A stretch of DNA of 64,000 bases from Acidobacteriota bacterium (GCA_016213785.1 JACQZQ010000020.1:1-64000), one strand, 5' to 3'; shown: positions 1 through 64,000, counted from the stretch's first letter. Notes: generated by a model from the letters alone, not told the origin. Program-made: numbers and translations.

Positions 1-72
1 AAAAGCTAGCTAAGTGATTGAAAATAAATAAGTCACGAACAATAAAAACTAATAAAAAACGTACTACTATCG

Positions 73-118
73 AACTCATAATCTGTTGGTTCCAGGTTCG
101 AATCCTGGAGGGCCCACC
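73..118 (+). tRNA. 3' half of a tRNA (CAT anticodon), probable integration scar
   Basis: From about position 75 the sequence has the 3' half of a tRNA: a seven-base anticodon loop with CAT at 77-79, a 3' anticodon strand (82-86), a five-base variable loop (87-91), a perfect T-arm (stem 92-96 with 104-108, loop TTCGAAT) and a 3' acceptor strand 109-115 followed by ACC. The 5' anticodon strand, D-arm and 5' acceptor strand are missing: bases 70-74 do not pair with 82-86, and no GGGCCC-type acceptor lies upstream. The break falls at the anticodon loop, a known crossover site for tRNA-targeting integrases. It is therefore not a functional tRNA. Confidence 0.75.
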
Positions 119-288
119 TTCAATTACCTAATAAAATCAATAATTTGTAATTTATTTTCTTTACGTTAATTTGCTATTTATTAAAATTGACAGTAACCAA
201 TAAGAAATTTATTTTCTTTGCTTCTTAATTACAAACAGAGAAACTAGTTATCCCCTTTGACTTTAAGCCATATTTATCAGCAGCATAG

Positions 289-438
289 TTTCCAACAAAA
301 GAAAAAGACCTCCAGTTTCGTTCTAAAATCCAACTTGCAGAGAGCTTAGTACAAAATGCCGTAGCTTGTGAAAAAGCTGGCGATACAAAGATTAGGTATA
401 TTGTCGGTGATAAGATTTACGCAGCTAATCACCTTTAG
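289..438 (+). pseudogene. short gene remnant without start codon
   Basis: A 49-codon open stretch lies between two in-frame stops (286-288 and 436-438) and has no start codon. Its C-terminal part reads like real protein (RYIVGDKIYAANHL at the end) rather than random AT-rich translation. No family was recognised. It fits debris beside the tRNA scar. Confidence 0.3.
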
Positions 439-448
439 GGATAAGTTA

Positions 449-561
449 GGACGGGTATGTTTCAATAAAGTTGATAATGTGCTGTGATTAAGTTAGAAAT
501 GCTTTGCCTGCTTTACAAAAGAGGATAATAAACCCATCAACAATTCTTCTACAACACGACC
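449..561. repeat. MITE-like dispersed repeat, copy 1 (degenerate)
   Basis: About 110 bp that matches 51221-51329 along its length. Shared blocks include AATAAAG near the left end, TTAGAAATGC, GGATAATAAA and the right end AACACGACC (553-561). The left terminal repeat is damaged here (GGACGGGTATGTT), while the other copy has GGTCGTGTT. It encodes no protein, so a non-autonomous element or a REP-like repeat is the likely nature. Confidence 0.55.
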
Positions 562-744
562 TGCGGGGGGTGGTAATCCAAAAGGGGATTTGACGAGAAA
601 GCAAAACTGAGCCATTGCCTTTAACTTTGCAGGGTCAGGTTGCAAAAGAATTGACGGCTTAAAAGCCAAGAAGAAAATTTAAGGTAGTTAATAAATAAAC
701 CAATAATTAATCTATAATTTTCTCATAGCTTGTTTATATGTTTG
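562..744. other. intergenic, nothing recognised
   Basis: No supported gene, RNA or regulatory structure was seen between the dispersed repeat and the terminator of the leftward gene that follows. Confidence 0.4.
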
Positions 745-778
745 GAAAAATATAAGGCAACCTTACTTGGTTGCCTTA
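745..778 (-). terminator. Rho-independent terminator
   Basis: A nine-base-pair stem, AAGGCAACC (754-762) with GGTTGCCTT (769-777), lies just past the stop codon of the leftward gene. Read on the minus strand it is followed by a T-rich run (TATATTTTT). Confidence 0.75.
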
Positions 779-786
779 GCCATTAA

Positions 787-1215
787 TTAACCTAGTTTTG
801 TAGGATATCTTGCACTACCAGGAAAAGAGCCTTTGCAGGCTAAAGCTGCTATCTCTTTAGCGTCTAGTTCTGGAGTGCGCATATCCCATCCAGTGTTTGC
901 CTCCCCTCCCCATCCTGGAATAAAAGTATTTCCTGTTGGTTTTCCATCCACTTCGCTTAGCACGATTTCTACCTTCTGTTCACTACCTTCACCTGTGACC
1001 TTAATGTGTACATGTCCTACAACACATAAACGCCATCTTTGGCTATTTGTATCAGTATGTTCTACATAGGTATAAGCCTGTTTAGTCTCTTCTGTTGTTT
1101 CAGAAATATTAACATATACAGACTGTGAAAAATCGGCATTGCCTACCACTACTGCTGCTGTGCTATTTGTAAACCCTGCGGGTCCTCCCTGAGGGCATTT
1201 GCTATTCCATCCCAT
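787..1215 (-). CDS. hypothetical protein, 142 aa
   Basis: The family is not recognised. The product is 142 residues with no signal peptide or membrane segment. It is rich in Gly, Thr and Val with alternating hydrophobic stretches (for example RWRLCVVGHVHIKV in the middle), which suggests an all-beta protein. Three cysteines occur, without a metal-site pattern. The start is well supported: GAGGAG lies about seven bases upstream of the ATG, and a strong terminator follows the stop. A 55-bp element shared with the 4069-4707 gene lies 69 bp upstream of the start. The neighbour on the right is divergent. Function is unknown. Confidence 0.7.
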   Translation of the reverse strand: MGWNSKCPQGGPAGFTNSTAAVVVGNADFSQSVYVNISETTEETKQAYTYVEHTDTNSQRWRLCVVGHVHIKVTGEGSEQKVEIVLSEVDGKPTGNTFIPGWGGEANTGWDMRTPELDAKEIAALACKGSFPGSARYPTKLG

Positions 1216-1527
1216 TTTTTTCTCCTCACAAGCTTGATATATAAGTATTTAGGTATTATTAATAGCAACCACCTTGATACTTATATTATGTAAGGCGAGA
1301 TTGAGAATCATTACACGCCATATTAACTCATCGTTTTATAGCTAAAATTAAACACTAATTACCTAATAGTTTTCTGCGAGTTGGCCTTAACTACTTGAAT
1401 TATGTTTAGTAATATTTTAGTAGTATATAGCTTTATCGTGGAAGTAAATTTCTTAACTATTATATATTAGTGAAAAGATTATTAAAACCATCGAAATATT
1501 CAAGTCAGACTGAAGAATGAGGAGTCT
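1216..1527. other. divergent intergenic region with shared element
   Basis: This region separates the leftward 142-residue gene from the rightward phosphatase gene. It contains the first copy of the shared upstream element. The rest is AT-rich with no recognised structure. Confidence 0.5.
1284..1338 (-). promoter_or_regulatory. shared upstream element, copy A
   Basis: This 55-bp stretch aligns without gaps to 4761-4815, with 44 of 55 bases identical. The first 19 bases, TATTATGTAAGGCGAGATT, are identical. Each copy sits in a divergent intergenic region at a similar distance from a leftward gene (69 and 54 bp). Read on the minus strand, the identical block is CTCGCCTTACATAATA-like, which could include a -10-type hexamer. 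Promoter or operator function is inferred from position and conservation. Confidence 0.55.
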
Positions 1528-2556
1528 ATGAGTAGCAAACTTCGTCCTATGTCGTCTCACAACAACCTTCACTCATTATTGTTTCAAGCAACAAGTGCTG
1601 AATATATAGCACTCTGTGTACAGTGCTATCAACTTGCCAGGCATTCATTGTTACTTAGATTAGAGAGCGGGACATTTAATAAGCCAGCAATAGTGTTAGA
1701 TCTTGATGAAACAGTTTTGGATAATTCTGCCTATCAAGCCTGGCAAATTAGTGCTGGTACAAATTTTGATGAGAAGTCGTCATGGCGTGAATGGAGCAAC
1801 TTGGGAATTGCTGGAGCCGTACCAGGTGCCCTTGAATTTGTGTCCTTTGCACAATCACAAGGAGTTGTTCCTATATTCATCACAAGCCGCGAAAACTTAA
1901 CCCGTAAAGGCACTGCAAAAAACCTTTTTGGCCTAAAACTCTTAAGTGAGAAAGAGTATGAATGTGAGGCTGATTATAAAGAGGATCCTCGTCATGCTTT
2001 TAGGACAAGATTATTTATGAAAGGTATGCCAGCAGTAGAGGTTGAAAACCCACAAGGAAAGCGAAAAATTGACTTAATAAACAAGTTTCGGCAACGAGTA
2101 TTTTGTGAGCAAGTCTTAGGCTATGAAATTATTTTGTCTATAGGAGACAACTTAAGTGACTATGCTGAATACTATGGACGTGTTTTAGAGAATAATGGAA
2201 CAGCCCGCTCGGGCATGCATCCAACATTTGAATCTAGAAAAGATGCTGTACTACAGGATTTGAGACTATTTGGGCGTGATTTTATACTAATTCCAAATGT
2301 AACTTATGGAGGATGGCTGCGGGCTTTTGAGGGCAATGGTCTAGGGGCAGGAGACGAATTAGCTGCCACTGGTTCAATGGTTCGAGAACCTTTGCAGGAA
2401 CCTCAGGAACCTTTTCAGTATGCTGATGACAAGGTGGCAACACCAAAGGGAGCAAAGTTCTCAGAAAAAAATCTAGGAATTTGGGAAGGCCCAGCTACAC
2501 AAAGTGATTCGGTGCATAGTCAGGCTGTAGCAAAGAAGGAAAATAAACCTGAATGA
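1528..2556 (+). CDS. HAD-superfamily acid phosphatase-like protein (class B / e(P4) type)
   Basis: This is a 342-residue HAD hydrolase. Motif I is VLDLDETVLDN, with the nucleophile and acid/base aspartates at about 58 and 60. Motif II is ITSRE near 116, and motif IV is GDNLSDY near 208. The insertion pattern resembles the HAD acid phosphatase family (lipoprotein e(P4)-like 5'-nucleotidases). Unlike those secreted or lipid-anchored enzymes, no signal peptide or lipobox is visible, so it may be cytoplasmic. The last 80 residues are low-complexity and probably disordered. The start has GAGGAG seven bases upstream. The substrate is unknown. Confidence 0.8.
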   Translation: MSSKLRPMSSHNNLHSLLFQATSAEYIALCVQCYQLARHSLLLRLESGTFNKPAIVLDLDETVLDNSAYQAWQISAGTNFDEKSSWREWSNLGIAGAVPGALEFVSFAQSQGVVPIFITSRENLTRKGTAKNLFGLKLLSEKEYECEADYKEDPRHAFRTRLFMKGMPAVEVENPQGKRKIDLINKFRQRVFCEQVLGYEIILSIGDNLSDYAEYYGRVLENNGTARSGMHPTFESRKDAVLQDLRLFGRDFILIPNVTYGGWLRAFEGNGLGAGDELAATGSMVREPLQEPQEPFQYADDKVATPKGAKFSEKNLGIWEGPATQSDSVHSQAVAKKENKPE

Positions 2557-2620
2557 TTTTCGATTTTTTGATTTGAATAAAGGTTTTTAGCCATTTCTTA
2601 GTTCTGAGAAATTACCTATG

Positions 2621-2653
2621 AAAAATGATTTAAGCAGAGCCTAAATCATTTTT
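2621..2653. terminator. bidirectional terminator between convergent genes
   Basis: A 12-bp stem, AAAAATGATTTA (2621-2632) with TAAATCATTTTT (2642-2653), has A-rich and T-rich arms. It can end transcription from both the phosphatase gene and the convergent secreted-protein gene. Confidence 0.7.
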
Positions 2654-2675
2654 CATTGATCAATTTTTAACCTGT

Positions 2676-3512
2676 CTATGAAGAGAGACCACAATCAAAT
2701 ATTGGGCCTTCGCAACTGTAAGTAAATTGGCTTTGGCATTCTACATTCATGTCACATCTACAAATGAAGAATGATGAACATATCCCAACTCCTGTGCCAG
2801 TGGTTTGTGTAAGAGTGATGCGGGAGACTGTACTGAAACAACCTCTACGGCTATTTCTGCAACAGGTAACAGTTGTACTATTTGATACCTGACCGCAAAA
2901 CACCATATTGGATGTTGTAGATTCAGCTTGCTTAGTGTTTGTTTTATCTTGCTTTGTAGATAGCATATTTCCACCCATCCAACGTGTACCATCATCAAAG
3001 CGTACTTCTTGAAGAATTAATATTGCTGTGCTTACATTGGACATTGATTTAGAGCCTGTTTGTTGCACATTAAAAATAATATCATTATATGTATCTTCAG
3101 GAAGTGAAAGTACTACAGTACCGCCAGGAGGAATAGGTGCAGATTCATCAGCCATATTTTCTTCGTCTACAGTTTGACCATACTCAATTGAGACACCCAA
3201 AGGTAGCTTTTTACCTTCAAGTTTTGGTAATAAAAGAGTATATCTAATCCCAATTATAGTTTTTTTAGAAATGTTTTTGATTCGCAATGATAATCCTTGT
3301 AACCAAGTTTCATTAGCAATAAAACTTTCTTCGCTTCTTATAGTACCTGCATTAGACGATAAAGAAGTTATTTCTATAGGTGAGTTTGTCCAAGGATTAA
3401 CTTTTATTATTCTGTCTTTTGGAGTTTGTGCTTGACTATCTGTAAAAAACACAAACACAAACAACATTAATACCAATATTCTAAAAATATTTTTCTTTAT
3501 TGTAACATCCAT
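2676..3512 (-). CDS. secreted protein with Cys-rich C-terminus, unknown function
   Basis: The 278-residue product starts with a clear Sec signal peptide (lysines at 6-7, hydrophobic stretch to about 25, cleavage probably after SQA). The middle, residues 60-190, looks beta-rich with phrases such as SLRIKNISKKTIIGIRY typical of extracellular sandwich folds. The last 75 residues carry about ten cysteines, including a CC pair and CRCDMNVEC, suggesting a disulfide-bonded knot. No family was recognised. It is convergent with the phosphatase gene and shares a terminator with it. A small Cys-knot appended to a beta domain suggests an extracellular or surface role, but that is inference. Confidence 0.7.
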   Translation of the reverse strand: MDVTIKKNIFRILVLMLFVFVFFTDSQAQTPKDRIIKVNPWTNSPIEITSLSSNAGTIRSEESFIANETWLQGLSLRIKNISKKTIIGIRYTLLLPKLEGKKLPLGVSIEYGQTVDEENMADESAPIPPGGTVVLSLPEDTYNDIIFNVQQTGSKSMSNVSTAILILQEVRFDDGTRWMGGNMLSTKQDKTNTKQAESTTSNMVFCGQVSNSTTVTCCRNSRRGCFSTVSRITLTQTTGTGVGICSSFFICRCDMNVECQSQFTYSCEGPIFDCGLSS

Positions 3513-4035
3513 ATGTATTTTCCTTTATTTGATTAATTGTTGAGTAAACAAACTGGTTTATTTTTATTGTGTTACCTGTTATTAACCCTGTTTTGTTATT
3601 TTAAAAGCGATTTTATAGCTATTGTACTTATATAATACATAAAGATCAATTTTACTTAATTGTATTGAATTAATCGTACAAACAAGAAAATAATTATGTA
3701 CATTGTTAATATAAGCGATATGCGCTAAGTAAAAAAGCCTTTGTAACCCACAGAGCGACCAAAACACATTGGGGTTTTGGCATATTCTGACAAAAAGGTA
3801 GGTTCAAATATATAGAGAAGCTAAATTTTGCTAGATATTTGTACTCTATTTATTTTTGAAATGTACTTTTTTGCTAGGTCTTGCAAAAATACCCAGTATT
3901 AACTTTATGTCATATGTATAGACGTTTTTTTTTCTAATATCCGTCAAAAGGCAGGAAATATTTTTCCGAGGGCTTTCCAACTTAATAAGGCAGGCAATAC
4001 CAAGTTAGAAGGATATGTATGTTATAGGCAAAACT
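3513..4035. other. intergenic region, nothing firm recognised
   Basis: AT-rich DNA without a supported gene. A stretch near 3588-3615 weakly resembles the shared upstream element and lies 75-80 bp from the start of the leftward secreted-protein gene. The match is too loose to annotate as a site. Confidence 0.4.
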
Positions 4036-4076
4036 AAGAGTAACAAGGCCACTGTGTATAATTTGTGGCTACTCTT
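4036..4076 (-). terminator. terminator overlapping a stop codon
   Basis: Two nested arms pair: AAGAGTA (4036-4042) with TACTCTT (4070-4076), and GCCAC (4048-4052) with GTGGC (4065-4069). The right arm includes the stop codon of the leftward gene. On the minus strand the hairpin is followed by AGTTTTGCC, so the T-run is short. Confidence 0.5.
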
Positions 4077-4707
4077 TGCCAGAGCCATCACCATCTTCAC
4101 CAGAGCTATCTTTCTCGTCTAATGGCTCAAGTACTGGAATAGGGTCATATGTCCATGTTCGGGACTCCTTCTCAGGAGTGTAAGTCTCCTCTGACTCCTC
4201 CTCTGTGTAAACCACTGCATAACCTCGGGCTTGGTAGCCTAAGCGTCCAACAAGCCCAGGTTCGCTAATGGTGCCGTCTTTTTTCTGACAACTGCCTACA
4301 TGCGAAGTTCCGCAACAGATAATAACAAAATTACCACTACCAATAAGTCCTTTAGCTAAGCCTGCCCAGTAAGTATTTGCAACTGGAACCCTACAATCAT
4401 CTACCCATTCAGGTGTTGGATCGCTTGGAGCAGTCTCTTCAGTTTCTCCTGGTACTATTTTGAATCCTTTTTCTCTAAGCTCATCAACTTCAGGCTTTAT
4501 GGTCAGAGAGATTGGCTCCTTGGATTCTACAATCAAGTAGAAAATAGCAAACCCTCCTGATGAGCCTTCGATTTGTGGGAAAGGTTTTGACTTAAAATAT
4601 TCTACTAAAGTCTCTAAGCTTGTCCCTCCATGACTTGGATCGCCTAAGATTAAGTATCTAGCTTCTAAACCTCTAAAAAACGCATCCAACACTTCTGGTG
4701 TACCCAT
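4069..4707 (-). CDS. hypothetical protein with two ChaN/EreA-like His motifs
   Basis: The 212-residue product is not firmly recognised. Near the N-terminus, RYLILGDPSHGGT places a His after a hydrophobic strand. Near residue 130, FVIICCGTSHVGS places a second His after another strand. This paired strand-His arrangement resembles the ChaN/TraB/erythromycin-esterase superfamily, but the protein is short and the match is only by pattern. The last 45 residues are acidic and Ser/Gly-rich, probably disordered. There is no signal peptide. Copy B of the shared upstream element lies 54 bp upstream. No strong Shine-Dalgarno was seen. Confidence 0.6.
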   Translation of the reverse strand: MGTPEVLDAFFRGLEARYLILGDPSHGGTSLETLVEYFKSKPFPQIEGSSGGFAIFYLIVESKEPISLTIKPEVDELREKGFKIVPGETEETAPSDPTPEWVDDCRVPVANTYWAGLAKGLIGSGNFVIICCGTSHVGSCQKKDGTISEPGLVGRLGYQARGYAVVYTEEESEETYTPEKESRTWTYDPIPVLEPLDEKDSSGEDGDGSGKE

Positions 4708-4760
4708 ATTGTCTTTTTCTCCAAGTTTAATACATAAGGATTACTAATATTTAATCATTG

Positions 4761-4815
4761 TATTATGTAAGGCGAGATTTAGAGCCATAATGCGCCACAT
4801 AAACTCAGTTTTTTA
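4761..4815 (-). promoter_or_regulatory. shared upstream element, copy B
   Basis: This is the second copy of the 55-bp element at 1284-1338, again in a divergent intergenic region. A related 19-base block on the plus strand at 5828-5846 (14 of 19 matches in the opposite orientation) lies 75 bp before the 5921 gene. The recurrence at 54-75 bp before three gene starts supports a regulatory role. Confidence 0.55.
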
Positions 4816-4974
4816 TGTAAGATGGTAATTAGGCTGAATGCCTGTTAAAATAACTAGCTATAACCTAGTGCAGTAGTTTTTATATAGCCCCTTGGGATAC
4901 TCCTATTAACCAAAGTATTAAACTTATTTGCTAATGCAAATTATAGAAAAATCTTTAATGTAAAGGAGACTAAT

Positions 4975-5700
4975 ATGAAACACAAGATATTAAAAAGTAT
5001 TAGCTGTGTTATATGCTTAGTTAGTTTACTAGTAATACAAAACTTTGGACAGACAGTTGATTACTCATTAAAAAATATAAGTTCAAATCAATCAGAGTTT
5101 GCAAAATCAGAGCTTGCAAAATCAGAGCTTGAAGAGCGCTCATCAATTAGTTATGGAATTGTTGTTGATAGCTCTGCAAAGATGGGAGATTTATTGCCCA
5201 CAGCAGTAAAAATAGCAAAAGGCTTAATAGCTCAGTGTCAGGCTAGTGATGATTTTTTCATTGTTGATGTGAAAAATAGCTCAAACATAGAACTAGTAAA
5301 AGACTTTAATGCTACAAAAGAATCTGCTAATGAAGCGCTTGATAATGTAGTTGCTAATCGTGGTAGTGCCTTACTTGATGGAATAATTGTGTCTGGAGAA
5401 TACCTAAAACTTGGCAAGAATAAAAGGAAAATACTAATCGTTATAACAGATGGTATAGATACTAGTAGCACTTATAACGTAGAGCAAACCATAGGTAAGT
5501 TAAAAGAATATCAGGTAGAACTATATATTATAGGGTTAGGTTCTCTTAGAGGTAAGAAAGAAGTTAATGGTTATTCAGAGAAGGATGCAGCAAAATTAAT
5601 CAACAAATTAGTTAGTCAAGTTGGTGGAAAAGGATATTTTTTGTCTAGTTCTACAGATGTTGATTCAGTAGTAGACAAACTAACTACATCTCTTCGCTAG
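4975..5700 (+). CDS. secreted von Willebrand factor A domain protein
   Basis: The 241-residue protein has a Sec signal peptide (residues 1-25, cleavage near NFGQ). A short repeat follows, in which a seven-residue unit with FAKSE/LAKSE recurs, then one VWA domain from about 58 to 238. The MIDAS loop reads DSSAKM, so the third ligand position of DxSxS is Lys rather than Ser. The other MIDAS parts are GSALLDG and ITDGID. Metal binding may be weakened. VWA domains of this type with signal peptides are common in Acidobacteriota. GGAG lies seven to eight bases before the ATG. A terminator follows. The partner is unknown. Confidence 0.85.
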   Translation: MKHKILKSISCVICLVSLLVIQNFGQTVDYSLKNISSNQSEFAKSELAKSELEERSSISYGIVVDSSAKMGDLLPTAVKIAKGLIAQCQASDDFFIVDVKNSSNIELVKDFNATKESANEALDNVVANRGSALLDGIIVSGEYLKLGKNKRKILIVITDGIDTSSTYNVEQTIGKLKEYQVELYIIGLGSLRGKKEVNGYSEKDAAKLINKLVSQVGGKGYFLSSSTDVDSVVDKLTTSLR

Positions 5701-5747
5701 CTAGAATTTTGTTGATTAAGGTGCAGAGAAATAGCAGATATATAAAA

Positions 5748-5775
5748 AAGGTGAGCCTTAAACCTCACCTTAATT
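5748..5775 (+). terminator. Rho-independent terminator
   Basis: An eight-base-pair stem, AAGGTGAG (5748-5755) with CTCACCTT (5764-5771), is followed by AATTT. It lies downstream of the VWA gene. Confidence 0.65.
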
Positions 5776-5827
5776 TACAGATCGTCCGCTGCGATTGATT
5801 GAACCTAGTTGTCGCTTTTCTTGGCTT

Positions 5828-5846
5828 TATCTCGCTTTATTTAGTA
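5828..5846 (+). promoter_or_regulatory. partial third copy of the shared upstream element
   Basis: TATCTCGCTTTATTTAGTA matches the reverse complement of the identical core of the 1284/4761 elements at 14 of 19 positions. It lies 75 bp upstream of the 5921 start, in the same relative orientation to its gene as the other two copies. Confidence 0.35.
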
Positions 5847-5920
5847 AGAGGTTACTAAAAATCTTAAGTAGTTTCTTTTGTAGAAAAATTATTAGAACCC
5901 TATAAATAAAGGAGATTATT

Positions 5921-6154
5921 ATGGCAATCATAGTTCAACTAGGTGGAGTAGGGGCAAATGTACTGCCTCATGCTATAAAGTTTGCAATTGGTAGCACTAA
6001 CACTACTATTACAACTAGCGAGTTTGATGGAACATTAAAAGCAGGTCAAGAGTATCGAATTGCTGTTACTGCACCTGATGGCCCTGAAGGTATTTATATT
6101 GCTACTTATAGTGGTGTTGAAGGTTTAACCTATACTTTTGATAATATACACTAG
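5921..6154 (+). CDS. small hypothetical protein, 77 aa
   Basis: This is a short, real-looking gene: AAGGAG lies seven to eight bases before the ATG. The product is 77 residues, soluble, without a signal peptide, and rich in Gly, Thr and Ile with alternating polarity. It suggests a small beta-sandwich (AGQEYRIAVTAPDGPEGIYIATY in outline). No family was recognised. A partial copy of the shared upstream element lies 75 bp upstream. It converges on the 122-residue gene, another small beta-rich unknown, and they may belong to the same accessory set. Confidence 0.6.
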   Translation: MAIIVQLGGVGANVLPHAIKFAIGSTNTTITTSEFDGTLKAGQEYRIAVTAPDGPEGIYIATYSGVEGLTYTFDNIH

Positions 6155-6191
6155 AAAGTTGTTCTAGGTATTTATTTAGGTATTGTAAACT

Positions 6192-6243
6192 TAGAAACTA
6201 GCAGTTACTAGTTAAATTACTAAATAACTACTAGTTTTAGTTT
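6192..6243. terminator. imperfect inverted repeat between convergent genes
   Basis: GAAACTA near 6193-6199 faces TAGTTTC near 6237-6243, with inner CTAG-containing segments that can also pair. It lies between two convergent small genes and may be a shared terminator. There is no clean T-run, so support is weak. Confidence 0.3.
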
Positions 6244-6294
6244 CAAACTTTATAGGATTTTTAACAGTATTAGATTAAACAAGTTGCTTTAGAG

Positions 6295-6663
6295 TTAAAT
6301 ACTAGTATGAGAGTCTGATGAAACAGGGAAGTAAAGAGTCCAGCGATTATTTTCTGAAGTAACTTGTGAGAATAAAATAGCGTTTGCATCTTCACTTTCA
6401 ATATTGGCTTGCAAGTTATTTGAATGCAGCACATTATTGGAATCATAAAAAGATATTGACCAAGTATCATCTTGTCCTTCATAAGTAACCGCATTAGCTA
6501 CATTACTAACATCACCTTCTTCTAAATTAACAGGGCCAATAGTGTTTTTTACAACTTGTTTAGTGTCAGGATTAGTAACTTGATGTTGTAATGTAGCTTG
6601 TGTAATTGGTTCTCTCCAACCATTTCCTAATAAAAAATAAATACTCCAAGATTTAGTTGACAT
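6295..6663 (-). CDS. small hypothetical beta-rich protein, 122 aa
   Basis: The 122-residue product is not recognised. It has no signal peptide. Three related strands recur, SWSIYF near the N-terminus, TWSISF in the middle and RWTLYF near the C-terminus, suggesting an internally repetitive beta-sandwich. GGGAG lies about eight bases upstream of the ATG, which supports the start. It is convergent with the 77-residue gene. The tryptophan-repeat pattern is reminiscent of small lectin-like or pore-forming folds in general, but no specific relation can be claimed. Confidence 0.6.
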   Translation of the reverse strand: MSTKSWSIYFLLGNGWREPITQATLQHQVTNPDTKQVVKNTIGPVNLEEGDVSNVANAVTYEGQDDTWSISFYDSNNVLHSNNLQANIESEDANAILFSQVTSENNRWTLYFPVSSDSHTSI

Positions 6664-7034
6664 AAATATTCTCCCTTTATAATTTGATTTTGATGAGTCA
6701 ACCTCTTATCAGTAAAATAACCTCACATTACTTCAATGGGGTAGTTAAAGAATAAGTTTGTTGTTCTCTACTTTAGACATGCAGATTTTACAGACAAAAG
6801 CGCTCACTACTTAGGAGAAATTTTTCCGAACATTAATTAGATAGTTTAAGGTTACGTATGATTATGAGACGATTATTGTGTTAATCACTATTGCTTATGC
6901 TGAAAACTATTTTCAGTGTATTTTCAGTGTAATTGGAGATAAGAAAAATGGAAGCTCTTTGTAGAAGCAGTGCCAGTGGCTTGTTACTTTAAGTTTGTTA
7001 TTTGGTAGTTGTTTTTAATTATCTTAAACCCACA
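6664..7034. other. intergenic, nothing recognised
   Basis: This stretch lies between two leftward genes. A short direct repeat TTTTCAGTGTA occurs twice near 6911-6932. No promoter, RNA or gene was supported. Confidence 0.4.
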
Positions 7035-10022
7035 TTAAAAAATAATATTTACTCCAAATTGGAGTTGACGAGAGGAAAATGCATTAAGGAAACGCTCTTT
7101 TGGAACTATAAAACGGCCATCTTTTTTTCTAGGTAGATTAAATCTACCTAATTTATCAGGTGGGAAAATACTGTTAAAGTTACTTATATTAACTTTATTA
7201 AATAAGTTAAGTGTATCAAGGGTTAGTTTAATTTTTACTTTTTCATTAAGCTTAAATAAACGAGTTAGTCTTAAATCAACGTTTGCAAATCCTGGGGTAA
7301 TGCCCGCATTTCTACTAATGCCTAATGGTCTATCTGAGGGTGGGAAATCTCCATTCATATCAAAGTCTGAGCCTACAATTAAGTTATAAGGTTTTCCAGA
7401 TTCTAGAGTTACTACTGTTGAGAGGCTAAAATCTCTTAACAAAGGATTAGTTTGTTTAGCAAAATCCCAGTTTCCTGATAAAACAAAACGGCTACGGACA
7501 TCTTGGATTGATAGGCTACGCTCTCTACCAGGGTTTAATGGATCTATGGGGTTTATAGCTCCAATTAAGGGAGAAAAATCAAGATAATTATCAATAGATT
7601 TTGAAAAAGTATAGTGCATTAATAGGCTAAAGTTTTTAGTAACTTGTCCACCTACTGATGCTGAAAGAGCATTGTAATAACTATCAGCAGCCCCTTCAAA
7701 ATAGACAGTTGAGCCTTTTGATGGGTCAGAACGACCTACTATTAAGCTCATTACAGGGTTATTAGGTATAGGGTTTATTACAGGGTTTATATCTCTTGAC
7801 CTTATTAATTTAATACCTCGAATAAAATTATAATCAATGGCAAGTTTAAGGCTTTTACTAATTTTGTAATTAAAGCCTGCATTTATTTGTTGAGTATAGC
7901 TAGCTCTAATATTAGGCTGTACATCTGGGACTACGCTAAGTTGTTTGATTAATGGGATATTAGGGGGAACTGCTTCTATAGATGAGAAATTTCTACTAGG
8001 TTGCATAAAAGCTTGAACTGAAAAGGGAAAAAGGAAAAAGAAATTAGGTGTAGTATTAACTGGGAGTGTAAATTCTATCCCAAAAGGAAAAAGACCAAAA
8101 AATAAGCCATATGAGGAATGTAGTTGTAAGTTTCTATTAAAGTTAGGGCTATAAGTTATGTTTATACGAGGGCTAAAATTTCCATTATTATTAGGGAGAT
8201 TTGCAGATCTTTCTAAATCATAACGTAGACCTAAGTTTAATAATAATTCAGGCTTTAATTTAATATTATCTTGGAAAAAAAAGGAAAATAATTTAGGTCT
8301 TATTGTTGGTATATTTGGAGGTGGAAAGCCTTGTTGAAAGAATAATGGAAAGGGTTGACTAGCTAAATCTATTAAGGGAAATCCAGCTATTGTATTACTA
8401 AAAATAGAGGCAAGTTGAGTTAAAAAGGACTTTTGTGCGGGGGTTCTTAAAAAAGGATCAAAGGCTTGTAGTCCGCTAAAGGCTGTTAAAGAAGGTTGTC
8501 CTAGATTTGGTGCAAAGTCTATTGGTGCAAAAATGGCTATCCCTGATTCGGTTACAGTAAAACGTTTTTTGATATTTAGGGAGAGAAAATCAAAGCCAAA
8601 TTTGATTTGGTGATTACCTATAAGTAAACTACTGTTATTAATCAGCTGGTAGGTTATATCTTTAGAGATTTCTGGCAGAGCAATAGCACGTCCAAAGCTT
8701 ACTAAACCTTCTGGTGCTACGATTTGTACTTGTGGCCCAGGAGCTAGAGCTTCTATATTAAAATTAAGTCTACTAAATAAGAAACGGGTTTCATTGATAA
8801 AAGAGCTTGTAGTATTGCTATAAACATTATTAATTGCAAAAACATTTTCTGTTGCTTCTCGTCTACCTGCTGAAGTATCGGCTTTAAGCCCACCAAATGG
8901 CTCAAAATCTCCAACATAATTACCAGCAAAGTTATATCTTAGAGTAAATGCATCTTTAGGGGTTAAATAATAATCTAGCCTGACTAAAGCAGACGATATT
9001 GCATTAGCAACAGGGATAGCGCCTTTAGTTATAGGAAAACCAATTCTACGAATAGAAGAAATAGTGCTATCAGAAATTCTAACTATATTATTTTGTTTTG
9101 ATGATAGTCGTTCAAAGGAGCTAAAGAAAAAAACTTTGTTTATTTTAATTGGGCCTGAAAGAGTGGCACCAAACTGATATTGCTTAAAATCGGGTTTTAA
9201 ACTTAAAAAAGCATCTCTTGCACTAAGTTCATCATTTCTAAGAAAGAAAAAATTAGAACCATGAAAACTATTAGAACCTCTTTTAGTAATAATATTAACT
9301 ATTCCACCTAAGGCACGACCAAACTCTGAGCTATAGCCATCAGAAAGTATTTGGTATTCTTGAACAGCTTCTTGACTAAATGTTGTGCGTAAAGAACCTG
9401 CTGATAGAAAGTTATTATTTAATCCATCAATACTTATATTATTTTGTCTAGCTGTTTGTCCATTAAATGAAAGCCCTGATGTTGCAATAGCTCCTTGAGC
9501 CGGAAGCCTATCAGGTGTTACACGAGCCGCTGTAAGAGAAAAATCTAAAAAACTCCTTTTATTAACAGGAAGATTTTGAATTTCTTCCTCTCTAATATTT
9601 GTACTGCCTGGAGCTTGATCTTGGTTATTTTCATTATCTCTAACTTCTATGATTTCCTCAGGTGATGAATCAACTTGTAAGACTGTATGATTAATAGATA
9701 TTACTCCAAGTAAAACGCGAGTCTTAAAAGTTTCTGTCTTAAAACCGTTAGCCTCTACAGTAATTTCATAATTTGATGGGCGTAGTTGAAGTAATTGATA
9801 TGAGCCATTTTTTTGTGAAAGAATATTGCGAGCTAAATCTATTTGTAAGTCTTTGATTTTAATCTGTGCTCCAACAATGACTGCTCCTTGAGCATCTTTA
9901 ACAGTTCCAAAAATCGACCCAGTTGAGCTATTTTCTTGTGCATAGGTTGTCAAAGAAAATAATTGTGTTAGAAAAAGTAAAGAAAAAATCAAATTATAAT
10001 TAGATATATTGTTTAAGCTCAT
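7035..10022 (-). CDS. TonB-dependent receptor, Oar-like, with carboxypeptidase-regulatory domain
   Basis: This 995-residue outer-membrane protein has a signal peptide ending near TTYAQ (residue 29). A carboxypeptidase-regulatory-like domain follows (GSIFGTVKDAQGAVIVGA onward, about 34-120), then a plug domain (about 130-260, including EFGRALGGIVNIITKRGSN) and a long beta-barrel ending in the aromatic residue F, typical of outer-membrane proteins. It closely resembles the 45882-48914 product in the plug (SGLSFNGQ and FSQ/QEYQ blocks), so the two are paralogues. Family members import or bind large substrates; the ligand is unknown. No clear Shine-Dalgarno precedes the ATG. It appears monocistronic. 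Confidence 0.92.
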   Translation of the reverse strand: MSLNNISNYNLIFSLLFLTQLFSLTTYAQENSSTGSIFGTVKDAQGAVIVGAQIKIKDLQIDLARNILSQKNGSYQLLQLRPSNYEITVEANGFKTETFKTRVLLGVISINHTVLQVDSSPEEIIEVRDNENNQDQAPGSTNIREEEIQNLPVNKRSFLDFSLTAARVTPDRLPAQGAIATSGLSFNGQTARQNNISIDGLNNNFLSAGSLRTTFSQEAVQEYQILSDGYSSEFGRALGGIVNIITKRGSNSFHGSNFFFLRNDELSARDAFLSLKPDFKQYQFGATLSGPIKINKVFFFSSFERLSSKQNNIVRISDSTISSIRRIGFPITKGAIPVANAISSALVRLDYYLTPKDAFTLRYNFAGNYVGDFEPFGGLKADTSAGRREATENVFAINNVYSNTTSSFINETRFLFSRLNFNIEALAPGPQVQIVAPEGLVSFGRAIALPEISKDITYQLINNSSLLIGNHQIKFGFDFLSLNIKKRFTVTESGIAIFAPIDFAPNLGQPSLTAFSGLQAFDPFLRTPAQKSFLTQLASIFSNTIAGFPLIDLASQPFPLFFQQGFPPPNIPTIRPKLFSFFFQDNIKLKPELLLNLGLRYDLERSANLPNNNGNFSPRINITYSPNFNRNLQLHSSYGLFFGLFPFGIEFTLPVNTTPNFFFLFPFSVQAFMQPSRNFSSIEAVPPNIPLIKQLSVVPDVQPNIRASYTQQINAGFNYKISKSLKLAIDYNFIRGIKLIRSRDINPVINPIPNNPVMSLIVGRSDPSKGSTVYFEGAADSYYNALSASVGGQVTKNFSLLMHYTFSKSIDNYLDFSPLIGAINPIDPLNPGRERSLSIQDVRSRFVLSGNWDFAKQTNPLLRDFSLSTVVTLESGKPYNLIVGSDFDMNGDFPPSDRPLGISRNAGITPGFANVDLRLTRLFKLNEKVKIKLTLDTLNLFNKVNISNFNSIFPPDKLGRFNLPRKKDGRFIVPKERFLNAFSSRQLQFGVNIIF

Positions 10023-10248
10023 ATTGTGTAAACTCTGTATTAGTAAGGTTTAGAAGGAAAACAGATTTACAAAAATCTTTCTAGATTATTTAGAAATTCT
10101 GCCTTAAAATTTTTTCTGAAGATTTGTCAATAATACACTATTTTATAAATCAAACCCTAGTGTTTTTATAAAGCTAAGTATTAGGATTAACATAAGTTAT
10201 TAGCACTAGCTAGATATTAATTAAAGATTTTATAGTAATTACAGAGAA
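10023..10248. other. intergenic, nothing recognised
   Basis: AT-rich spacer between the leftward phosphoesterase gene and the receptor gene. No hairpin or gene remnant was seen. Confidence 0.3.
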
Positions 10249-11049
10249 TTAATTTTTTTGCCAAAATAGCCCTTTTCTTATGTAATTACTAGTGCTGTTT
10301 TCTCTAAAATCCTTACCGTTCCAACATCTAACCATAATAGAAATAGAGTTTTGTTCAAGAGTTATTAAATTATAAGTGTTAGTTTCACCTCTGTAGCGAG
10401 TTGAAACGGCTGTGCCTGCTTGAGCAACAATAATAGATTTAAGGATTGGGTGGTGGGTTCGAGCATCATCTTGATAACCTACGTGTAAATGACCAGCTAG
10501 GATTAAATCTACTCCTACAGACTCTAAAGTTTGTAAAGCTAAAGGAGCACGTTTAATAACAGTTTGGAGTCTTTTTCCTGGTTGAGGAAGAAATTGGTGA
10601 TGAGTTACTATAATCTTAAAAACGCTCTCAGGGATTTCTTGTAGTTTTTGTGATAGGTTTAAGATTTGTTTATTAGAAAGAGAGCCGTTTTTCCAAGTAA
10701 GAGAACGGGCTGTATTTGCTCCTAGAACAGCTATTTCACTGTCTTGATAAGTAGGCGCTAGGTCGTCTGTAATATATTGACAATAGCGTTCCAAAGGACG
10801 TGATAGTCTATGTAGTAAATTATAAAGTGGAATATCATGGTTTCCTGGAACTACTAAATAACCTACTGGTAAACGTTCAAGAAAAGCTCGGGCTGCAATA
10901 AATTCTGATGTTCGTGCTCGTTGAGTTAGATCTCCGCTAACTACGATTAAAGAAAGAGGAAAGCTTGATAAATCAGCAAGTAAAGCTTCTACTACTTTTT
11001 TATCTTCATGTCCAAAATGTAAATCAGAAATATGTGCAATGACTCTCAT
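10249..11049 (-). CDS. calcineurin-like metallophosphoesterase (CpdA/Icc-like)
   Basis: The 266-residue product has the full set of metallophosphoesterase motifs in order: ISDLHFG at the N-terminus, VVSGDLTQ near 40, VPGNHD near 70, VTHHQF near 148 and LAGHLHVGY near 185. These supply the two-metal site. Overall it resembles the cyclic-nucleotide phosphodiesterase/Icc group, but the substrate cannot be read from sequence. It is the last gene of the leftward operon, 16 bp after the lipid-kinase stop, and probably relies on coupled translation because no Shine-Dalgarno is visible. Confidence 0.9.
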   Translation of the reverse strand: MRVIAHISDLHFGHEDKKVVEALLADLSSFPLSLIVVSGDLTQRARTSEFIAARAFLERLPVGYLVVPGNHDIPLYNLLHRLSRPLERYCQYITDDLAPTYQDSEIAVLGANTARSLTWKNGSLSNKQILNLSQKLQEIPESVFKIIVTHHQFLPQPGKRLQTVIKRAPLALQTLESVGVDLILAGHLHVGYQDDARTHHPILKSIIVAQAGTAVSTRYRGETNTYNLITLEQNSISIMVRCWNGKDFRENSTSNYIRKGLFWQKN

Positions 11050-11065
11050 AAAACTAAATAGTTAA

Positions 11066-11965
11066 CTAATTAGGTTTTGGCACAACTACTTTAAGAGCAC
11101 TAGGAATAATACGATAATGTAGAGGAGGTTTTAAGCGTTGTACTTCACCATCTAGGGCAACTCTAAGCCGTCTTTTTTTTGTTTCAATCCAAATTTCTTT
11201 AGCTGATTCAATTCTAAAATCTTTAGCCTGATTTAATCGCCCAAGTAAAGCTTGTAGGGATAATTGTATCACTCCAAACCTACCAACACGATTTGCTAAA
11301 TATAAACATAACTGGCCTTTATCTAAGTATTCACGAGTTCCAAGATTAAGTAAATTCATCTGGTAATGATTATTAGCAACAAAAACAAAAGGAGAACTAG
11401 ATTTAATAATTTTCTCGTCTATTTCTAAAGAAACTTGAAGCATTGGAAATCTAAATATTGTAGAAAAAACAGCTAAAAGCATTGCTGACCATTTTCCTAA
11501 GCCAAGTTTTTCTCTTTGAGCATCGCGCTTTTGTACTAATTGAGGATATAGCCCTATAGAAGAATTATTAATAAAAGTTAAATTGTTTACCTGTGCAATA
11601 TCGCAGCTAGTAACATGGTTTTGACTTATTGTTTTTATAGCTTCTTCTAAATTTTGCGGTATTTTAAGGTCTTTAGCAAAATGGTTAAGTGTTCCTAAAG
11701 GCAAGACTCCAAGCGCTATATTTTTATTTACTAAAGTTGATGCAACTGTGCTGATTGTCCCATCACCGCCGCCTGCAACTACTATATCAGCATTACTAAT
11801 TGAAGCTTGTTGTGCACTTTCTAAAATCTTATGACCTTTTACTAGTAGAATTTCAGCATCTATATTGGCTGAGCGAAATAGCTCAGCTAAATAGTTTATT
11901 TGATTGTCTTTAGGCAGTGTAGCAAATGATCCACCACCACTATTAATAATAACAATTGCTTTCAT
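11066..11965 (-). CDS. diacylglycerol kinase-family lipid kinase
   Basis: The 299-residue product carries a DAGK catalytic domain: the N-terminal IINSGGGS loop, the nucleotide motif VVAGGGDGTISTVAS near 65, and LPLGTLNHFAKDL near 95. The C-terminal half has the YegS/DgkB-type beta-sandwich ending (VALDGE). The start is placed at the ATG whose A is the last base of the upstream gene's TGA (TGATG). A longer reading from an upstream TTG is less likely. It phosphorylates a membrane or soluble lipid at the cytoplasmic face; which lipid is unknown. Coupling with the ChaN-like gene suggests equal-amount synthesis. Confidence 0.9.
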   Translation of the reverse strand: MKAIVIINSGGGSFATLPKDNQINYLAELFRSANIDAEILLVKGHKILESAQQASISNADIVVAGGGDGTISTVASTLVNKNIALGVLPLGTLNHFAKDLKIPQNLEEAIKTISQNHVTSCDIAQVNNLTFINNSSIGLYPQLVQKRDAQREKLGLGKWSAMLLAVFSTIFRFPMLQVSLEIDEKIIKSSSPFVFVANNHYQMNLLNLGTREYLDKGQLCLYLANRVGRFGVIQLSLQALLGRLNQAKDFRIESAKEIWIETKKRRLRVALDGEVQRLKPPLHYRIIPSALKVVVPKPN

Positions 11966-13989
11966 CACCAAATAAAATCTTTCGCAAAAGAACGTACAGA
12001 TTTATCAGAAAGAATATGAAATGAACGAATTTTTTGTAGCATTACAGGGGAAAGCTGCTTAAGAGAAATATAAAGAATACGTTTTCCATATCTGCCAGCT
12101 AGGACTTGAAAAAACGGCCTAGGCGGTTTAGGTGCAACATAGACTACAAATTTTTCTAAACTATAATCAAGGGCTGCAAATAAAAGTCTTTCAGCATGAT
12201 TTGTAGCTACTCTATAAACAGGATCATGAAAGACATCATAAAGCCTTCCTGGAGGCATAGACATCATAAAACCACCATAAATAGCTTTACGAATGCCTGA
12301 AGCAACATGTCTTTCATCTGGACTAGTTGCGTAGAAAGCCATATCTGATTCTTGCTCATGTTCGCCTAGCCAAGTCATTGTATAAGGATAATTACTTGTA
12401 TCTTCATCAAAAATTACCACTACAGAATCAACAGAACCTTTAATTAGTGCTGCTTCTTGAACATAAAGTTTTCCTGTGTGCCAGTTACGTATAGTTTCTT
12501 TCAGGTCAATACCATCAAGTAAGGATGTTTCAAAAGGCCTAACCCGTTTACGTTCTTCGCTAAGAATATGCTTTCCTTTGCTACGTAAATAATTACCATA
12601 GCCTTCTAAAATAATATCTTCAGGGGGATAAGAGCAAATGCTATTAGGGTCAAAACGTAGGTTTTTATCTTTTAGAGATTGTTTTTGTTTATCTTTGCGA
12701 GTTAAAAACCTTGGCACACCAGCACGGGGTTTAAGAGGTGTATAAGGATTCATACGTACTTTATTAATCAATGGAAAAATATCTTCAGCACGTAGTTCAA
12801 TAGTCTCTAATTCGCTATGACCTTCTTGTGAAGCGTAAAAAGTTCCTAATTCCCACATTCGATAACAAAAGTGAGAATTAATTGAGCCTCGACCAGCAAT
12901 TAAAAGCTCATAAAAATCTGGTAGTAAAGATTTTTTTACACTTGCATATTTACGAGCAAAAGAAATCAGCAAAAACATTTGTTGGGGGCTTAGGCGTTCT
13001 CCTATTTCTTGCTCATAAAAAGCCCTACACCAAAGTAAATAGCGGATTATTATTTCATTATGATCTAAATTAGTTACTCGATTTGCAACATCAATATGTG
13101 CACGAGGAGCTAGTTCTGGTAATTTTTCTTGAGCTTTACCTGAAATTACCTTAAAAACTGTTTTTGATGAATCTGCTGTATCAGAGGCTAAATTATCAAA
13201 AGTATCAAAGGCATTATTTATTGTAGTTGTTATAGGGTCTATAGAAAATGTCTTAGAATTATCTTCTAGTTTACTTATAGAAATATTTCTTTGTAGTTCA
13301 TAAACTGAGCTAAAGAAAGGGAATTGCCCCATTATTTCACCAAGCGAAAGCGGGCTAAGATGATAGAGTTTAGCTAAAGGGCGGTTTTCTTCTGGTCGAG
13401 GGATAGTCTTAGCTTTTAATTTTTCTTTTAAGCCAAATAGATGTTTTAATCCACATAAAACAAGTATTGGTCGTTTGGGATTTAGCTTTCCTGTCCAACT
13501 AAGTTTATGCTCTAGCTCTTTTAAGTGAAAGGCCATGGCTTGTTCTCTTTTTTCATCTTCTGGTAAATGAAGAAATGCTTTAGTTAAAGCCATTTCACAA
13601 TATTTTTTATGCCCAAGATACTTAAGTGCATAAGTGTCTGGCATTGGTTCATAAATTTCTGGATAATTAGTTATGCTTAAGTCAATACAACGAACTTCTA
13701 AATGATTTTGACGAGCAAGGCGGACAGCTTCTATAAAAGGGTCTACAGGCTCAAAACGAATAAAATTTTTAGTTGTATCTCCATAAAGAAGTATAGAAAT
13801 ACGAGGAAGACGATCAACTGCTTTTATTACTAAATCTTGAAGGGTAAAAGGGTATTCAACAGCTATTGCACAAGGGTTTAGCTCTTCAAAAGCTAAGCGA
13901 GCCGCTAAAGTAAATTCATAGGAATGATGAATTACTGGTAGCAGAATAAAGTGACCGCATTTTTCTAAATAAAGCTCTCTGTTTCTCAT
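11965..13989 (-). CDS. MoxR-associated protein with ChaN/TraB-like N-terminal domain
   Basis: The 674-residue product is not fully recognised. The N-terminus has a strand ending in a His pair (ILLPVIHHSYEFT), then AIAVEYP, and near residue 180 ILVLCGLKHLFG. This order of His-bearing strands resembles the ChaN/TraB superfamily and the DUF5682-type proteins that are often encoded beside MoxR ATPases. The middle is helical and the C-terminal 250 residues contain a well-ordered alpha/beta region (VVIFDEDTSNYPYTMTWLG, then NHAERLLFAALDYSLEKFVVYV). There is no signal peptide. It overlaps the MoxR gene by one base (TGATG) and the lipid kinase gene the same way, so the three are translationally coupled. 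Confidence 0.75.
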   Translation of the reverse strand: MRNRELYLEKCGHFILLPVIHHSYEFTLAARLAFEELNPCAIAVEYPFTLQDLVIKAVDRLPRISILLYGDTTKNFIRFEPVDPFIEAVRLARQNHLEVRCIDLSITNYPEIYEPMPDTYALKYLGHKKYCEMALTKAFLHLPEDEKREQAMAFHLKELEHKLSWTGKLNPKRPILVLCGLKHLFGLKEKLKAKTIPRPEENRPLAKLYHLSPLSLGEIMGQFPFFSSVYELQRNISISKLEDNSKTFSIDPITTTINNAFDTFDNLASDTADSSKTVFKVISGKAQEKLPELAPRAHIDVANRVTNLDHNEIIIRYLLWCRAFYEQEIGERLSPQQMFLLISFARKYASVKKSLLPDFYELLIAGRGSINSHFCYRMWELGTFYASQEGHSELETIELRAEDIFPLINKVRMNPYTPLKPRAGVPRFLTRKDKQKQSLKDKNLRFDPNSICSYPPEDIILEGYGNYLRSKGKHILSEERKRVRPFETSLLDGIDLKETIRNWHTGKLYVQEAALIKGSVDSVVVIFDEDTSNYPYTMTWLGEHEQESDMAFYATSPDERHVASGIRKAIYGGFMMSMPPGRLYDVFHDPVYRVATNHAERLLFAALDYSLEKFVVYVAPKPPRPFFQVLAGRYGKRILYISLKQLSPVMLQKIRSFHILSDKSVRSFAKDFIW

Positions 13990-14840
13990 CAGTCAGCATA
14001 GCGTAAGGCTGTTTCACCTAAGACTTTAACCATAGCTTCATACATTAACTTACGGTAATCGGTTGGCCCGTAACTAAGGCGTTTAGCTACATAACGAGCA
14101 ATATTAATACCATCTCTTACTGTATAAGGTTCATCAGCTAAATGACAGCGAGATAAGAAATTAGCTACATAGGTCAAAATTTTATCATCAACAAAAGGTA
14201 AGTTTTCTCTTAAGATAGCTAATTCTTCATCAAGTTCTGGAAAATCTAGATAAATTTGTGGTTGGAGTCGAGAGTTTATATATTCAGGAATTTCAAAAGT
14301 ACTAGCATCATCATTCATTGTTGCAACAATACGAAAATCAGGATGAGCTTTAACTTTTACTCCTGCAACAATTGATTCAATGTAGCGGCGAGTATCAAGT
14401 AGTGGTGCAAGAGAAGCCCAAGATTTTTCTGACATTCTATTGCCTTCATCAAGAATTGCAATTGCTCCAGTAATCATTGCTGTAACAATTGAGCTTGCAA
14501 CATATTGAATTTTTCCATTTTCTGCTACTACTGGGGTAATAAGTAAATCTTCTGGGCGTGTATCCATTGTAGCTTGGAAAATATAGACATCTTTATTTAG
14601 TTCTTTTGCTGCGCCATAAGCTAATGTAGTTTTCCCTACGCCAGGTTTTCCTATTAACCTAGGTGAGAGTGCAATATCTCGTTCATCAATAAGGTGCCAA
14701 CATGCGTGTAGTTGTAAGATTAGTTCTCTTTGGCCTATCCAGCGCAAAGGAAGTTCATCGGGGTGAGCTAGATGGATTGAAACTCCGTCTATTTGGACAC
14801 TACGACGCTCTTTAGAAGTCTTGTCCAAATTAGATTTCAT
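13989..14840 (-). CDS. MoxR-family AAA+ ATPase
   Basis: The 283-residue AAA+ protein has Walker A GKPGVGKTT near residue 60, Walker B AIAILDEGNRM near 130, and sensor-1 IVATMND near 175. A MoxR-type C-terminal helical lid follows (YTVRDGINIARYVAKRL). It is about the usual MoxR length. The start is moved to the ATG preceded by GGAG nine bases upstream; a TTG 15 bases further upstream would place that Shine-Dalgarno inside the gene. MoxR ATPases usually work with a VWA protein as chaperone pairs, but no VWA gene is in this operon. The stop codon overlaps the next start. Confidence 0.92.
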   Translation of the reverse strand: MKSNLDKTSKERRSVQIDGVSIHLAHPDELPLRWIGQRELILQLHACWHLIDERDIALSPRLIGKPGVGKTTLAYGAAKELNKDVYIFQATMDTRPEDLLITPVVAENGKIQYVASSIVTAMITGAIAILDEGNRMSEKSWASLAPLLDTRRYIESIVAGVKVKAHPDFRIVATMNDDASTFEIPEYINSRLQPQIYLDFPELDEELAILRENLPFVDDKILTYVANFLSRCHLADEPYTVRDGINIARYVAKRLSYGPTDYRKLMYEAMVKVLGETALRYAD

Positions 14841-14896
14841 GCTTAATTTCTCCAAATCAAATCAGTTTATAATAGTTAGAAGCTTTAGTAATTTTT

Positions 14897-16933
14897 TTAG
14901 GGTGCATCTTCAAGTTTTGAGTCTTTATCATTTTTCTTACGGTCTTCAGGGGTTGATTCTGCAAGGACACGAAATCCTACTTTTGGATCCTTAAAGTCAA
15001 CAGGACTCCAGCTACGAAAAGTTGTTGTAATGGCTTCTTTAGTTGATTTGAAATGACCGCCTCGAATAATCTTATTTCCCTTAAATTTATCTTCTACAGG
15101 AGCTTTTGAATTAGGGTATATTGAGTAGTCTGAGTATGTCCATTCTGCAACATTGCCAGCCATTGCAAAAATTCGAAAAGGGCTTTGATCTTGTTCTAAA
15201 GAAGCGCTAGTTACGGGTACAGCTTCACCTTTAACTTGAGAATCACCTGAAACAGTACGATTAGCTGCCCAAGTTTTTCCCCAAGGATAAGGTCTTTCAT
15301 CTGTTCCACGAGCAGCATATTCCCATTCTGCTTCATTAGGTAAGCGAGCTTTGCGGCCACCTAACTTTCCTGATAACCAGCTACAATAGGCATTTGCATC
15401 AATCCAAGTAACATTTACTACTGGTAGGTCGTCTGTTCCTGGAGGAAAACTCCCATCTTGCCAATCAGGAGGAGGAGCATATTTAGTCTCATCAATAAAT
15501 TTTTTATATTCTTTATTAGAGACTTCATAATTGCCTAACCAAAAATCATCTACTGCTATTGGGTTTACAGGTGTTTGATTTAACTCATCTTTAGATGCTG
15601 TTTCAGGGCTTTTTCCCATCTTAAAAGTATTACCCTTAATCCAAGTCATACGCTCAGGACTATCACTTGGAGGCGAACCATTTTTACTTCCACTACCTTT
15701 AATATAGAGATACCAATAAGCGCCTGCACCTCCCCCACCCAATAAAACTACTATAACTATTGCAACTGTAATTAATACCCCATAACCTTTTTTTTCTTTA
15801 GTGGACTCTACATAAGAAGGTTGCGGTTGATTAAGCTTAAGTGAGTGGCTTGTTTGGCGAGGAGTAGGTATAGGTCTAGGAGTATTAGTACTTGATATTA
15901 GGTTGCTGCTAGTAATAGGATTTTGGCCTGAGTTAGTAGATGCTGCTAGGCCGCTAGCAGAACTAGTAGTTGCTGAACGCCCACTAGCAGCCAAAGCCTT
16001 TTCTAGTTCATCAGAGAGTTCATCGGCTGTTTGTTGACGGTCATTAGGTCTTTTAGCCATAGCCTTCATTACAACAGTTTCAATTTCAAGAGGGATTTTA
16101 TTATTTACTTCTCTTACGGGACGGGGTAGGGCGTGGATATGCTTTAATGCAAGTGCCATAGATGATGCTGCTGTAAAGGGTAGAGCACCTGTGAGTAGCT
16201 GATAAAGACAAACGCCTAAACTATAAATATCAGCCCGTTTATCTAACTCTATACCTTGGGCTTGCTCAGGAGACATATATTGAGGTGTTCCTACTACAAG
16301 ACCAATTTCTGTTAAAGCTTGAGCATTTTTATCACCAGAAGAAACTTTAGCAATAGAAAAATCAAGTACTTTTACTTGTTCTGTAGGTTGGTTATAGTTA
16401 AGAACTATTACATTATCAGGTTTTAAGTCTCGGTGAATAACATCTTTAAGATGTGCTGCACTAACTGCTGCACATATTTGCTTAAATATTTTTACAGTTT
16501 TTTCAACAGGGATTATTTTTTCAGTTTCTAAAATTTTTTGCAAACTAGTACCATCTAGTAATTCCATCACAATAAAAACCGTTTGATCTTCTGTAACACC
16601 AAAATCCATTACTTGAATAGCATTTGGGTGATTAACTGCAAGTGCTGCACGGGCTTCACGGCGAAACCTTTCTACTGCTTTTGCGTCAGAGACCATACTT
16701 GCATGCAAAATCTTTATTGCCACATTTGTTTCCATCTTAGTATGTCTGCCACGATATACATTACCCATACCTCCTGCACCTATTCGGCTAACAATAAGGT
16801 ATTTTCCTTCTAATACTTTGCCAATAAAAGGGTCTGATTGATCTGGAGCTTCAATCAAAGGTGTGCCATCAGCGGGGCAAAAAGTACTATTATCAGGATA
16901 TGTGGCACTACATACTGGGCATTGTTTGCTCAT
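14897..16933 (-). CDS. membrane Ser/Thr protein kinase fused to FGE-sulfatase domain
   Basis: Domains in order: an N-terminal zinc ribbon (CPVC and CPADG, residues 5-25); a Hanks-type kinase, about 45-310 (glycine loop GAGGMGNVY, VAIKIL, HRDLKPDN, GTPQYMSPEQ); a Ser/Thr/Pro-rich linker; one membrane helix near 382-405; and an extracytoplasmic formylglycine-generating-enzyme-like domain, about 430-665 (WIKGNTFKMG, LPNEAEWEYAARG, GNVAEWTYSDY, RGGHF). The activation segment reads DFS rather than DFG. FGE-like domains fused to kinases usually serve as ligand-binding modules. AGGAG lies five bases before the ATG. It is the first gene of the operon, about 40 bp from moxR. Confidence 0.92.
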   Translation of the reverse strand: MSKQCPVCSATYPDNSTFCPADGTPLIEAPDQSDPFIGKVLEGKYLIVSRIGAGGMGNVYRGRHTKMETNVAIKILHASMVSDAKAVERFRREARAALAVNHPNAIQVMDFGVTEDQTVFIVMELLDGTSLQKILETEKIIPVEKTVKIFKQICAAVSAAHLKDVIHRDLKPDNVIVLNYNQPTEQVKVLDFSIAKVSSGDKNAQALTEIGLVVGTPQYMSPEQAQGIELDKRADIYSLGVCLYQLLTGALPFTAASSMALALKHIHALPRPVREVNNKIPLEIETVVMKAMAKRPNDRQQTADELSDELEKALAASGRSATTSSASGLAASTNSGQNPITSSNLISSTNTPRPIPTPRQTSHSLKLNQPQPSYVESTKEKKGYGVLITVAIVIVVLLGGGGAGAYWYLYIKGSGSKNGSPPSDSPERMTWIKGNTFKMGKSPETASKDELNQTPVNPIAVDDFWLGNYEVSNKEYKKFIDETKYAPPPDWQDGSFPPGTDDLPVVNVTWIDANAYCSWLSGKLGGRKARLPNEAEWEYAARGTDERPYPWGKTWAANRTVSGDSQVKGEAVPVTSASLEQDQSPFRIFAMAGNVAEWTYSDYSIYPNSKAPVEDKFKGNKIIRGGHFKSTKEAITTTFRSWSPVDFKDPKVGFRVLAESTPEDRKKNDKDSKLEDAP

Positions 16934-17419
16934 ATACTCTCCTAAGAGAAAGTCTGTTAATCTTTAACGCTTCTTTAATACTTAATAGGTAAATTTTTTG
17001 GCTATATGTTTAATATTTAGTTAAATAAATTTATTTTTTGGGTTTTATTTTGCTTTCTATAATTTATAAAACTGTTAGCAACGCATAATAGTTTATATGA
17101 TACTTATTTTTCTAGTTTATTTAGTAAATAGGTTGATTAAGTTTTAAGGAAAAACCTATGGCCGCTACAGTATAATCTAGGTTAATAGACTTTTCAAATA
17201 ACAACTTAGATTTTGTAATGTTGTCTAAAAAAATCTAGGAAAAATATATAAATTAAATTTAACAGCACAGTATAAACATACTGTTATACTGTCAAGATTA
17301 AATAAGTCAGCCGCTAAGTAGTATTTAGTGAAAGTTATATAATTTTAAGAGAAAGAAGTTATTAGAAGGCTAGAGAGAAAGCAGCAAATAGTAAAGAAGA
17401 TAAAAGATATTAGATTATA
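16934..17419. other. long intergenic region with repeated ACAGTATAA motif
   Basis: AT-rich spacer upstream of the kinase operon. Its main structure is the palindrome at 17267-17292 plus a third half-site at 17167-17175. No gene was found. Confidence 0.4.
17167..17292. promoter_or_regulatory. possible operator: three ACAGTATAA half-sites
   Basis: ACAGTATAA occurs at 17167-17175 and again at 17267-17275, where it pairs with its exact reverse complement TTATACTGT at 17284-17292 (loop of eight bases). The direct copies are exactly 100 bp apart. This lies 230-360 bp upstream of the kinase start. Regulator binding is inference; a hairpin in RNA is the alternative. Confidence 0.4.
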
Positions 17420-17446
17420 AATTAGGGGGAGAAATTCCCCCTAATT
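17420..17446 (-). terminator. terminator of the patatin gene
   Basis: A ten-base-pair G/C-rich stem, AATTAGGGGG (17420-17429) with CCCCCTAATT (17437-17446), lies 18 bp past the stop of the leftward patatin gene. The T-run on the minus side is poor but the stem is strong. Confidence 0.6.
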
Positions 17447-17463
17447 ACAATTAGTACAAATAG

Positions 17464-20145
17464 TTATATACCAAAAACAAATTTTTCACGAGCTACAATA
17501 ACATCACGAAGTCTAAAGTTTAGATCGCCAAAAGTATTATCATCAGCAATCCAATCCGACATTCTGCTATTTCCTAGCGAGAGATTATAGGTTTTACCAT
17601 CATCTCTTCTAAATAAAACATTATCTGAGCTTTTTTCATGGGTTGCTGTCCAGTTGCGACCATTAGCAACAAAAGTTCTAGTAAAGGCATTACTAACAGG
17701 GGCATCTTTTAAGTTAGTTCCACTAGCCTTAGGATTTCTTAAATCATCTAAAAACTGACGGAAGAAACTATGGGTTACATCTGCGGTTTGACGATCTAGG
17801 TCTGGGTCAATATTTTGATCATATTCAAATCCAAAAACTGTATTTTGTTTTTCAAAATCTTTTAAGTTCCAAGTTGGGACAGCTAAAATAAAAGTTCCTG
17901 TTTTTGGTCGTATTGAGTCATGGTAGTCGCGTTGACCTGTAGCTGCTTTAGCTTGTAAATCTAAGCCAATCTTGGCATTACCAATAGGATTACCAGAGAT
18001 TAAATTTCCTGGTGGGAAAGGTTGAGGTTTACCAGGATCTTCAGGATTACGATCTCCTAAACCATTTGGGCTTTGCAGTGATACAGCAACTTGAGGAAGA
18101 TTATTCTTATGTGAATTTACTGGAAGGTTATCAACTACACCGCCATCACATAAACGCATGGTACGGCCTGTTGCAGGATCAACCATTTCAATTGGGTCAA
18201 ATGCCGCAGGAATAGCTGTGGAAGCTACTACAGCCATTGCTACAGGAGTATTAGGAGTATTTTCTTTACTAAAAATAAAAGTACGGTCTTCTAGTCGAGT
18301 CATATCATTTGTTGCTTGACTATCTGCAAGTTTAGTTGCTGTTAAATAAAGTGGCATTGGTAAATCTGCAAAAGTAACAGGTCTATCAGTAATACCAGTA
18401 ATTTCTCTTAATTTTTGATCCATATAACGATAAAGCTCACGACCTTCCATAAGTCCTGGGCCTAAAAGAGTAGCGTCAAAGAATTTCTTAATAGCAGGGT
18501 CTTTTGCTACATCGTCTACTTTACGGGGGTCAATACCTGCTGCTACAAGTGATGCTGCAATTGCTCCAGCACTTGTACCACTTACACTAGCTGGAACAAC
18601 TCCTATGTTATACATTTCTTCAAATACAGGAGCATAGCGTTTACCTTTTCCACCACCGCCTTCTAAAGAGAGTTGTACTGCAATGGGTTTACCATCTTGC
18701 ACGGGCATACCTAATTTAGCACGATTTTCTGCAACAGTTTTTTCATAATCAGCCATAGATGTTACTGTTTTAGTCTTTCCATCTTTATCAATTAAAGTCA
18801 TTGGCTTAGAGAGCGCTAAAGATGAAACATTTGCTTTATCACTAAAAAGTAATTTATTAAGATCAGCAGGTTTATTAGGATCTTCTACTGTTCTTGCAAC
18901 TGATGAAGCAAGTCCACTTGTTGTAGAAGTTGGAAAATGTTTAGCAGTAACTTTTCCGTTTTCAAGTTCACCACCAGCAAAATTAGCCGCTACCCACATT
19001 GTTCCAGGCTTAGGAAAAGTCTCTGTAGTATAACCATAAACGCTCTTTAATTTAGCTGCTGCAAATGCATCACCATTTTTTGCGGCGGCGGCTAAATCAC
19101 GCATTTCTTTGGTATTGCCTACTAATTTATCTAGGTCAATAGCTTTACCTACAGGGTTTTTATCTGATTTGAAAATGTTTTTGATGCCAATACCAATTGC
19201 TTTAAGAATTGGTGCAATATATTCAGTATTATAGTCACCAATTTTTTCTTTAGTGTTATAAACAAACTTAAAGGCTTTATCTGCTAGATCACTTAAACCA
19301 TCTTTAGCTTTATTAACAAGCCCGCCAATAGCACTTTTAGCTTTGTCAATTAACCCACCAAAGCTAAAAGAATCAATACCTTCAGCCATGTTTTTAGCTT
19401 TATTAGCTACCGGTTCAACAGCTTGTTGTACGGATTTAGCATAGCTGCTAGCTTGAGTAGAGATTTTTCTAGAGGCTACTGTCATATCTTCAGTTGCTTG
19501 GAGCGCTCTAGGTAGAGCCATTCCTTTGCCACTTGCTATAGCACTAGTAGCTTGTTCTAATCGGCTCATTCCTTTGTTAACATCTTTTAAGTTTTGGTTA
19601 ATATCAAAGCCAAAATCATTTGCTGTATTTCTAAGTAAACTAGTTAGATCTTCTAACTGATTAAGTAATTGTTCTAGATTATTAGCTAAATCTGGTGAAT
19701 GTGGAGCTAAATCTGTACGGCTTTGAGAAAGGCTTTTTTGAGCATTTTGAGCATGGTGGAGAAAATTACTTGCATCTGTTCTAGTTGCATTTAATGCTTT
19801 GTTAATTTGTGTTTGGAACTTATTGTTAGCAATTGAAAGTTTATTTACACCGCTTAATAAATTGTTAATTGCAGGTTGGAATTCTCTTCCAATACTACGA
19901 GTAATTACTTCACTGCTACCTAACTTAGCCTCTAGTTGAGATCTTATAGATTTACTACTTAATGTAGTGCGAGCACGAAGAGATTTTTCTTGTTGATTAC
20001 TAATTGAAGGCGGTGCTGAGGATTGAATATTTTGTTGCTCTTTTTGTTGCTCTTCTACCGCAGGCTGTTTTGCCCCTTTAATATCTTGTTGAAAATCGCA
20101 TAGGATTTGTTGGTCTTGATTATTATTTCCTACTTTCATTGCCAT
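17464..20145 (-). CDS. patatin-like phospholipase with long helical N-terminal region
   Basis: The 893-residue product has a C-terminal patatin domain from about residue 485. The oxyanion loop is SLEGGGGKGKRY near 495, the nucleophile elbow SGTSAGAI is near 524, and the catalytic Asp motif LCDGGVVDN is near 667. Residues 1-330 are Ala/Asn/Gln/Ser/Lys-rich and predicted coiled-coil, with repeated KAKS and DKA segments. There is no signal peptide. The start is set at an ATG preceded by AAGGAG with seven-base spacing; an ATG 129 bases upstream lacks this. The size and helical arm are unusual for housekeeping patatins and would suit an effector or membrane-targeted lipase. No immunity-like gene sits directly beside it. 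Confidence 0.88.
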   Translation of the reverse strand: MAMKVGNNNQDQQILCDFQQDIKGAKQPAVEEQQKEQQNIQSSAPPSISNQQEKSLRARTTLSSKSIRSQLEAKLGSSEVITRSIGREFQPAINNLLSGVNKLSIANNKFQTQINKALNATRTDASNFLHHAQNAQKSLSQSRTDLAPHSPDLANNLEQLLNQLEDLTSLLRNTANDFGFDINQNLKDVNKGMSRLEQATSAIASGKGMALPRALQATEDMTVASRKISTQASSYAKSVQQAVEPVANKAKNMAEGIDSFSFGGLIDKAKSAIGGLVNKAKDGLSDLADKAFKFVYNTKEKIGDYNTEYIAPILKAIGIGIKNIFKSDKNPVGKAIDLDKLVGNTKEMRDLAAAAKNGDAFAAAKLKSVYGYTTETFPKPGTMWVAANFAGGELENGKVTAKHFPTSTTSGLASSVARTVEDPNKPADLNKLLFSDKANVSSLALSKPMTLIDKDGKTKTVTSMADYEKTVAENRAKLGMPVQDGKPIAVQLSLEGGGGKGKRYAPVFEEMYNIGVVPASVSGTSAGAIAASLVAAGIDPRKVDDVAKDPAIKKFFDATLLGPGLMEGRELYRYMDQKLREITGITDRPVTFADLPMPLYLTATKLADSQATNDMTRLEDRTFIFSKENTPNTPVAMAVVASTAIPAAFDPIEMVDPATGRTMRLCDGGVVDNLPVNSHKNNLPQVAVSLQSPNGLGDRNPEDPGKPQPFPPGNLISGNPIGNAKIGLDLQAKAATGQRDYHDSIRPKTGTFILAVPTWNLKDFEKQNTVFGFEYDQNIDPDLDRQTADVTHSFFRQFLDDLRNPKASGTNLKDAPVSNAFTRTFVANGRNWTATHEKSSDNVLFRRDDGKTYNLSLGNSRMSDWIADDNTFGDLNFRLRDVIVAREKFVFGI

Positions 20146-20381
20146 TGATGCTCTCCTTAAAGTTACAGATAATAGTAAATTGTATTTGGTATTAATTAAA
20201 TAAAGAATGAGTGAATAGCCATTCAGCCGCTCTAATATAGTATCGGGAAAGGAGTGAAAAAGTTGCCAAAACATTTATTTTTTCTTTAGCAAATATCCTA
20301 AATTTTATCTTAAAATTTATATATTTTTTAATAAATGCTTCTTAAGTAAATATTTAATAGGTATCTAGAAACTAATACTAA

Positions 20382-20409
20382 TTGACTCTATGTTTTATTA
20401 GATTATAGT
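20382..20409 (+). promoter_or_regulatory. candidate promoter of the sigma-factor gene
   Basis: TTGACT (20382-20387), a 16-base spacer and TATAGT (20404-20409) resemble a housekeeping promoter, 70 bp upstream of the chosen start. The rest of 20146-20479 is AT-rich with repeated AATTTATT units and contains nothing else recognised. Confidence 0.4.
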
Positions 20410-20479
20410 AACCCAGATTGGTAAAATTAATTTGTTAATTTACCAATTTATTAATTTATTAAGTTACTATAATTTACAA

Positions 20480-21178
20480 ATGACATCTGATAACTCATTT
20501 ATTCAAATTTCAGTTGTTGAACTTATTGCATTATGTATTGATAACAATACGATTGCTTGGGAAAAGTTTGTCAAGCATTTTGGTAAACATGTAGAATTTT
20601 GTGCTTTTCGCGAAAAATATAGAGCAGGGGTAAGTAGTTATGAAGTAAAAGAAATAGTTCAAGAAACTTTCTTAAGTTTATTATCAAATGATTATAGAAC
20701 GTTAAGAGATTTTCGTGGTAGTACAGAGGTAGAATTAAATGCTTACTTGGCAAAAGTTGTACATAACATTTCAGTTAATTTATCGAGAAAAGAAGATAGA
20801 CAAAATTTCTCTGGCAAGCTAGTTTCTTTAGATAATATACCTAACTCAGGTAATATAAATGATTATTTTGATGAGGAAAATGCTATTTCTTTTGAAGAAT
20901 TAATGGCAGCAGAGGATAAATTTAGCCCTGATTACATACTTAAAGACAAATTTTCCCCTCAAGAAGTTCAGGATTTATTAAGATCTGTTCTTGAAGGGTC
21001 AAATGCTGCTAGAGATGCACTAATTTTTTATTTACATGTAATTGTTGGACTTAGTGCCCGCGAAATAGCAACAATGCCCGCCATTTCTCTTACTATTACT
21101 AATATACAAACCATAGTATCTCGCACTAGAGAGCGGCTTCGCGAAGTCTTAAATAAAGAAGCTTTCCGAAATTTGTAA
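20480..21178 (+). CDS. ECF-type RNA polymerase sigma factor
   Basis: This sigma-70-like factor has 232 residues. Region 2 spans about 20-105 (VKEIVQETFLSLL, then LRDFRGSTEVELNAYLAKVVHN). An acidic linker follows, then region 4 with a helix-turn-helix near 190-225 (LSAREIATM and VSRTRERLREVL). The start is set at ATG 20480; the longer reading begins at a TTG in AT-rich repeats and adds 16 unlikely residues. No strong Shine-Dalgarno is present. No anti-sigma gene is adjacent; it is divergent from the patatin gene. The unusually long linker resembles stand-alone ECF factors of Acidobacteriota and Planctomycetes. Confidence 0.8.
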   Translation: MTSDNSFIQISVVELIALCIDNNTIAWEKFVKHFGKHVEFCAFREKYRAGVSSYEVKEIVQETFLSLLSNDYRTLRDFRGSTEVELNAYLAKVVHNISVNLSRKEDRQNFSGKLVSLDNIPNSGNINDYFDEENAISFEELMAAEDKFSPDYILKDKFSPQEVQDLLRSVLEGSNAARDALIFYLHVIVGLSAREIATMPAISLTITNIQTIVSRTRERLREVLNKEAFRNL

Positions 21179-21198
21179 GTGTAAATTTAAGCTATAAA

Positions 21199-21663
21199 TT
21201 ATTTAGCAATAGCTTTTAGAGCATCAAATAGCTCTTCTTTAGTTCGTCTAGTAATTGGAACTAATTCAACATGCTTATAACGAATAAGTCCTTGTTTATC
21301 AATAATAAAAACTGCTCTATTAGTGATTTTAAGTAAGCCGCCTAACATCATTACTCCATAGGATTTACACATAGATAGACCTTGGTCTTCTAGTAAGGGA
21401 AAAGGAAAATTATATTTAGTGGCAAATTTTTTATGTGCTTGCATATCATTAGTACTTACGCCAAGTACAATAGAATCAAATTGTTGAAAGCGTTCCCATC
21501 CATCGCGATAATCACAAAGCTGCTTTGTGCAAGTAGGTGTATCATCGCCAGGGTAAAAAACAAGCACAACATTATTTTTATTTTTATACTGGCTTAATGA
21601 ATAAGTATTTCCATCATTAGCTGGTAGGGAAAAGTCAGGAGCTTTATCACCAACATTTGGCAT
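21199..21663 (-). CDS. bcp: peroxiredoxin, BCP/AhpC-TSA family
   Basis: The 154-residue thioredoxin-fold peroxidase reduces hydroperoxides in the cytoplasm using thiol donors. It begins [16 protein letters not shown] and has the peroxidatic cysteine in [15 protein letters not shown] (near 49), with a second cysteine five residues later, as in atypical two-Cys BCP enzymes. Length is normal for the family. It is convergent with the sigma gene (20 bp gap) and lies downstream of the small 134-residue gene on the same strand, possibly in one transcript. Confidence 0.92.
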
Positions 21664-21697
21664 AAAAATTTTCCTCTCAAAATCTTTATTTTATAGT

Positions 21698-22102
21698 TTA
21701 CAGAATATTTTCTTCTTTAACTTTATCTATTGAAAGCAAAGAACTTAAACTCTCTAAAGGTAAATGCCAATTAGGCCCTTCCTTAAAAGACATCTGACCA
21801 TCTTGGATTTTTATATTTGGATTTAATATAAAAAGTGCCTTACGCTCTTTTACTAGGCTAGATAGTCTTGTTAAAGGAATTATTACTGATTGATAAGATT
21901 TGTCTTGTAAGTTTTTTAGTAAATTTAATACAGATTCTTCTGTATCAAATATAGGAATTAACTCTACTAGTTCTTTTTTAGACATAGTTGACATAGCCCA
22001 AATATTTTTTGCTGGGCCAGTAGTAATTAAATACAATGGTATTTCTGGGGATGACTCAATATTATTGTATTTTTTTTTAGGTTCTCTACGTACAAGTGCC
22101 AT
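21698..22102 (-). CDS. hypothetical protein, 134 aa
   Basis: This product is not recognised. It is soluble, with a basic N-terminus (RREPKKKY) and an alpha/beta middle part (PLYLITTGPAKNIWAMSTMSKKELVELI). It has no signal peptide. It ends 35 bp before the peroxiredoxin start on the same strand, so both may be one operon. The start has no strong Shine-Dalgarno. Function is unknown. Confidence 0.55.
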   Translation of the reverse strand: MALVRREPKKKYNNIESSPEIPLYLITTGPAKNIWAMSTMSKKELVELIPIFDTEESVLNLLKNLQDKSYQSVIIPLTRLSSLVKERKALFILNPNIKIQDGQMSFKEGPNWHLPLESLSSLLSIDKVKEENIL

Positions 22103-22626
22103 AAATATTAACTATAAGTAATTAAAAACTTTCTAAATTTTTCTTAAGGTTTAGCTTGATTATGCTTAAAAGTTGATCATTATAACAAAGGCGATCTTAA
22201 AGCACTAGAGCATTAAGCAACCTATTTCTGATATTTAGCATTAAGTTTATCTCTATTAAGCTACTTGAGTTTATCTCTATTAAGCCACTAAAGCTGCTAA
22301 AGCAACTATACTTATTAAAATTTTGCCAAAACCTTAAAATCTCTTTTTATAAATTGTCAAGGCTCTAAATGATAGTTTAAGAATTAAGCAAGAAAATTCT
22401 AAAAAACTTATAAGCTTAAGTAATAGACCTTGGTTTATTAATACTTATTAGTTTATAGTAATACTTAAATTAGGACTCTATTGCGGCTAAATGCCTAGCC
22501 TTTAGCTTTAATCAGAGTTATCTTTATCGGCGCTAAAAATTTTTTATAAACCATAAAATATAAAAAGGAGATGGTGCTTTTTTTGCAGAACTCTAAAACT
22601 GCGATTTCCGCGCCTCTAAAGTAAAA
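22103..22626. other. intergenic region with short direct repeat
   Basis: No gene was found. AGTTTATCTCTATTAAGC occurs twice, exactly, at 22244-22261 and 22268-22285, and is followed by further ATTAAGC/CTAAAGC variants. The region separates two divergent unknown genes, so it may contain promoters for both. Confidence 0.4.
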
Positions 22627-22980
22627 ATGAATCAACAAGATGTTCAGCTTATAATTAAATTTGCAAAAAAAATAGTCTCTTATGCCCAACTACAAGGAAA
22701 TAAAGAGCAACATCCTCTAGAAGATGAATATTCTGACCCTCGTCTTGGAGTAATTCATACTAAGGAAAAAATAGAGATATGGGTAAAAAGAACTCCTGAA
22801 GATAGACCAACTCCAGAGAATCGTGTCTTTTTTGCTACTAATATTGATGAAGTAAATTACTTATTATTAGTTTTTCGCTCTGGTCGTTGGCCTAAGTATT
22901 TACATCAGTTAATAGGAAAAGCAGAAAAACCTAGTTTTTCTGCTATAGAAGATCAAGATATTTTTCCTGATATTCAGTAA
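22627..22980 (+). CDS. hypothetical protein, 117 aa
   Basis: This product is not recognised. The 117 residues are polar and soluble, with an amphipathic N-terminal helix (QLIIKFAKKIVSYAQL) and a strand pair (EKIEIWVKRTPEDRPTPENRV). A strong terminator follows 50 bp later, which supports it as a genuine single-gene transcript. The start region lacks a clear Shine-Dalgarno (a run CCTCTAAAGTAAAA precedes the ATG). Function is unknown. Confidence 0.6.
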   Translation: MNQQDVQLIIKFAKKIVSYAQLQGNKEQHPLEDEYSDPRLGVIHTKEKIEIWVKRTPEDRPTPENRVFFATNIDEVNYLLLVFRSGRWPKYLHQLIGKAEKPSFSAIEDQDIFPDIQ

Positions 22981-23032
22981 TACTACTATTAGTTAATAAC
23001 TAGCTAATAAACTATTTAGCTATAAAAATAGG

Positions 23033-23070
23033 AAAGGAATTACTAGTAAAGATAATTCCTTTTTTATTTT
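23033..23070 (+). terminator. Rho-independent terminator
   Basis: A ten-base-pair stem, AAAGGAATTA (23033-23042) with TAATTCCTTT (23053-23062), is followed by TTTTATTTT. It terminates the 117-residue gene. Confidence 0.8.
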
Positions 23071-23264
23071 AAAGGTTAAAATAATTTTAGCACCTTAAAA
23101 CTTTTCCATGATTAAGGATAGCGGGTTTGAAAAACTAAGACCCAAGTGCTACACTTTTCAAATATTACCAATTAATGATGTTAGCCTAATTAAGAAGAAA
23201 ATTTGCTAACTTAGAAACTTCTTAATCAATAAATATTAAAGATTTTACGCTAAGCTAGGTTTTT

Positions 23265-23906
23265 ATGGACACCCACTTAACAGATAAGACTCGTGAGAAA
23301 ATTTTACAGCTACTTAAAATTAATGGAGAAATGCCAGTATCTACTTTAAGTGAAGAGCTAAATGTATCAGGAGTTAACATTCGTGGACATTTAAGCCGTA
23401 TGGAACGTGATGGACTTATATCTATGCGTTGTGAAAAATCTCAAGAGCGGGGCCGTCCATCCTACTTATATAAACTTACAGAGAGAGGCCAAGCACATTT
23501 TCCTTCAGCATATAACCAATTAGCAAGCGATGTACTTAAACAAGTAAAACAAATCTTTGGGATGCAAGCAATTAATTCTATTTTTGCTGGCCGTGCACAA
23601 GAATTTCTTGAACAATTACAAGAAAAATTTAAAAGCTCACCTTTAGAAATTACTAAAATTAGTGAACTAGCTGAATTATTACGTAAAATGGGCTACTTAG
23701 TAGACGTTAATGCTATTGGTAATAACGAATATATGCTTACTATAAAACATTGTCCTATATCCCAAATAGCTGCTGATTTTCCTGAAGTTTGCACAGCAGA
23801 ACTTAATATGCAGCGTCAAGCACTTAATGCACAAGTCTCTCTTAGGAGAACTATTCCTCAAGGCAGTAGTAGCTGTCATTATCACATCATTTTTCATAAT
23901 AAATAA
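23265..23906 (+). CDS. SufR-like winged-helix transcriptional regulator
   Basis: The 213-residue regulator has an N-terminal winged helix (about 8-75; VSTLSEELNVSGVNIRGHLSRMERDGLI, then RGRPSYLYKLTERG). Its C-terminal domain has three spaced cysteines: HCPI near 165, EVC 13 residues later, and SSSCHYH 28 residues after that. This architecture matches SufR-type Fe-S sensing repressors, where such cysteines hold a cluster. No suf operon is in the window, so the target genes may lie elsewhere. The giant kinase gene starts 170 bp downstream. No strong Shine-Dalgarno precedes the ATG. Confidence 0.8.
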   Translation: MDTHLTDKTREKILQLLKINGEMPVSTLSEELNVSGVNIRGHLSRMERDGLISMRCEKSQERGRPSYLYKLTERGQAHFPSAYNQLASDVLKQVKQIFGMQAINSIFAGRAQEFLEQLQEKFKSSPLEITKISELAELLRKMGYLVDVNAIGNNEYMLTIKHCPISQIAADFPEVCTAELNMQRQALNAQVSLRRTIPQGSSSCHYHIIFHNK

Positions 23907-24077
23907 TTAATCGTTCTATACTTAAATTTCATAGATAGGAATTTTAAAAATACAGGCTTTTTTCTTTGTTTGCCTAGATTGAATAAGAACTATCAATATG
24001 TTAATTTGCTTTTATTTACAAAGATTGCAACTGGTTATAATAGGTCAATAATTTAACTTAAAACATCATTATAGAAA

Positions 24078-27000
24078 ATGAGTAATGCAAAAACTAAAGA
24101 CTTAGTAGGTCAAGTCATTGATAATAAATATGAATTAATCTCTCAGCTTGGCATAGGCGGTATGGCAGTTGTCTATAATGCTCGTCGCTTACGTATTAAT
24201 GATGAAGTTGCAGTTAAAATTCTTCATCCAGAAATAACTCTTGATTCTGTAAGTCAAATGCGTTTTGAACGTGAAGCACAAGCAGCAGCACGAATTAAAC
24301 ACCCTAATATAGTCACTATTCATGACTTTGGTACTACTACAGATGGACTTACCTATTTAGTAATGGAATTATTACAAGGGCCTACTCTAGGGGAAGAACT
24401 AAGTGATTATAATGGTTTAACTATAGAGAGAACTTTAAGTATTTTATTACCTGTTTGCCAAGCAATAGGAGTTGCACACCAAGAAGGTATTATTCATCGT
24501 GACTTGAAACCTTCAAATATTTTACTTCATAAACTTAAAGATGGTACAGAACTAGTTAAAGTTGTTGATTTTGGTATTGTTAAAGTTCGTAGCGGGGAAG
24601 CTTTAACCCAAGTTAACAATATCTTAGGTACTCCTCATTATATGTCGCCCGAACAGTGTTATAGCCGAGAACTAGATGCTAGGTCAGATATTTATTCGCT
24701 AGCCATAATAGGTTATGAAATGCTAGTAGGACGGCTCCCCTTTAATGAACCATCTATTGTTGAAATACTTCAAGCCCAGGTAGAAAAAGCTCCTCCGCCT
24801 CTTCGTCAATATCGCCCAGATATTCCTACTGGTCTAGAGGCAGCTATTTTGCGAGCATTAAGTAAAAAAGCTGAAGACCGACCATCAAGCGCCCAAGAAT
24901 TTGCTCAAGAATTATTCTCTGGTGCAGGGTTTAACCCTCAATCAACCCTACCTGGTTCAGGTGGACATATAAGGGCTATTAAAGCAAGTGAAATTTCTTC
25001 TACTCTTATCCCTAAAAGTAACGCTTCTAGTGGGTCAAATAACCCTATAAAAGAGACTATTAACCGTCGATTAGTGAAGTTAAGTCCAGATTTTGATAGC
25101 TTTGTAGGTAGAAAACGGGAATTAGAAAGATTAGTAGCCGAATATCAATCATTAACTACTAATAAAGCACGCCCTGTAATTGTGCTTGGTGAAAAAGGTT
25201 TTGGTATCTCTCGCTTAGGTGAAAAATTTTATAGATGGTTAAAAAGTAATAATGTAGCGGTTTTATTAACTAAATTTTATGAACCTGCTAGCCGTGCTCA
25301 ATTGCCCTTTCAGCCCTGGCTAGATTTACTAAGAAGATCTCTTGGTATTCGCAGACAGGATTTAGCCCAAGAGTCAGATTTAATTAATATTACACTTGAA
25401 CGCACTGGAATTAAACTCCCTAAATGTTTATTTGAAAGCCGTAGTTTAGACGAAGCAGAAAAATGGTCTATCTTTGAAGCTATTGAGTCAATTATCATTC
25501 ATACAGCAAATGATCAGCGTGGGATATTAATTTTTGATAATTTAGAATATGCAAATGTTAATTTAGAACTTCTTTCTTATTTAATCCGCAATTTACATAC
25601 TAGAACCTTATTTGTATTTTTAGGCAATACTGAAAAAGTAACTCAAAAAGGCCATCCTTGCCAGGAATGGTTAGCCTCGCTTTCTCGCTCTGGAGGCTAT
25701 GAAACCATTAAATTACAGCCTCTTACTCAAGCAGAGCTTCGTACAATGCTTGATGGAATTTTTGGGAAATTAGATATAGCAGAACGTGATATTGAAAAAA
25801 TCTGGCAAGTTTCTTTAGGAAACCCATATTATGTAGTAGAAATTATCCGGTATTTAATTAATGAAGGTAAAATAACATTAGAAAGCAATTGGGCATGTGA
25901 AAATATTGATGAATTTATCCTTCCAGAAAGTCTTCAGCAACTTGCTGAAATAAAATTATCTAAAGTTGATGAACCTATAATAGAGTTACTTAGGCAAGCA
26001 AGTGTAATTGGAAATGAATTTTCCTTTGATATTTTAGAAAAAGTTACAGGTCTTAATGAAGATGAGCTTGCCAATATTTTAGAAAAGGCTGTAAAAGCTA
26101 GGTTATTACAAGAAAGCGTTAACCGAGAAGAAATTTATAATTTTTCTGACCCTGCCATTCATTTTGTACTCTATGACGCTATCCCTAGACGGCGAAAGCG
26201 TAAACTCCACTTACAAGTTGCTCAAGCAATTGAGACAATTGTAGGAAATAGTCAACAAAAATTACTTCGCTATAGTGCTGCACTACTGCATCATTTTTAT
26301 GAAGCAGGGGAAACAGCAAAAACTTTCTACTATGGTCGTGCTGCTTCTGAAGCCGCTTTTTCACGTTTAGATATTGCTGAGGCAGAAAAATATTATTTAT
26401 GGGCCTTAAATGCAGCTAAAGAAATGCAAGAAGAAGGAAACACTCCTAATACTACTGAGCAGGCACAACTATATTTAGGGTCTGCAAGAATTGCACTACA
26501 TTTAGGACATATAGAAAAGGCTCAAGAAAATTTAACTTTTGCACAAGATATTGCTGAAGCAGAAAAAAATCTAGCCGTTATTAGCCGAACACAACTTATA
26601 AAAAGCCAAATAGAATATTCCTGTAGTAATTTTGAACTAGCCTTAAAAGCAGTTGAAGCAGGTTTAAGCGCAGCACAATCTATTAAAGATCCTAAAACTG
26701 AAAGTAGATTACTTCTAATCCTATCTCAAGTTTCTACTGCATTAGGACAAACCGAGAAAACTCTTAAATCCTTAGAAAACAATTTAGCACTTTCACGTCA
26801 AAATAAAGACCCTTTTACAGAAAATCAAATATTATCTCTTTTAGGGAGTACTTTTAGCCAAATAGGTAACTTTAAGCAAGGACTCTCTCTTATAGAAGAA
26901 GGATTAAAAATAGCCCGAAATAATAAAGACCGTCTTGGAGAATTAAAAGCTTTACGTCGTTTAGGAAATCTCTATAAACAGACTAAGCAACTAGAACTCG

Positions 27001-27620
27001 CTCTAGAGACTTATGATTGTGGCCTAGAGCTTGCACGCTCTCTAGAGGCAAAACTTGAAGAAGGATTATTTGAAAATGGACGAGGTGATATTTATCGTCA
27101 ACTTGGTGAAATAGATTTAGCTCGTGAATGCTATCAAAAACTACTCTCCATTGCTCGTTTAGTAAGTAACTCTAGTAATGAAGCTTTAGCTAATCATAAA
27201 CTTGCTCTAGTCGCTTTAGAACTTGGAGTTTATAGCGATTCAGTACGTAAGCTTAAAGTGGCTCTAGAACAACATACTAAGTTAGGAGAACTTCGACTTG
27301 TTGCCCAAGCTTACTATTTTTTAGGCTATGCTTATGAACAGCTTGGACAACTCCAAACAGCCCAAGATAATTATCAGTTAGCTATTGATTATTGTGAGCG
27401 GATTAATCACCCTACTTATCAATGGCAAGCCCATTATGGACTTGGAAATACTTTTTCAATGTTTGGCTTATATGACCAAGCCTTAGCTCAACTAAATGAT
27501 GCTAAAGAAATTATTAACCGTCTTTGTAAAACCTTACCTGATAATGCAAGCGAAGAAGATTTTATGAAAGATAAACTAAAAGTCTTTGCTTTAATAGAAG
27601 ATATTAAGCAACATTTTTAG
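24078..27620 (+). CDS. Ser/Thr protein kinase-ATPase-TPR signalling protein
   Basis: The 1180-residue protein has three parts. A canonical kinase spans about 15-285: Gly loop GIGGMAVVY, Lys in AVKIL at 47, HRDLKPSN at 140, DFG at 164, MSPEQ. An AAA-16/STAND-like ATPase spans about 340-600, and tetratricopeptide repeats about 750-1170. In the ATPase the P-loop reads GEKGFGIS at 371-378, where the invariant Lys is Ile; the Walker B is ILIFDNLEY near 485. ATP hydrolysis may be lost. Such kinase-STAND-TPR proteins act as cytoplasmic signal integrators, with TPRs binding partners. No membrane segment was seen. The substrate is unknown. Confidence 0.9.
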   Translation: MSNAKTKDLVGQVIDNKYELISQLGIGGMAVVYNARRLRINDEVAVKILHPEITLDSVSQMRFEREAQAAARIKHPNIVTIHDFGTTTDGLTYLVMELLQGPTLGEELSDYNGLTIERTLSILLPVCQAIGVAHQEGIIHRDLKPSNILLHKLKDGTELVKVVDFGIVKVRSGEALTQVNNILGTPHYMSPEQCYSRELDARSDIYSLAIIGYEMLVGRLPFNEPSIVEILQAQVEKAPPPLRQYRPDIPTGLEAAILRALSKKAEDRPSSAQEFAQELFSGAGFNPQSTLPGSGGHIRAIKASEISSTLIPKSNASSGSNNPIKETINRRLVKLSPDFDSFVGRKRELERLVAEYQSLTTNKARPVIVLGEKGFGISRLGEKFYRWLKSNNVAVLLTKFYEPASRAQLPFQPWLDLLRRSLGIRRQDLAQESDLINITLERTGIKLPKCLFESRSLDEAEKWSIFEAIESIIIHTANDQRGILIFDNLEYANVNLELLSYLIRNLHTRTLFVFLGNTEKVTQKGHPCQEWLASLSRSGGYETIKLQPLTQAELRTMLDGIFGKLDIAERDIEKIWQVSLGNPYYVVEIIRYLINEGKITLESNWACENIDEFILPESLQQLAEIKLSKVDEPIIELLRQASVIGNEFSFDILEKVTGLNEDELANILEKAVKARLLQESVNREEIYNFSDPAIHFVLYDAIPRRRKRKLHLQVAQAIETIVGNSQQKLLRYSAALLHHFYEAGETAKTFYYGRAASEAAFSRLDIAEAEKYYLWALNAAKEMQEEGNTPNTTEQAQLYLGSARIALHLGHIEKAQENLTFAQDIAEAEKNLAVISRTQLIKSQIEYSCSNFELALKAVEAGLSAAQSIKDPKTESRLLLILSQVSTALGQTEKTLKSLENNLALSRQNKDPFTENQILSLLGSTFSQIGNFKQGLSLIEEGLKIARNNKDRLGELKALRRLGNLYKQTKQLELALETYDCGLELARSLEAKLEEGLFENGRGDIYRQLGEIDLARECYQKLLSIARLVSNSSNEALANHKLALVALELGVYSDSVRKLKVALEQHTKLGELRLVAQAYYFLGYAYEQLGQLQTAQDNYQLAIDYCERINHPTYQWQAHYGLGNTFSMFGLYDQALAQLNDAKEIINRLCKTLPDNASEEDFMKDKLKVFALIEDIKQHF

Positions 27621-27677
27621 TAATATTAGAAAGAATTTTTTCTTCAATAAAAGCGGAATACAGCAGACACCCCTATC

Positions 27678-27707
27678 TTGACAGGTAGTTATAACAAGTT
27701 GTAACTT
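27678..27707 (+). promoter_or_regulatory. candidate promoter of thiolase operon
   Basis: TTGACA (27678-27683), an 18-base spacer and TAACTT (27702-27707) lie 75 bp upstream of the thiolase ATG. The spacer includes GTTATAAC followed by GTTGTAAC, two near-palindromic octamers that could be a regulator site. Confidence 0.4.
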
Positions 27708-27781
27708 AAAATCTCAGACTATAATTTATCAAAATTTAACTAGTATTTTATTGTAGGTACTTAAAATAGAAAGGGTATTTC

Positions 27782-28954
27782 ATGAGTGACGTAGTAATTG
27801 TTAGTGCAGTTCGCACTCCTGTAGGTAGGTTTCAAGGAGGGCTAAAAGACTTAAAAGCAACAGAATTAGGGGCAAAAATTATTAGAGAAGCTTATGAACG
27901 AGCAAAAGTTGATTCTAGTGAAATAAATGAAGTAATTATGGGTAATGTTTTAAGTGCTGGTTTAGGGCAAAATCCTGCTCGTCAAGCTGCATTAAATGCT
28001 GGTATTGCATCCTCTGTCTCTGCCCTAACAATTAATAAAGTTTGTGGTTCAGGATTAAAGTCTGTAATGCTTGCAGCACAAGCTATTCAATGTGGAGATG
28101 AAGAAGTAGTTGTTGCTGGTGGAATGGAATCAATGACAAATGCTCCTTACTTACTCCCTAAACTTCGTGATGGCTATCGCTTAGGTCATGGTCAAGCTCT
28201 AGATGTAGTTATACAAGATGGACTTTGGTGTGCTTTTGAAAATTGGCATATGGGCAATAGCGGCGAATGGGTAGCAAAAGAATATAATATCTCTCGCGAA
28301 GAACAAGACGAATATGCCTTAAACTCCCATAAAAAAGCTGTTATTGCTCAAGAAAGTGGACGTTTTGACGATGAAATTCTTAAAATAGAAATTCCTCAAA
28401 AAAAGGGTGCTCCTCTTGTAATTAAAATAGACGAATCTGTTCGTGCTGATGCTTCAGTAGAATCTTTAGCTAAACTAAAACCTGCTTTTGATCCTAAAGG
28501 TTCAGTAACAGCAGGAAATGCCCCTGGAATAAATGATGGTGCTGCGGCTGTAGTTGTAATGAATTCTAAACTTGCTGCTGGTAGAGATATTTTAGGACGT
28601 ATTGTAGGTCAGGCTGTTGGCGGTACTGACCCTAAAAAAGTAATGATGGCTCCTGTTATTGCAGTACAAAAATTAATGCAAAAAACAGGATGGCAAGTAG
28701 CAGATGTTGATTTATTTGAACTCAATGAAGCCTTTTCTGTACAAGCAATTGCTGTATGTAGAGAACTTGGCTTAGACCTAGCAAAAGTTAATGTTAATGG
28801 TGGAGCAGTAGCTATTGGTCACCCTATAGGCGCTAGTGGAGCACGTTGTTTAGTTACACTTCTTTATGAGATGAAAAAACGAGATGCTCACCGAGGTGTT
28901 GTTTCGCTTTGTTTGGGTGGCGGAAATGCTGTTGCAATGGCTGTAGAAAGATAA
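27782..28954 (+). CDS. acetyl-CoA C-acetyltransferase (thiolase)
   Basis: The 390-residue thiolase condenses or cleaves acyl-CoA with acetyl-CoA. The nucleophilic cysteine is in [10 protein letters not shown] near 89. The C-terminal motifs [16 protein letters not shown] (catalytic His) and [10 protein letters not shown] (catalytic Cys) are intact, and length is normal. Followed closely by the 3-hydroxyacyl-CoA dehydrogenase gene, it forms the first two steps of the acetoacetyl-CoA/3-hydroxybutyryl-CoA route, usable for butyrate-type or polyhydroxyalkanoate metabolism or beta-oxidation. A PHB-depolymerase-like gene occurs elsewhere in the window. AAAGGG lies shortly upstream of the ATG. Confidence 0.95.
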
Positions 28955-29004
28955 GCTAAGTCTCTTAAAACACTTAGCTAAACTAAAATATTTTGAAAAA
29001 GCAT

Positions 29005-29865
29005 ATGAAAGAGCTTGAGCGAATAAAAAATATTGGTGTTGTTGGTGCAGGCACTATGGGTGCTGGCATTGCTCAAGTTGCAGCCCGTGCGGGTTTTCTT
29101 GTTATTTTACATGATGTAAGAGAAGAGCTAAATGAACATGCTAAGCATAGCATTAGTAATAATTTACGGTTAGAATTAGAAAAAGATAGAATTTCAGATG
29201 GTGAATATAAAAAAATACTTAAACGAATAACTACATCTACAGACCTAAAAGCTCTTCTTGAGGCTGATTTGGTAATAGAAGCAATTAGTGAGAATTTAGC
29301 TAAGAAAATGGAACTATTCTCTAATCTTGATAGTATGCTCAGACCTGAAGTAATTTTAGCTAGCAATACTTCTTCAATTTCTATTACTAAATTAGCTGCT
29401 GCAACTGCTAGACCAGACCGTGTTATTGGTATGCATTTTATGAACCCTGTACCAATAATGAAATTAATAGAGCTAATTCGTGGAATTTCCACTTCAGATG
29501 TTACTTTTAAGATTGTAAAAGGTCTTTCTGAAAAATTTGGTAAAGTAGCAATTGAGGTTAATGACGGCCCAGGGTTTGTTTCAAATCGTATACTAATGCC
29601 AATGATAAACGAGGCTATTTTTACTGTTTACGAAAATTTAGCTACAGTTCAATCTGTTGATGAAATTATGAAGCTAGGTATGCGTCACCCAATGGGGCCA
29701 CTCCAACTTGCTGATTTTATTGGGCTAGATGTTTGTCTAGCTATTATGAATGTATTATACGAAGGTTTTAATGATCCAAAATACCGCCCTTGTCCTTTGC
29801 TAAAGAAATATGTTGATGCTGGTTGGTTAGGTTGTAAGAGCGGAAGAGGATTTTATCAATATTAA
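29005..29865 (+). CDS. hbd: 3-hydroxybutyryl-CoA dehydrogenase
   Basis: The 286-residue NAD(P)-dependent enzyme interconverts acetoacetyl-CoA and 3-hydroxybutyryl-CoA. The Rossmann motif is GVVGAGTMGAGIAQVAARAG at the N-terminus. Catalytic parts include ASNTSSISI, the His in GMHFMNPVPIMKL near 136, and NDGPGFVSNRI. The C-terminal dimer domain ends in GRGFYQY. Length is normal for Hbd. The start is set at ATG 29005; an upstream TTG adds four residues. It lies 50 bp after thiolase and is probably co-transcribed. Confidence 0.93.
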   Translation: MKELERIKNIGVVGAGTMGAGIAQVAARAGFLVILHDVREELNEHAKHSISNNLRLELEKDRISDGEYKKILKRITTSTDLKALLEADLVIEAISENLAKKMELFSNLDSMLRPEVILASNTSSISITKLAAATARPDRVIGMHFMNPVPIMKLIELIRGISTSDVTFKIVKGLSEKFGKVAIEVNDGPGFVSNRILMPMINEAIFTVYENLATVQSVDEIMKLGMRHPMGPLQLADFIGLDVCLAIMNVLYEGFNDPKYRPCPLLKKYVDAGWLGCKSGRGFYQY

Positions 29866-29903
29866 ATAATTTCCTATACTAGGTTAGTAAAAGATATTGC
29901 CCT

Positions 29904-31109
29904 ATGATCTTTTGTCAAGCTTGTAAAATGTCAAATCCTATCACTAATGAGCTTTGCTCAAAGTGTTATACCCGTCTAATGATTACTGTTGTCCCTCGCG
30001 CAGCTATAGAAGAAATAATTCCTGGCGGAGCAGTCGAAGAACATCTCCTAGAGCGTATTAGCGCCCTAGAATATACCCTAGCGCGAATGCAAGAACGCTT
30101 TGATCGTTTACTAGAAATGTTTCATAGACAAAGCGCAGGTAGTTTTTATGATCATGCAATGCTAGATTCTTTAATTTCACTGCTTTGTGAAGAAAATCTA
30201 GTAAATAAAGATAAGCTAATTGCTACTTGGCAAATACGTTTAGCAGAAAAAGATGAGCAGAATCATTTTAGAGAAAAAATAGATAGCTATCGTCAAAGAA
30301 TTCTGACTACAAAAAAAGTAGTTGATGAAAAATTTGTTACATTTGTCTCTGAAGGCTTAGGTTTACTTCTTAGCTCAAATGATAATTCACAACAAGCTAT
30401 TCGCTTGCTAGAAAAAGCTATTTTACTTGATCCTGAAAATGTAGAATTAAACTTCTTTTTAGGAGAATATTTCTTTTGTAAAGAAAAATTAATTCTTGCA
30501 CAACATTATCTAGAACATACTCTTAAGTATGATACTAGGCATTATTTAGCTTTATTAATGCTAGGAGTGCTTTCTGGAGATAATGGAAATTTTGATCAAG
30601 CAAAAAATTATTTACTTAAAGCATTAAAGATAAAAAAAGATTCATTTTTAGCCCACTATGCTTTGGGGCGTATTTTAGCTAGCGAAAACCAATTAGATGA
30701 AGCGCTACCACATTTTAAGCAAGCTTTACTACTTGAACCTACAGCAGAAATGTATTTTGTTATGGGTCATGCTTATATGATTAAAGGACAAGTAGATTTA
30801 GCCCTTAAACACCTACGTAAAGCCGTAGATTTAGACCCTGAATTTGATGCAGCCCTTTATAACCTAGGGCTAATTTACTTAAAAAGTAACCTCTTAGATA
30901 AAGCTAGAGAACATTTTCGTGCCGCTTATGAAATAAATCCTATTGCACGCTATCGTAATGCAATGCGTGCTCGTTCAGGAGTGCAACTCCCGATTTTACC
31001 AGTATTTGGTCATGCTAAAGTAGCACCAAGAAAAATAGTAACTAGCAGTGATGAACGATTTGCCCAACTCTTAAGACGGGTATTAAAAAATCTAACTCTA
31101 GAGAAATAA
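29904..31109 (+). CDS. zinc-ribbon and TPR protein
   Basis: The 401-residue protein begins with a zinc ribbon (CQAC, then CSKC 12 residues later). A coiled-coil-like helix follows, residues 45-75 (ERISALEYTLARMQERFDRL). At least five tetratricopeptide repeats lie from about 155 to 365, with typical spacing (ALGRILASENQLDEALPHFK and similar). No enzyme motif or membrane segment is visible. It probably scaffolds protein contacts in the cytoplasm. It lies 38 bp after hbd and 7 bp before the amidohydrolase gene, so it is part of the same transcript, though its link to those enzymes is unclear. Confidence 0.85.
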   Translation: MIFCQACKMSNPITNELCSKCYTRLMITVVPRAAIEEIIPGGAVEEHLLERISALEYTLARMQERFDRLLEMFHRQSAGSFYDHAMLDSLISLLCEENLVNKDKLIATWQIRLAEKDEQNHFREKIDSYRQRILTTKKVVDEKFVTFVSEGLGLLLSSNDNSQQAIRLLEKAILLDPENVELNFFLGEYFFCKEKLILAQHYLEHTLKYDTRHYLALLMLGVLSGDNGNFDQAKNYLLKALKIKKDSFLAHYALGRILASENQLDEALPHFKQALLLEPTAEMYFVMGHAYMIKGQVDLALKHLRKAVDLDPEFDAALYNLGLIYLKSNLLDKAREHFRAAYEINPIARYRNAMRARSGVQLPILPVFGHAKVAPRKIVTSSDERFAQLLRRVLKNLTLEK

Positions 31110-31116
31110 ACTTACT

Positions 31117-32454
31117 ATGTCGCAGCTTTTGATTAAAAATGGAAAAGTAATCCTTGGTCAAGATGCTAAAATTGAATCTGTAGATTTACTTATAAAAGAT
31201 AAAACTATCACAGAAATAAGACCAAATATAGATTATAAAGAGTTAGAAAATAATAATGAAAATATAACTGTTATTGATGCTTCAGAAAAGCTAGTTAGCC
31301 CTGGTTTTATTCAAACACACCTACATTTTTGTCAAACCCTATTTCGAGGCTCAGCCGATGATCTAGAACTACTAGATTGGTTACGTTTAAGAGTTTGGCC
31401 TATGGAAGCATCACATAATCCTGCTTCTTTATCTGCTTCAACACTTCTTTCTCTAGGAGAACTAATTAAATCTGGTACAACTAGCGCCTTAACAATGGAA
31501 ACAGTTCATCATACAGAGACAGTTTTAGAAGTTGTAGAAAAAACAGGTTTTCGTGCAACTATTGGTAAATGTATGATGGATAAAGGGTATGGCGTTCCAT
31601 CAAGATTATCAGAAAAAACAAAAGATTCCCTTAATGCTTCTCTTGATTTAATAAAGTCTTGGAAAAGCGAAAGTGGTAGAGTAAGCTGTTGTTTTGCTCC
31701 TAGATTTGCTATTTCTTGTACTCAAGAATTGTTAGAAACTATCTCAAAAATAGCTCAAGAAAATAATCTATTAATTCATACTCATGCATCAGAAAACCTT
31801 AAAGAAATTGAAGTAGTTCAAAATGAAACAGGGTTAAGAAATGTTGAATATTTACAAAAAGTAGGTCTAGCTGGTAAAAATATTGCCCTAGCTCATTGTG
31901 TTCATGTTAATGAGTATGAGCAAAGAATTTTAGCTGAAACAGGAACACATGTTCTACATTGCCCCTCTTCAAACCTAAAGTTAGGTTCTGGTCTTGCTCC
32001 CATAACAGAAATGCTAGAACTAGGGGTATCAGTTTCAATAGGTGCTGATGGTGCACCTTGTAATAATAACTTGGATATGTTTAAGGAAATGCGCCTAGCT
32101 GCATTGCTACAAAAAATGCGCTATGGCTCAAGTTCATTGCCTGCTAAAAAAGCCTTTTATTTAGCCACGCTTGCAGGTGCAAAGGCTTTAGGCTTAGAAG
32201 AAAAAATAGGCTCAATAGAAGTTGGTAAAACTGCTGATATAATTATTGTTAACCTAAATCAATTGCATTCAACCCCTACACCTGATTTGCTTTCTGCTTT
32301 GGTTTATTCTGCTAATGCTAGTGATGTTGAGACCGTAATCATTGATGGACAAATTCTAATGTATAAAAGAGAACTTAAAACATTAGATGAAAAAGAAATA
32401 ATTGCTAAAGCAAATAAAGAGTATTCTGAGCTAGTCAAACGTGCTGGAATATAA
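31117..32454 (+). CDS. amidohydrolase, MtaD/chlorohydrolase-type deaminase
   Basis: The 445-residue TIM-barrel metal hydrolase has the N-terminal metal motif FIQTHLHFCQ near 66, LIHTHASE near 220 (metal and proton-transfer residues), LAHCVHVNE near 255, and SIGADGAPCNNN near 310. The second beta-sandwich is split across both termini (KLVSPGF and GKTADIIIV). The pattern matches the deaminase/chlorohydrolase branch (SAH/MTA deaminase, 5'-deoxyadenosine deaminase, guanine deaminase-like). The exact substrate cannot be told from sequence. It is the last clear enzyme of the 27782 operon. Confidence 0.88.
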   Translation: MSQLLIKNGKVILGQDAKIESVDLLIKDKTITEIRPNIDYKELENNNENITVIDASEKLVSPGFIQTHLHFCQTLFRGSADDLELLDWLRLRVWPMEASHNPASLSASTLLSLGELIKSGTTSALTMETVHHTETVLEVVEKTGFRATIGKCMMDKGYGVPSRLSEKTKDSLNASLDLIKSWKSESGRVSCCFAPRFAISCTQELLETISKIAQENNLLIHTHASENLKEIEVVQNETGLRNVEYLQKVGLAGKNIALAHCVHVNEYEQRILAETGTHVLHCPSSNLKLGSGLAPITEMLELGVSVSIGADGAPCNNNLDMFKEMRLAALLQKMRYGSSSLPAKKAFYLATLAGAKALGLEEKIGSIEVGKTADIIIVNLNQLHSTPTPDLLSALVYSANASDVETVIIDGQILMYKRELKTLDEKEIIAKANKEYSELVKRAGI

Positions 32455-32506
32455 AGTTTTCTGGTAATATGCTATTATAGGCAAACTTCTAAAACGGAGC
32501 AAGATA

Positions 32507-34192
32507 ATGATAAGAAAGCTGCATTTTTATGCCAAGAGTCTTGTTTGTTTTACCCTTATATTGCTTTTAGTTACACCCCCTTTATTAGCTCAGCAACCTA
32601 AAGAAAAACAAGTAGATGATGTTTCGACAAAACGGCAGAACCTAAAGCAACCTCCAACTAAGAAACTTGAAAAAGTTGATTTTCAAACTTGTTATCGTAT
32701 TTGGGCTGATTGGTATCAAGCTAAGCTTCAAGGAATAGAAAAACCCGTCCCTGCTTTGAAAATTTCAAATGCTTCAGTAGAAGAAACTAACAAACTAAAT
32801 TCCATATGGAATAAAGCACAACTACAAGCTAAAGCTGATACTCAGCGTAAACTTGAGCAGAAAAAACAATTAAGCTCTCAAACCCAAAACCCGCAACAGT
32901 CCCTAACTATTGATCCTGTAAAAAATCGCATTACTAGCCCTGGTTATGCCTATGACTTAGCAGGAAACCTAATTGCCGAACCTGGAGCAACTTATGCCTA
33001 TGATGCTGAAAACCGCTTAATAACAGCTACGGTTAATGGCGTAGTTACAAACTACTTTTATGACGGAAAAGGAAGGCGAGTGGGAAAAGTGGTTGATGGT
33101 GTAACAACGCTCTTTGTTTATGATATTCAAGGCCAACTTATTGCTGAATACCAAGGTAATTCCCCTCTTTCTGCACCAAGCAAAGAATATGTTTACAATA
33201 CCAATGGCCTTTTAGCCATAATTGAAAGCGATAGCTCTAATAACAACCAAATCACAAAGTTTATTACTTCTGATCATTTAGGCACTCCCAGAGTTATCAT
33301 AGACTTCCAAGGTAGGGTTGTTAATCGCTATGATTATCATCCTTTTGGTCAACAAATATCCGCTTCTTTGGGAGGTCGTAGCTTTATCTCTGGATATGTT
33401 GCTAATGATTCTTTACGGCAAAAGTTTACTGGCTATGAACGCGACGATGAAACGGGCTTAGATTTTGCTCAAGCTAGGTATTTTTCCTCTATCCAAGGAA
33501 GATTTACCAGCCTTGATACTTTAGGTGCAAGTGAAGTATTAGAAAATCCTCAAACTTGGAATCGCTATAGTTATGTTCTAAATAATCCTCTGAGATATAG
33601 AGATCCTAACGGTCAAGCGCCCCAAGAGGGAGCAGATATCAGACAAAGGCAAGATATAAAGGACTTAATGGAGGGTAAGATCACTCAGCAACAATATCAA
33701 GATCGTCAAAAGGCAAGGGCTGTTGGAGCAGCTGTTGGTTTAGCTCTTCTTGGAGCACGTTTTGTTGGCGTAAGAGCTTTACCAGTATTTGTAGGTCTTG
33801 CAGGACGCAATCCACAAGTTATTCAACAAGTAACAAATGAGGTTGTCCAAATTTCTACAGGTAGCCCTCTGCCAGCACCCTCTAACATCATTACAGGAAA
33901 CTTTGGTAAAGCAAGCTTTAAGTTAACTGAAGAAGCCTTAGAAGTAGATGTCAAAATAATTGCTAACAAAGGTGATGAAGGTTTAGCTGCTCTTACTAAA
34001 TTCAAGATGGCGGCTATTGATAAAGCAAAAGAATTAGGAGCGTCTAAAGTTGTAATTAATACGGGGCCTATACTTGAGGAATCAGGGAAATTAGTAAAAA
34101 TACTTAATAAACTAGTTAAAAAGGGTGAAGCGGTGAAACTTGCACAACCAGGATCTCCTAAGTACCAAATAACAATAAATGTGCCGAAATAG
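32507..34192 (+). CDS. short secreted RHS-repeat protein with variable C-terminus (probable polymorphic toxin)
   Basis: The 561-residue protein has a signal peptide ending near LLAQQ (residue 29). A short YD-repeat region follows, about 145-340 (YAYDAENRL, TNYFYDGKGRR). The RHS-associated core ends near residue 370 with GRFTSLDTLG, WNRYSYVLNNPL and DPNG, the usual boundary before a toxin tip. The last 190 residues form an unrelated region: a hydrophobic segment near 405-430, then a basic alpha/beta domain ending TINVPK. No toxin family was recognised. It is far shorter than typical RHS proteins. A small gene with immunity-like size follows 63 bp later. Confidence 0.85.
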   Translation: MIRKLHFYAKSLVCFTLILLLVTPPLLAQQPKEKQVDDVSTKRQNLKQPPTKKLEKVDFQTCYRIWADWYQAKLQGIEKPVPALKISNASVEETNKLNSIWNKAQLQAKADTQRKLEQKKQLSSQTQNPQQSLTIDPVKNRITSPGYAYDLAGNLIAEPGATYAYDAENRLITATVNGVVTNYFYDGKGRRVGKVVDGVTTLFVYDIQGQLIAEYQGNSPLSAPSKEYVYNTNGLLAIIESDSSNNNQITKFITSDHLGTPRVIIDFQGRVVNRYDYHPFGQQISASLGGRSFISGYVANDSLRQKFTGYERDDETGLDFAQARYFSSIQGRFTSLDTLGASEVLENPQTWNRYSYVLNNPLRYRDPNGQAPQEGADIRQRQDIKDLMEGKITQQQYQDRQKARAVGAAVGLALLGARFVGVRALPVFVGLAGRNPQVIQQVTNEVVQISTGSPLPAPSNIITGNFGKASFKLTEEALEVDVKIIANKGDEGLAALTKFKMAAIDKAKELGASKVVINTGPILEESGKLVKILNKLVKKGEAVKLAQPGSPKYQITINVPK

Positions 34193-34255
34193 CGCTTTAA
34201 TAGGTTAGGAGCTTAAGGAATATTTTATATATATAATAGCGACATGGAGTTAAAA

Positions 34256-34636
34256 ATGAGTTATGTGCAATTTCACCAATTTTCTAGTGCTGCTATAAAT
34301 GCAATTAATAATTTAAAATATGCTCCAGATGCTTCTTGCGCATATGAAGTGATGTCTGGAGGCTTATTTTGGACAGATGAAATTACAGACGACATTTTGC
34401 TTGAAGATGACAATTACACTTTTAGATATATTTTTGCCTACAGAGCCTCATTAATCCTAGAAAAAGAGAATAAAGACCTTCGTCCCATTTGGGAACAAAT
34501 GGCTATTCAATTTCCTAATTGGCCTGGGTTAAGAGAGGAACGTTGTAGCCCAAAATTGAAAAACCTCTTACTGGCAAGAAAAGGGGCATCTATGAAAGAA
34601 TTAAAAGATCTTCTTAGGAATTGTGGGAGTAAATAA
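34256..34636 (+). CDS. small acidic protein, probable RHS immunity protein
   Basis: The 126-residue soluble protein is encoded directly downstream of the RHS variable tip, as expected for a cognate immunity protein. It is alpha/beta with an acidic middle part (DEITDDILLEDDNY) that could neutralise the basic toxin domain. No family was recognised. The start is set at the second ATG, because GGAG lies six bases before it; the first ATG, 12 bases upstream, overlaps that Shine-Dalgarno. The assignment as immunity rests on position, size and charge only. Confidence 0.6.
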   Translation: MSYVQFHQFSSAAINAINNLKYAPDASCAYEVMSGGLFWTDEITDDILLEDDNYTFRYIFAYRASLILEKENKDLRPIWEQMAIQFPNWPGLREERCSPKLKNLLLARKGASMKELKDLLRNCGSK

Positions 34637-35220
34637 AAACAATAATTAGTTTTAGCGTCAAAGCTTTCCAATAACGCAGTTTTTCCTTTTACCCCGCAGG
34701 GCGACCAATTGTCTTTGCAGCGGATTTTGGAAGTCGGCTCATTAAGATTTGCTTCTATTCCCTCGCAGCCAAGCTTTGCTATTAGGTAAGTTAATTTATG
34801 TTACATTTACTGCCAAAAATATTTCGCAAAAGGTAGAAGAGCTAATAAAACAAGTTAGCCTAGAGGCTATGACACTAATAGATTTTTGCAATGAGCTTTG
34901 TACAACCAGGATTAGCTTGGCGTAATTATAAAGGCGAGATAACTGATGACAAAATCGCTATTGGTTATTTTCTATTGAAAGCACGCACTTGTGTGTTTGA
35001 TGAATAAAAATTAGGTATTTCTTTACCAAAAATATTTACCAAAGCCTAACCCGTCCTGCTACATAATTGTTTTATTTTCTCTTTATTCGTTACTTTTAGG
35101 GCAGTAAGAAAAAACCTAGACTTAGCAATCTGCATCAGATTATTTGGCAAAGATCCAAAAATAATACAATATAATTAAACTTCTAGATCACTCAAATCTC
35201 AAAAAATTGAGGGGGAACCT
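34637..35220. other. intergenic region with gene debris
   Basis: No complete gene was found. It contains two out-of-frame coding remnants (34746-35007) described separately. The last 150 bp before the M16 gene are AT-rich and probably hold its promoter; GGGGGA lies six bases before that ATG. Confidence 0.5.
34746..35007 (+). pseudogene. frameshifted gene remnant downstream of the RHS locus
   Basis: Two protein-like stretches overlap in different frames. Frame one (34746-34925) contains KNISQKVEELIKQVSLEAM and LIDFCNEL. Frame two (to 35007) contains FVQPGLAWRNYKGEITDDK, then IAIGYFLLKARTCVFDE. Neither has a proper start or ribosome site. Together they look like the C-terminal part of one gene broken by a frameshift. 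Displaced toxin-tip or immunity fragments are commonly found here in RHS loci, but the family was not recognised. Confidence 0.4.
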
Positions 35221-38217
35221 ATGCAAAGTGTAAAGAATATAGCTTTCTCTTTAGTACTACTACTATTAATAACTTCAAGTCTTTATGGTCAAAGTGGCCG
35301 CAAGCGTCCTGACCAAACAACACTTCCTCCTCAACCGTCAAATAATTCAACAAATAATTCAACAAATAATTCAACAAATAATTCAAATAATTCAAACAAT
35401 TCAACAGCAAAACCACCAGATAAGAAAAATGAAACGACTACATCGCCTAGTGGTATTACTACAAATCCTACAAAACCAACTACTACAAACACTACTCCAA
35501 CAAAGGTTTTAGTCCCAAAAGGTGCTGCAATTACTGCTCAAGAAATTGTTGGAGTAACTTCGCGTTTTGTTTTTAAGAATGGAATTACTGTAATTGTTCG
35601 TGAGGATCATTCAATTCCTTTAGTTGCTTCTACTATTATGGTAAAGGCTGGAACTAGCTATGAAAGCGAAGATCAGCTAGGCGTATCTCGTGTAATAGAA
35701 AAATTACTTATAGAATCTGCTAGCCCATTAGAAGAAGACCCTCTTCGCCAAATAAGAAAATTTGGAGGTATTTTAACTAGCAATACAGATTTTGAAACTA
35801 CTAGCTACTCACTATTAGGTCAATCTACTAGTTTTAATAAATTATTAGAAATGCAGTTTCGTAATTTACAAAGACAGCCTTTTAGCGCAGAAGATGTTAC
35901 ACGCGCAGCAAAATACGTAATCCAATCAAATCGTTATAAACTAGACGATCCTTTTAGCTATGGTCAACAACGTGTTTTACAAGCAGCGTTTGATAATAAT
36001 CCTAATGCTTCTATATTAGATGAAAGTAAGCTGGTTACTAAAGAACAGGCACAAAGTTTTTATGATCGCTATTATTGTGGAGGCAGTATAATTGTTGTAG
36101 TTGTTGGAGATGTTAACTCTGATACAGTTAGATTAGTAGCACAACAATTTCTAGGTGCAATAAAAGAGTCTGTCTCAGCTAATAAGCCTACTAATAAAGC
36201 TAGCGAAGGTATGCCCATTCGCTATTTAGCTGAGAGAGCAGATATTAATCAGACGGTTGTTTCTGTTGGTTATCGTGTAGCTAATATTAAAGATGCCGCA
36301 GTATTTGAAGTTTTAAGTGCAATTTTAACTCAAGGTAGAGGTGCACTACTTCCACAAGCCCTTATTGAGCCGTCATTTGCCTCTAGAGTTGCTACTCAAT
36401 ATATTGCAACTAGTAAAGGTGCACTATTTAGTTTTCAAATGCAGGTAGTTCCTGAGCGTTTAGTAAAAGCTGAAGATGCACTATTTGAGCAAATTGAGGC
36501 TTTAAGAAGAGTGATTCTATCTCCAGGAGATTTGCAAAGAGCTAAATCATTACTTGAAAAAGATTATTATGATGGGACACTAAATTTAACTAAACTGTCT
36601 TTGCAACTTGCGTCTTGGGAATTAAGAGGAAGTTATAAAAATTTTGATACTTATGTAAAACGTATTAAGGCTGTTACTGCTGAACAAGTTCAACAACTTG
36701 CATCACAATATTTTAATTTTACTGCTGCTCTTGTTCATGAATATGAGCCACGCAGTGCACCAGCACGAACCCCTGGTTCTGACCCTATTTATACCGCAGA
36801 TCGTTTTGATTCTTACATTAAAGTACTAGTTCCAAATGTTAACAAAGAAACTATTACTAAAGAAGATATTATTTATGCTCCAGAAAAGTTTGTAGTAAAA
36901 CAAGGGAAAGACCGTTTTGAGCAGGTAACAGAAGGCGGATTTATTCTAGAAATACAACCTCAGCCAGTAAAAGATTTTTCTACCCTCCGAGGCCCTCGTG
37001 CTTTTGTTCGTGAAGATCCTTCACGGCCTCTTCTTTCAATAGGGTTCTATTTTCAAGGTGGAAGAGTTTTAGAGAAAGATAATAATTTAGGTATTACTGA
37101 GCTAATGCTTAGGGCAATTTTACGTGGAACACAACGACAAGCAGGAGCAGACATAGCTTTAGCCTTAGAACAATTAGGTGCAGAGCTAACCATAATTAAT
37201 GAGCCTGACTTTTTTGGCTATAACTTAGAAGTGCTTTCACGTAATGCTGAACCAGCAATGAAGCTAGTAATTACTACTATAGAAAATGCACTTTTTGATA
37301 AAGATGAATTTGCTAGAGAAAAGGCTGGGCTACTTGCTGCTATACAAGCTACACGAGATGATGGGTTAAATTCAGCTTTAGATATAACAAATGACCTACT
37401 TTATAGTGGACATCCATATGCTGCTAATCAGCTAGGAGCAGAAAAAACCGTAGCCCAATTTAGTGAAACAGATATTGTTGAATGGTATCAAAAGACAGTA
37501 AAACGCCAACTCCCTTTAGTTGTTATTGTGGGTGACACAGAAGGGTCAGCTTTAGTTGGTAGACTTATTGCAGATGGTTTTATTCGTCAAGAACAACAAC
37601 TAGATAAAGCTATTGCTGTTCCAGTTTTATCATTTCGTAGTTCTGCTAGTGAAAAATTTGAGAACAGAGAAAAACGACAAACCACTCAAGTTCTTAGTTT
37701 TACAGGGCCAGATGGAAAAAATGTAGACAACTATGCATTACCCATTATTCGCCAACTAATAGATGGTGCTGCGGGTAGAATCTTAAATGCCTTACAACAA
37801 CAACAATTAAGCTTTGAGTTTTCTACAGATACAAAAACTCGTCAACAACGAAGCAATTTTTTAATTTATCTTAATTCTGCACCAGAGCAAGAACAAAAAG
37901 CTAGAACTGTTGTAGAAGAAGAGTTAAAGAAACTTATTAGTAATCCTTTGACAGATATAGAAGTGCTAGGTGCTAGAAGTTCTGCTGCTGCTGAAAAAGT
38001 GCAATACTTACGTGATCACGCTAATCGTAGCCTTACTTATGCTCAATATGCTTTTTTTGGTATGCCTTTTATGGATGTTGATAATGTAGCAGAAAAAATA
38101 TTAGCTATAAGTAAAGATGATGTAAAAAGAGTATTACAAACATATTTTGCTCCAGAAAAACGTGCCTTAGGCGTTATTCGTGCAAATAATAGCGCTCCAA
38201 CGCAACCTGCAAAATAA
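35221..38217 (+). CDS. M16-family peptidase homologue, apparently inactive
   Basis: The 998-residue secreted protein has a signal peptide ending near SLYGQ (residue 24). An Asn/Ser/Thr-rich low-complexity linker follows (41-100), then two M16 (insulinase-like) halves, about 110-540 and 575-990. In the first half the HxxEH zinc motif is replaced by RVIEK; in the second half the matching site reads ITELMLRAIL. Both halves therefore lack the metal ligands. M16 proteins often work as pairs with one inactive subunit, but no active partner is encoded nearby. It may act as a periplasmic structural partner. A strong terminator follows. Confidence 0.88.
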   Translation: MQSVKNIAFSLVLLLLITSSLYGQSGRKRPDQTTLPPQPSNNSTNNSTNNSTNNSNNSNNSTAKPPDKKNETTTSPSGITTNPTKPTTTNTTPTKVLVPKGAAITAQEIVGVTSRFVFKNGITVIVREDHSIPLVASTIMVKAGTSYESEDQLGVSRVIEKLLIESASPLEEDPLRQIRKFGGILTSNTDFETTSYSLLGQSTSFNKLLEMQFRNLQRQPFSAEDVTRAAKYVIQSNRYKLDDPFSYGQQRVLQAAFDNNPNASILDESKLVTKEQAQSFYDRYYCGGSIIVVVVGDVNSDTVRLVAQQFLGAIKESVSANKPTNKASEGMPIRYLAERADINQTVVSVGYRVANIKDAAVFEVLSAILTQGRGALLPQALIEPSFASRVATQYIATSKGALFSFQMQVVPERLVKAEDALFEQIEALRRVILSPGDLQRAKSLLEKDYYDGTLNLTKLSLQLASWELRGSYKNFDTYVKRIKAVTAEQVQQLASQYFNFTAALVHEYEPRSAPARTPGSDPIYTADRFDSYIKVLVPNVNKETITKEDIIYAPEKFVVKQGKDRFEQVTEGGFILEIQPQPVKDFSTLRGPRAFVREDPSRPLLSIGFYFQGGRVLEKDNNLGITELMLRAILRGTQRQAGADIALALEQLGAELTIINEPDFFGYNLEVLSRNAEPAMKLVITTIENALFDKDEFAREKAGLLAAIQATRDDGLNSALDITNDLLYSGHPYAANQLGAEKTVAQFSETDIVEWYQKTVKRQLPLVVIVGDTEGSALVGRLIADGFIRQEQQLDKAIAVPVLSFRSSASEKFENREKRQTTQVLSFTGPDGKNVDNYALPIIRQLIDGAAGRILNALQQQQLSFEFSTDTKTRQQRSNFLIYLNSAPEQEQKARTVVEEELKKLISNPLTDIEVLGARSSAAAEKVQYLRDHANRSLTYAQYAFFGMPFMDVDNVAEKILAISKDDVKRVLQTYFAPEKRALGVIRANNSAPTQPAK
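35341..35406 (+). repeat. 12-bp tandem repeat within the M16 gene
   Basis: AATAATTCAACA is repeated four to five times, with slight decay at the end, encoding the NNST units of the linker. The unit is a multiple of three, so copy-number changes would alter linker length without a frameshift. Confidence 0.7.
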
Positions 38218-38241
38218 CCTCTATAAAATAAAAATTAAAAT

Positions 38242-38272
38242 AAAAATGCAGACAAAATGTCTGCATTTTTGT
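38242..38272 (+). terminator. Rho-independent terminator
   Basis: A perfect 13-bp stem, AAAAATGCAGACA (38242-38254) with TGTCTGCATTTTT (38258-38270), has a three-base loop and T-rich right arm. It ends the M16 transcript. Confidence 0.9.
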
Positions 38273-38496
38273 TTTAAACAGTTAATTTTCCAAGAAATGA
38301 TACAACCGTTTATTGCCTTAAACTCCAGGAGATAATAAATTTTACGGAAAATAGTGGTGTTTCTAAAGACAAACAATAAAAAATGATGATACTATCGCAA
38401 ATTTAGATTTGTTTAAGTTTTTAAAGACATATCTAAACAAACTAAGCCAAACTTGCCTGAGTCTAAAATTATTAAAATTAAGGAGTATTAAATATT

Positions 38497-40536
38497 ATGT
38501 GGCAACAGGTGTGCCAGTCGAAATTTACTAGAGTGCTTATTTTAAGTCTTTTATTTAGCTGGATATTATCTTTACCTCAAGTACCAACATCTACGCCTAA
38601 GGTACAAGCTCAAACCAGTTTAATTTCCGTCTTATTTGATAACACTAAGGCTGAAACTGCGGGTAATGCTGATTGGATAATTGATACAGATCAACCCACT
38701 CCAAGCCCAAGCAATCCAACAACTGAAACAAGTTGGGTAGGGGCTATTTCAGCTTGGGGCGTGGAATTAGTAAAAACAGGAAAATACACTGTTAGCACAT
38801 TACCTAGCAGTGGTCGTATTACTTATGGCGACACTAGCAATGCTCAAGATCTTTCAAAATACAGGATTTTTGTTATTCCTGAGCCTAACATTGCCTTTAC
38901 TGCTGCTGAGAAAACAGCCATCATAAACTTTGTTGATAATGGTGGTGGTCTTTTTATGATTGCTGATCACTTAAATTCTGATCGCAATAACGATGGTATT
39001 GATAGCCCTAGAATATTTAATGATTTAATGAATAATAATTCTCGTAGTGTTAGTAATATTTTTGGTATTCAATATGATCTTAATAACATATCAAATGAAA
39101 ACCCTTCAACGCTTAATATAGAATCTTCTAGTGATCCTATTATTTTTGGTGCTTATGGTACGGTTTCTGGCACAATCCTACGTGCAGGAGCATCAATGAC
39201 AATTAGTACATCAAGTAATCCTAATGTAAGAGGAGTTATATTCCGCAATACATTTTCACGTACTGGTAGTACAGGTGTAGCTTTTGCTCGAAGCCAATTT
39301 GGGCAAGGGCGTATTGCTGCTCATGGTGATAGTTCAGCAATAGATGATGGAACAGGGCAACCAAGTAATAATTTGTTTGATGGCTGGAATGATCCTGCTG
39401 GAACTAATAAGCAGTTATTCCTTAATGCTACTGAGTGGCTAGCTAAAACTACTGTTCAACCTGATTTTACCTTAAATACATCTCCAAGTTCTCAAACAGT
39501 CAATGCTGGTAGTTCTACAAGTTATACTGTAAGCACTGCTGCTCAGGGTGGTTTTTCAGGGATGGTTACATTATCTCTCAGTGGACTGCCTTCAGGCGCT
39601 ACTGGCAGTTTTTCAAGTAATCCAATTGCTGCTGGCTCAAGTACTACTTTAACTGTAAATACTTCAACATCTACAACAGGAACAAGTACTTTAACTATTT
39701 CTGGCAGTAGCAACGGGATAACAAAAACTACAAATGCTTCTCTAACTGTTAGTTCAAATGTAACACCAAATTATTCACTCTCTCTATCTCCTACTAGCAA
39801 GAGTATAAGTCAAGGAAGTTCTGGTACTCTTACTGTGACAACTAATCCAGTAGGAGGTTTTTCTTCGCCCATTACACTTACAGCCTCAAGTTTACCAAGC
39901 GGTGTAACAGCAAGCTTTTCTCCTAATCCAGTTACTCCTGGAAGTTCTAGCACACTAACACTTACCGCTTCAGGCACTGCAACGACAGGAACACTTACAA
40001 TAAATATTAATGGTGTAGCTAGTCCATTAAGCCGCTCTACTCCTCTTTCATTAACAATAACTCCTGGTGTAGTTGAAAGACTAGTTAATGGTGGTTTTGA
40101 GGGAAGTACATCACCTTGGGTTTTAAGCGGCGCAGCTTTCTATACAGCTAGTGGGGCATATCCTCATGGCGGAACAGGATATGTTAATACAGGTAATACT
40201 AATAACAGTACTGGTACTGTCTATCAACAATTTACTATTCCGTCTACGGCAACAACTGCCAATTTAACATTTTGGCTTAATGTTAGTTCTACAGAAACAA
40301 CAACTACAACAGTTTATGATACATTGTATGTTGAAGTTTATAGTTCTTCAGGTAGTCTCTTGCAAACATTAGCTACCTACAGCAATTTAAATAAAAGTGC
40401 TGATGGTGTTTATTCTCAAAAAGGTGGATTTAGCCTACTAAGTTATAAAGGCCAAACCATCCGAATTAGGTTTAGAGGCGTTAATGGCTCAATATCTCCA
40501 ACAATATTTCGCATTGATGATGTTTCTGTTAAATAG
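38497..40536 (+). CDS. secreted multidomain protein with GATase1-like and Ig-like domains
   Basis: The 679-residue secreted protein has a signal peptide ending near KVQAQ (residue 38). Residues 45-310 form an alpha/beta domain (YRIFVIPEPNIAFTAAEK, FVDNGGGLFMIADH) resembling the GATase1-like/DUF4350 group, without an obvious catalytic cysteine. Two homologous Ig-like repeats follow, about 325-425 and 428-520; each contains GGFS, then LSGLPSG or ASSLPSG, then SxNP. The C-terminal 150 residues look like a jelly-roll carbohydrate-binding-type domain (LVNGGFEGSTSPW, ending FRIDDVSVK). AAGGAG lies 12 bases upstream of the ATG. It is probably exported to the surface or medium; substrate unknown. Confidence 0.8.
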   Translation: MWQQVCQSKFTRVLILSLLFSWILSLPQVPTSTPKVQAQTSLISVLFDNTKAETAGNADWIIDTDQPTPSPSNPTTETSWVGAISAWGVELVKTGKYTVSTLPSSGRITYGDTSNAQDLSKYRIFVIPEPNIAFTAAEKTAIINFVDNGGGLFMIADHLNSDRNNDGIDSPRIFNDLMNNNSRSVSNIFGIQYDLNNISNENPSTLNIESSSDPIIFGAYGTVSGTILRAGASMTISTSSNPNVRGVIFRNTFSRTGSTGVAFARSQFGQGRIAAHGDSSAIDDGTGQPSNNLFDGWNDPAGTNKQLFLNATEWLAKTTVQPDFTLNTSPSSQTVNAGSSTSYTVSTAAQGGFSGMVTLSLSGLPSGATGSFSSNPIAAGSSTTLTVNTSTSTTGTSTLTISGSSNGITKTTNASLTVSSNVTPNYSLSLSPTSKSISQGSSGTLTVTTNPVGGFSSPITLTASSLPSGVTASFSPNPVTPGSSSTLTLTASGTATTGTLTININGVASPLSRSTPLSLTITPGVVERLVNGGFEGSTSPWVLSGAAFYTASGAYPHGGTGYVNTGNTNNSTGTVYQQFTIPSTATTANLTFWLNVSSTETTTTTVYDTLYVEVYSSSGSLLQTLATYSNLNKSADGVYSQKGGFSLLSYKGQTIRIRFRGVNGSISPTIFRIDDVSVK

Positions 40537-40553
40537 CCTAATTAAATAGTTAA

Positions 40554-40586
40554 ATAGCCCAGTTCAGTGATAAATGACTGGGCTAT
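40554..40586. terminator. hairpin between convergent genes
   Basis: A ten-base-pair stem, ATAGCCCAGT (40554-40563) with ACTGGGCTAT (40577-40586), lies just past the secreted-protein stop and before the end of the convergent acyltransferase gene. The T-run is lacking. Confidence 0.55.
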
Positions 40587-40676
40587 TACCCTAATTAATT
40601 AAATAATGTATATTTAAGCTTGTAAAGCTTCTCCCTATACTAATACTCTTAACCGCAAGCTTTTATTGGTTAAATT

Positions 40677-41450
40677 TTATAACCCTAATAACTTTTTTGC
40701 CCGCTCATACATTATATTTATTGACATCCCACCTTTAAGAATTGGCCTATAACTTGTAGTCTTTTGCTCAATTACTTCTAACTTTAATCTATCAAGCTGC
40801 TTTGTTAAATCTTCTTCAAGCTTTTTGGTAAGGGTTTTTAATGTTTCTTGGTCTGATAACATAAATGTATTATTGATATTACTAGTATTACTAATATTAC
40901 TAAATGATAAAAAAACTTCTGGCAATTGTTCATTTAGAAATTCATACTTAAAAGTCACGGCAACAAGCTGTGCTTCTGGAAGATGTTTTATTAACCAATC
41001 TAACCCACGTAAAAACTTAATAGGTCTAAAATCATTAGCTAGTAACTCTCCTTGAGGAAATATCCATAAGGCACGAGGTTGTTTAGTTTTATCATTTAAT
41101 AAATCTGCAATGTATTCTAATGATCTATACGCACTTATTGGAGAGTCGCGGTCTACAGAAAAAGCTCCTATCCAACGAAAGAAACTATATTTTCTTAACT
41201 GTTTAGCCATCATCATTAAATAGCCGTCTATTTTTAATAAATCCCGGGTTAAGTAAAAGGCAATAAGGCCATCCCACCAATTGCTATGATTAGCGTAAAA
41301 AATCACTGGGCGCTTGGGGTCAAGCTCTTTAAGCTTTTCAAATCCTATTGTCCAAATCTGATGAAAATACCTCTTTAGCATCCAACGATTAACAAATGCA
41401 AAGACTCGCTCTACATTAGGATCTTTACGAGCTTTAATTATTGGTTCCAT
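40677..41450 (-). CDS. PlsC-family lysophospholipid acyltransferase
   Basis: The 257-residue acyltransferase has the HX4D motif FYANHSNWWDG near 55 and an EGT-like second motif IFPQGELL near 130. These bind the acyl acceptor and phosphate in PlsC-type enzymes. There is no signal peptide; it is likely membrane-peripheral. Its start overlaps the end of the upstream FAD enzyme gene by 13 bases, so the two are coupled. PlsC-like acyltransferases beside CrtI/CrtISO-type oxidoreductases often act in modifying carotenoid or other isoprenoid/lipid products; that role is inferred from context. Confidence 0.87.
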   Translation of the reverse strand: MEPIIKARKDPNVERVFAFVNRWMLKRYFHQIWTIGFEKLKELDPKRPVIFYANHSNWWDGLIAFYLTRDLLKIDGYLMMMAKQLRKYSFFRWIGAFSVDRDSPISAYRSLEYIADLLNDKTKQPRALWIFPQGELLANDFRPIKFLRGLDWLIKHLPEAQLVAVTFKYEFLNEQLPEVFLSFSNISNTSNINNTFMLSDQETLKTLTKKLEEDLTKQLDRLKLEVIEQKTTSYRPILKGGMSINIMYERAKKLLGL

Positions 41451-42919
41451 TTGATTCCAAAGTGTTTAGCTATAAGCATTGCACAAGAAACACCTGATGC
41501 TGCTACAGCGCTAACTCCTTGACCAGGAAAACAACTATCGCCAGCACAATATAAGTTTTTTATTGGAGTAAGATTTTTAGGCTTAAAAAGTAAGTCCTTA
41601 CCATTTGTAAACATTGGCCCATAGCTACCATTTTTACGGGCTAAATAACGCTCATTTGTAAGTGGGCTTGCAGAAATATAAAAATCTGGTTTAGCACGTA
41701 GCGGAAGACGTTTAATTAATTCTTCAGCAGTCTTTTTTTTCCAGTCCATATAATCTCTATCTCTTTTTCCTTCTAAAAAACTATGGACTATAAAAGCATG
41801 GACATTGTGACAATTACTAGGGGCAATAGATGAGTCAAGTACTGATGGAATTGATAAATAAAGCGTTCCTCCATCTTTTTCCATATCATCCCAATTTTCT
41901 AAAATAATATGGTGAGTTGAATAATCATCAGGAATTGCTTCTTTAGGAACACCACAAAAAACACTAAAAAAGCTACGAGAGGCAGGAAATTTCTTAAAAG
42001 GTGCAAGCAATGATTTTGCCGCTTGTTCATCTGTAATGAGTTCTGCTGTATTCCAAATGGTAGCGTTAGAAACAAAAACTTTAGCCTTAACTTGTTCTCC
42101 TGATTTAAGTTCTAGTCCTGTAATATTACCGTTTTCATAAATTATTTTTTTTACCCCTTGACGATAAAAAACCTTGCCTCCAAATTTCTCTATTCCACGA
42201 ACTAAAGCGTAAGGGATTTTATTAACCCCTCCAATCGGATAACGTACACCTCCTACATGTCTATCGCCTATTACAATAGAAGCATTAATTAAAGGTGTAG
42301 CATTTGCTCCAACCAAAGCCCAACTATAGCATTCAAGATCTATAAATCTACGCAGTAGTGGGTCTTGAAAAGTGCTTTTAACTAAAGATCCTAAATCCTT
42401 AAAAGAATTAACTGCTAATTTAATAGCGCTAAATGGCCGGGAAAAGCTAAATTTCATACCTGCTTGAGGGTCTTCTAGAGAGATATAATCTAGACTATCC
42501 ATCATTGCAAAAATATCTGCTAGCTTATCGTAAAACTTACGTATTGAGTCTTTTTCTTTTGGGAAAAGCGCTGTTAGTTCTGCTAAAAACTTTTCTCGGT
42601 CATAATGAGCACGGACTTGCCATCCTTTAGGCAAGTGATAATGTATTTGAATAGGGTCTAGAATAGATTCTATAGGCTCGTCTATTTCTGTAAGTATTTT
42701 ATAGAGAAAATTAGCTTTTCCTGTTTTTCCTAAAGTGTAGAGTAGCGAAGCTCCAACATCAAAAGAATATCCTTTGCGATTAAAGTGTGAGGCACTACCG
42801 CCAGGAACATAATGTTGTTCATAAACTGCTACGCTTAAACCACGTCTAGCCAAAAGTGCAGCCGTTGTTAAGCCTCCAACTCCGCTTCCAATAACTGCTA
42901 CATCTACTTTTTCTGTCAT
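41438..42919 (-). CDS. FAD-dependent oxidoreductase, phytoene desaturase/carotenoid isomerase-like
   Basis: The 493-residue flavoprotein has an N-terminal FAD motif VAVIGSGVGGLTTAALLARRG and the following YEQHYVPGGSASHF. The C-terminal CrtI-type flavin signature is YCAGDSCFPGQGVSAVAASG. It is closest by pattern to the CrtISO/retinol-saturase branch rather than classical CrtI. Substrate could be a carotenoid or polyprenyl lipid. No other carotenoid genes are in the window. It is coupled to the acyltransferase gene downstream. Confidence 0.88.
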   Translation of the reverse strand: MTEKVDVAVIGSGVGGLTTAALLARRGLSVAVYEQHYVPGGSASHFNRKGYSFDVGASLLYTLGKTGKANFLYKILTEIDEPIESILDPIQIHYHLPKGWQVRAHYDREKFLAELTALFPKEKDSIRKFYDKLADIFAMMDSLDYISLEDPQAGMKFSFSRPFSAIKLAVNSFKDLGSLVKSTFQDPLLRRFIDLECYSWALVGANATPLINASIVIGDRHVGGVRYPIGGVNKIPYALVRGIEKFGGKVFYRQGVKKIIYENGNITGLELKSGEQVKAKVFVSNATIWNTAELITDEQAAKSLLAPFKKFPASRSFFSVFCGVPKEAIPDDYSTHHIILENWDDMEKDGGTLYLSIPSVLDSSIAPSNCHNVHAFIVHSFLEGKRDRDYMDWKKKTAEELIKRLPLRAKPDFYISASPLTNERYLARKNGSYGPMFTNGKDLLFKPKNLTPIKNLYCAGDSCFPGQGVSAVAASGVSCAMLIAKHFGIKWNQ

Positions 42920-42940
42920 AGATTATTTAATAAAACCATA

Positions 42941-42976
42941 AGAGTAGGGCTAGAAACATAGTTCTAGCCCTACTCT
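42941..42976 (-). terminator. perfect long hairpin between leftward genes
   Basis: A perfect 15-bp stem, AGAGTAGGGCTAGAA (42941-42955) with TTCTAGCCCTACTCT (42962-42976), has a six-base loop. It lies downstream of the 42996 gene and upstream of the flavoenzyme gene. On the minus strand the right flank is TTATGGTTTTATT, a partial T-run. Fourteen bases of one arm recur exactly at 51163-51176, so it may be a dispersed repeat rather than a simple terminator. Confidence 0.65.
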
Positions 42977-42995
42977 TGATTAATTGCTATATCAA

Positions 42996-44462
42996 TTATT
43001 TTGCTAATGGAACTCTTATTAGTGGGCTTTCTAAGCCTGTGCTTCCTTGAAATTTTAAGTCTATGCTATTTTGAGTTCGTAACTCTGTTGGTAGAATTAC
43101 AACAATCTGATCAACAATTGAACTACGAAAAGTGCGATCATCTAAGATCTTTAACTCTTTACCATTAGCAAAAACTTTTATTCCTCGACCAATTTCTGCC
43201 CCAAGTAAACGCAAGCGAAAAACATTATCAGAAGAATTACGTATGCGCTTAATATCAACTACTACAGGAGCTAAAGGTACAAAGTCAAAACTAGTAGTCT
43301 GATTGTTATCAAATAATTGCAATGTAGCTTTTTCTTTTAGATTCAAAGGCATTGACACTCTTAAGTTATTGTTGCTAATAAATTGAACAGGGAGTTGTTG
43401 TTCTTGAGAGCCAGTTTTTAAGATAACTTGAGTAGCAATAGAAAACTCATCCCCATAAATATCTAAAGGCTGTTGTTTATTTGCTAAAACTAAGGCGCTA
43501 GTAGAGAGTGCTCGAATCTTTAATTTAGGTTCTAAAGGAGGCGGTGCTTTTGGGTCGGCTACTGTCACTATAAAAGTCTGTATATCAGCCTTAAGCCCAT
43601 CAGATACAAAAGCAATAAAAACACCTTGGCCGGGATCTATGGCTTTTATTTGGGCATTATTACCAAAAAATCTTCCTCTAATTAAACGTGAAGCATATGC
43701 TAAATAAAGAAAATTATAGGTTAAAGGTCGATTTTCAGCAGATTTAGCAGCAAAAGTTAAATTAACACGTTCTGATAATTTTAATGTTGTATCGTTAAAT
43801 TGATTTAAGAAAGCAGGTGCTAGGCTATCATCATTTTCTCCCACTACACGAAATGCATAAGCTACAAACTTAATTCGACCAGAAGATAGCTTAAATACTC
43901 CACCTTCATTGCTTGCAAAGAGTTCTGCAATACTAACAAAGAAAATTGCTACTCCAGGATTTTGTGCAGTAATATTCCATAAAACAACAGAAGCATCACC
44001 AGAATTTAATACATCGATATTAATTGCTGCTTCACGAGCAAGTTGTTTTTTAGGTTTACGCCCAGGGTCTAACTCAATTTTTGTATTAAGTGCTACTACT
44101 CCACCAAAATAAGCATCGTTTTCTGCATCGCTAAAGGAAAAAGTAAATTGTTTTTGCTCTCCTACGCGTAAAGTTTTGATTTCAGGGGCAATTATAAATG
44201 TAGGGGCTTGATTATCTTGGGGTGCAAGGGCTTTTGGCTCATTAAGCTGTTCAAGATTACCAAAGCGAGTTTCTTGGATTAAGCTATCACTATCACCATT
44301 ATTAATATCATTATTTCCAAAGAGTTGAGCCTTAAATTGAGATTCAATCTCGGCTTGTGATATTGGAAGGCTTTGAGCCAATGTTTCTTTAATAAATGGA
44401 GAAAAAAATAAAATGCTTAAAATAAACAATTTTGTTAACAAACGCCAAGTTAACAATTTCAT
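42996..44462 (-). CDS. secreted protein with Ig-like beta domains, unknown function
   Basis: The 488-residue secreted protein has a signal peptide ending near TLAQS (residue 30). An acidic linker follows, then several beta-sandwich-like regions. The motifs LKIRALSTSALVLANKQQPL and FVAYAFRVVGEND suggest extracellular Ig-like or cadherin-type repeats (SDAENDAYFGG is reminiscent of a cadherin-like calcium loop). No catalytic domain is visible. AGGAG lies seven bases upstream of its ATG. It is 70 bp after the aminotransferase stop, same strand. Function is unknown. Confidence 0.7.
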   Translation of the reverse strand: MKLLTWRLLTKLFILSILFFSPFIKETLAQSLPISQAEIESQFKAQLFGNNDINNGDSDSLIQETRFGNLEQLNEPKALAPQDNQAPTFIIAPEIKTLRVGEQKQFTFSFSDAENDAYFGGVVALNTKIELDPGRKPKKQLAREAAINIDVLNSGDASVVLWNITAQNPGVAIFFVSIAELFASNEGGVFKLSSGRIKFVAYAFRVVGENDDSLAPAFLNQFNDTTLKLSERVNLTFAAKSAENRPLTYNFLYLAYASRLIRGRFFGNNAQIKAIDPGQGVFIAFVSDGLKADIQTFIVTVADPKAPPPLEPKLKIRALSTSALVLANKQQPLDIYGDEFSIATQVILKTGSQEQQLPVQFISNNNLRVSMPLNLKEKATLQLFDNNQTTSFDFVPLAPVVVDIKRIRNSSDNVFRLRLLGAEIGRGIKVFANGKELKILDDRTFRSSIVDQIVVILPTELRTQNSIDLKFQGSTGLESPLIRVPLAK

Positions 44463-44532
44463 AAATTACTCCTAAAATACTTAATAAAAATATGGTTAAA
44501 TTTTAAGTTTTGAAATAAATAATTCTACCACG

Positions 44533-45708
44533 CTATTTTTTTAGATGCTCGCGTATTTTTAATAATCTTTCCTTTGCTGCCAGTAAGGTTTCATCCCTTT
44601 TACAGAAAGCAAATCGGACTTGTTGGCTACCTGCTTGGGAATCAATATAAAATGAACTTCCTGGAACGACTGCTACGCCTACATCTTTTACTAACCAATG
44701 GGTAAATTCTAAATCATTTTGAAAGCCAAAATCGCTAATATCTGTTATTACATAATAAGCACCTTTAGGTATAAAGACACGAAACCCTGAACTAATCAAT
44801 ACCTCAACTAGTAGATCTCGGCGCTTTTGATACTCGCTAGCTAATTTATCATAATAACTTTGTGGTAAGGTCATTGCCATAGCGCCTGCTTCTTGAAGTG
44901 GTGCAGCAGCCCCAACAGTAAGAAAGTCATGGACTTTACGAATAGCATTAGTAATTTCTTTGGCTGCAATTGTATAGCCAACTCTCCAACCTGTTACTGA
45001 ATAAGTTTTAGATAACCCATTAATAGTAATAGTACGGTCTTTCATTCCATCTAAAGTAGCAAGAGCAATATGTTTTACACCATCATAAATAATATGCTCA
45101 TAAATCTCATCAGTAATAGCAATTACATTCCATTTTTGGCAAAGCTTTGCAATAAATTCTAATTCTTCCTGAGTAAAAACCTTTCCAGTAGGGTTATTAG
45201 GGTTACATATTATAATTGCTTTGGTATTGTTATTAAAAAGAGATATGAGCTTTTCCCTATCAAAAGACCAATCAGGAGGAGTTAAATCAATAAATTTTGG
45301 GGTGGCACCAGATAAAACTACATCAGGCCAATAGTTTTCATAATAAGGAGAAAAAATAATTATCTCATCCCCAGGATTAGTAATAGCCATCATTGCTGCA
45401 ATCATTGCCTCGGTCGAGCCACAAGTAACACAAACCTCTGTATCTGGATCAACCACTAGGCCAAGATAGTTTTTTACTTTTACAGCTAAAGCATCACGAA
45501 ATTTCTTTGCTCCCCAAGTAATAGCATATTGATTAACATCATTTTCAATTGCAGTAATAGCGGCTTGTTTTATCTCTTGTGGAGCAGGAAAATCTGGAAA
45601 ACCTTGGGAAAGGTTAATAGCCCCATATTTATTGGCTTGTCTAGTCATTTCTCTAATGACAGACTCAGTAAATTTTTCTGCTTTATAGGAAATTATTTGT
45701 TTAGACAC
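44533..45708 (-). CDS. class I/II PLP-dependent aminotransferase (KAT/MetAT-like)
   Basis: The 391-residue aminotransferase has NLSQGFPDFPAPQEI at the N-terminus, typical of the kynurenine/methionine aminotransferase (YbdL) branch. Further motifs are CNPNNPTGKVF near 170, DEIYEHIIYDG near 205 and the PLP-lysine motif INGLSKTYSVTGWRVGY near 235. It transfers amino groups between an amino acid and 2-oxo acids in the cytoplasm. The start codon is GTG; GGAG lies 12 bases upstream, a long spacing. Exact substrate not determined. Confidence 0.92.
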   Translation of the reverse strand: MSKQIISYKAEKFTESVIREMTRQANKYGAINLSQGFPDFPAPQEIKQAAITAIENDVNQYAITWGAKKFRDALAVKVKNYLGLVVDPDTEVCVTCGSTEAMIAAMMAITNPGDEIIIFSPYYENYWPDVVLSGATPKFIDLTPPDWSFDREKLISLFNNNTKAIIICNPNNPTGKVFTQEELEFIAKLCQKWNVIAITDEIYEHIIYDGVKHIALATLDGMKDRTITINGLSKTYSVTGWRVGYTIAAKEITNAIRKVHDFLTVGAAAPLQEAGAMAMTLPQSYYDKLASEYQKRRDLLVEVLISSGFRVFIPKGAYYVITDISDFGFQNDLEFTHWLVKDVGVAVVPGSSFYIDSQAGSQQVRFAFCKRDETLLAAKERLLKIREHLKK

Positions 45709-45830
45709 TTATTTTATAGACTCCTTGATATTAAAGAGTTTTGTTTTTGAAATATATAAGCTATGTGGTCTGAAAAAGATAGAAGAGTATATAAGAAAAA
45801 TCTATAGAGTTTTCCTAGTTTTTATCTTAA

Positions 45831-45858
45831 GAACTAATGAGTTTTTGCTCATTAGTTC
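45831..45858. terminator. hairpin downstream of TonB receptor gene
   Basis: An 11-bp perfect stem, GAACTAATGAG (45831-45841) with CTCATTAGTTC (45848-45858), lies just past the stop of the leftward receptor. The T-run (ATTATTTTTTT) is on the right, which is wrong for that gene, so direction is unclear. Confidence 0.55.
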
Positions 45859-45881
45859 CTAAGATTATTTTTTTGGTAGGG

Positions 45882-48800
45882 TTAAAAAGAAATACGAAAA
45901 CTAAATTGAATTTGTCTAGGTGCAAAAGCACTTCTATATTGTGATTTTTCTGCTATAAATCGCCCATTGTCTAAGCTAGGAAGCTTAAAATTACCATTTT
46001 TATCAGGTGTAAATATCCTAGCAATCTCATTAATATTGGTTCGGTTAAATACATTAAATAGTTCAATATTTAGTGTTGTAGAGAAGCGTTCATTAATTGA
46101 AATATTACGACTTAACCTTAAATCTACATTGGCAAAACCTGGAGTAATTCCTGAGTTACGTCCCATACCCAAAGGACGATCACCGGGTTGGAAAGCATCT
46201 CCGTTTCTATTGGTATCTTCGCCTGTTAGTAGATTATAAGGTCTACCTGATTCTAGAGTGATTATTGTTGATAGGCGATAATTCTTAAGCAAAATATTGT
46301 TTCCATAATTTAAGTCCCAAACAGCAGAAGTAACAAAACGACTACGTACATCTTGTAGAGATAAACCTCTTTCAGCGCCTATATTAAGAGGATCTTGGAT
46401 TTCTTGGAGGTCTGGTCTAACATCTGTAAAATTATCAATTGATTTAGAAAGACTATAGTGAGCATTTAAGTTTAAGTTCTTGCTAAACCTACGGTTTATA
46501 AAAAATGTAGCCCCATGATAATAACTATCAAAAGCTGATTCAAATTGGAAAACATCCCCTACTGTAGTATCTATTCTTCCAGTGATTGCACTCATCACAG
46601 GATCATTAAGAGGTCTTACTATAGGGTTAATATCGCGTGAAGCAAAAAGTTTTACTCCTCTAATAAAAGTATATTCTAGTCCAATAGAAGTACTTTGATT
46701 TAATATATAGTCAATACCTAAAAGACTTTGCTGAGTATAGCTATTACGTAGATCATCAGCATAGCGAGTGCTTTGAGATAATTGAGGAGGAGCAATAATA
46801 TTTGATGGGAGTTCAGTAGATTCAGGGAATTGATTATTAGGCAAAGAAAAAGGTAGTACAGAGAAAGGAAATGGGCTAATTACAGTTTTATAAAGTCCAT
46901 TTCTAACAGTCTCAATTAAAATAGATTGTCCAGTGATTTGTTGGCTATAAAATAGACCATAAGCAGCCCTAATATTAAGATTAGGTTTTGGCTGATAGGC
47001 TAGTGAAACACGAGGAGCAATATTCCCACTATTACTAGGAGCAAAAGGAACTTTAATTCGGTCATAACGTGCACCTAATTTTAAGATTAGATTAGGTTTA
47101 AGTCTAATATCATCTTGAACAAAAGCAGCAAAAGCGCCTGTAGAAACACCTATGCCGGGAGTTCCAAACCCTTGAGCATATGCAATAGGTAAAGATAATT
47201 GAGCTAAAGGTACATTTCTAGGAAATGGAGGTGCTATATTAGGCAACTGTACTGCAACAGCACTTAAGAATGCTAATTGTTGAGGTGTTCTTTGATTAGG
47301 ATCAAAAGCCTGTAGTGCTGTAAAAAACGGTAGGGCAGGATTATTAAGTATTGCAGCAAAGTCTATTGCAGAAAAAAATGCTGCTCCACCAGAAAATAAA
47401 GGAACACGGCTTTTTTCACCATTACGAACTAAGTAGTTAAAATCAATCCCAAATTTAAGCTGATTACGACCTTTATTTACACTAGTAATATTGACTATTT
47501 GGTAGAGGTCTGTAAGGCGAGTTTGAGGTAAAAATGTTCCACGACCAAAAGTTACTATCCCTTCTTGAGCACCAAGACGTACTAAAGGGCGTAAACTAAG
47601 AGGCTCAACTGATTGATCTCTTCTAGAGAAAAGAAACCTAGTTTCATTAACTAAATTACTTTCAGGCTTAATATAAGTGTTATTTACTGCTATAAACTTA
47701 TCGCTTAAGCGTTGTAACCCTCCATTAGACTCAATAATAAGCCCTCCAAAAGGCTCAAGAGAACCATTATAAGTTTCGGCAAAATTAAATCTTACAGAAA
47801 GGTTATCTTTAGATGAAAGTTTTAAGTCTAATTTACTAAAACCAATGCTAGAACCAATAGAAAAAGGAATAGCTCCATTTCTTGCAGGAAAACCATTTTG
47901 ATTAAGTGCTTTAATTACAGTATCAGAAACAGTAACAATATTACTTTGTTTTACAGAAAGGCGTTCAAAAGATAGAAAATAAAAAGCCCTTTCTTTTTTT
48001 ATAGCCCCATTAAGAGTTGCACCAAATTGATATTGTGAAAATGGTGGTTTAGTAGGAGCAAAAGCATCTCTACTACTAGTAGATTCATTACGGTTAAAGA
48101 GAAATATTCCACCATGTAGATCATTACTTCCACCACGAGTAATAATGCTGATAGCACCTCCAAGTGCTCGACCAAATTCTGCTGAGTAATTATTTGTAAT
48201 TATCTGAAATTCTTGAATAGCATCTTGACTAAAGGTTGAACGAACCGACCCAGAGCCTACTTCATTATTATCTAAGCCATCTACTGTAACATTATTAAAA
48301 CGAGAGGGTTGACCATTAAAAGAAAGCCCTGAGGTTGCAGAAGCTCCTTGTGTAGGGACTCTATCTCTAGTAACACGTGCAGTAGTTAGAGCAAAATCTA
48401 AGAAATTTCGCTGGTTTATAGGAAGATTTTCAATAAATTGCTTATTTATATTATTGCTACTTTCAGTACTACCAAAATTAACTATAGTAGTGTCTTTTAC
48501 TTCAATAACATCCTCTTTTGCTCCAATAGTTAGCTTAAAATTGGCTAAAGCAGTATTTCCTAAAACAAGTTCTAGCTTAAATGTTTGTGTTGCAAATCCA
48601 TCAACTTGAACCATAACCTCATAGTCACCTGGAAGTAGTTGAGGAATAATATATGAGCCATCATTACTTGTAAGTGTCGTACGGGTTTGGTTTGTCTGTA
48701 AATTTTTAACTATTATGGTTGCTCCATCAATTACAGCACTTCCTTGATCTGTTATGGTTCCAATAATAGAACCTGTTGTTGCACCAGCAGATTGAGCATT

Positions 48801-48914
48801 AATATTTATTACAAAACTAAATAGAACTAGTATTACCGCTATAGATAATTGAAAATAATAAAGTGTTGTTTTCATACCACTTGTACCACTTATATTAAAA
48901 ATACATCTAGTCAT
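45882..48914 (-). CDS. TonB-dependent receptor, Oar-like, paralogue
   Basis: The 1010-residue outer-membrane protein has an extended n-region and signal peptide ending near NINAQ (residue 41). A carboxypeptidase-regulatory domain follows (GSIIGTITDQGSAVIDGA, about 48-135), then a plug (FGRALGGAISIITRGGSN near 250) and a long barrel ending in F. It is a paralogue of the 7035-10022 product: the plug blocks FLDFALTTARV/FLDFSLTAARV and FSQDAIQEF/FSQEAVQEY correspond. GGAG lies 12 bases before the chosen ATG; an internal ATG 13 codons later lacks one. The ligand is unknown; Oar-like receptors may transport proteins or large peptides. Confidence 0.92.
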   Translation of the reverse strand: MTRCIFNISGTSGMKTTLYYFQLSIAVILVLFSFVININAQSAGATTGSIIGTITDQGSAVIDGATIIVKNLQTNQTRTTLTSNDGSYIIPQLLPGDYEVMVQVDGFATQTFKLELVLGNTALANFKLTIGAKEDVIEVKDTTIVNFGSTESSNNINKQFIENLPINQRNFLDFALTTARVTRDRVPTQGASATSGLSFNGQPSRFNNVTVDGLDNNEVGSGSVRSTFSQDAIQEFQIITNNYSAEFGRALGGAISIITRGGSNDLHGGIFLFNRNESTSSRDAFAPTKPPFSQYQFGATLNGAIKKERAFYFLSFERLSVKQSNIVTVSDTVIKALNQNGFPARNGAIPFSIGSSIGFSKLDLKLSSKDNLSVRFNFAETYNGSLEPFGGLIIESNGGLQRLSDKFIAVNNTYIKPESNLVNETRFLFSRRDQSVEPLSLRPLVRLGAQEGIVTFGRGTFLPQTRLTDLYQIVNITSVNKGRNQLKFGIDFNYLVRNGEKSRVPLFSGGAAFFSAIDFAAILNNPALPFFTALQAFDPNQRTPQQLAFLSAVAVQLPNIAPPFPRNVPLAQLSLPIAYAQGFGTPGIGVSTGAFAAFVQDDIRLKPNLILKLGARYDRIKVPFAPSNSGNIAPRVSLAYQPKPNLNIRAAYGLFYSQQITGQSILIETVRNGLYKTVISPFPFSVLPFSLPNNQFPESTELPSNIIAPPQLSQSTRYADDLRNSYTQQSLLGIDYILNQSTSIGLEYTFIRGVKLFASRDINPIVRPLNDPVMSAITGRIDTTVGDVFQFESAFDSYYHGATFFINRRFSKNLNLNAHYSLSKSIDNFTDVRPDLQEIQDPLNIGAERGLSLQDVRSRFVTSAVWDLNYGNNILLKNYRLSTIITLESGRPYNLLTGEDTNRNGDAFQPGDRPLGMGRNSGITPGFANVDLRLSRNISINERFSTTLNIELFNVFNRTNINEIARIFTPDKNGNFKLPSLDNGRFIAEKSQYRSAFAPRQIQFSFRISF

Positions 48915-49010
48915 TCTTATTATTTACTCCTTAATAAAATACAGTAAGTTGTATTGATTAATTTATTATTATAGAAATATGGGAGGCTTAATCCATAACT
49001 TTAATATAAA

Positions 49011-49034
49011 AGGTGTCGTTATAAAACGACACCT
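49011..49034 (-). terminator. terminator of the esterase gene
   Basis: A ten-base-pair stem, AGGTGTCGTT (49011-49020) with AACGACACCT (49025-49034), has a four-base loop. On the minus strand it is followed by TTTATATTAA. It lies 43 bp past the esterase stop. Confidence 0.65.
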
Positions 49035-49076
49035 AAGATATTTTTTGCAGATTTTAGAAACTACAAACCTAAATAG

Positions 49077-50933
49077 TTACTTATACTTAACAACAAGAAC
49101 TGGTCGATATTGGGTTAGGAAGTACTCTCCGCCAGCTAAAAGAAGGTAATCACTAGATCTATTACCATTAGAATTATTTTGGAAACGTAGCTTAAATTGA
49201 GTTGTTCCTGTTTTATTGATCTGGCTAAATGCTGTGGAATTAACCGCTCCAACTAAAGATGTACCAGCAGCATTAGATGTAGGAGCAGGGAATAGTACAG
49301 CGTTACTAGCCGAGACTGCTGCTTCAAAATCACTTGCAGTTAAAGAACAATTTCCACCTAAACAACCATTGGAAATATCTGCTACTAAAGAACCATTACT
49401 TATCCAAGGATTACCAAGACTACCTTGAGTATAGAAAACCTTTAACTCAGCAGATAGAATAGTTGCATTATCAGGAATAGAAGAAGTATCAAAAGAAACC
49501 ACTCCTCTTAAAGGCATATCTGCGTTATCGCCAACATAAATATCTAAACTTACTGCATAACCACCTGTTGTTGCTGTTGGTGAGAGTGTAGCCACATAAC
49601 CATCTTGTGCACCTGTTGATACAATAGTAGTTGCCATAGGTGCAGGTGTAATTAAATAGTTATAAGCTTGTACAGCAGAAGCATTATTTGCAAGATCTAC
49701 GCCATAAGCAACAAGTGTTGTATTGCTTTGTAGGGTAATACGTCCATTATTAGTAATACTCTTACGGCTAGGATTACTAGTATTTGTTGGATCGCTGCCA
49801 TCAGTAGTGTAATAAATAGTTCCTGATTCATTAAGAGATAATGTTACTGTAACTGCTGCATCAAAATTTCCTCCTGCTGGAGAAATAGTAAGAACTGGTG
49901 CAGTTGTATCATTTGAAGGAGGTGGAGGAGGTGGAGGTGGTGTATTTTGTTGTTGGGAGAAAAATCTCCAAATCTCATTACTTGCTTTAGGGCCTTTAGG
50001 ATCAGTAAAAGAACCTGCTGTTGAACCCCCTGACCAAGCATGGCCTAGACTTTGAACTAGCCATTTTTCCATTAATACTGTTCCATTAGGTGCATTATAA
50101 AGAGAAGTTGTATAGCTATAACCATTGCTTACAGTCCCATTTACAGTATTTGAAGGAGTATCAGTAATATTATTATTATCACTTGCATCATCAGCTAGAT
50201 CATTTGTTTGTGCCCATTGAGAAATTACTTGATGTCCATTAGTTGTATTTACTGTAAAATCACTTGATCCATGAAAAACAATAACTCTGATTTTACGAGC
50301 AAAATTTCCCATTGCTTGATAGGCTGCTGTCCCTTGTTGAGTAGGGTTTGGCCCACCTTGGCTTTGCACACTAAATGCGCTATTTAAGCTTGTTGCTGCC
50401 TTATATTCTAGCCCAGAACATACTGCAATAGCAGAAAAAACATCTGGGTAAGTTGCGCCAAGCACTACTGCCATAGCAGCACCAGCAGAAAGGCCAGCAG
50501 CATAAACTTTTGTATTATCAACATTATATGAACCTTTGACTTTTTGAACTATAGCTACTAATAATGATGGCTCTCCTGAACCACGTACTTGACTTGCAGG
50601 CTCAAACCAGTTCCAACATTTACTTTGATTTGCATTAGATGGCTGTTCAGGATAAACTACCAAAAAGTTGTTGCTCTCTGCTACTGCATTCATTTGTGTT
50701 CCAGCAGCAAAATCATCAGGTGTTTGAGTACATCCATGTAGCATCATTACTAGAGGGGTAGGATTATTGCTATTGTAACCACTAGGAACCCATATTTTAT
50801 AGTTTCTAGAACCAGCTTGGTTACTTACGCTATCAACAACCCAAGTTCCTGCAAAAGCTTTCTCAGGAAAAACAAAACATAAATATGCTAATACAAAAAG
50901 AATCAAACAAAATCCTTTTTTCATCTGTTTCAT
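49077..50933 (-). CDS. secreted PHB-depolymerase-like esterase
   Basis: The 618-residue secreted hydrolase has a signal peptide (MKQMKKGFCLILFVLAYLC onward, cleavage near KAFA). An alpha/beta-hydrolase domain of the PHB depolymerase (Esterase_phd) type spans about 35-330, with MLHGCTQTPDDFA (oxyanion), GLSAGAAM (nucleophile Ser) and SLGHAWSGG (His). A Pro-run linker (eight prolines) follows, then a chitobiase C-terminal-like Ig module (IYYTTDGSDPTN) and a beta-rich tail. The start is set at ATG 50933, with GGAG six bases upstream; an ATG 45 bases further upstream is less likely. Substrate could be PHA or a feruloyl-type ester. A palindromic operator-like site lies 120 bp upstream. Confidence 0.9.
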   Translation of the reverse strand: MKQMKKGFCLILFVLAYLCFVFPEKAFAGTWVVDSVSNQAGSRNYKIWVPSGYNSNNPTPLVMMLHGCTQTPDDFAAGTQMNAVAESNNFLVVYPEQPSNANQSKCWNWFEPASQVRGSGEPSLLVAIVQKVKGSYNVDNTKVYAAGLSAGAAMAVVLGATYPDVFSAIAVCSGLEYKAATSLNSAFSVQSQGGPNPTQQGTAAYQAMGNFARKIRVIVFHGSSDFTVNTTNGHQVISQWAQTNDLADDASDNNNITDTPSNTVNGTVSNGYSYTTSLYNAPNGTVLMEKWLVQSLGHAWSGGSTAGSFTDPKGPKASNEIWRFFSQQQNTPPPPPPPPSNDTTAPVLTISPAGGNFDAAVTVTLSLNESGTIYYTTDGSDPTNTSNPSRKSITNNGRITLQSNTTLVAYGVDLANNASAVQAYNYLITPAPMATTIVSTGAQDGYVATLSPTATTGGYAVSLDIYVGDNADMPLRGVVSFDTSSIPDNATILSAELKVFYTQGSLGNPWISNGSLVADISNGCLGGNCSLTASDFEAAVSASNAVLFPAPTSNAAGTSLVGAVNSTAFSQINKTGTTQFKLRFQNNSNGNRSSDYLLLAGGEYFLTQYRPVLVVKYK

Positions 50934-51052
50934 AATAATCTCCATCGGTTTTCTAGATAGTAAAAATTTAGAATACAACTACGTTTAGCTATAAAAATGT
51001 TAAGAGAGTTTCTTTGCTTTAATTAAATAGGACTGTTTGAGATTTTATATAA

Positions 51053-51068
51053 AAATGAACGTTCGTTT
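51053..51068. promoter_or_regulatory. TetR-type palindromic operator candidate
   Basis: AAATGAACGTTCGTTT is a palindrome centred on GAACGTTC with one mismatched pair. The shape resembles operators of TetR-family repressors. It lies about 120 bp upstream of the esterase start. No TetR gene is nearby. Confidence 0.35.
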
Positions 51069-51220
51069 ATTTTTATCGTTAAAAAATAAAAAAAGTTGCT
51101 TAAAGAAAAGGCGAATTATTTAATTTTAAGAAACAAACTTAATTTACTTTGTTGGTTTTTTGGAGTAGGGCTAGAAGCAACATTAAAACCATAACGGCCT
51201 TTTTTGACTACTAGATTTTT

Positions 51221-51329
51221 GGTCGTGTTTTAATAAAGTTTATGATCTGCTTTGATTAACTTAGAAATGCCTTGGCTACTTTGCAGAACAGGATAATAAA
51301 TCTCTAAACTATTCTTTTGCAACACGACC
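51221..51329. repeat. MITE-like dispersed repeat, copy 2
   Basis: A 109-bp element bounded by perfect nine-base inverted repeats, GGTCGTGTT (51221-51229) and AACACGACC (51321-51329). It aligns to 449-561 along its whole length with scattered differences. No coding capacity. It lies 80 bp upstream of the Uma2 gene. Confidence 0.65.
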
Positions 51330-51410
51330 CCCACGACCTCTTGTTACCAAAACTAATTTCTGGTCAAATTGATATTTCAGATTTAGAGATTCAAATGTGA
51401 GGTGAAACTT

Positions 51411-51986
51411 ATGTCAGCACATCCAAAACATTACTATACCCTTGATGAATATTTTGCTTTAGAGCAAGTAGGGGATGCTCGTTATGAGTATTGGGATGGC
51501 GATATTGTTTGTATGAGTGGTGGTAGTCCAGAACATGGACAGATTGGAGGTAATATTTTTGGCGAACTTCACAGTCAACTAAAAGGCGGCAGGTGTAAGG
51601 CTTTTACAAGTGAAATAGCCATTAGTACTCCCACACTTCCTCCTTATCGCTATCCAGATGTAAGTGTTGCTTGTGGCGGAGCAAACTTTCAAAGAATCAG
51701 GGGAATAGGAGCGTTAATTAATCCTATCTTAATAGCCGAGGTACTTTCCCCACACACTGAAGCAGCAGACAGAGGAGCAAAATTTGAAGCTTACAGAGCC
51801 ATAGACACTTTACAAGAGTATTTGCTTGTTTCTCAAGATAACCCCCATATCACCCATTATGTTAAACAAGAAAATGGCGAATGGAGAAATTCTGAAATAG
51901 TAGATTTGGCATCAGTCATTACATTAAATAGCATTAACTGTCGATTATCACTACAAGATATTTATGATGGTATAACTTTTAGTTAA
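51411..51986 (+). CDS. Uma2-family endonuclease-fold protein
   Basis: The 191-residue protein has the DUF820/Uma2 pattern: YTLDEYFALE near 8, RYEYWDGDIV with the conserved Glu near 24, and the PD-(D/E)XK-like core PPYRYPDVSV near 84 followed by ILIAEVLSP near 108. YLLVSQDNP near 146 is typical of the C-terminal part. The start is set at ATG with AGGTG six bases upstream; a GTG nine bases upstream is less likely. After the TAA stop, the same frame stays open for 31 more codons (next feature). Uma2 genes are often mobile; the MITE-like repeat next to it fits this. Confidence 0.88.
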   Translation: MSAHPKHYYTLDEYFALEQVGDARYEYWDGDIVCMSGGSPEHGQIGGNIFGELHSQLKGGRCKAFTSEIAISTPTLPPYRYPDVSVACGGANFQRIRGIGALINPILIAEVLSPHTEAADRGAKFEAYRAIDTLQEYLLVSQDNPHITHYVKQENGEWRNSEIVDLASVITLNSINCRLSLQDIYDGITFS

Positions 51987-52082
51987 GCCGTAGCTATAGC
52001 TAGATCTAAAAAAGAAGAGTTAGAAGTAAAGAAAGTAGCAAAAGAACTGCTTGCAGCACTTAAAAAATGTAAATTAGTTTGA
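51987..52082 (+). pseudogene. in-frame coding tail after the Uma2 stop codon
   Basis: Directly after the TAA of the Uma2 gene, the same frame encodes 31 residues (ARSKKEELEVKKVAKELL in the middle) before TGA. The charged helix-like composition suggests real former coding sequence. Either a longer ancestor was cut by a nonsense change or an unrelated gene end lies here by chance. Confidence 0.35.
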
Positions 52083-52114
52083 GATTGTGCAAAGCTAAAA
52101 ATTAAGTTATAGAG

Positions 52115-52150
52115 AAAGAAAAAGGCAGGTTGTTAACTGCCTTTTTCTTT
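52115..52150. terminator. strong bidirectional terminator
   Basis: A 14-bp stem, AAAGAAAAAGGCAG (52115-52128) with CTGCCTTTTTCTTT (52137-52150), has A-rich and T-rich arms and GC-rich tips. It can end both the Uma2 side and the leftward transporter operon. Confidence 0.85.
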
Positions 52151-52176
52151 AATTAGCAAGAAAAAATCTTTTAATT

Positions 52177-53679
52177 TTAAGCGGCCTTACCAATTAGTTT
52201 ACGAGCATAAGGAGTAATTGCGGCTAGAACAAGGGCACTTACTATAGTTGCTACTGCTACTGAAGCAAAAAGATTAAAAACTGCGCCTTCAGCTTTTTCA
52301 TCAAAGCGGCCTGCTAAAATACCAGCAATATAATTACCTACGGAAGTCGCTAGGAACCAAACCCCCATCATTTGACCAACTAAACGAGGGGGAGCAAGTT
52401 TTGTAATTGTGCTTAAACCAACTGGGCTTAAGCAAAGTTCGCCAATAGTATGTATTAAGTAAACAGAGACTAACCAAAGTGGGCTTACAGTGCCGCTACC
52501 AGTTAAAGTAGATGCAAAAGCAACAACCACAAAACCTAAGCCTGCAAAAAGTAAGCCTAAAGAGAATTTAGCAGGGCTAGAGGGTTGTTTACTTCCTAAA
52601 GCTACCCATAAGAGAGAGAAAAGCGGTGCAAGGAGAATAATAAAAATAGAATTAACAGATTGGAACCAACTAGAAGGAAATTCCCAACCAAAAATGCTAT
52701 TTCTAGTTAATTTATCGGCAAATAAAGTTAAGCTAGAACCTGCTTGTTCAAAGGCTGCCCAGAAAAATGCAGCAAACACAAACAAAATTAAAATAACAAT
52801 AAAACGGTTTCTTTCTTCACCTTTAAGAGAGAATAAAAACCATCCAGCCCCAGCAATAATTCCACCAGCAATAATCATCCATAGATTATTTATTAGTAAA
52901 AATCCTATTGCTGAAACAGCAACTATAACCATTGCAGCACGTTTTAATAGCTCTGGAAGAGGTGCATCTGGGCGTTTACTCACAGGAATTAGATTTTTTT
53001 GGAAAAATAGATAGATTATTAAACCTAAAGTCATTCCAACACCAGCCGCTCCAAATCCCCAGTGCCAAGTATTTAGTGGATTAAAATTATTAGCTCTAAG
53101 AAAGGCATGGAATCTATCGTCTTGAGCTAAAAAGCCGCAAACTAAAGGTGCGACAAATGCTCCTAGGTTAATTCCCATATAAAAAATCGAAAAACCGCCA
53201 TCTCTACGTGGATCGCCTTCAGGATAAAGAGCACCCACCATAGTGCTAATATTTGGTTTAAGAAGCCCTGTCCCTAATACAATTAGGATTAAACCAGCAT
53301 AGAAAAAGTTGATATTTGCAAGAGCCATAGAAAAATGGCCTAAGGCAATTACTGTACCTCCAAATAAAACTGCTAATCTAGCGCCTAAGATATTATCCGC
53401 TATCCATCCTCCAGGTATAGACATTAGATATACAGAGGAAGTGTAAAGACCATAAAGTGTTGCTGCTTCAGCAGTAGTAAAGCCTAGTCCACCTTTTTCT
53501 ACAGCAGTTACCATATAAAGGAATAAAATTGCTCTCATTCCATAGTAACTAAAACGTTCCCACATTTCAGTAAAGAACAAAGTCATTAAGCCTTTAGGAT
53601 GACCGATTATGCTATCATCGGTTTTCTTAAAATACTCTGCTTTTGGTAATTCGTCAGATGCTTGTGTTGCTGAACTCAT
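52177..53679 (-). CDS. POT-family proton-dependent oligopeptide transporter
   Basis: This 500-residue inner-membrane transporter has about 12-14 hydrophobic segments. The N-terminal signature is [20 protein letters not shown] (the POT ExxERFxYYG motif), with [12 protein letters not shown] and [13 protein letters not shown] further in. Such carriers import di- and tripeptides with protons. Its ATG overlaps the stop of the upstream dipeptidyl peptidase gene by four bases (ATGA), so peptide cleavage and uptake are made together. Length is normal for DtpA/DtpT-like proteins. Confidence 0.95.
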
Positions 53680-55877
53680 AAATTCTCCAGGATAAAATTA
53701 GTCATCATTTCACGTAAATGTTTTAATCGTTGTGGCTGGACTACTCCATGTCTAGATTTTGGATAAATCATTAGGTCAAATTGTTTGCCAGCTTTTTGTA
53801 GTGCGTCGATAAATTGTACAGAATTTTGCATATGGACATTATCGTCCATTGTTCCGTGTATTAATAAAAGCTTGCCATGTAAATTAGCAGCAGCTTCTAC
53901 TACAGAGCTTTTCTTATAGCCCTCTGGATTATCCTTAAGTAGCCCCATATAGCGTTCTGTATAAACAGAGTCATAATTGCGCCAGTCTGTTACAGGAGCG
54001 CCAGAAATGCCTATCTTAAAGTTTTTACTATGAGTTAAAGCATATGCAGTCATATATCCGCCATAACTCCAACCCCAAATACCAATGCGACTACCATCTA
54101 CATAGGACTGTTGTTTTAACCAGCTAACACCATCTTCTAAATCTTTTAGTTCTAGTTCAGCCATATTGCGATAAATAGGATAGGTTGAGGCTATACCTTG
54201 TTGGCTAGCAGAGCGATTATCACAGATCCAAATTATATAACCTTTTTGAGCAAGCATTTGATGCCAAATATAGGTTGTGCCTAACCAAGAATTGCGTACA
54301 GAAGGAGTAGCAGGCCCAGAATAATTATAAGACATTACTGGGTATTTTTTATTAGGGTCAAAATCAGGAGGCTTAATCATTAAAGCATCCATCATTGCTC
54401 CATCACGAGTAGGAACACGGATAAACTCAGGTTTTCCTAAATTAAAATTAGCAAGTGCAGCAACCTTGTTTTCTTCAATAGTTCTTAAAAGTGAGCCATC
54501 ATTTTTATAAAGATGCATTTGAGGAGGAGTATTTATATTGCTAGCAACATCTATAAAAGCTGTAAAGTCTGGATTAAAACGTGGGTTATGATTACCTTGC
54601 CAATTAGCAGTTAAATGAGTAAGGCTAGTCCCATCGGCTTTAATTTTATAAACATCATTACTGATTCGACCATGTTGAGAGCCTGTAAAATAAACCCAAC
54701 CGTCTTTTGCTCCATAAAGTTCTCTTACATCCCAATTACCTTTAGTAACAGCACTAATTAGTTTTCCTTCTAAAGAATAATGATAAATATGTCTCCAACC
54801 AGTACGGTCACTTTGCCAAAGGAAAGAGCCATCAGCTAGCCATTCTGGTAATTCTACTACTTCAACCCAAGCTGGGCTTGTTTCACGGAGTAGATTTCGG
54901 GTTTTTCCTGTTTGGCTATCGGCTAAGTTTAAGTCTAGCCAAGTTTGAGCACGGTTTTGTACTTGATAAACAACATTTTTACTATCAGGTGTCCATCCCA
55001 CACGGGTAATTAAAAATTCCATTGATTGGTAATTTGCTAGCTCTACAGGTCTTGGGCTTCCGCCTTTAGCGCTAACTACACTAAGCTTTACTGTTGGATT
55101 AGGTTCACCTACTTTAGGGTAATTAGTTACTTCTAGAGTTTGGTAAAGTGGTAAATGATCTATTACTGTAAAGGCAGGAACTTTGGATTCATCTAAAGTT
55201 AGGTAAGTAATATCGCTAGAATTTGGACTCCACCAATAAGCTTGGGTGGTGCCTCTACCATAAATTTCTTCTTCATAAACCCAGTCAAGACGGCCATTAA
55301 AGATAGTTTTGCTACCATCAGTTGTTAAAGCTGTTTCTTTTGTTGAAGATAGATCTATTGTGTAGAGATTATTATTTCTAACAAAAGCAACTAGTTTGCC
55401 ATCTGGACTAAAAGAGGGGTTGGTTTCTTCTTCTGGGTTAGTAGTGAGGCGTAAGGCTTTATCTGCTCCAAAGACATAATAATAAAGGTCATTTTCGTAC
55501 TCTATAAGTACTCCATCATTATTAGGGCTAAAAATATAACCAGAGAGATTAATAAATTTTGCTGCTGAGTCATGGCTAAAACCAGGAGTTGTGGCTAAAG
55601 CTTTTTCCATTTTCTCTTTATCAATAAAGCTTTCAGCTTTTGCGCTTTGAGCATCAACTTTTAATAGTCCAACGGGGCCTAAGCTAGGATTATTATTAAA
55701 TTGTAAATAATGTTTATCGTCTAACCATTTAGTAATTCTAGGCAATGTTCCATTAAAATTAACTTGTTTTTGTGGATCATATATATCATCTATTGTAAGT
55801 TGTTTATTTTGAGCATTTGTCTCGATAGAAAAAAACAATACGACTAGAAAGAGTAAGATTACTCGTTTGCTATACAC
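53676..55877 (-). CDS. dipeptidyl peptidase IV-like S9 serine protease, secreted
   Basis: The 733-residue secreted protease has an N-terminal signal peptide ([20 protein letters not shown]). A beta-propeller follows (about 35-480; repeated SPDGKLVAF and [11 protein letters not shown] blades), then an alpha/beta-hydrolase domain. The catalytic Ser is in GWSYGGYM near 610; the Asp and His regions are [12 protein letters not shown] and SRHGV. The start is set at a GTG preceded by AGGAGG ten bases upstream, giving a compact signal peptide; the longer TTG and ATG readings lack a ribosome site. It releases dipeptides in the periplasm, feeding the coupled POT transporter. Confidence 0.93.
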
Positions 55878-56178
55878 TATGATAATGCCTCCTGATGATT
55901 TTAAGTCTATATTGGCAGGTGTTAGCATATTAAAACAGATTTTGCTTATTACTGGCAAGCTTAGAGTTAGAAGAATTAGGAGAGTTAGGAAAGTTAAAGA
56001 AATTAGCAGAATAATAAGGAAGATTGCACTAACAAAAAAACTTTTTCTTCTAGCCCTTAATTTAACCTTTATCTAAATTCTTAAAATAATCAACGGAAAA
56101 TATAATTTAGGTGTTAGGAAAGTTGTATTAGTATTGAGCTTTAGTTTTGTAAAACCTTCCAGCAAAAGAGGTAGAAAA
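55878..56178. other. divergent intergenic, nothing firm recognised
   Basis: This stretch separates the leftward peptidase gene from the rightward STAS gene. It contains the peptidase ribosome site (AGGAGG on the minus strand) and presumably promoters for both. No RNA or repeat was seen. Confidence 0.4.
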
Positions 56179-56547
56179 GTGCCAAATCCGTTTTCTATAG
56201 ATAGAACAACCCAAGAAGATATCATTATTTTAAGTATAGAAGGCTATCTTGATGCACATACAGCACCAAAATTTGAAGAAACTATCCAATCAGAGATTGA
56301 TAAAAATAATGTAAAAATAATTGTTGAGTGTAAAAATTTAACCTATATCTCTTCTGCTGGATTAGGGGTTTTTATGGGTTTTATTGAGGAAATTAGAGAT
56401 AAAGAGGGCGATATAAAAATTTGTGGTCTAGATCCTAAAGTTAAACAAATTTTTGATATACTACATTTTGAGACAATCTATGATATTTTGCCCGATATCC
56501 AAACAACAATAATTCGCTTTGCAGAATGTCCTGTTAGAAAGGATTAA
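56179..56547 (+). CDS. STAS-domain anti-sigma factor antagonist
   Basis: The 122-residue STAS protein resembles RsbV/SpoIIAA: IIILSIEGYLDAHTAPKFE, then the phosphoacceptor motif YISSAGLGVFMGF near 67. In this family the Ser of SSAG is phosphorylated by the cognate RsbW-like kinase to control partner switching. The start is set at GTG 56179, with GAGGT six bases upstream; a TTG 45 bases upstream is less likely. It lies two bases before the kinase gene and is clearly in an operon with it. Confidence 0.92.
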   Translation: MPNPFSIDRTTQEDIIILSIEGYLDAHTAPKFEETIQSEIDKNNVKIIVECKNLTYISSAGLGVFMGFIEEIRDKEGDIKICGLDPKVKQIFDILHFETIYDILPDIQTTIIRFAECPVRKD

Positions 56548-56549
56548 TT

Positions 56550-56987
56550 ATGCCTACAACTATTGAGAGCAAATTTGCTCTTAGTGTCCCATCCTCAACA
56601 AAAAACCTGGCCTTAGTTCGTGATTTTGTTAATAAAGTAGCTGCTCAAGCAGGATTTGGTGAAACTGAATTAATTAAATTAGAACTAGCTATAGATGAAG
56701 CCTGTACAAACGTAATTAAACATGCTTATGGGTATGATACAACTAGAGAAGTTACTATAAGAGCAATTTTTGATGATGAAGAATTACGCTTACAAGTTAT
56801 TGATAATGGACTAGGTTTTGACCCGGATGCAGTTAGGGAAGAAGATCTTAAACAGTTAATAGTTGATCGCAGATCAGGTGGCTTAGGTATGCAGCTAATG
56901 AAACTTCTAATGGATGATGTGCATTATGAGATTTCTCCTGGTCAAAAAAATGAACTTGTTATGATTAAAAAAATTCCTAAAAAATAA
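56550..56987 (+). CDS. RsbW-like anti-sigma factor/serine kinase (HATPase)
   Basis: The 145-residue GHKL ATPase has the N-box LAIDEACTNVIKHAYG near 48, the G1 box VIDNGLGFDP near 90 and the G2 box GGLGMQLMKLL near 115. It is the kinase partner for the STAS antagonist encoded two bases upstream. The output sigma factor is not adjacent; the ECF factor at 20480 is of a different type. GGATTA precedes the start, so coupled translation is likely. Confidence 0.93.
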   Translation: MPTTIESKFALSVPSSTKNLALVRDFVNKVAAQAGFGETELIKLELAIDEACTNVIKHAYGYDTTREVTIRAIFDDEELRLQVIDNGLGFDPDAVREEDLKQLIVDRRSGGLGMQLMKLLMDDVHYEISPGQKNELVMIKKIPKK

Positions 56988-57021
56988 TTAAACTTCTTCT
57001 TCTTCTTTTTAGGATTCTTTT

Positions 57022-59052
57022 ATGACTACTAAAACTCTTGATCCTTCACGACTAGAATCATTACTTGAATCTACAGAGCTTTTACACTCTTCTCAAGACT
57101 TAAGTGAAATGCTAAGGCATTTGCTACGTACTGTTATGGGCAGATTACTAGTAAGCCGAGGTCTTATTGCTGTTATTACACAAGCAAATATGGAAGTAAT
57201 AATAGTAAAAGGTACATCAAAAATAAGTGCAGGAACAATGTTTTCTCTAGAACAAGCTAAAAACGTTGGAATGAATTTAATTTTTTCTATAGGAGTTAAA
57301 GAAAACCCTATAGGCTATTTAGCCCTAGGTCAACCTGCTAGTGAGAATATCTTAAAAGATGAAGAAGGATTTATTAATTCACTTCTTGGGATTGCAGCAA
57401 GTGTTATTAAAAATGCCCGTGCTCATAGCCAAACTATAAAACTTAATCGTGAATTAGAACAAAAAATTCAAGAACTTAGAGCTATTCTAGATTTTGTACG
57501 AGGTCTTTCTTCTACACTTGATGCTACAGAAATTGCTCAACTACTTGTTTTAACTTTATCTGGTGGTTGGGCAGTAAAAAAATATGCTTTAGCTATCTGG
57601 AGAGAGCCCCAAAAACCACTGCTACGACAAAAAGGTATTAATCTGCCTTCTATTGAAGACTTAAAGCCCTTTCTAAAAAGTATGTCTGAGGCTATTAAAC
57701 TAAAAGAACTACCTGATAGCGAACTAAAAGAAAATTTACTCAAAGAAAATGTAGAAATACTTTTTCCAATACCAATTTTATCAGCAACAAATATTATTAA
57801 TGATGTTAGCTGTGACACAGTAGCAAGCCTATCTGTTGATAGTAATGTAATAGGCGTTTTAGCTTTTGGCTCAAGACCAGGAAAATTAACCTATAGCGAT
57901 TCAGATATAGATTTTGGCGTAGGTGTTGTTGCTCAAGCTGCTATTGCTTTGCAAAACGCTTGGTATTTTCAAGATGCTGTAGAACGCCAAAAAATGGAAG
58001 CCCGCTTCCAAGCTGAACAACGTGCTAACATTGTATTTTCAGCTTTTAGCGATGTTTTAACAGGAGCGGTGCTAGATGGAAAATATCAGCTAAATAGTAA
58101 AATTGGAGCGGGTGGCTTTGGTGTAGTCTATAAAGCAACACACCTTGATCTTGCTCGGACTGTAGCAATAAAAATTTTACGCCCTATTATTGGTAGTAAT
58201 GCTAGAGAACGTTTAGAAAGATTTCGCCAAGAAGGGATTTCTGCTTGTAGAATAAATCATCCTAATGCCGTTTCAATACTCGACTTTGTGATTTCTACTA
58301 ACGGTATAGCTTATCTAGTAATGGAACTCTTAAATGGTTTTTCTTTGGGTGATGAAATAAAAAAACAAGGTAGACTCTCACTTGCTCGCTCAGCAGAAAT
58401 TCTTGCCCCTGTTTGTGATGTTCTAGATCAAGTACACTCTCTAGGTATGGTACATAGGGATATTAAACCTGATAATATTTTTCTTCACCAAACCCCTCAA
58501 GGTGAAATTGTTAAAGTTGTAGATTTTGGCCTAACAAAAATTTTTACTAATGATAGCGAATCTGATAACTCAAATCTTTCTAACGCTGGAGAAGTCTTAG
58601 GTACACCTGCTTATATGTCTCCTGAAAGATTTGGAAGCTTAAGCTATGATGGAAAGACTGATGTATATAGCTTAGGGCTTGTAACTTACGAGATGCTTAC
58701 AGGAGAGCTACCTTTTGTTTTTAATGAGAGAACACCTTATAGAATGGCTATGGTGCATATTCAAGAAAGACCTAGACCATTAAGACAACTTAATAGTGCT
58801 ATTGCTGAAAATATTGAAAAAGTAGTGATGCAAACGCTACGTAAATCACCTAGTAAGCGGCCAACAATCAAAGAGTTTGCCCAAAACTTTATAGAGCTAG
58901 TTAAAAAATTAACTCCAGAAGAAAGTAGTAGGGTGTTTTTTGATGATGGTAAAATTTTTTTAGGGCAAAGTAAGGAAAATTGGCAAGATAGCCGAGATAG
59001 TAAAACAGATACTCTTTCAATAAAAATTACAAAGATAGACTCAATGCCATAA
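57022..59052 (+). CDS. GAF-domain Ser/Thr protein kinase
   Basis: The 676-residue protein has two GAF-like sensory regions (about 10-140 and 165-320; the second includes ASLSVDSNVIGVLAFGSR). A C-terminal Hanks-type kinase spans about 350-635: GAGGFGVVYKA near 362, VAIKIL, HRDIKPDN at 478, DFGLTK near 502 and YMSPERF. All catalytic residues appear intact. No membrane segment is present, so it probably senses a cytoplasmic ligand. It lies 34 bp after the RsbW-like gene, linking partner switching to Ser/Thr phosphorylation. Confidence 0.92.
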   Translation: MTTKTLDPSRLESLLESTELLHSSQDLSEMLRHLLRTVMGRLLVSRGLIAVITQANMEVIIVKGTSKISAGTMFSLEQAKNVGMNLIFSIGVKENPIGYLALGQPASENILKDEEGFINSLLGIAASVIKNARAHSQTIKLNRELEQKIQELRAILDFVRGLSSTLDATEIAQLLVLTLSGGWAVKKYALAIWREPQKPLLRQKGINLPSIEDLKPFLKSMSEAIKLKELPDSELKENLLKENVEILFPIPILSATNIINDVSCDTVASLSVDSNVIGVLAFGSRPGKLTYSDSDIDFGVGVVAQAAIALQNAWYFQDAVERQKMEARFQAEQRANIVFSAFSDVLTGAVLDGKYQLNSKIGAGGFGVVYKATHLDLARTVAIKILRPIIGSNARERLERFRQEGISACRINHPNAVSILDFVISTNGIAYLVMELLNGFSLGDEIKKQGRLSLARSAEILAPVCDVLDQVHSLGMVHRDIKPDNIFLHQTPQGEIVKVVDFGLTKIFTNDSESDNSNLSNAGEVLGTPAYMSPERFGSLSYDGKTDVYSLGLVTYEMLTGELPFVFNERTPYRMAMVHIQERPRPLRQLNSAIAENIEKVVMQTLRKSPSKRPTIKEFAQNFIELVKKLTPEESSRVFFDDGKIFLGQSKENWQDSRDSKTDTLSIKITKIDSMP

Positions 59053-59280
59053 GGTTTTCATAAAGTTTTGCTAAACAATAATATTTTCTTATTCTCTAAT
59101 AGAAAATTAACTGACATTTAACAAATTTTTTGCTACCTTGCTAAGTAAAACTTTTGTTAATTATTTCCTGTTATTTCTTTTTATTTCTTATTATTTGTTA
59201 GTTAAATTATAGTTTTTATCATTAATAAAAATCTTTGCTTAATTGGGTATTGTTAGGCTAGAGTTTGGAGACTTAGAAGC

Positions 59281-60180
59281 ATGTCTATTTGTGTTTTTGA
59301 TAATTGTCCTGCCCCAAATCCTACTTTAGAAGGTCGTTGCACTAGCTGTGGTTCATTACTCAAAGATCAAAGAGTAAGAGAACGCTATATAGTTCAACAG
59401 GTATTAAGTCGTAGTAAATTTAGTATTAGTTATTTAGTTATAGACATAAATAGAGATGGCGCTAGTCGTATCCTAAAAGAGTTACAAGCTATTTCTGAAG
59501 AAGACCCAGATTTTCAAAGTACAAGACGTTCTACTGTAGAGCGCTTATTTGAAAGAGAAGCAAGAGTTTTAATGGGACTACAACACTCTGGGATTCCTAG
59601 ACTTTATACAACTTTTGAGGAGAAAGGCGCAGCTTATTTAGTTGAAGAATATATTCCAGGTCATAGCCTGCTAAATTGGTTAGGTGAATCTAAACGTAAT
59701 GTAATTAGTGAAGTAGAAGCAAGAGAAATATTAAAAGAACTAGCACTTATCTTAAAATATTTGCATTCCCGTATACCTCCTATAGTTCATAGAGATATAA
59801 AGCCACAAAACTTAATGCGTGCAAGCAGTGATGGAAGGCTTTTACTTGTTGATTTTGCTGCTGTATCACAACTTTCGCAAACTAGCAATAATACCGTAGT
59901 TGGAACAGCTGGTTATACTCCTATAGAACAGCTTTATGGGCGTGCAGTACCGCAAAGCGACCTTTATGCAGCAGGAGCAACTATTTTACGTCTACTTACA
60001 GGGTTACATCCTAGCAAACTCTATATTCCTATAGAGAAAAAATTTGCTTGGGAACACCATGCTAATGTAACTCCTGGGTTTGCTTGTTTAATAAATGGTT
60101 TATTAACAGAAAATTTACTTGAGCGCACTAGTAGCGCTGAACAATTACTTGCAGAACTAGAAATATTAAGACCTTTATAG
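59281..60180 (+). CDS. zinc-ribbon Ser/Thr kinase, divergent
   Basis: The 299-residue protein has an N-terminal zinc ribbon (CVFDNC, then CTSCG, residues 4-24). A kinase domain follows, about 35-295, with a degraded Gly loop (VLSRSKFSISYLV), Lys in ILKELQ near 65, HRDIKPQN near 170 and DFAAVSQL in place of DFG. GTAGYTPIEQLYG replaces the usual APE region. The ribbon-plus-kinase layout resembles cyanobacterial-type STPKs. ATP may still bind through HRD/DFA, but activity is uncertain. A 228-bp AT-rich gap precedes it. Confidence 0.88.
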   Translation: MSICVFDNCPAPNPTLEGRCTSCGSLLKDQRVRERYIVQQVLSRSKFSISYLVIDINRDGASRILKELQAISEEDPDFQSTRRSTVERLFEREARVLMGLQHSGIPRLYTTFEEKGAAYLVEEYIPGHSLLNWLGESKRNVISEVEAREILKELALILKYLHSRIPPIVHRDIKPQNLMRASSDGRLLLVDFAAVSQLSQTSNNTVVGTAGYTPIEQLYGRAVPQSDLYAAGATILRLLTGLHPSKLYIPIEKKFAWEHHANVTPGFACLINGLLTENLLERTSSAEQLLAELEILRPL

Positions 60181-60184
60181 TTTT

Positions 60185-61117
60185 ATGGGTATTGAAGAAA
60201 AAATAAGTCAAAAAATATCTGAAATTGCCCTAGATAATACATCTGGTTCCTCAGAACTTGCACGCCGTTCGGCTGTAGTAATGTTAGAAGTTTTAACTGA
60301 TATACGTGAACAAGCCTCAGCCCCAGTACAAGTTCTACGTTCTCCTATAACTATATTTGCTAAAGAATTACTAAAAGCCCAGCCTAAAATGGCTACTCTT
60401 TTTAATTTAGTTAACCGTACCCTACTTATAATTAATAGCCATACTGTTTTTGGTGATGCAAAAGCTGCTGTTGAAAAATATATTTATAGTTTTTTAGCTA
60501 TAGTAGTTAGCGGTAGTGATAATATTACACAAAAATTTCAACCTATAATTAATGAAAACTCTGTAGTACTTGTCCATTCTTATAGTGCGACTGTTAATAA
60601 AGTATTGATTAATATAAAGAATAATGGGCGTAATTTCGAGATATTTTCTACAGAAAGTCGCCCTATGCTAGAGGGTCGCAAAACTGCTCAAGCCCTTTCA
60701 AATGCGCATATACCTGTAACTTTTATTGTTGATTCAGGTGTACTTTTTGCATTGCAAAGATCCTCAATGGTTTTATTTGGAGCAGATGCTATTACTAAGG
60801 AAGGAATTGTTAATAAAATAGGGACTGCTTTAATTGCTATAGCTGCTAAAGCTTATAATAAACCCTGTTATGTGCTTTCTGATAGCACTAAATTTCTGCC
60901 TTCATCTTATAAATTAGCTTTAGAAGGTATGCGGGCTAAAGAAGAAATTTGGCCTGAAGCCTCAGAATCAATAGTAGTCTTAAATCGCTACTTTGAAACT
61001 ACCCCTTTAGAGCTTTTTACAGCAGTGATAAATGAATATGGGGTCTTAAAAATCCCTGAAGTCAAACTGCATTTAACTAATTTAGGAGTCTCTTCTGAAC
61101 TATGCACAGAACTATAA
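60185..61117 (+). CDS. eIF-2B alpha/beta/delta-like protein (sugar-phosphate isomerase family)
   Basis: The 310-residue product belongs to the IF-2B/MtnA/ribose-1,5-bisphosphate isomerase fold: a helical N-domain, then GADAITKEGIVNKIGTALIAI (residues near 200-220) and PCYVLSDSTKFLP near 230, the characteristic core. Bacterial members often isomerise phosphorylated pentoses or methylthioribose-1-phosphate, but the specific residues for a given substrate could not be assigned. It begins four bases after the kinase stop and overlaps the next gene by 16 bases. Confidence 0.85.
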   Translation: MGIEEKISQKISEIALDNTSGSSELARRSAVVMLEVLTDIREQASAPVQVLRSPITIFAKELLKAQPKMATLFNLVNRTLLIINSHTVFGDAKAAVEKYIYSFLAIVVSGSDNITQKFQPIINENSVVLVHSYSATVNKVLINIKNNGRNFEIFSTESRPMLEGRKTAQALSNAHIPVTFIVDSGVLFALQRSSMVLFGADAITKEGIVNKIGTALIAIAAKAYNKPCYVLSDSTKFLPSSYKLALEGMRAKEEIWPEASESIVVLNRYFETTPLELFTAVINEYGVLKIPEVKLHLTNLGVSSELCTEL

Positions 61118-61923
61118 TTGTTGCTGTAGGTAATGAATTATTAATAGGAGAAACCCTAGACACCAATACTAATTGGCTTTGTCGTCATCTAACAGCTTTA
61201 GGCTTTAAAATAGAAGCTACCTTAACCCTACCAGATAAAATTGATGTAATAAGTAAAACTATAAAAAGTATTATTAATGATAATTGGATAGTCTTTTCAC
61301 CAGAGCTATTAATTATTACAGGAGGGCTTGGCCCAACCGAAGATGATTTAACGCTTACCTCAATTGCTCAAGCCTTAGACACTGCTTTAGAAATAGATAA
61401 AACCGCCTATGATTGGGTTAAAGAGAAATATCAAAACTTAGCAAAAGAATCTTTGGTTAGTAGCTCAGAAATGAATCCAGCACGCGATAAAATGGCAAGG
61501 CTTCCTAAAGGTGCAACCCCAATAAAGAACACTGTTGGAGTTGCTCCAGCAATTAAAATTACCTATAAAAATACTACTATTATTTCTCTGCCAGGGGTTC
61601 CTCAAGAAATGAAAGGTTTTATGCTTGGTGAAGTCCAAACCATTTTATCAGAACAATTTAGCGTAGGTGCTCATATAGAAAAAGAGTTATGGGCTTTATG
61701 TGGTGATGAATCTATATTAGCTCCTATTTTAAGCAAAGTTTCTGAAAAACACCCAGAAGTCTATATTAAATCTAAAGCAAAAGGTTTTGGTCAAAATCTT
61801 CGCTTTCAAATAAAACTTCATATTACAGGCACAAATATTGTTATAGATGAGAAACTTAAAGCCGCAATAGAAGATTTAGAAAAAAACTTAAATGAACATA
61901 ATATTAAGCTAGATAAGAGTTAA
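61102..61923 (+). CDS. cinA: CinA-family protein, MoaB-like N-terminal domain only
   Basis: The 273-residue protein covers the molybdopterin-binding (MoCF/MoaB-like) domain of CinA: VAVGNELLIGETLDTN at the N-terminus, IITGGLGPTEDDLT near 72 and ISLPGVPQEMKGFM near 160. In full-length CinA this part has ADP-ribose pyrophosphatase activity. The C-terminal nicotinamide-nucleotide amidase domain (about 150 residues) is absent. It overlaps the eIF2B-like gene by 16 bases, so the two are coupled. Confidence 0.88.
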   Translation: MHRTIIVAVGNELLIGETLDTNTNWLCRHLTALGFKIEATLTLPDKIDVISKTIKSIINDNWIVFSPELLIITGGLGPTEDDLTLTSIAQALDTALEIDKTAYDWVKEKYQNLAKESLVSSSEMNPARDKMARLPKGATPIKNTVGVAPAIKITYKNTTIISLPGVPQEMKGFMLGEVQTILSEQFSVGAHIEKELWALCGDESILAPILSKVSEKHPEVYIKSKAKGFGQNLRFQIKLHITGTNIVIDEKLKAAIEDLEKNLNEHNIKLDKS

Positions 61924-61931
61924 TACTTAAG

Positions 61932-62492
61932 ATGAGTTTTGATAACATTGCTTCAAAATTTTTATACTTTGGTTTAGAGACTATTAGTAACTTACAACAA
62001 TCCATAGGCTTAGAAGTTCATCCTGTTGCCTTAAGCCCTCAAGAGATAAAACTTTTGGAGAAAATTTTTTACTCTTCTATTGATTATAAAAAAGTAAGAG
62101 TAAAAGCTGGAAACTCACACCTATTAACTATTAGCGGAAGAGCTTTTGTTATGGGTAATACTATTTATATGCCTAGAGAAAATTATCTAACTAGCCTTTT
62201 AATACATGAAATGGTACATATTTGGCAGTATCAAAATCAAGGCTATGACTATATTAGCAAATCTTTGAAAGGACAATATTTAGGCGAGGGTTATGACTTT
62301 GTTAAAGGTATTGAAGGAGCAAAACCTTGGGTAAAACTTAATCCTGAACAGCAGGCTTCTTTAATTGAAGAGGCTTATATAAGCGGTTTTTTTAATGAGA
62401 CAAATAGGGAGTTTTTTTACAAAGGAAAAAACTATACTTTATACTTAAAAGATGCTCTAGCCATATTACGTAATAATAAAAAAATTACTTAG
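61932..62492 (+). CDS. HExxH zinc-metallopeptidase-like protein
   Basis: The 186-residue product has LLIHEMVHIWQYQNQG near 95, a classic HExxH metal-binding helix with a nearby Trp/Gln-rich segment as in DUF4157-type peptidase-like domains. There is no signal peptide. A third metal ligand is not clear, although GYDFVKGIEGAKPW lies downstream. It follows CinA by eight bases and ends the rightward operon. Whether it cleaves peptides is unknown. Confidence 0.75.
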   Translation: MSFDNIASKFLYFGLETISNLQQSIGLEVHPVALSPQEIKLLEKIFYSSIDYKKVRVKAGNSHLLTISGRAFVMGNTIYMPRENYLTSLLIHEMVHIWQYQNQGYDYISKSLKGQYLGEGYDFVKGIEGAKPWVKLNPEQQASLIEEAYISGFFNETNREFFYKGKNYTLYLKDALAILRNNKKIT

Positions 62493-62836
62493 ATATTTGG
62501 TTAGATCTTCACATTAAGTTAAGCTTAAGTAAAATAGTTTATAGCATCATCATTAGATCATAAGATTTTCGCTGCTTAGTTAATATAAACAAATACTTAG
62601 AAAAAGACTTAAAATGTAAAAAACTGTTAGTATTTCTGTATAGATTTGTCAAAATCGGGTTGACTCTGCCAAGCTAAAGCGTGTATAAGCAAAAATAACG
62701 CTTTAATAGACACACCGCACTGTAGCTTACGGTCTTAGATAAGTTTCAGAAAGTAATACCCGTTGCAGTGCTAAAGTTACTCAAGATATAGTACATAACA
62801 TTTTTAGTTAACACGCAGAAACCTTCGGAGGTAAAT
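62493..62836. other. intergenic region with promoter and hairpin
   Basis: Besides the candidate promoter at 62660-62689, the region has an inverted repeat CTAAAGCG near 62674-62681 with CGCTTTAAT near 62699-62707. No gene was found. Confidence 0.4.
62660..62689 (+). promoter_or_regulatory. candidate promoter of outer-membrane protein gene
   Basis: TTGACT (62660-62665), an 18-base spacer and TATAAG (62684-62689) resemble a housekeeping promoter, about 150 bp upstream of the ATG at 62837. An inverted repeat overlaps the -10 and could be a control site. Confidence 0.45.
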
Positions 62837-64000
62837 ATGAGATTTTGGAAGACCATGCTGGCAACAATCCTGCTAGTGTTGTTTATGAATGTAATAGCTA
62901 GTGCTCAAGAAGATGGTGGGGCAAAAAGAGAAGAGCGCCGCATTACCCAGCCTACTGTTAGTGGTGCTACAGGGCTTTTTACCGTTTATGATTCCTCTAC
63001 ATTAAAGAAAGGGGAAATCAATGTAGGATTTTTTGCTAATAACTATGATCGCGATCCAGGCGATGTTGATATAATGCAATTTCCCGTTAATATCGCTGTA
63101 GGTGTTACAAATAGGTTAGAGTTATTTTTGCAAACAGATGGTTCTCAAAGGGTAATCTCTAATGCTCCATTTGAACTAAGCGGCCCGTTGTTTCCAGGTT
63201 TAAGACAACCACAAGGCTCATTTGGCTTAGATGGTATAAAGGTTAGTTTTCCAGATTTAGATACTGATCCTCGTTTTTTCCCACTAAATGGTGCTCCTAT
63301 TAGTGGTGCTATATTTGGTGGTGTACTTCCAGGACTTCCTCAAACAGGTTCTAGACCTGTTTTTGATCCTGTAACAAATATTACTAAACCAGGTTTTATG
63401 GTGCCAGGCTACCTAAATGATTTTCCTTTCTTAGGTAAAGGGGGAAATACTCTTGGTAATGCTACTTTTGGTGCTAAGTTCCGTTTTACTGAAGATAATA
63501 GAGGTGTTGGCTTTGCACTCTTAACTTTAGTTCGTGTTCCAACTGTTCCAGGAGGCGCACTTTTCCAAAAAGAACGCGGTGGACGTTTAGCACAAGGCTC
63601 TGGAGCAGGGGCAACAGATTTTGGTCTATTTCTTATCACCAGCTTACGTAAAGGTATTGTTAGCACACACTTAAACTTTGGTTTTATGCATGCTAATGAC
63701 CCTAAATCACGTAACTTTAAGCTTATAGATCGTAGCGATTCAGCTATCTTTTCTGCTGGTGTTGATGTCCCAATTAATAAATATGTCCAATTAATTGGTG
63801 AAACTACAGCTACTTATTATATTGGTGATGCTACTAAAAACCTTAACCGTATTAACCCTGTTGATGTAGTAGCAGGTGCAAGATTTTTCCCATTTGGAAA
63901 ACGTGAAGACCGTCGCTTTTTACTCTCTTTTGGTGGCGCTTACCGCTATTTTACAAATAACTCTGGCTCAGAACGCCAAGAAACTACAATTAACCCTGTT
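62837..64000 (+). CDS. outer-membrane beta-barrel-type protein, partial at window end
   Basis: An open frame of 388 codons runs from ATG 62837 to the window edge without a stop. GGAGG lies six bases before the start. The product has a signal peptide (MRFWKTMLATILLVLFMNV onward, cleavage near ASAQE, residue 24). Many alternating beta strands follow with Gly/aromatic content (GVGFALLTLVRVP, FGLFLITSLRKG), consistent with an outer-membrane barrel. An OmpA-like periplasmic C-terminal domain could lie beyond the window. Family not firmly identified. Confidence 0.8.
   Translation, partial: MRFWKTMLATILLVLFMNVIASAQEDGGAKREERRITQPTVSGATGLFTVYDSSTLKKGEINVGFFANNYDRDPGDVDIMQFPVNIAVGVTNRLELFLQTDGSQRVISNAPFELSGPLFPGLRQPQGSFGLDGIKVSFPDLDTDPRFFPLNGAPISGAIFGGVLPGLPQTGSRPVFDPVTNITKPGFMVPGYLNDFPFLGKGGNTLGNATFGAKFRFTEDNRGVGFALLTLVRVPTVPGGALFQKERGGRLAQGSGAGATDFGLFLITSLRKGIVSTHLNFGFMHANDPKSRNFKLIDRSDSAIFSAGVDVPINKYVQLIGETTATYYIGDATKNLNRINPVDVVAGARFFPFGKREDRRFLLSFGGAYRYFTNNSGSERQETTINPV

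Follow-up and report, generated by a model that had tools for sequence, protein, structure and literature searches.

A conserved two-gene pair of a MoxR-type ATPase and a 674-residue protein that bears no VWA domain

A 674-residue protein, here called X674, and one subfamily of MoxR-type AAA+ ATPases are obligate companions that have been gained and lost together across phyla. The two genes constitute an undescribed variant of the MoxR systems; the pairing is firm, and a mechanism for it can be inferred. MoxR ATPases typically work with partners that carry a VWA domain (PMC13036017). A pair that co-occurs nearly perfectly, persists when its genes are unlinked and has a conserved, unnamed domain in place of VWA is a clear and testable exception to this rule.

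The locus and the companionship of its two central genes

The pair was encountered in a window of 64,000 nucleotides (GCA_016213785.1, JACQZQ010000020.1:1-64000), the whole stretch of DNA that was analysed, from an Acidobacteriota genome of 6.4 Mb. The nearest named relatives of this host genome are Blastocatellia MAGs. A first-pass annotation had described five leftward, tightly packed genes with two TGATG overlaps. The five are indeed adjacent open reading frames on the minus strand (Table 1), and both overlaps are present, one at the MoxR/X674 junction (position 13989) and one at the X674/lipid-kinase junction (TGA 11967-11965, ATG 11965-11963). The families it had named for the kinase-FGE protein, MoxR, the lipid kinase and the phosphoesterase agree with the Pfam matches. 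For two genes the mechanical reading frame extends to an upstream TTG. The lipid kinase is likely to start at ATG 11965 and not at TTG 11971, and MoxR probably at ATG 14840 and not at TTG 14855, since the GGAG upstream of ATG 14840 is the better ribosome-binding site. In a promoter and terminator scan, sites were no commoner than in shuffled sequence, so that a single transcript of the five genes is not supported by the scan.

Table 1. Genes of the five-gene locus, with positions in the window and Pfam matches
Gene product	Coordinates	Strand	Pfam match
Metallophosphoesterase, calcineurin-like	10249-11049	-	PF00149, 4.4e-14
Lipid kinase, YegS/DAGK-type	11066-11965 (mechanical ORF to TTG 11971)	-	PF00781, 8.9e-25
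X674, 674 aa	11965-13989	-	none over cut-off
MoxR-type AAA+ ATPase	13989-14840 (mechanical ORF to TTG 14855)	-	AAA_5 PF07728, 7e-20
Ser/Thr protein kinase with C-terminal FGE-sulfatase (formylglycine-generating-enzyme-like) domain	14897-16933	-	PF00069, 4.4e-48; PF03781, 3.5e-44

Relatives of X674 were found in Acidobacteriota, Desulfobacterota-type deltaproteobacteria including Geobacteraceae, Chlamydiota, Nitrospirota, SAR324 and Armatimonadota. A matching MoxR was present in 76 of 77 X674-positive genomes of a Desulfuromonadia-like class (0/118 X674-negative genomes), in 35 of 35 of Chlamydiota (0/116) and in five of six among the Blastocatellia relatives (0/141); these counts include related genomes and are not phylogenetically independent, so kinship inflates them. 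Despite this inflation, co-occurrence holds in three separate groups, bearing out the pairing of MoxR with the 674-residue protein proposed earlier. The lone X674-positive Blastocatellia relative without MoxR is a fragmented MAG in which X674 lies at a contig end. The partner MoxRs (53-82% identical) form a subfamily that is sharply set apart, with no match better than 1e-20 in Blastocatellia relatives that lack X674. Pairwise identities within the X674 and MoxR families correlate (r = 0.92). In the X674 tree, Chlamydiota form one clade and Blastocatellia another.

Linkage was assessed wherever X674 was full-length and preceded by 1 kb or more of sequence, which was so at 69 loci. At 54 of these a MoxR gene in the same orientation lay upstream at a distance of up to 600 bp, at five it lay 1-7 kb upstream, and the remaining ten had no linked copy; eight of the ten genomes without linked MoxR carry one elsewhere. 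Two X674-positive genomes (G240 and G242) showed no MoxR, possibly because these genomes are incomplete. G003 and G005 carry both genes without linkage, which means that the two are not expressed from one transcript in every genome. In divergent Acidobacteriota, some long open frames were considered as possible MoxR-X674 fusions and proved to be GC-rich read-throughs that have a separate MoxR immediately upstream.

MoxR was the sole recurrent neighbour of X674 relatives across about 80 loci. Neither neighbour clustering nor a Pfam scan covering 106 proteins encoded nearby revealed a third conserved partner or a VWA protein near X674, and the commonest family accounted for four of the 106. The five-gene cluster likewise contains no VWA gene. 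The absence of the VWA partner, remarked on in the first-pass annotation, was thus borne out for X674 itself and for its neighbours.

Domain anatomy of X674 and its ATPase

X674 passes no Pfam or NCBIfam cut-off. Its AlphaFold model (pLDDT 85.7) comprises an N-domain (about 10-240), a helical, AAA-lid-like middle (about 290-420) and a C-domain (about 440-674), joined by flexible linkers at about 243-284 and 421-432. No signal peptide was visible by eye, and the protein is apparently cytosolic.

Profile comparison establishes homology between the N-domain and the corresponding part of DUF5682/YehM proteins (hhalign 98.1%, E 1.1e-13, 288 columns). Weak matches to PF18934 were obtained for 34 of 60 X674 members (best 1e-7), and X674 itself scores 10 bits against a curated cut-off of 26 bits; weak matches to Pfam TraB occur in 12 of the 60. 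A His-Glu pair and a 2His/2Glu motif have been described for TIKI-type hydrolases (PMC6254334). The candidate set in X674, which fits both, is H21, E45, E149 and H183, kept in 58, 59, 60 and 58 of 60 members, respectively; R148/E149 are motif positions of the N-domain. The same His/Glu set is present in six of six DUF5682 proteins compared. In structure comparison by VIA, the matches to residues 1-197 were a complex IV subunit from a ciliate at Z 10.3, HopBA1 at Z 8.3 (rmsd 3.7, 147 residues) and ChaN at Z 8.0 (rmsd 4.2, 149 residues). The last two Z values are moderate, and the parallel beta-sheet core fold that they indicate is supported by the weak TraB matches. Residues 310-383 superposed on the C-terminal BchI lid over 68 residues with Z 6.4 and rmsd 2.2 A. 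Unrelated models come close to these Z values, both the 8-10 of the N-domain and the 6.4 of the lid. The N-domain can be assigned to the TIKI/TraB/ChaN-type hydrolases, with catalysis predicted. Both earlier descriptions of the protein are upheld at its N-terminus, the ChaN-like start by fold matches and His/Glu set and the DUF5682 likeness by the hhalign result. For the middle region, hhalign against the MoxR profile gave no sequence signal, so its resemblance to a lid is one of structure alone.

The C-domain is the best conserved part of X674, with a mean pairwise identity of 57% versus 41% and 39% elsewhere and an invariant run, W-x-G-E-H-x-Q-E-S-D-M. Modelled alone, it reached a pTM of 0.81. 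It matches nothing in Pfam or NCBIfam and nothing clearly in the PDB; Foldseek against the PDB returned nothing at E < 0.001 for either the X674 model or the C-domain model, and a search of the viral library with the C-domain was likewise empty. Its best VIA rows were mostly RNase H-like (RNase H, Argonaute PIWI, RuvX, integrase), all at Z <= 3.7, and the canonical RNase H acidic triad does not seem evident. The possibility that the C-domain is a cryptic VWA was considered and rejected: hhalign to VWA_CoxE gave 0.3%, and the VIA list held no VWA. No VWA domain was matched by Pfam anywhere in X674, and for the MIDAS motif (DxSxS-T-D) no DxSxS was found among the invariant C-domain positions.

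The MoxR protein retains the expected ATPase residues. Invariant in its family alignment are Walker A (G72/G74/K75/T76), Walker B (D136/E137), sensor 1 (N181), the arginine finger R196 and an SRL motif. A stretch that may match the helix-2 insert, ENGKIQYVASSIVTAMITG, is visible by eye, and the nearest PDB entries are midasin, NorQ and CbbQ. The protein shares 25% identity over 194 aa (E 0.01) with MoxRs associated with DUF5682. Judged by its sequence, it belongs to a distinct subfamily of MoxR-type AAA+ ATPases.

A possible mechanism and competing readings

Described partners of MoxR ATPases insert a finger into the pore or have their linkers twisted, and most known pairs mature metalloenzymes (PMC13036017). 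NorD consists of an N-domain, a disordered linker and a C-terminal VWA domain (PMC9976466), and the NorQ ring rotates it within its pore (PMC13036017; PMC9976466). McrC provides a precedent for a partner without VWA (PMC13036017). By analogy with NorQ-NorD, MoxR may assemble into a hexameric ring and engage X674. The most likely point of contact is the nearly invariant C-domain, which would stand where NorD, CbbO and the DUF5682-VWA fusions have VWA. ATP hydrolysis would then pull or twist the two linkers, and this movement could expose or drive the N-terminal 2His/2Glu hydrolase, a presumed protease or esterase, so that it acts on a client in the cytosol. In this the pair would resemble the chaperone/activase pairs NorQ-NorD and CbbQ-CbbO. 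The co-occurrence that establishes the pairing is observed; binding, ATPase activity and hydrolysis are predicted from the analogy. On balance, we consider it probable that the pair is an ATP-driven MoxR machine in which X674 replaces the VWA co-chaperone and the TIKI domain acts as effector. A bolder proposal, that this is a widespread undescribed ATP-dependent hydrolase machine whose MoxR ring and non-VWA docking/effector domain control a TIKI-type protease or esterase, is put forward tentatively.

Other readings of the locus differ in how many genes they include and in what the N-domain does. The first-pass annotation had proposed a membrane-signalling or defence-like operon of all five genes, joining a receptor kinase to MoxR and X674, the lipid kinase and the phosphoesterase. 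The tight co-directional packing and the two TGATG overlaps of the host genome are consistent with it, but the arrangement was kept in none of about 80 other loci, the same genus included, where neither lipid kinase, phosphoesterase nor kinase-FGE was found beside X674. A gene on the opposite strand comes after X674 in a relative of the same genus, and the kinase-FGE gene is not adjacent to X674 in relatives. G002 and G003, two genomes that belong to the same family, have orthologues of the lipid kinase (identities 51% and 44-45%) and of the metallophosphoesterase (51-52%) next to each other and away from X674, which indicates a separate unit of their own. The suggested trio of MoxR, the 674-residue protein and the lipid kinase is therefore not conserved even within genus or family; what the comparison across genomes upheld is the MoxR-X674 duo, conserved across phyla. 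The lipid kinase, phosphoesterase and receptor-kinase genes are local neighbourhood outside the conserved pair, and the locus is a composite in which local gene order puts the pair next to a receptor kinase and to an independent unit of lipid kinase and phosphoesterase. As for defence, X674 had no match among PADLOC models or in 50,697 phage records and no defence-island-like contexts; it was found on one viral contig and on one plasmid (Neochlamydia, as a RefSeq 'hypothetical protein' beside an 'AAA family ATPase'). Its neighbours are housekeeping genes that vary by lineage. The lack of a PADLOC match, these neighbours and the near-absence from phages and plasmids leave the proposed function unsupported, and the five-gene reading is very improbable.

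Another reading is that of an ordinary YehL/YehM system (MoxR with DUF5682) that has simply lost its VWA partner. The homologous N-domain, the weak PF18934 matches and the adjacency of both X674 and DUF5682 to a MoxR speak for this. However, the homology spans only those 288 columns, the score of X674 is far from the cut-off, the C-terminal third is unrelated yet the most conserved, and the MoxR is only distant kin of those associated with DUF5682. In related genomes, VWA_CoxE is adjacent or fused to the DUF5682 proteins, and the host genome carries a separate, true DUF5682-VWA pair elsewhere. This reading is accordingly improbable. A better case can be made for a chaperone that matures a metal or heme centre, the role that NorQD has for FeB; the ChaN-like domain would then bind the cofactor and not act in catalysis. 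Most known MoxR pairs mature metalloenzymes (PMC13036017), the structural neighbours include ChaN (heme-bound 2g5g) and the lid of the chelatase BchI, and a ferrochelatase-containing cluster adjoins the pair in five Geobacteraceae loci. That neighbourhood is confined to the one Geobacteraceae set, however, other lineages having unrelated neighbours, and almost every member retains the 2His/2Glu set, for which a domain that only binds would have no use. The pair-bearing Chlamydiota and Geobacter are not known to have an obvious metalloenzyme in common. Maturation therefore appears rather unlikely, and an ATP-driven machine with a hydrolase effector remains the preferred reading of the MoxR-X674 pair.

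Relation to known MoxR systems and TIKI-type hydrolases

In overall build the pair resembles NorQ-NorD and CbbQ-CbbO. These also combine a small single-module MoxR with a partner of ~70 kDa that has an N-domain, a flexible linker and a C-terminal engagement domain. X674 differs from both partners in that its C-domain is not VWA, its N-domain has a TIKI-type hydrolase fold and the pair has no target operon. The YehL-YehM-YehP system (MoxR, DUF5682, VWA_CoxE) likewise has a MoxR beside a TIKI-type N-domain with the His/Glu set, and the middle region of X674 also aligns in part with DUF5682. Beyond these parts X674 has nothing of DUF5682; its C-domain is a different one, it has no VWA, and it is paired with another MoxR subfamily. 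A YehM-type system and MoxR-X674 coexist in the host genome. Searches of the literature on DUF5682 and on MoxR with TraB found nothing. The comparison also gives the N-domain of DUF5682/YehM a structural identity, that of a TIKI-type hydrolase domain with the predicted catalytic set intact, so that these proteins become testable as enzymes. The family is carried by E. coli.

With the TIKI/TraB/ChaN/EreA hydrolases, residues 1-197 of X674 share the core fold and the 2His/2Glu set (PMC6254334), whereas in X674 this part is fused to two more domains and tied to an AAA+ ATPase, and the protein is apparently cytosolic. The vWA-MoxR ternary conflict systems (VMAP, iSTAND, FtsH, beta-propeller; PMC7159879) resemble the pair in coupling MoxR to a possible effector. 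In contrast to them, MoxR-X674 lacks vWA, the described third components and hypervariable effectors, and is not confined to multicellular lineages. McrB-McrC also dispenses with VWA, but X674 would differ in having an enzyme-like effector domain. If the proposed mechanism is true, the MoxR-X674 pair would add to Lon/Clp-type proteases and McrBC another means of coupling an AAA+ motor to hydrolysis.

The lipid kinase and phosphoesterase unit

Lipid kinase and calcineurin-like phosphoesterase genes form a small conserved unit in the window organism's family (loci L103 and L104), and the two are possibly a functional pair on their own. At L104, the genes overlap by one base and the unit lies directly 3' of proA.

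MoxR–X674 and DUF5682–VWA genes

The entire pair encoding the MoxR-type ATPase and the 674-aa protein X674 is present twice in a same-class genome (G017, on contigs C40 and C68). In the window's genome, a VWA_CoxE gene comes after a canonical DUF5682 gene (L001), and at L094, from a genome of the same order, these two genes are fused and encode a single protein of 1228 aa.

Other genes of the window, and the position of L001

Coordinates of additional features
Feature	Position	Strand
936-aa patatin protein	17464-20274	-
Ser/Thr protein kinase	24078-27620	+
679-aa ORF	38497-40536	+
Ser/Thr protein kinase	57022-59052	+
L001	G000 (window genome):C78:48895-51126	

With the kinase-FGE gene included, the window encodes at least three kinases, and one of the two tabulated is a kinase-AAA_16-TPR fusion of 1180 aa. 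The 679-aa ORF had no Pfam match at E 1e-6. The 936-aa protein, encoded immediately upstream of the five-gene run, has at its C-terminus a patatin domain that is weakly similar to CBASS and Dot/Icm phospholipases; its N-terminal region is long and uncharacterised.
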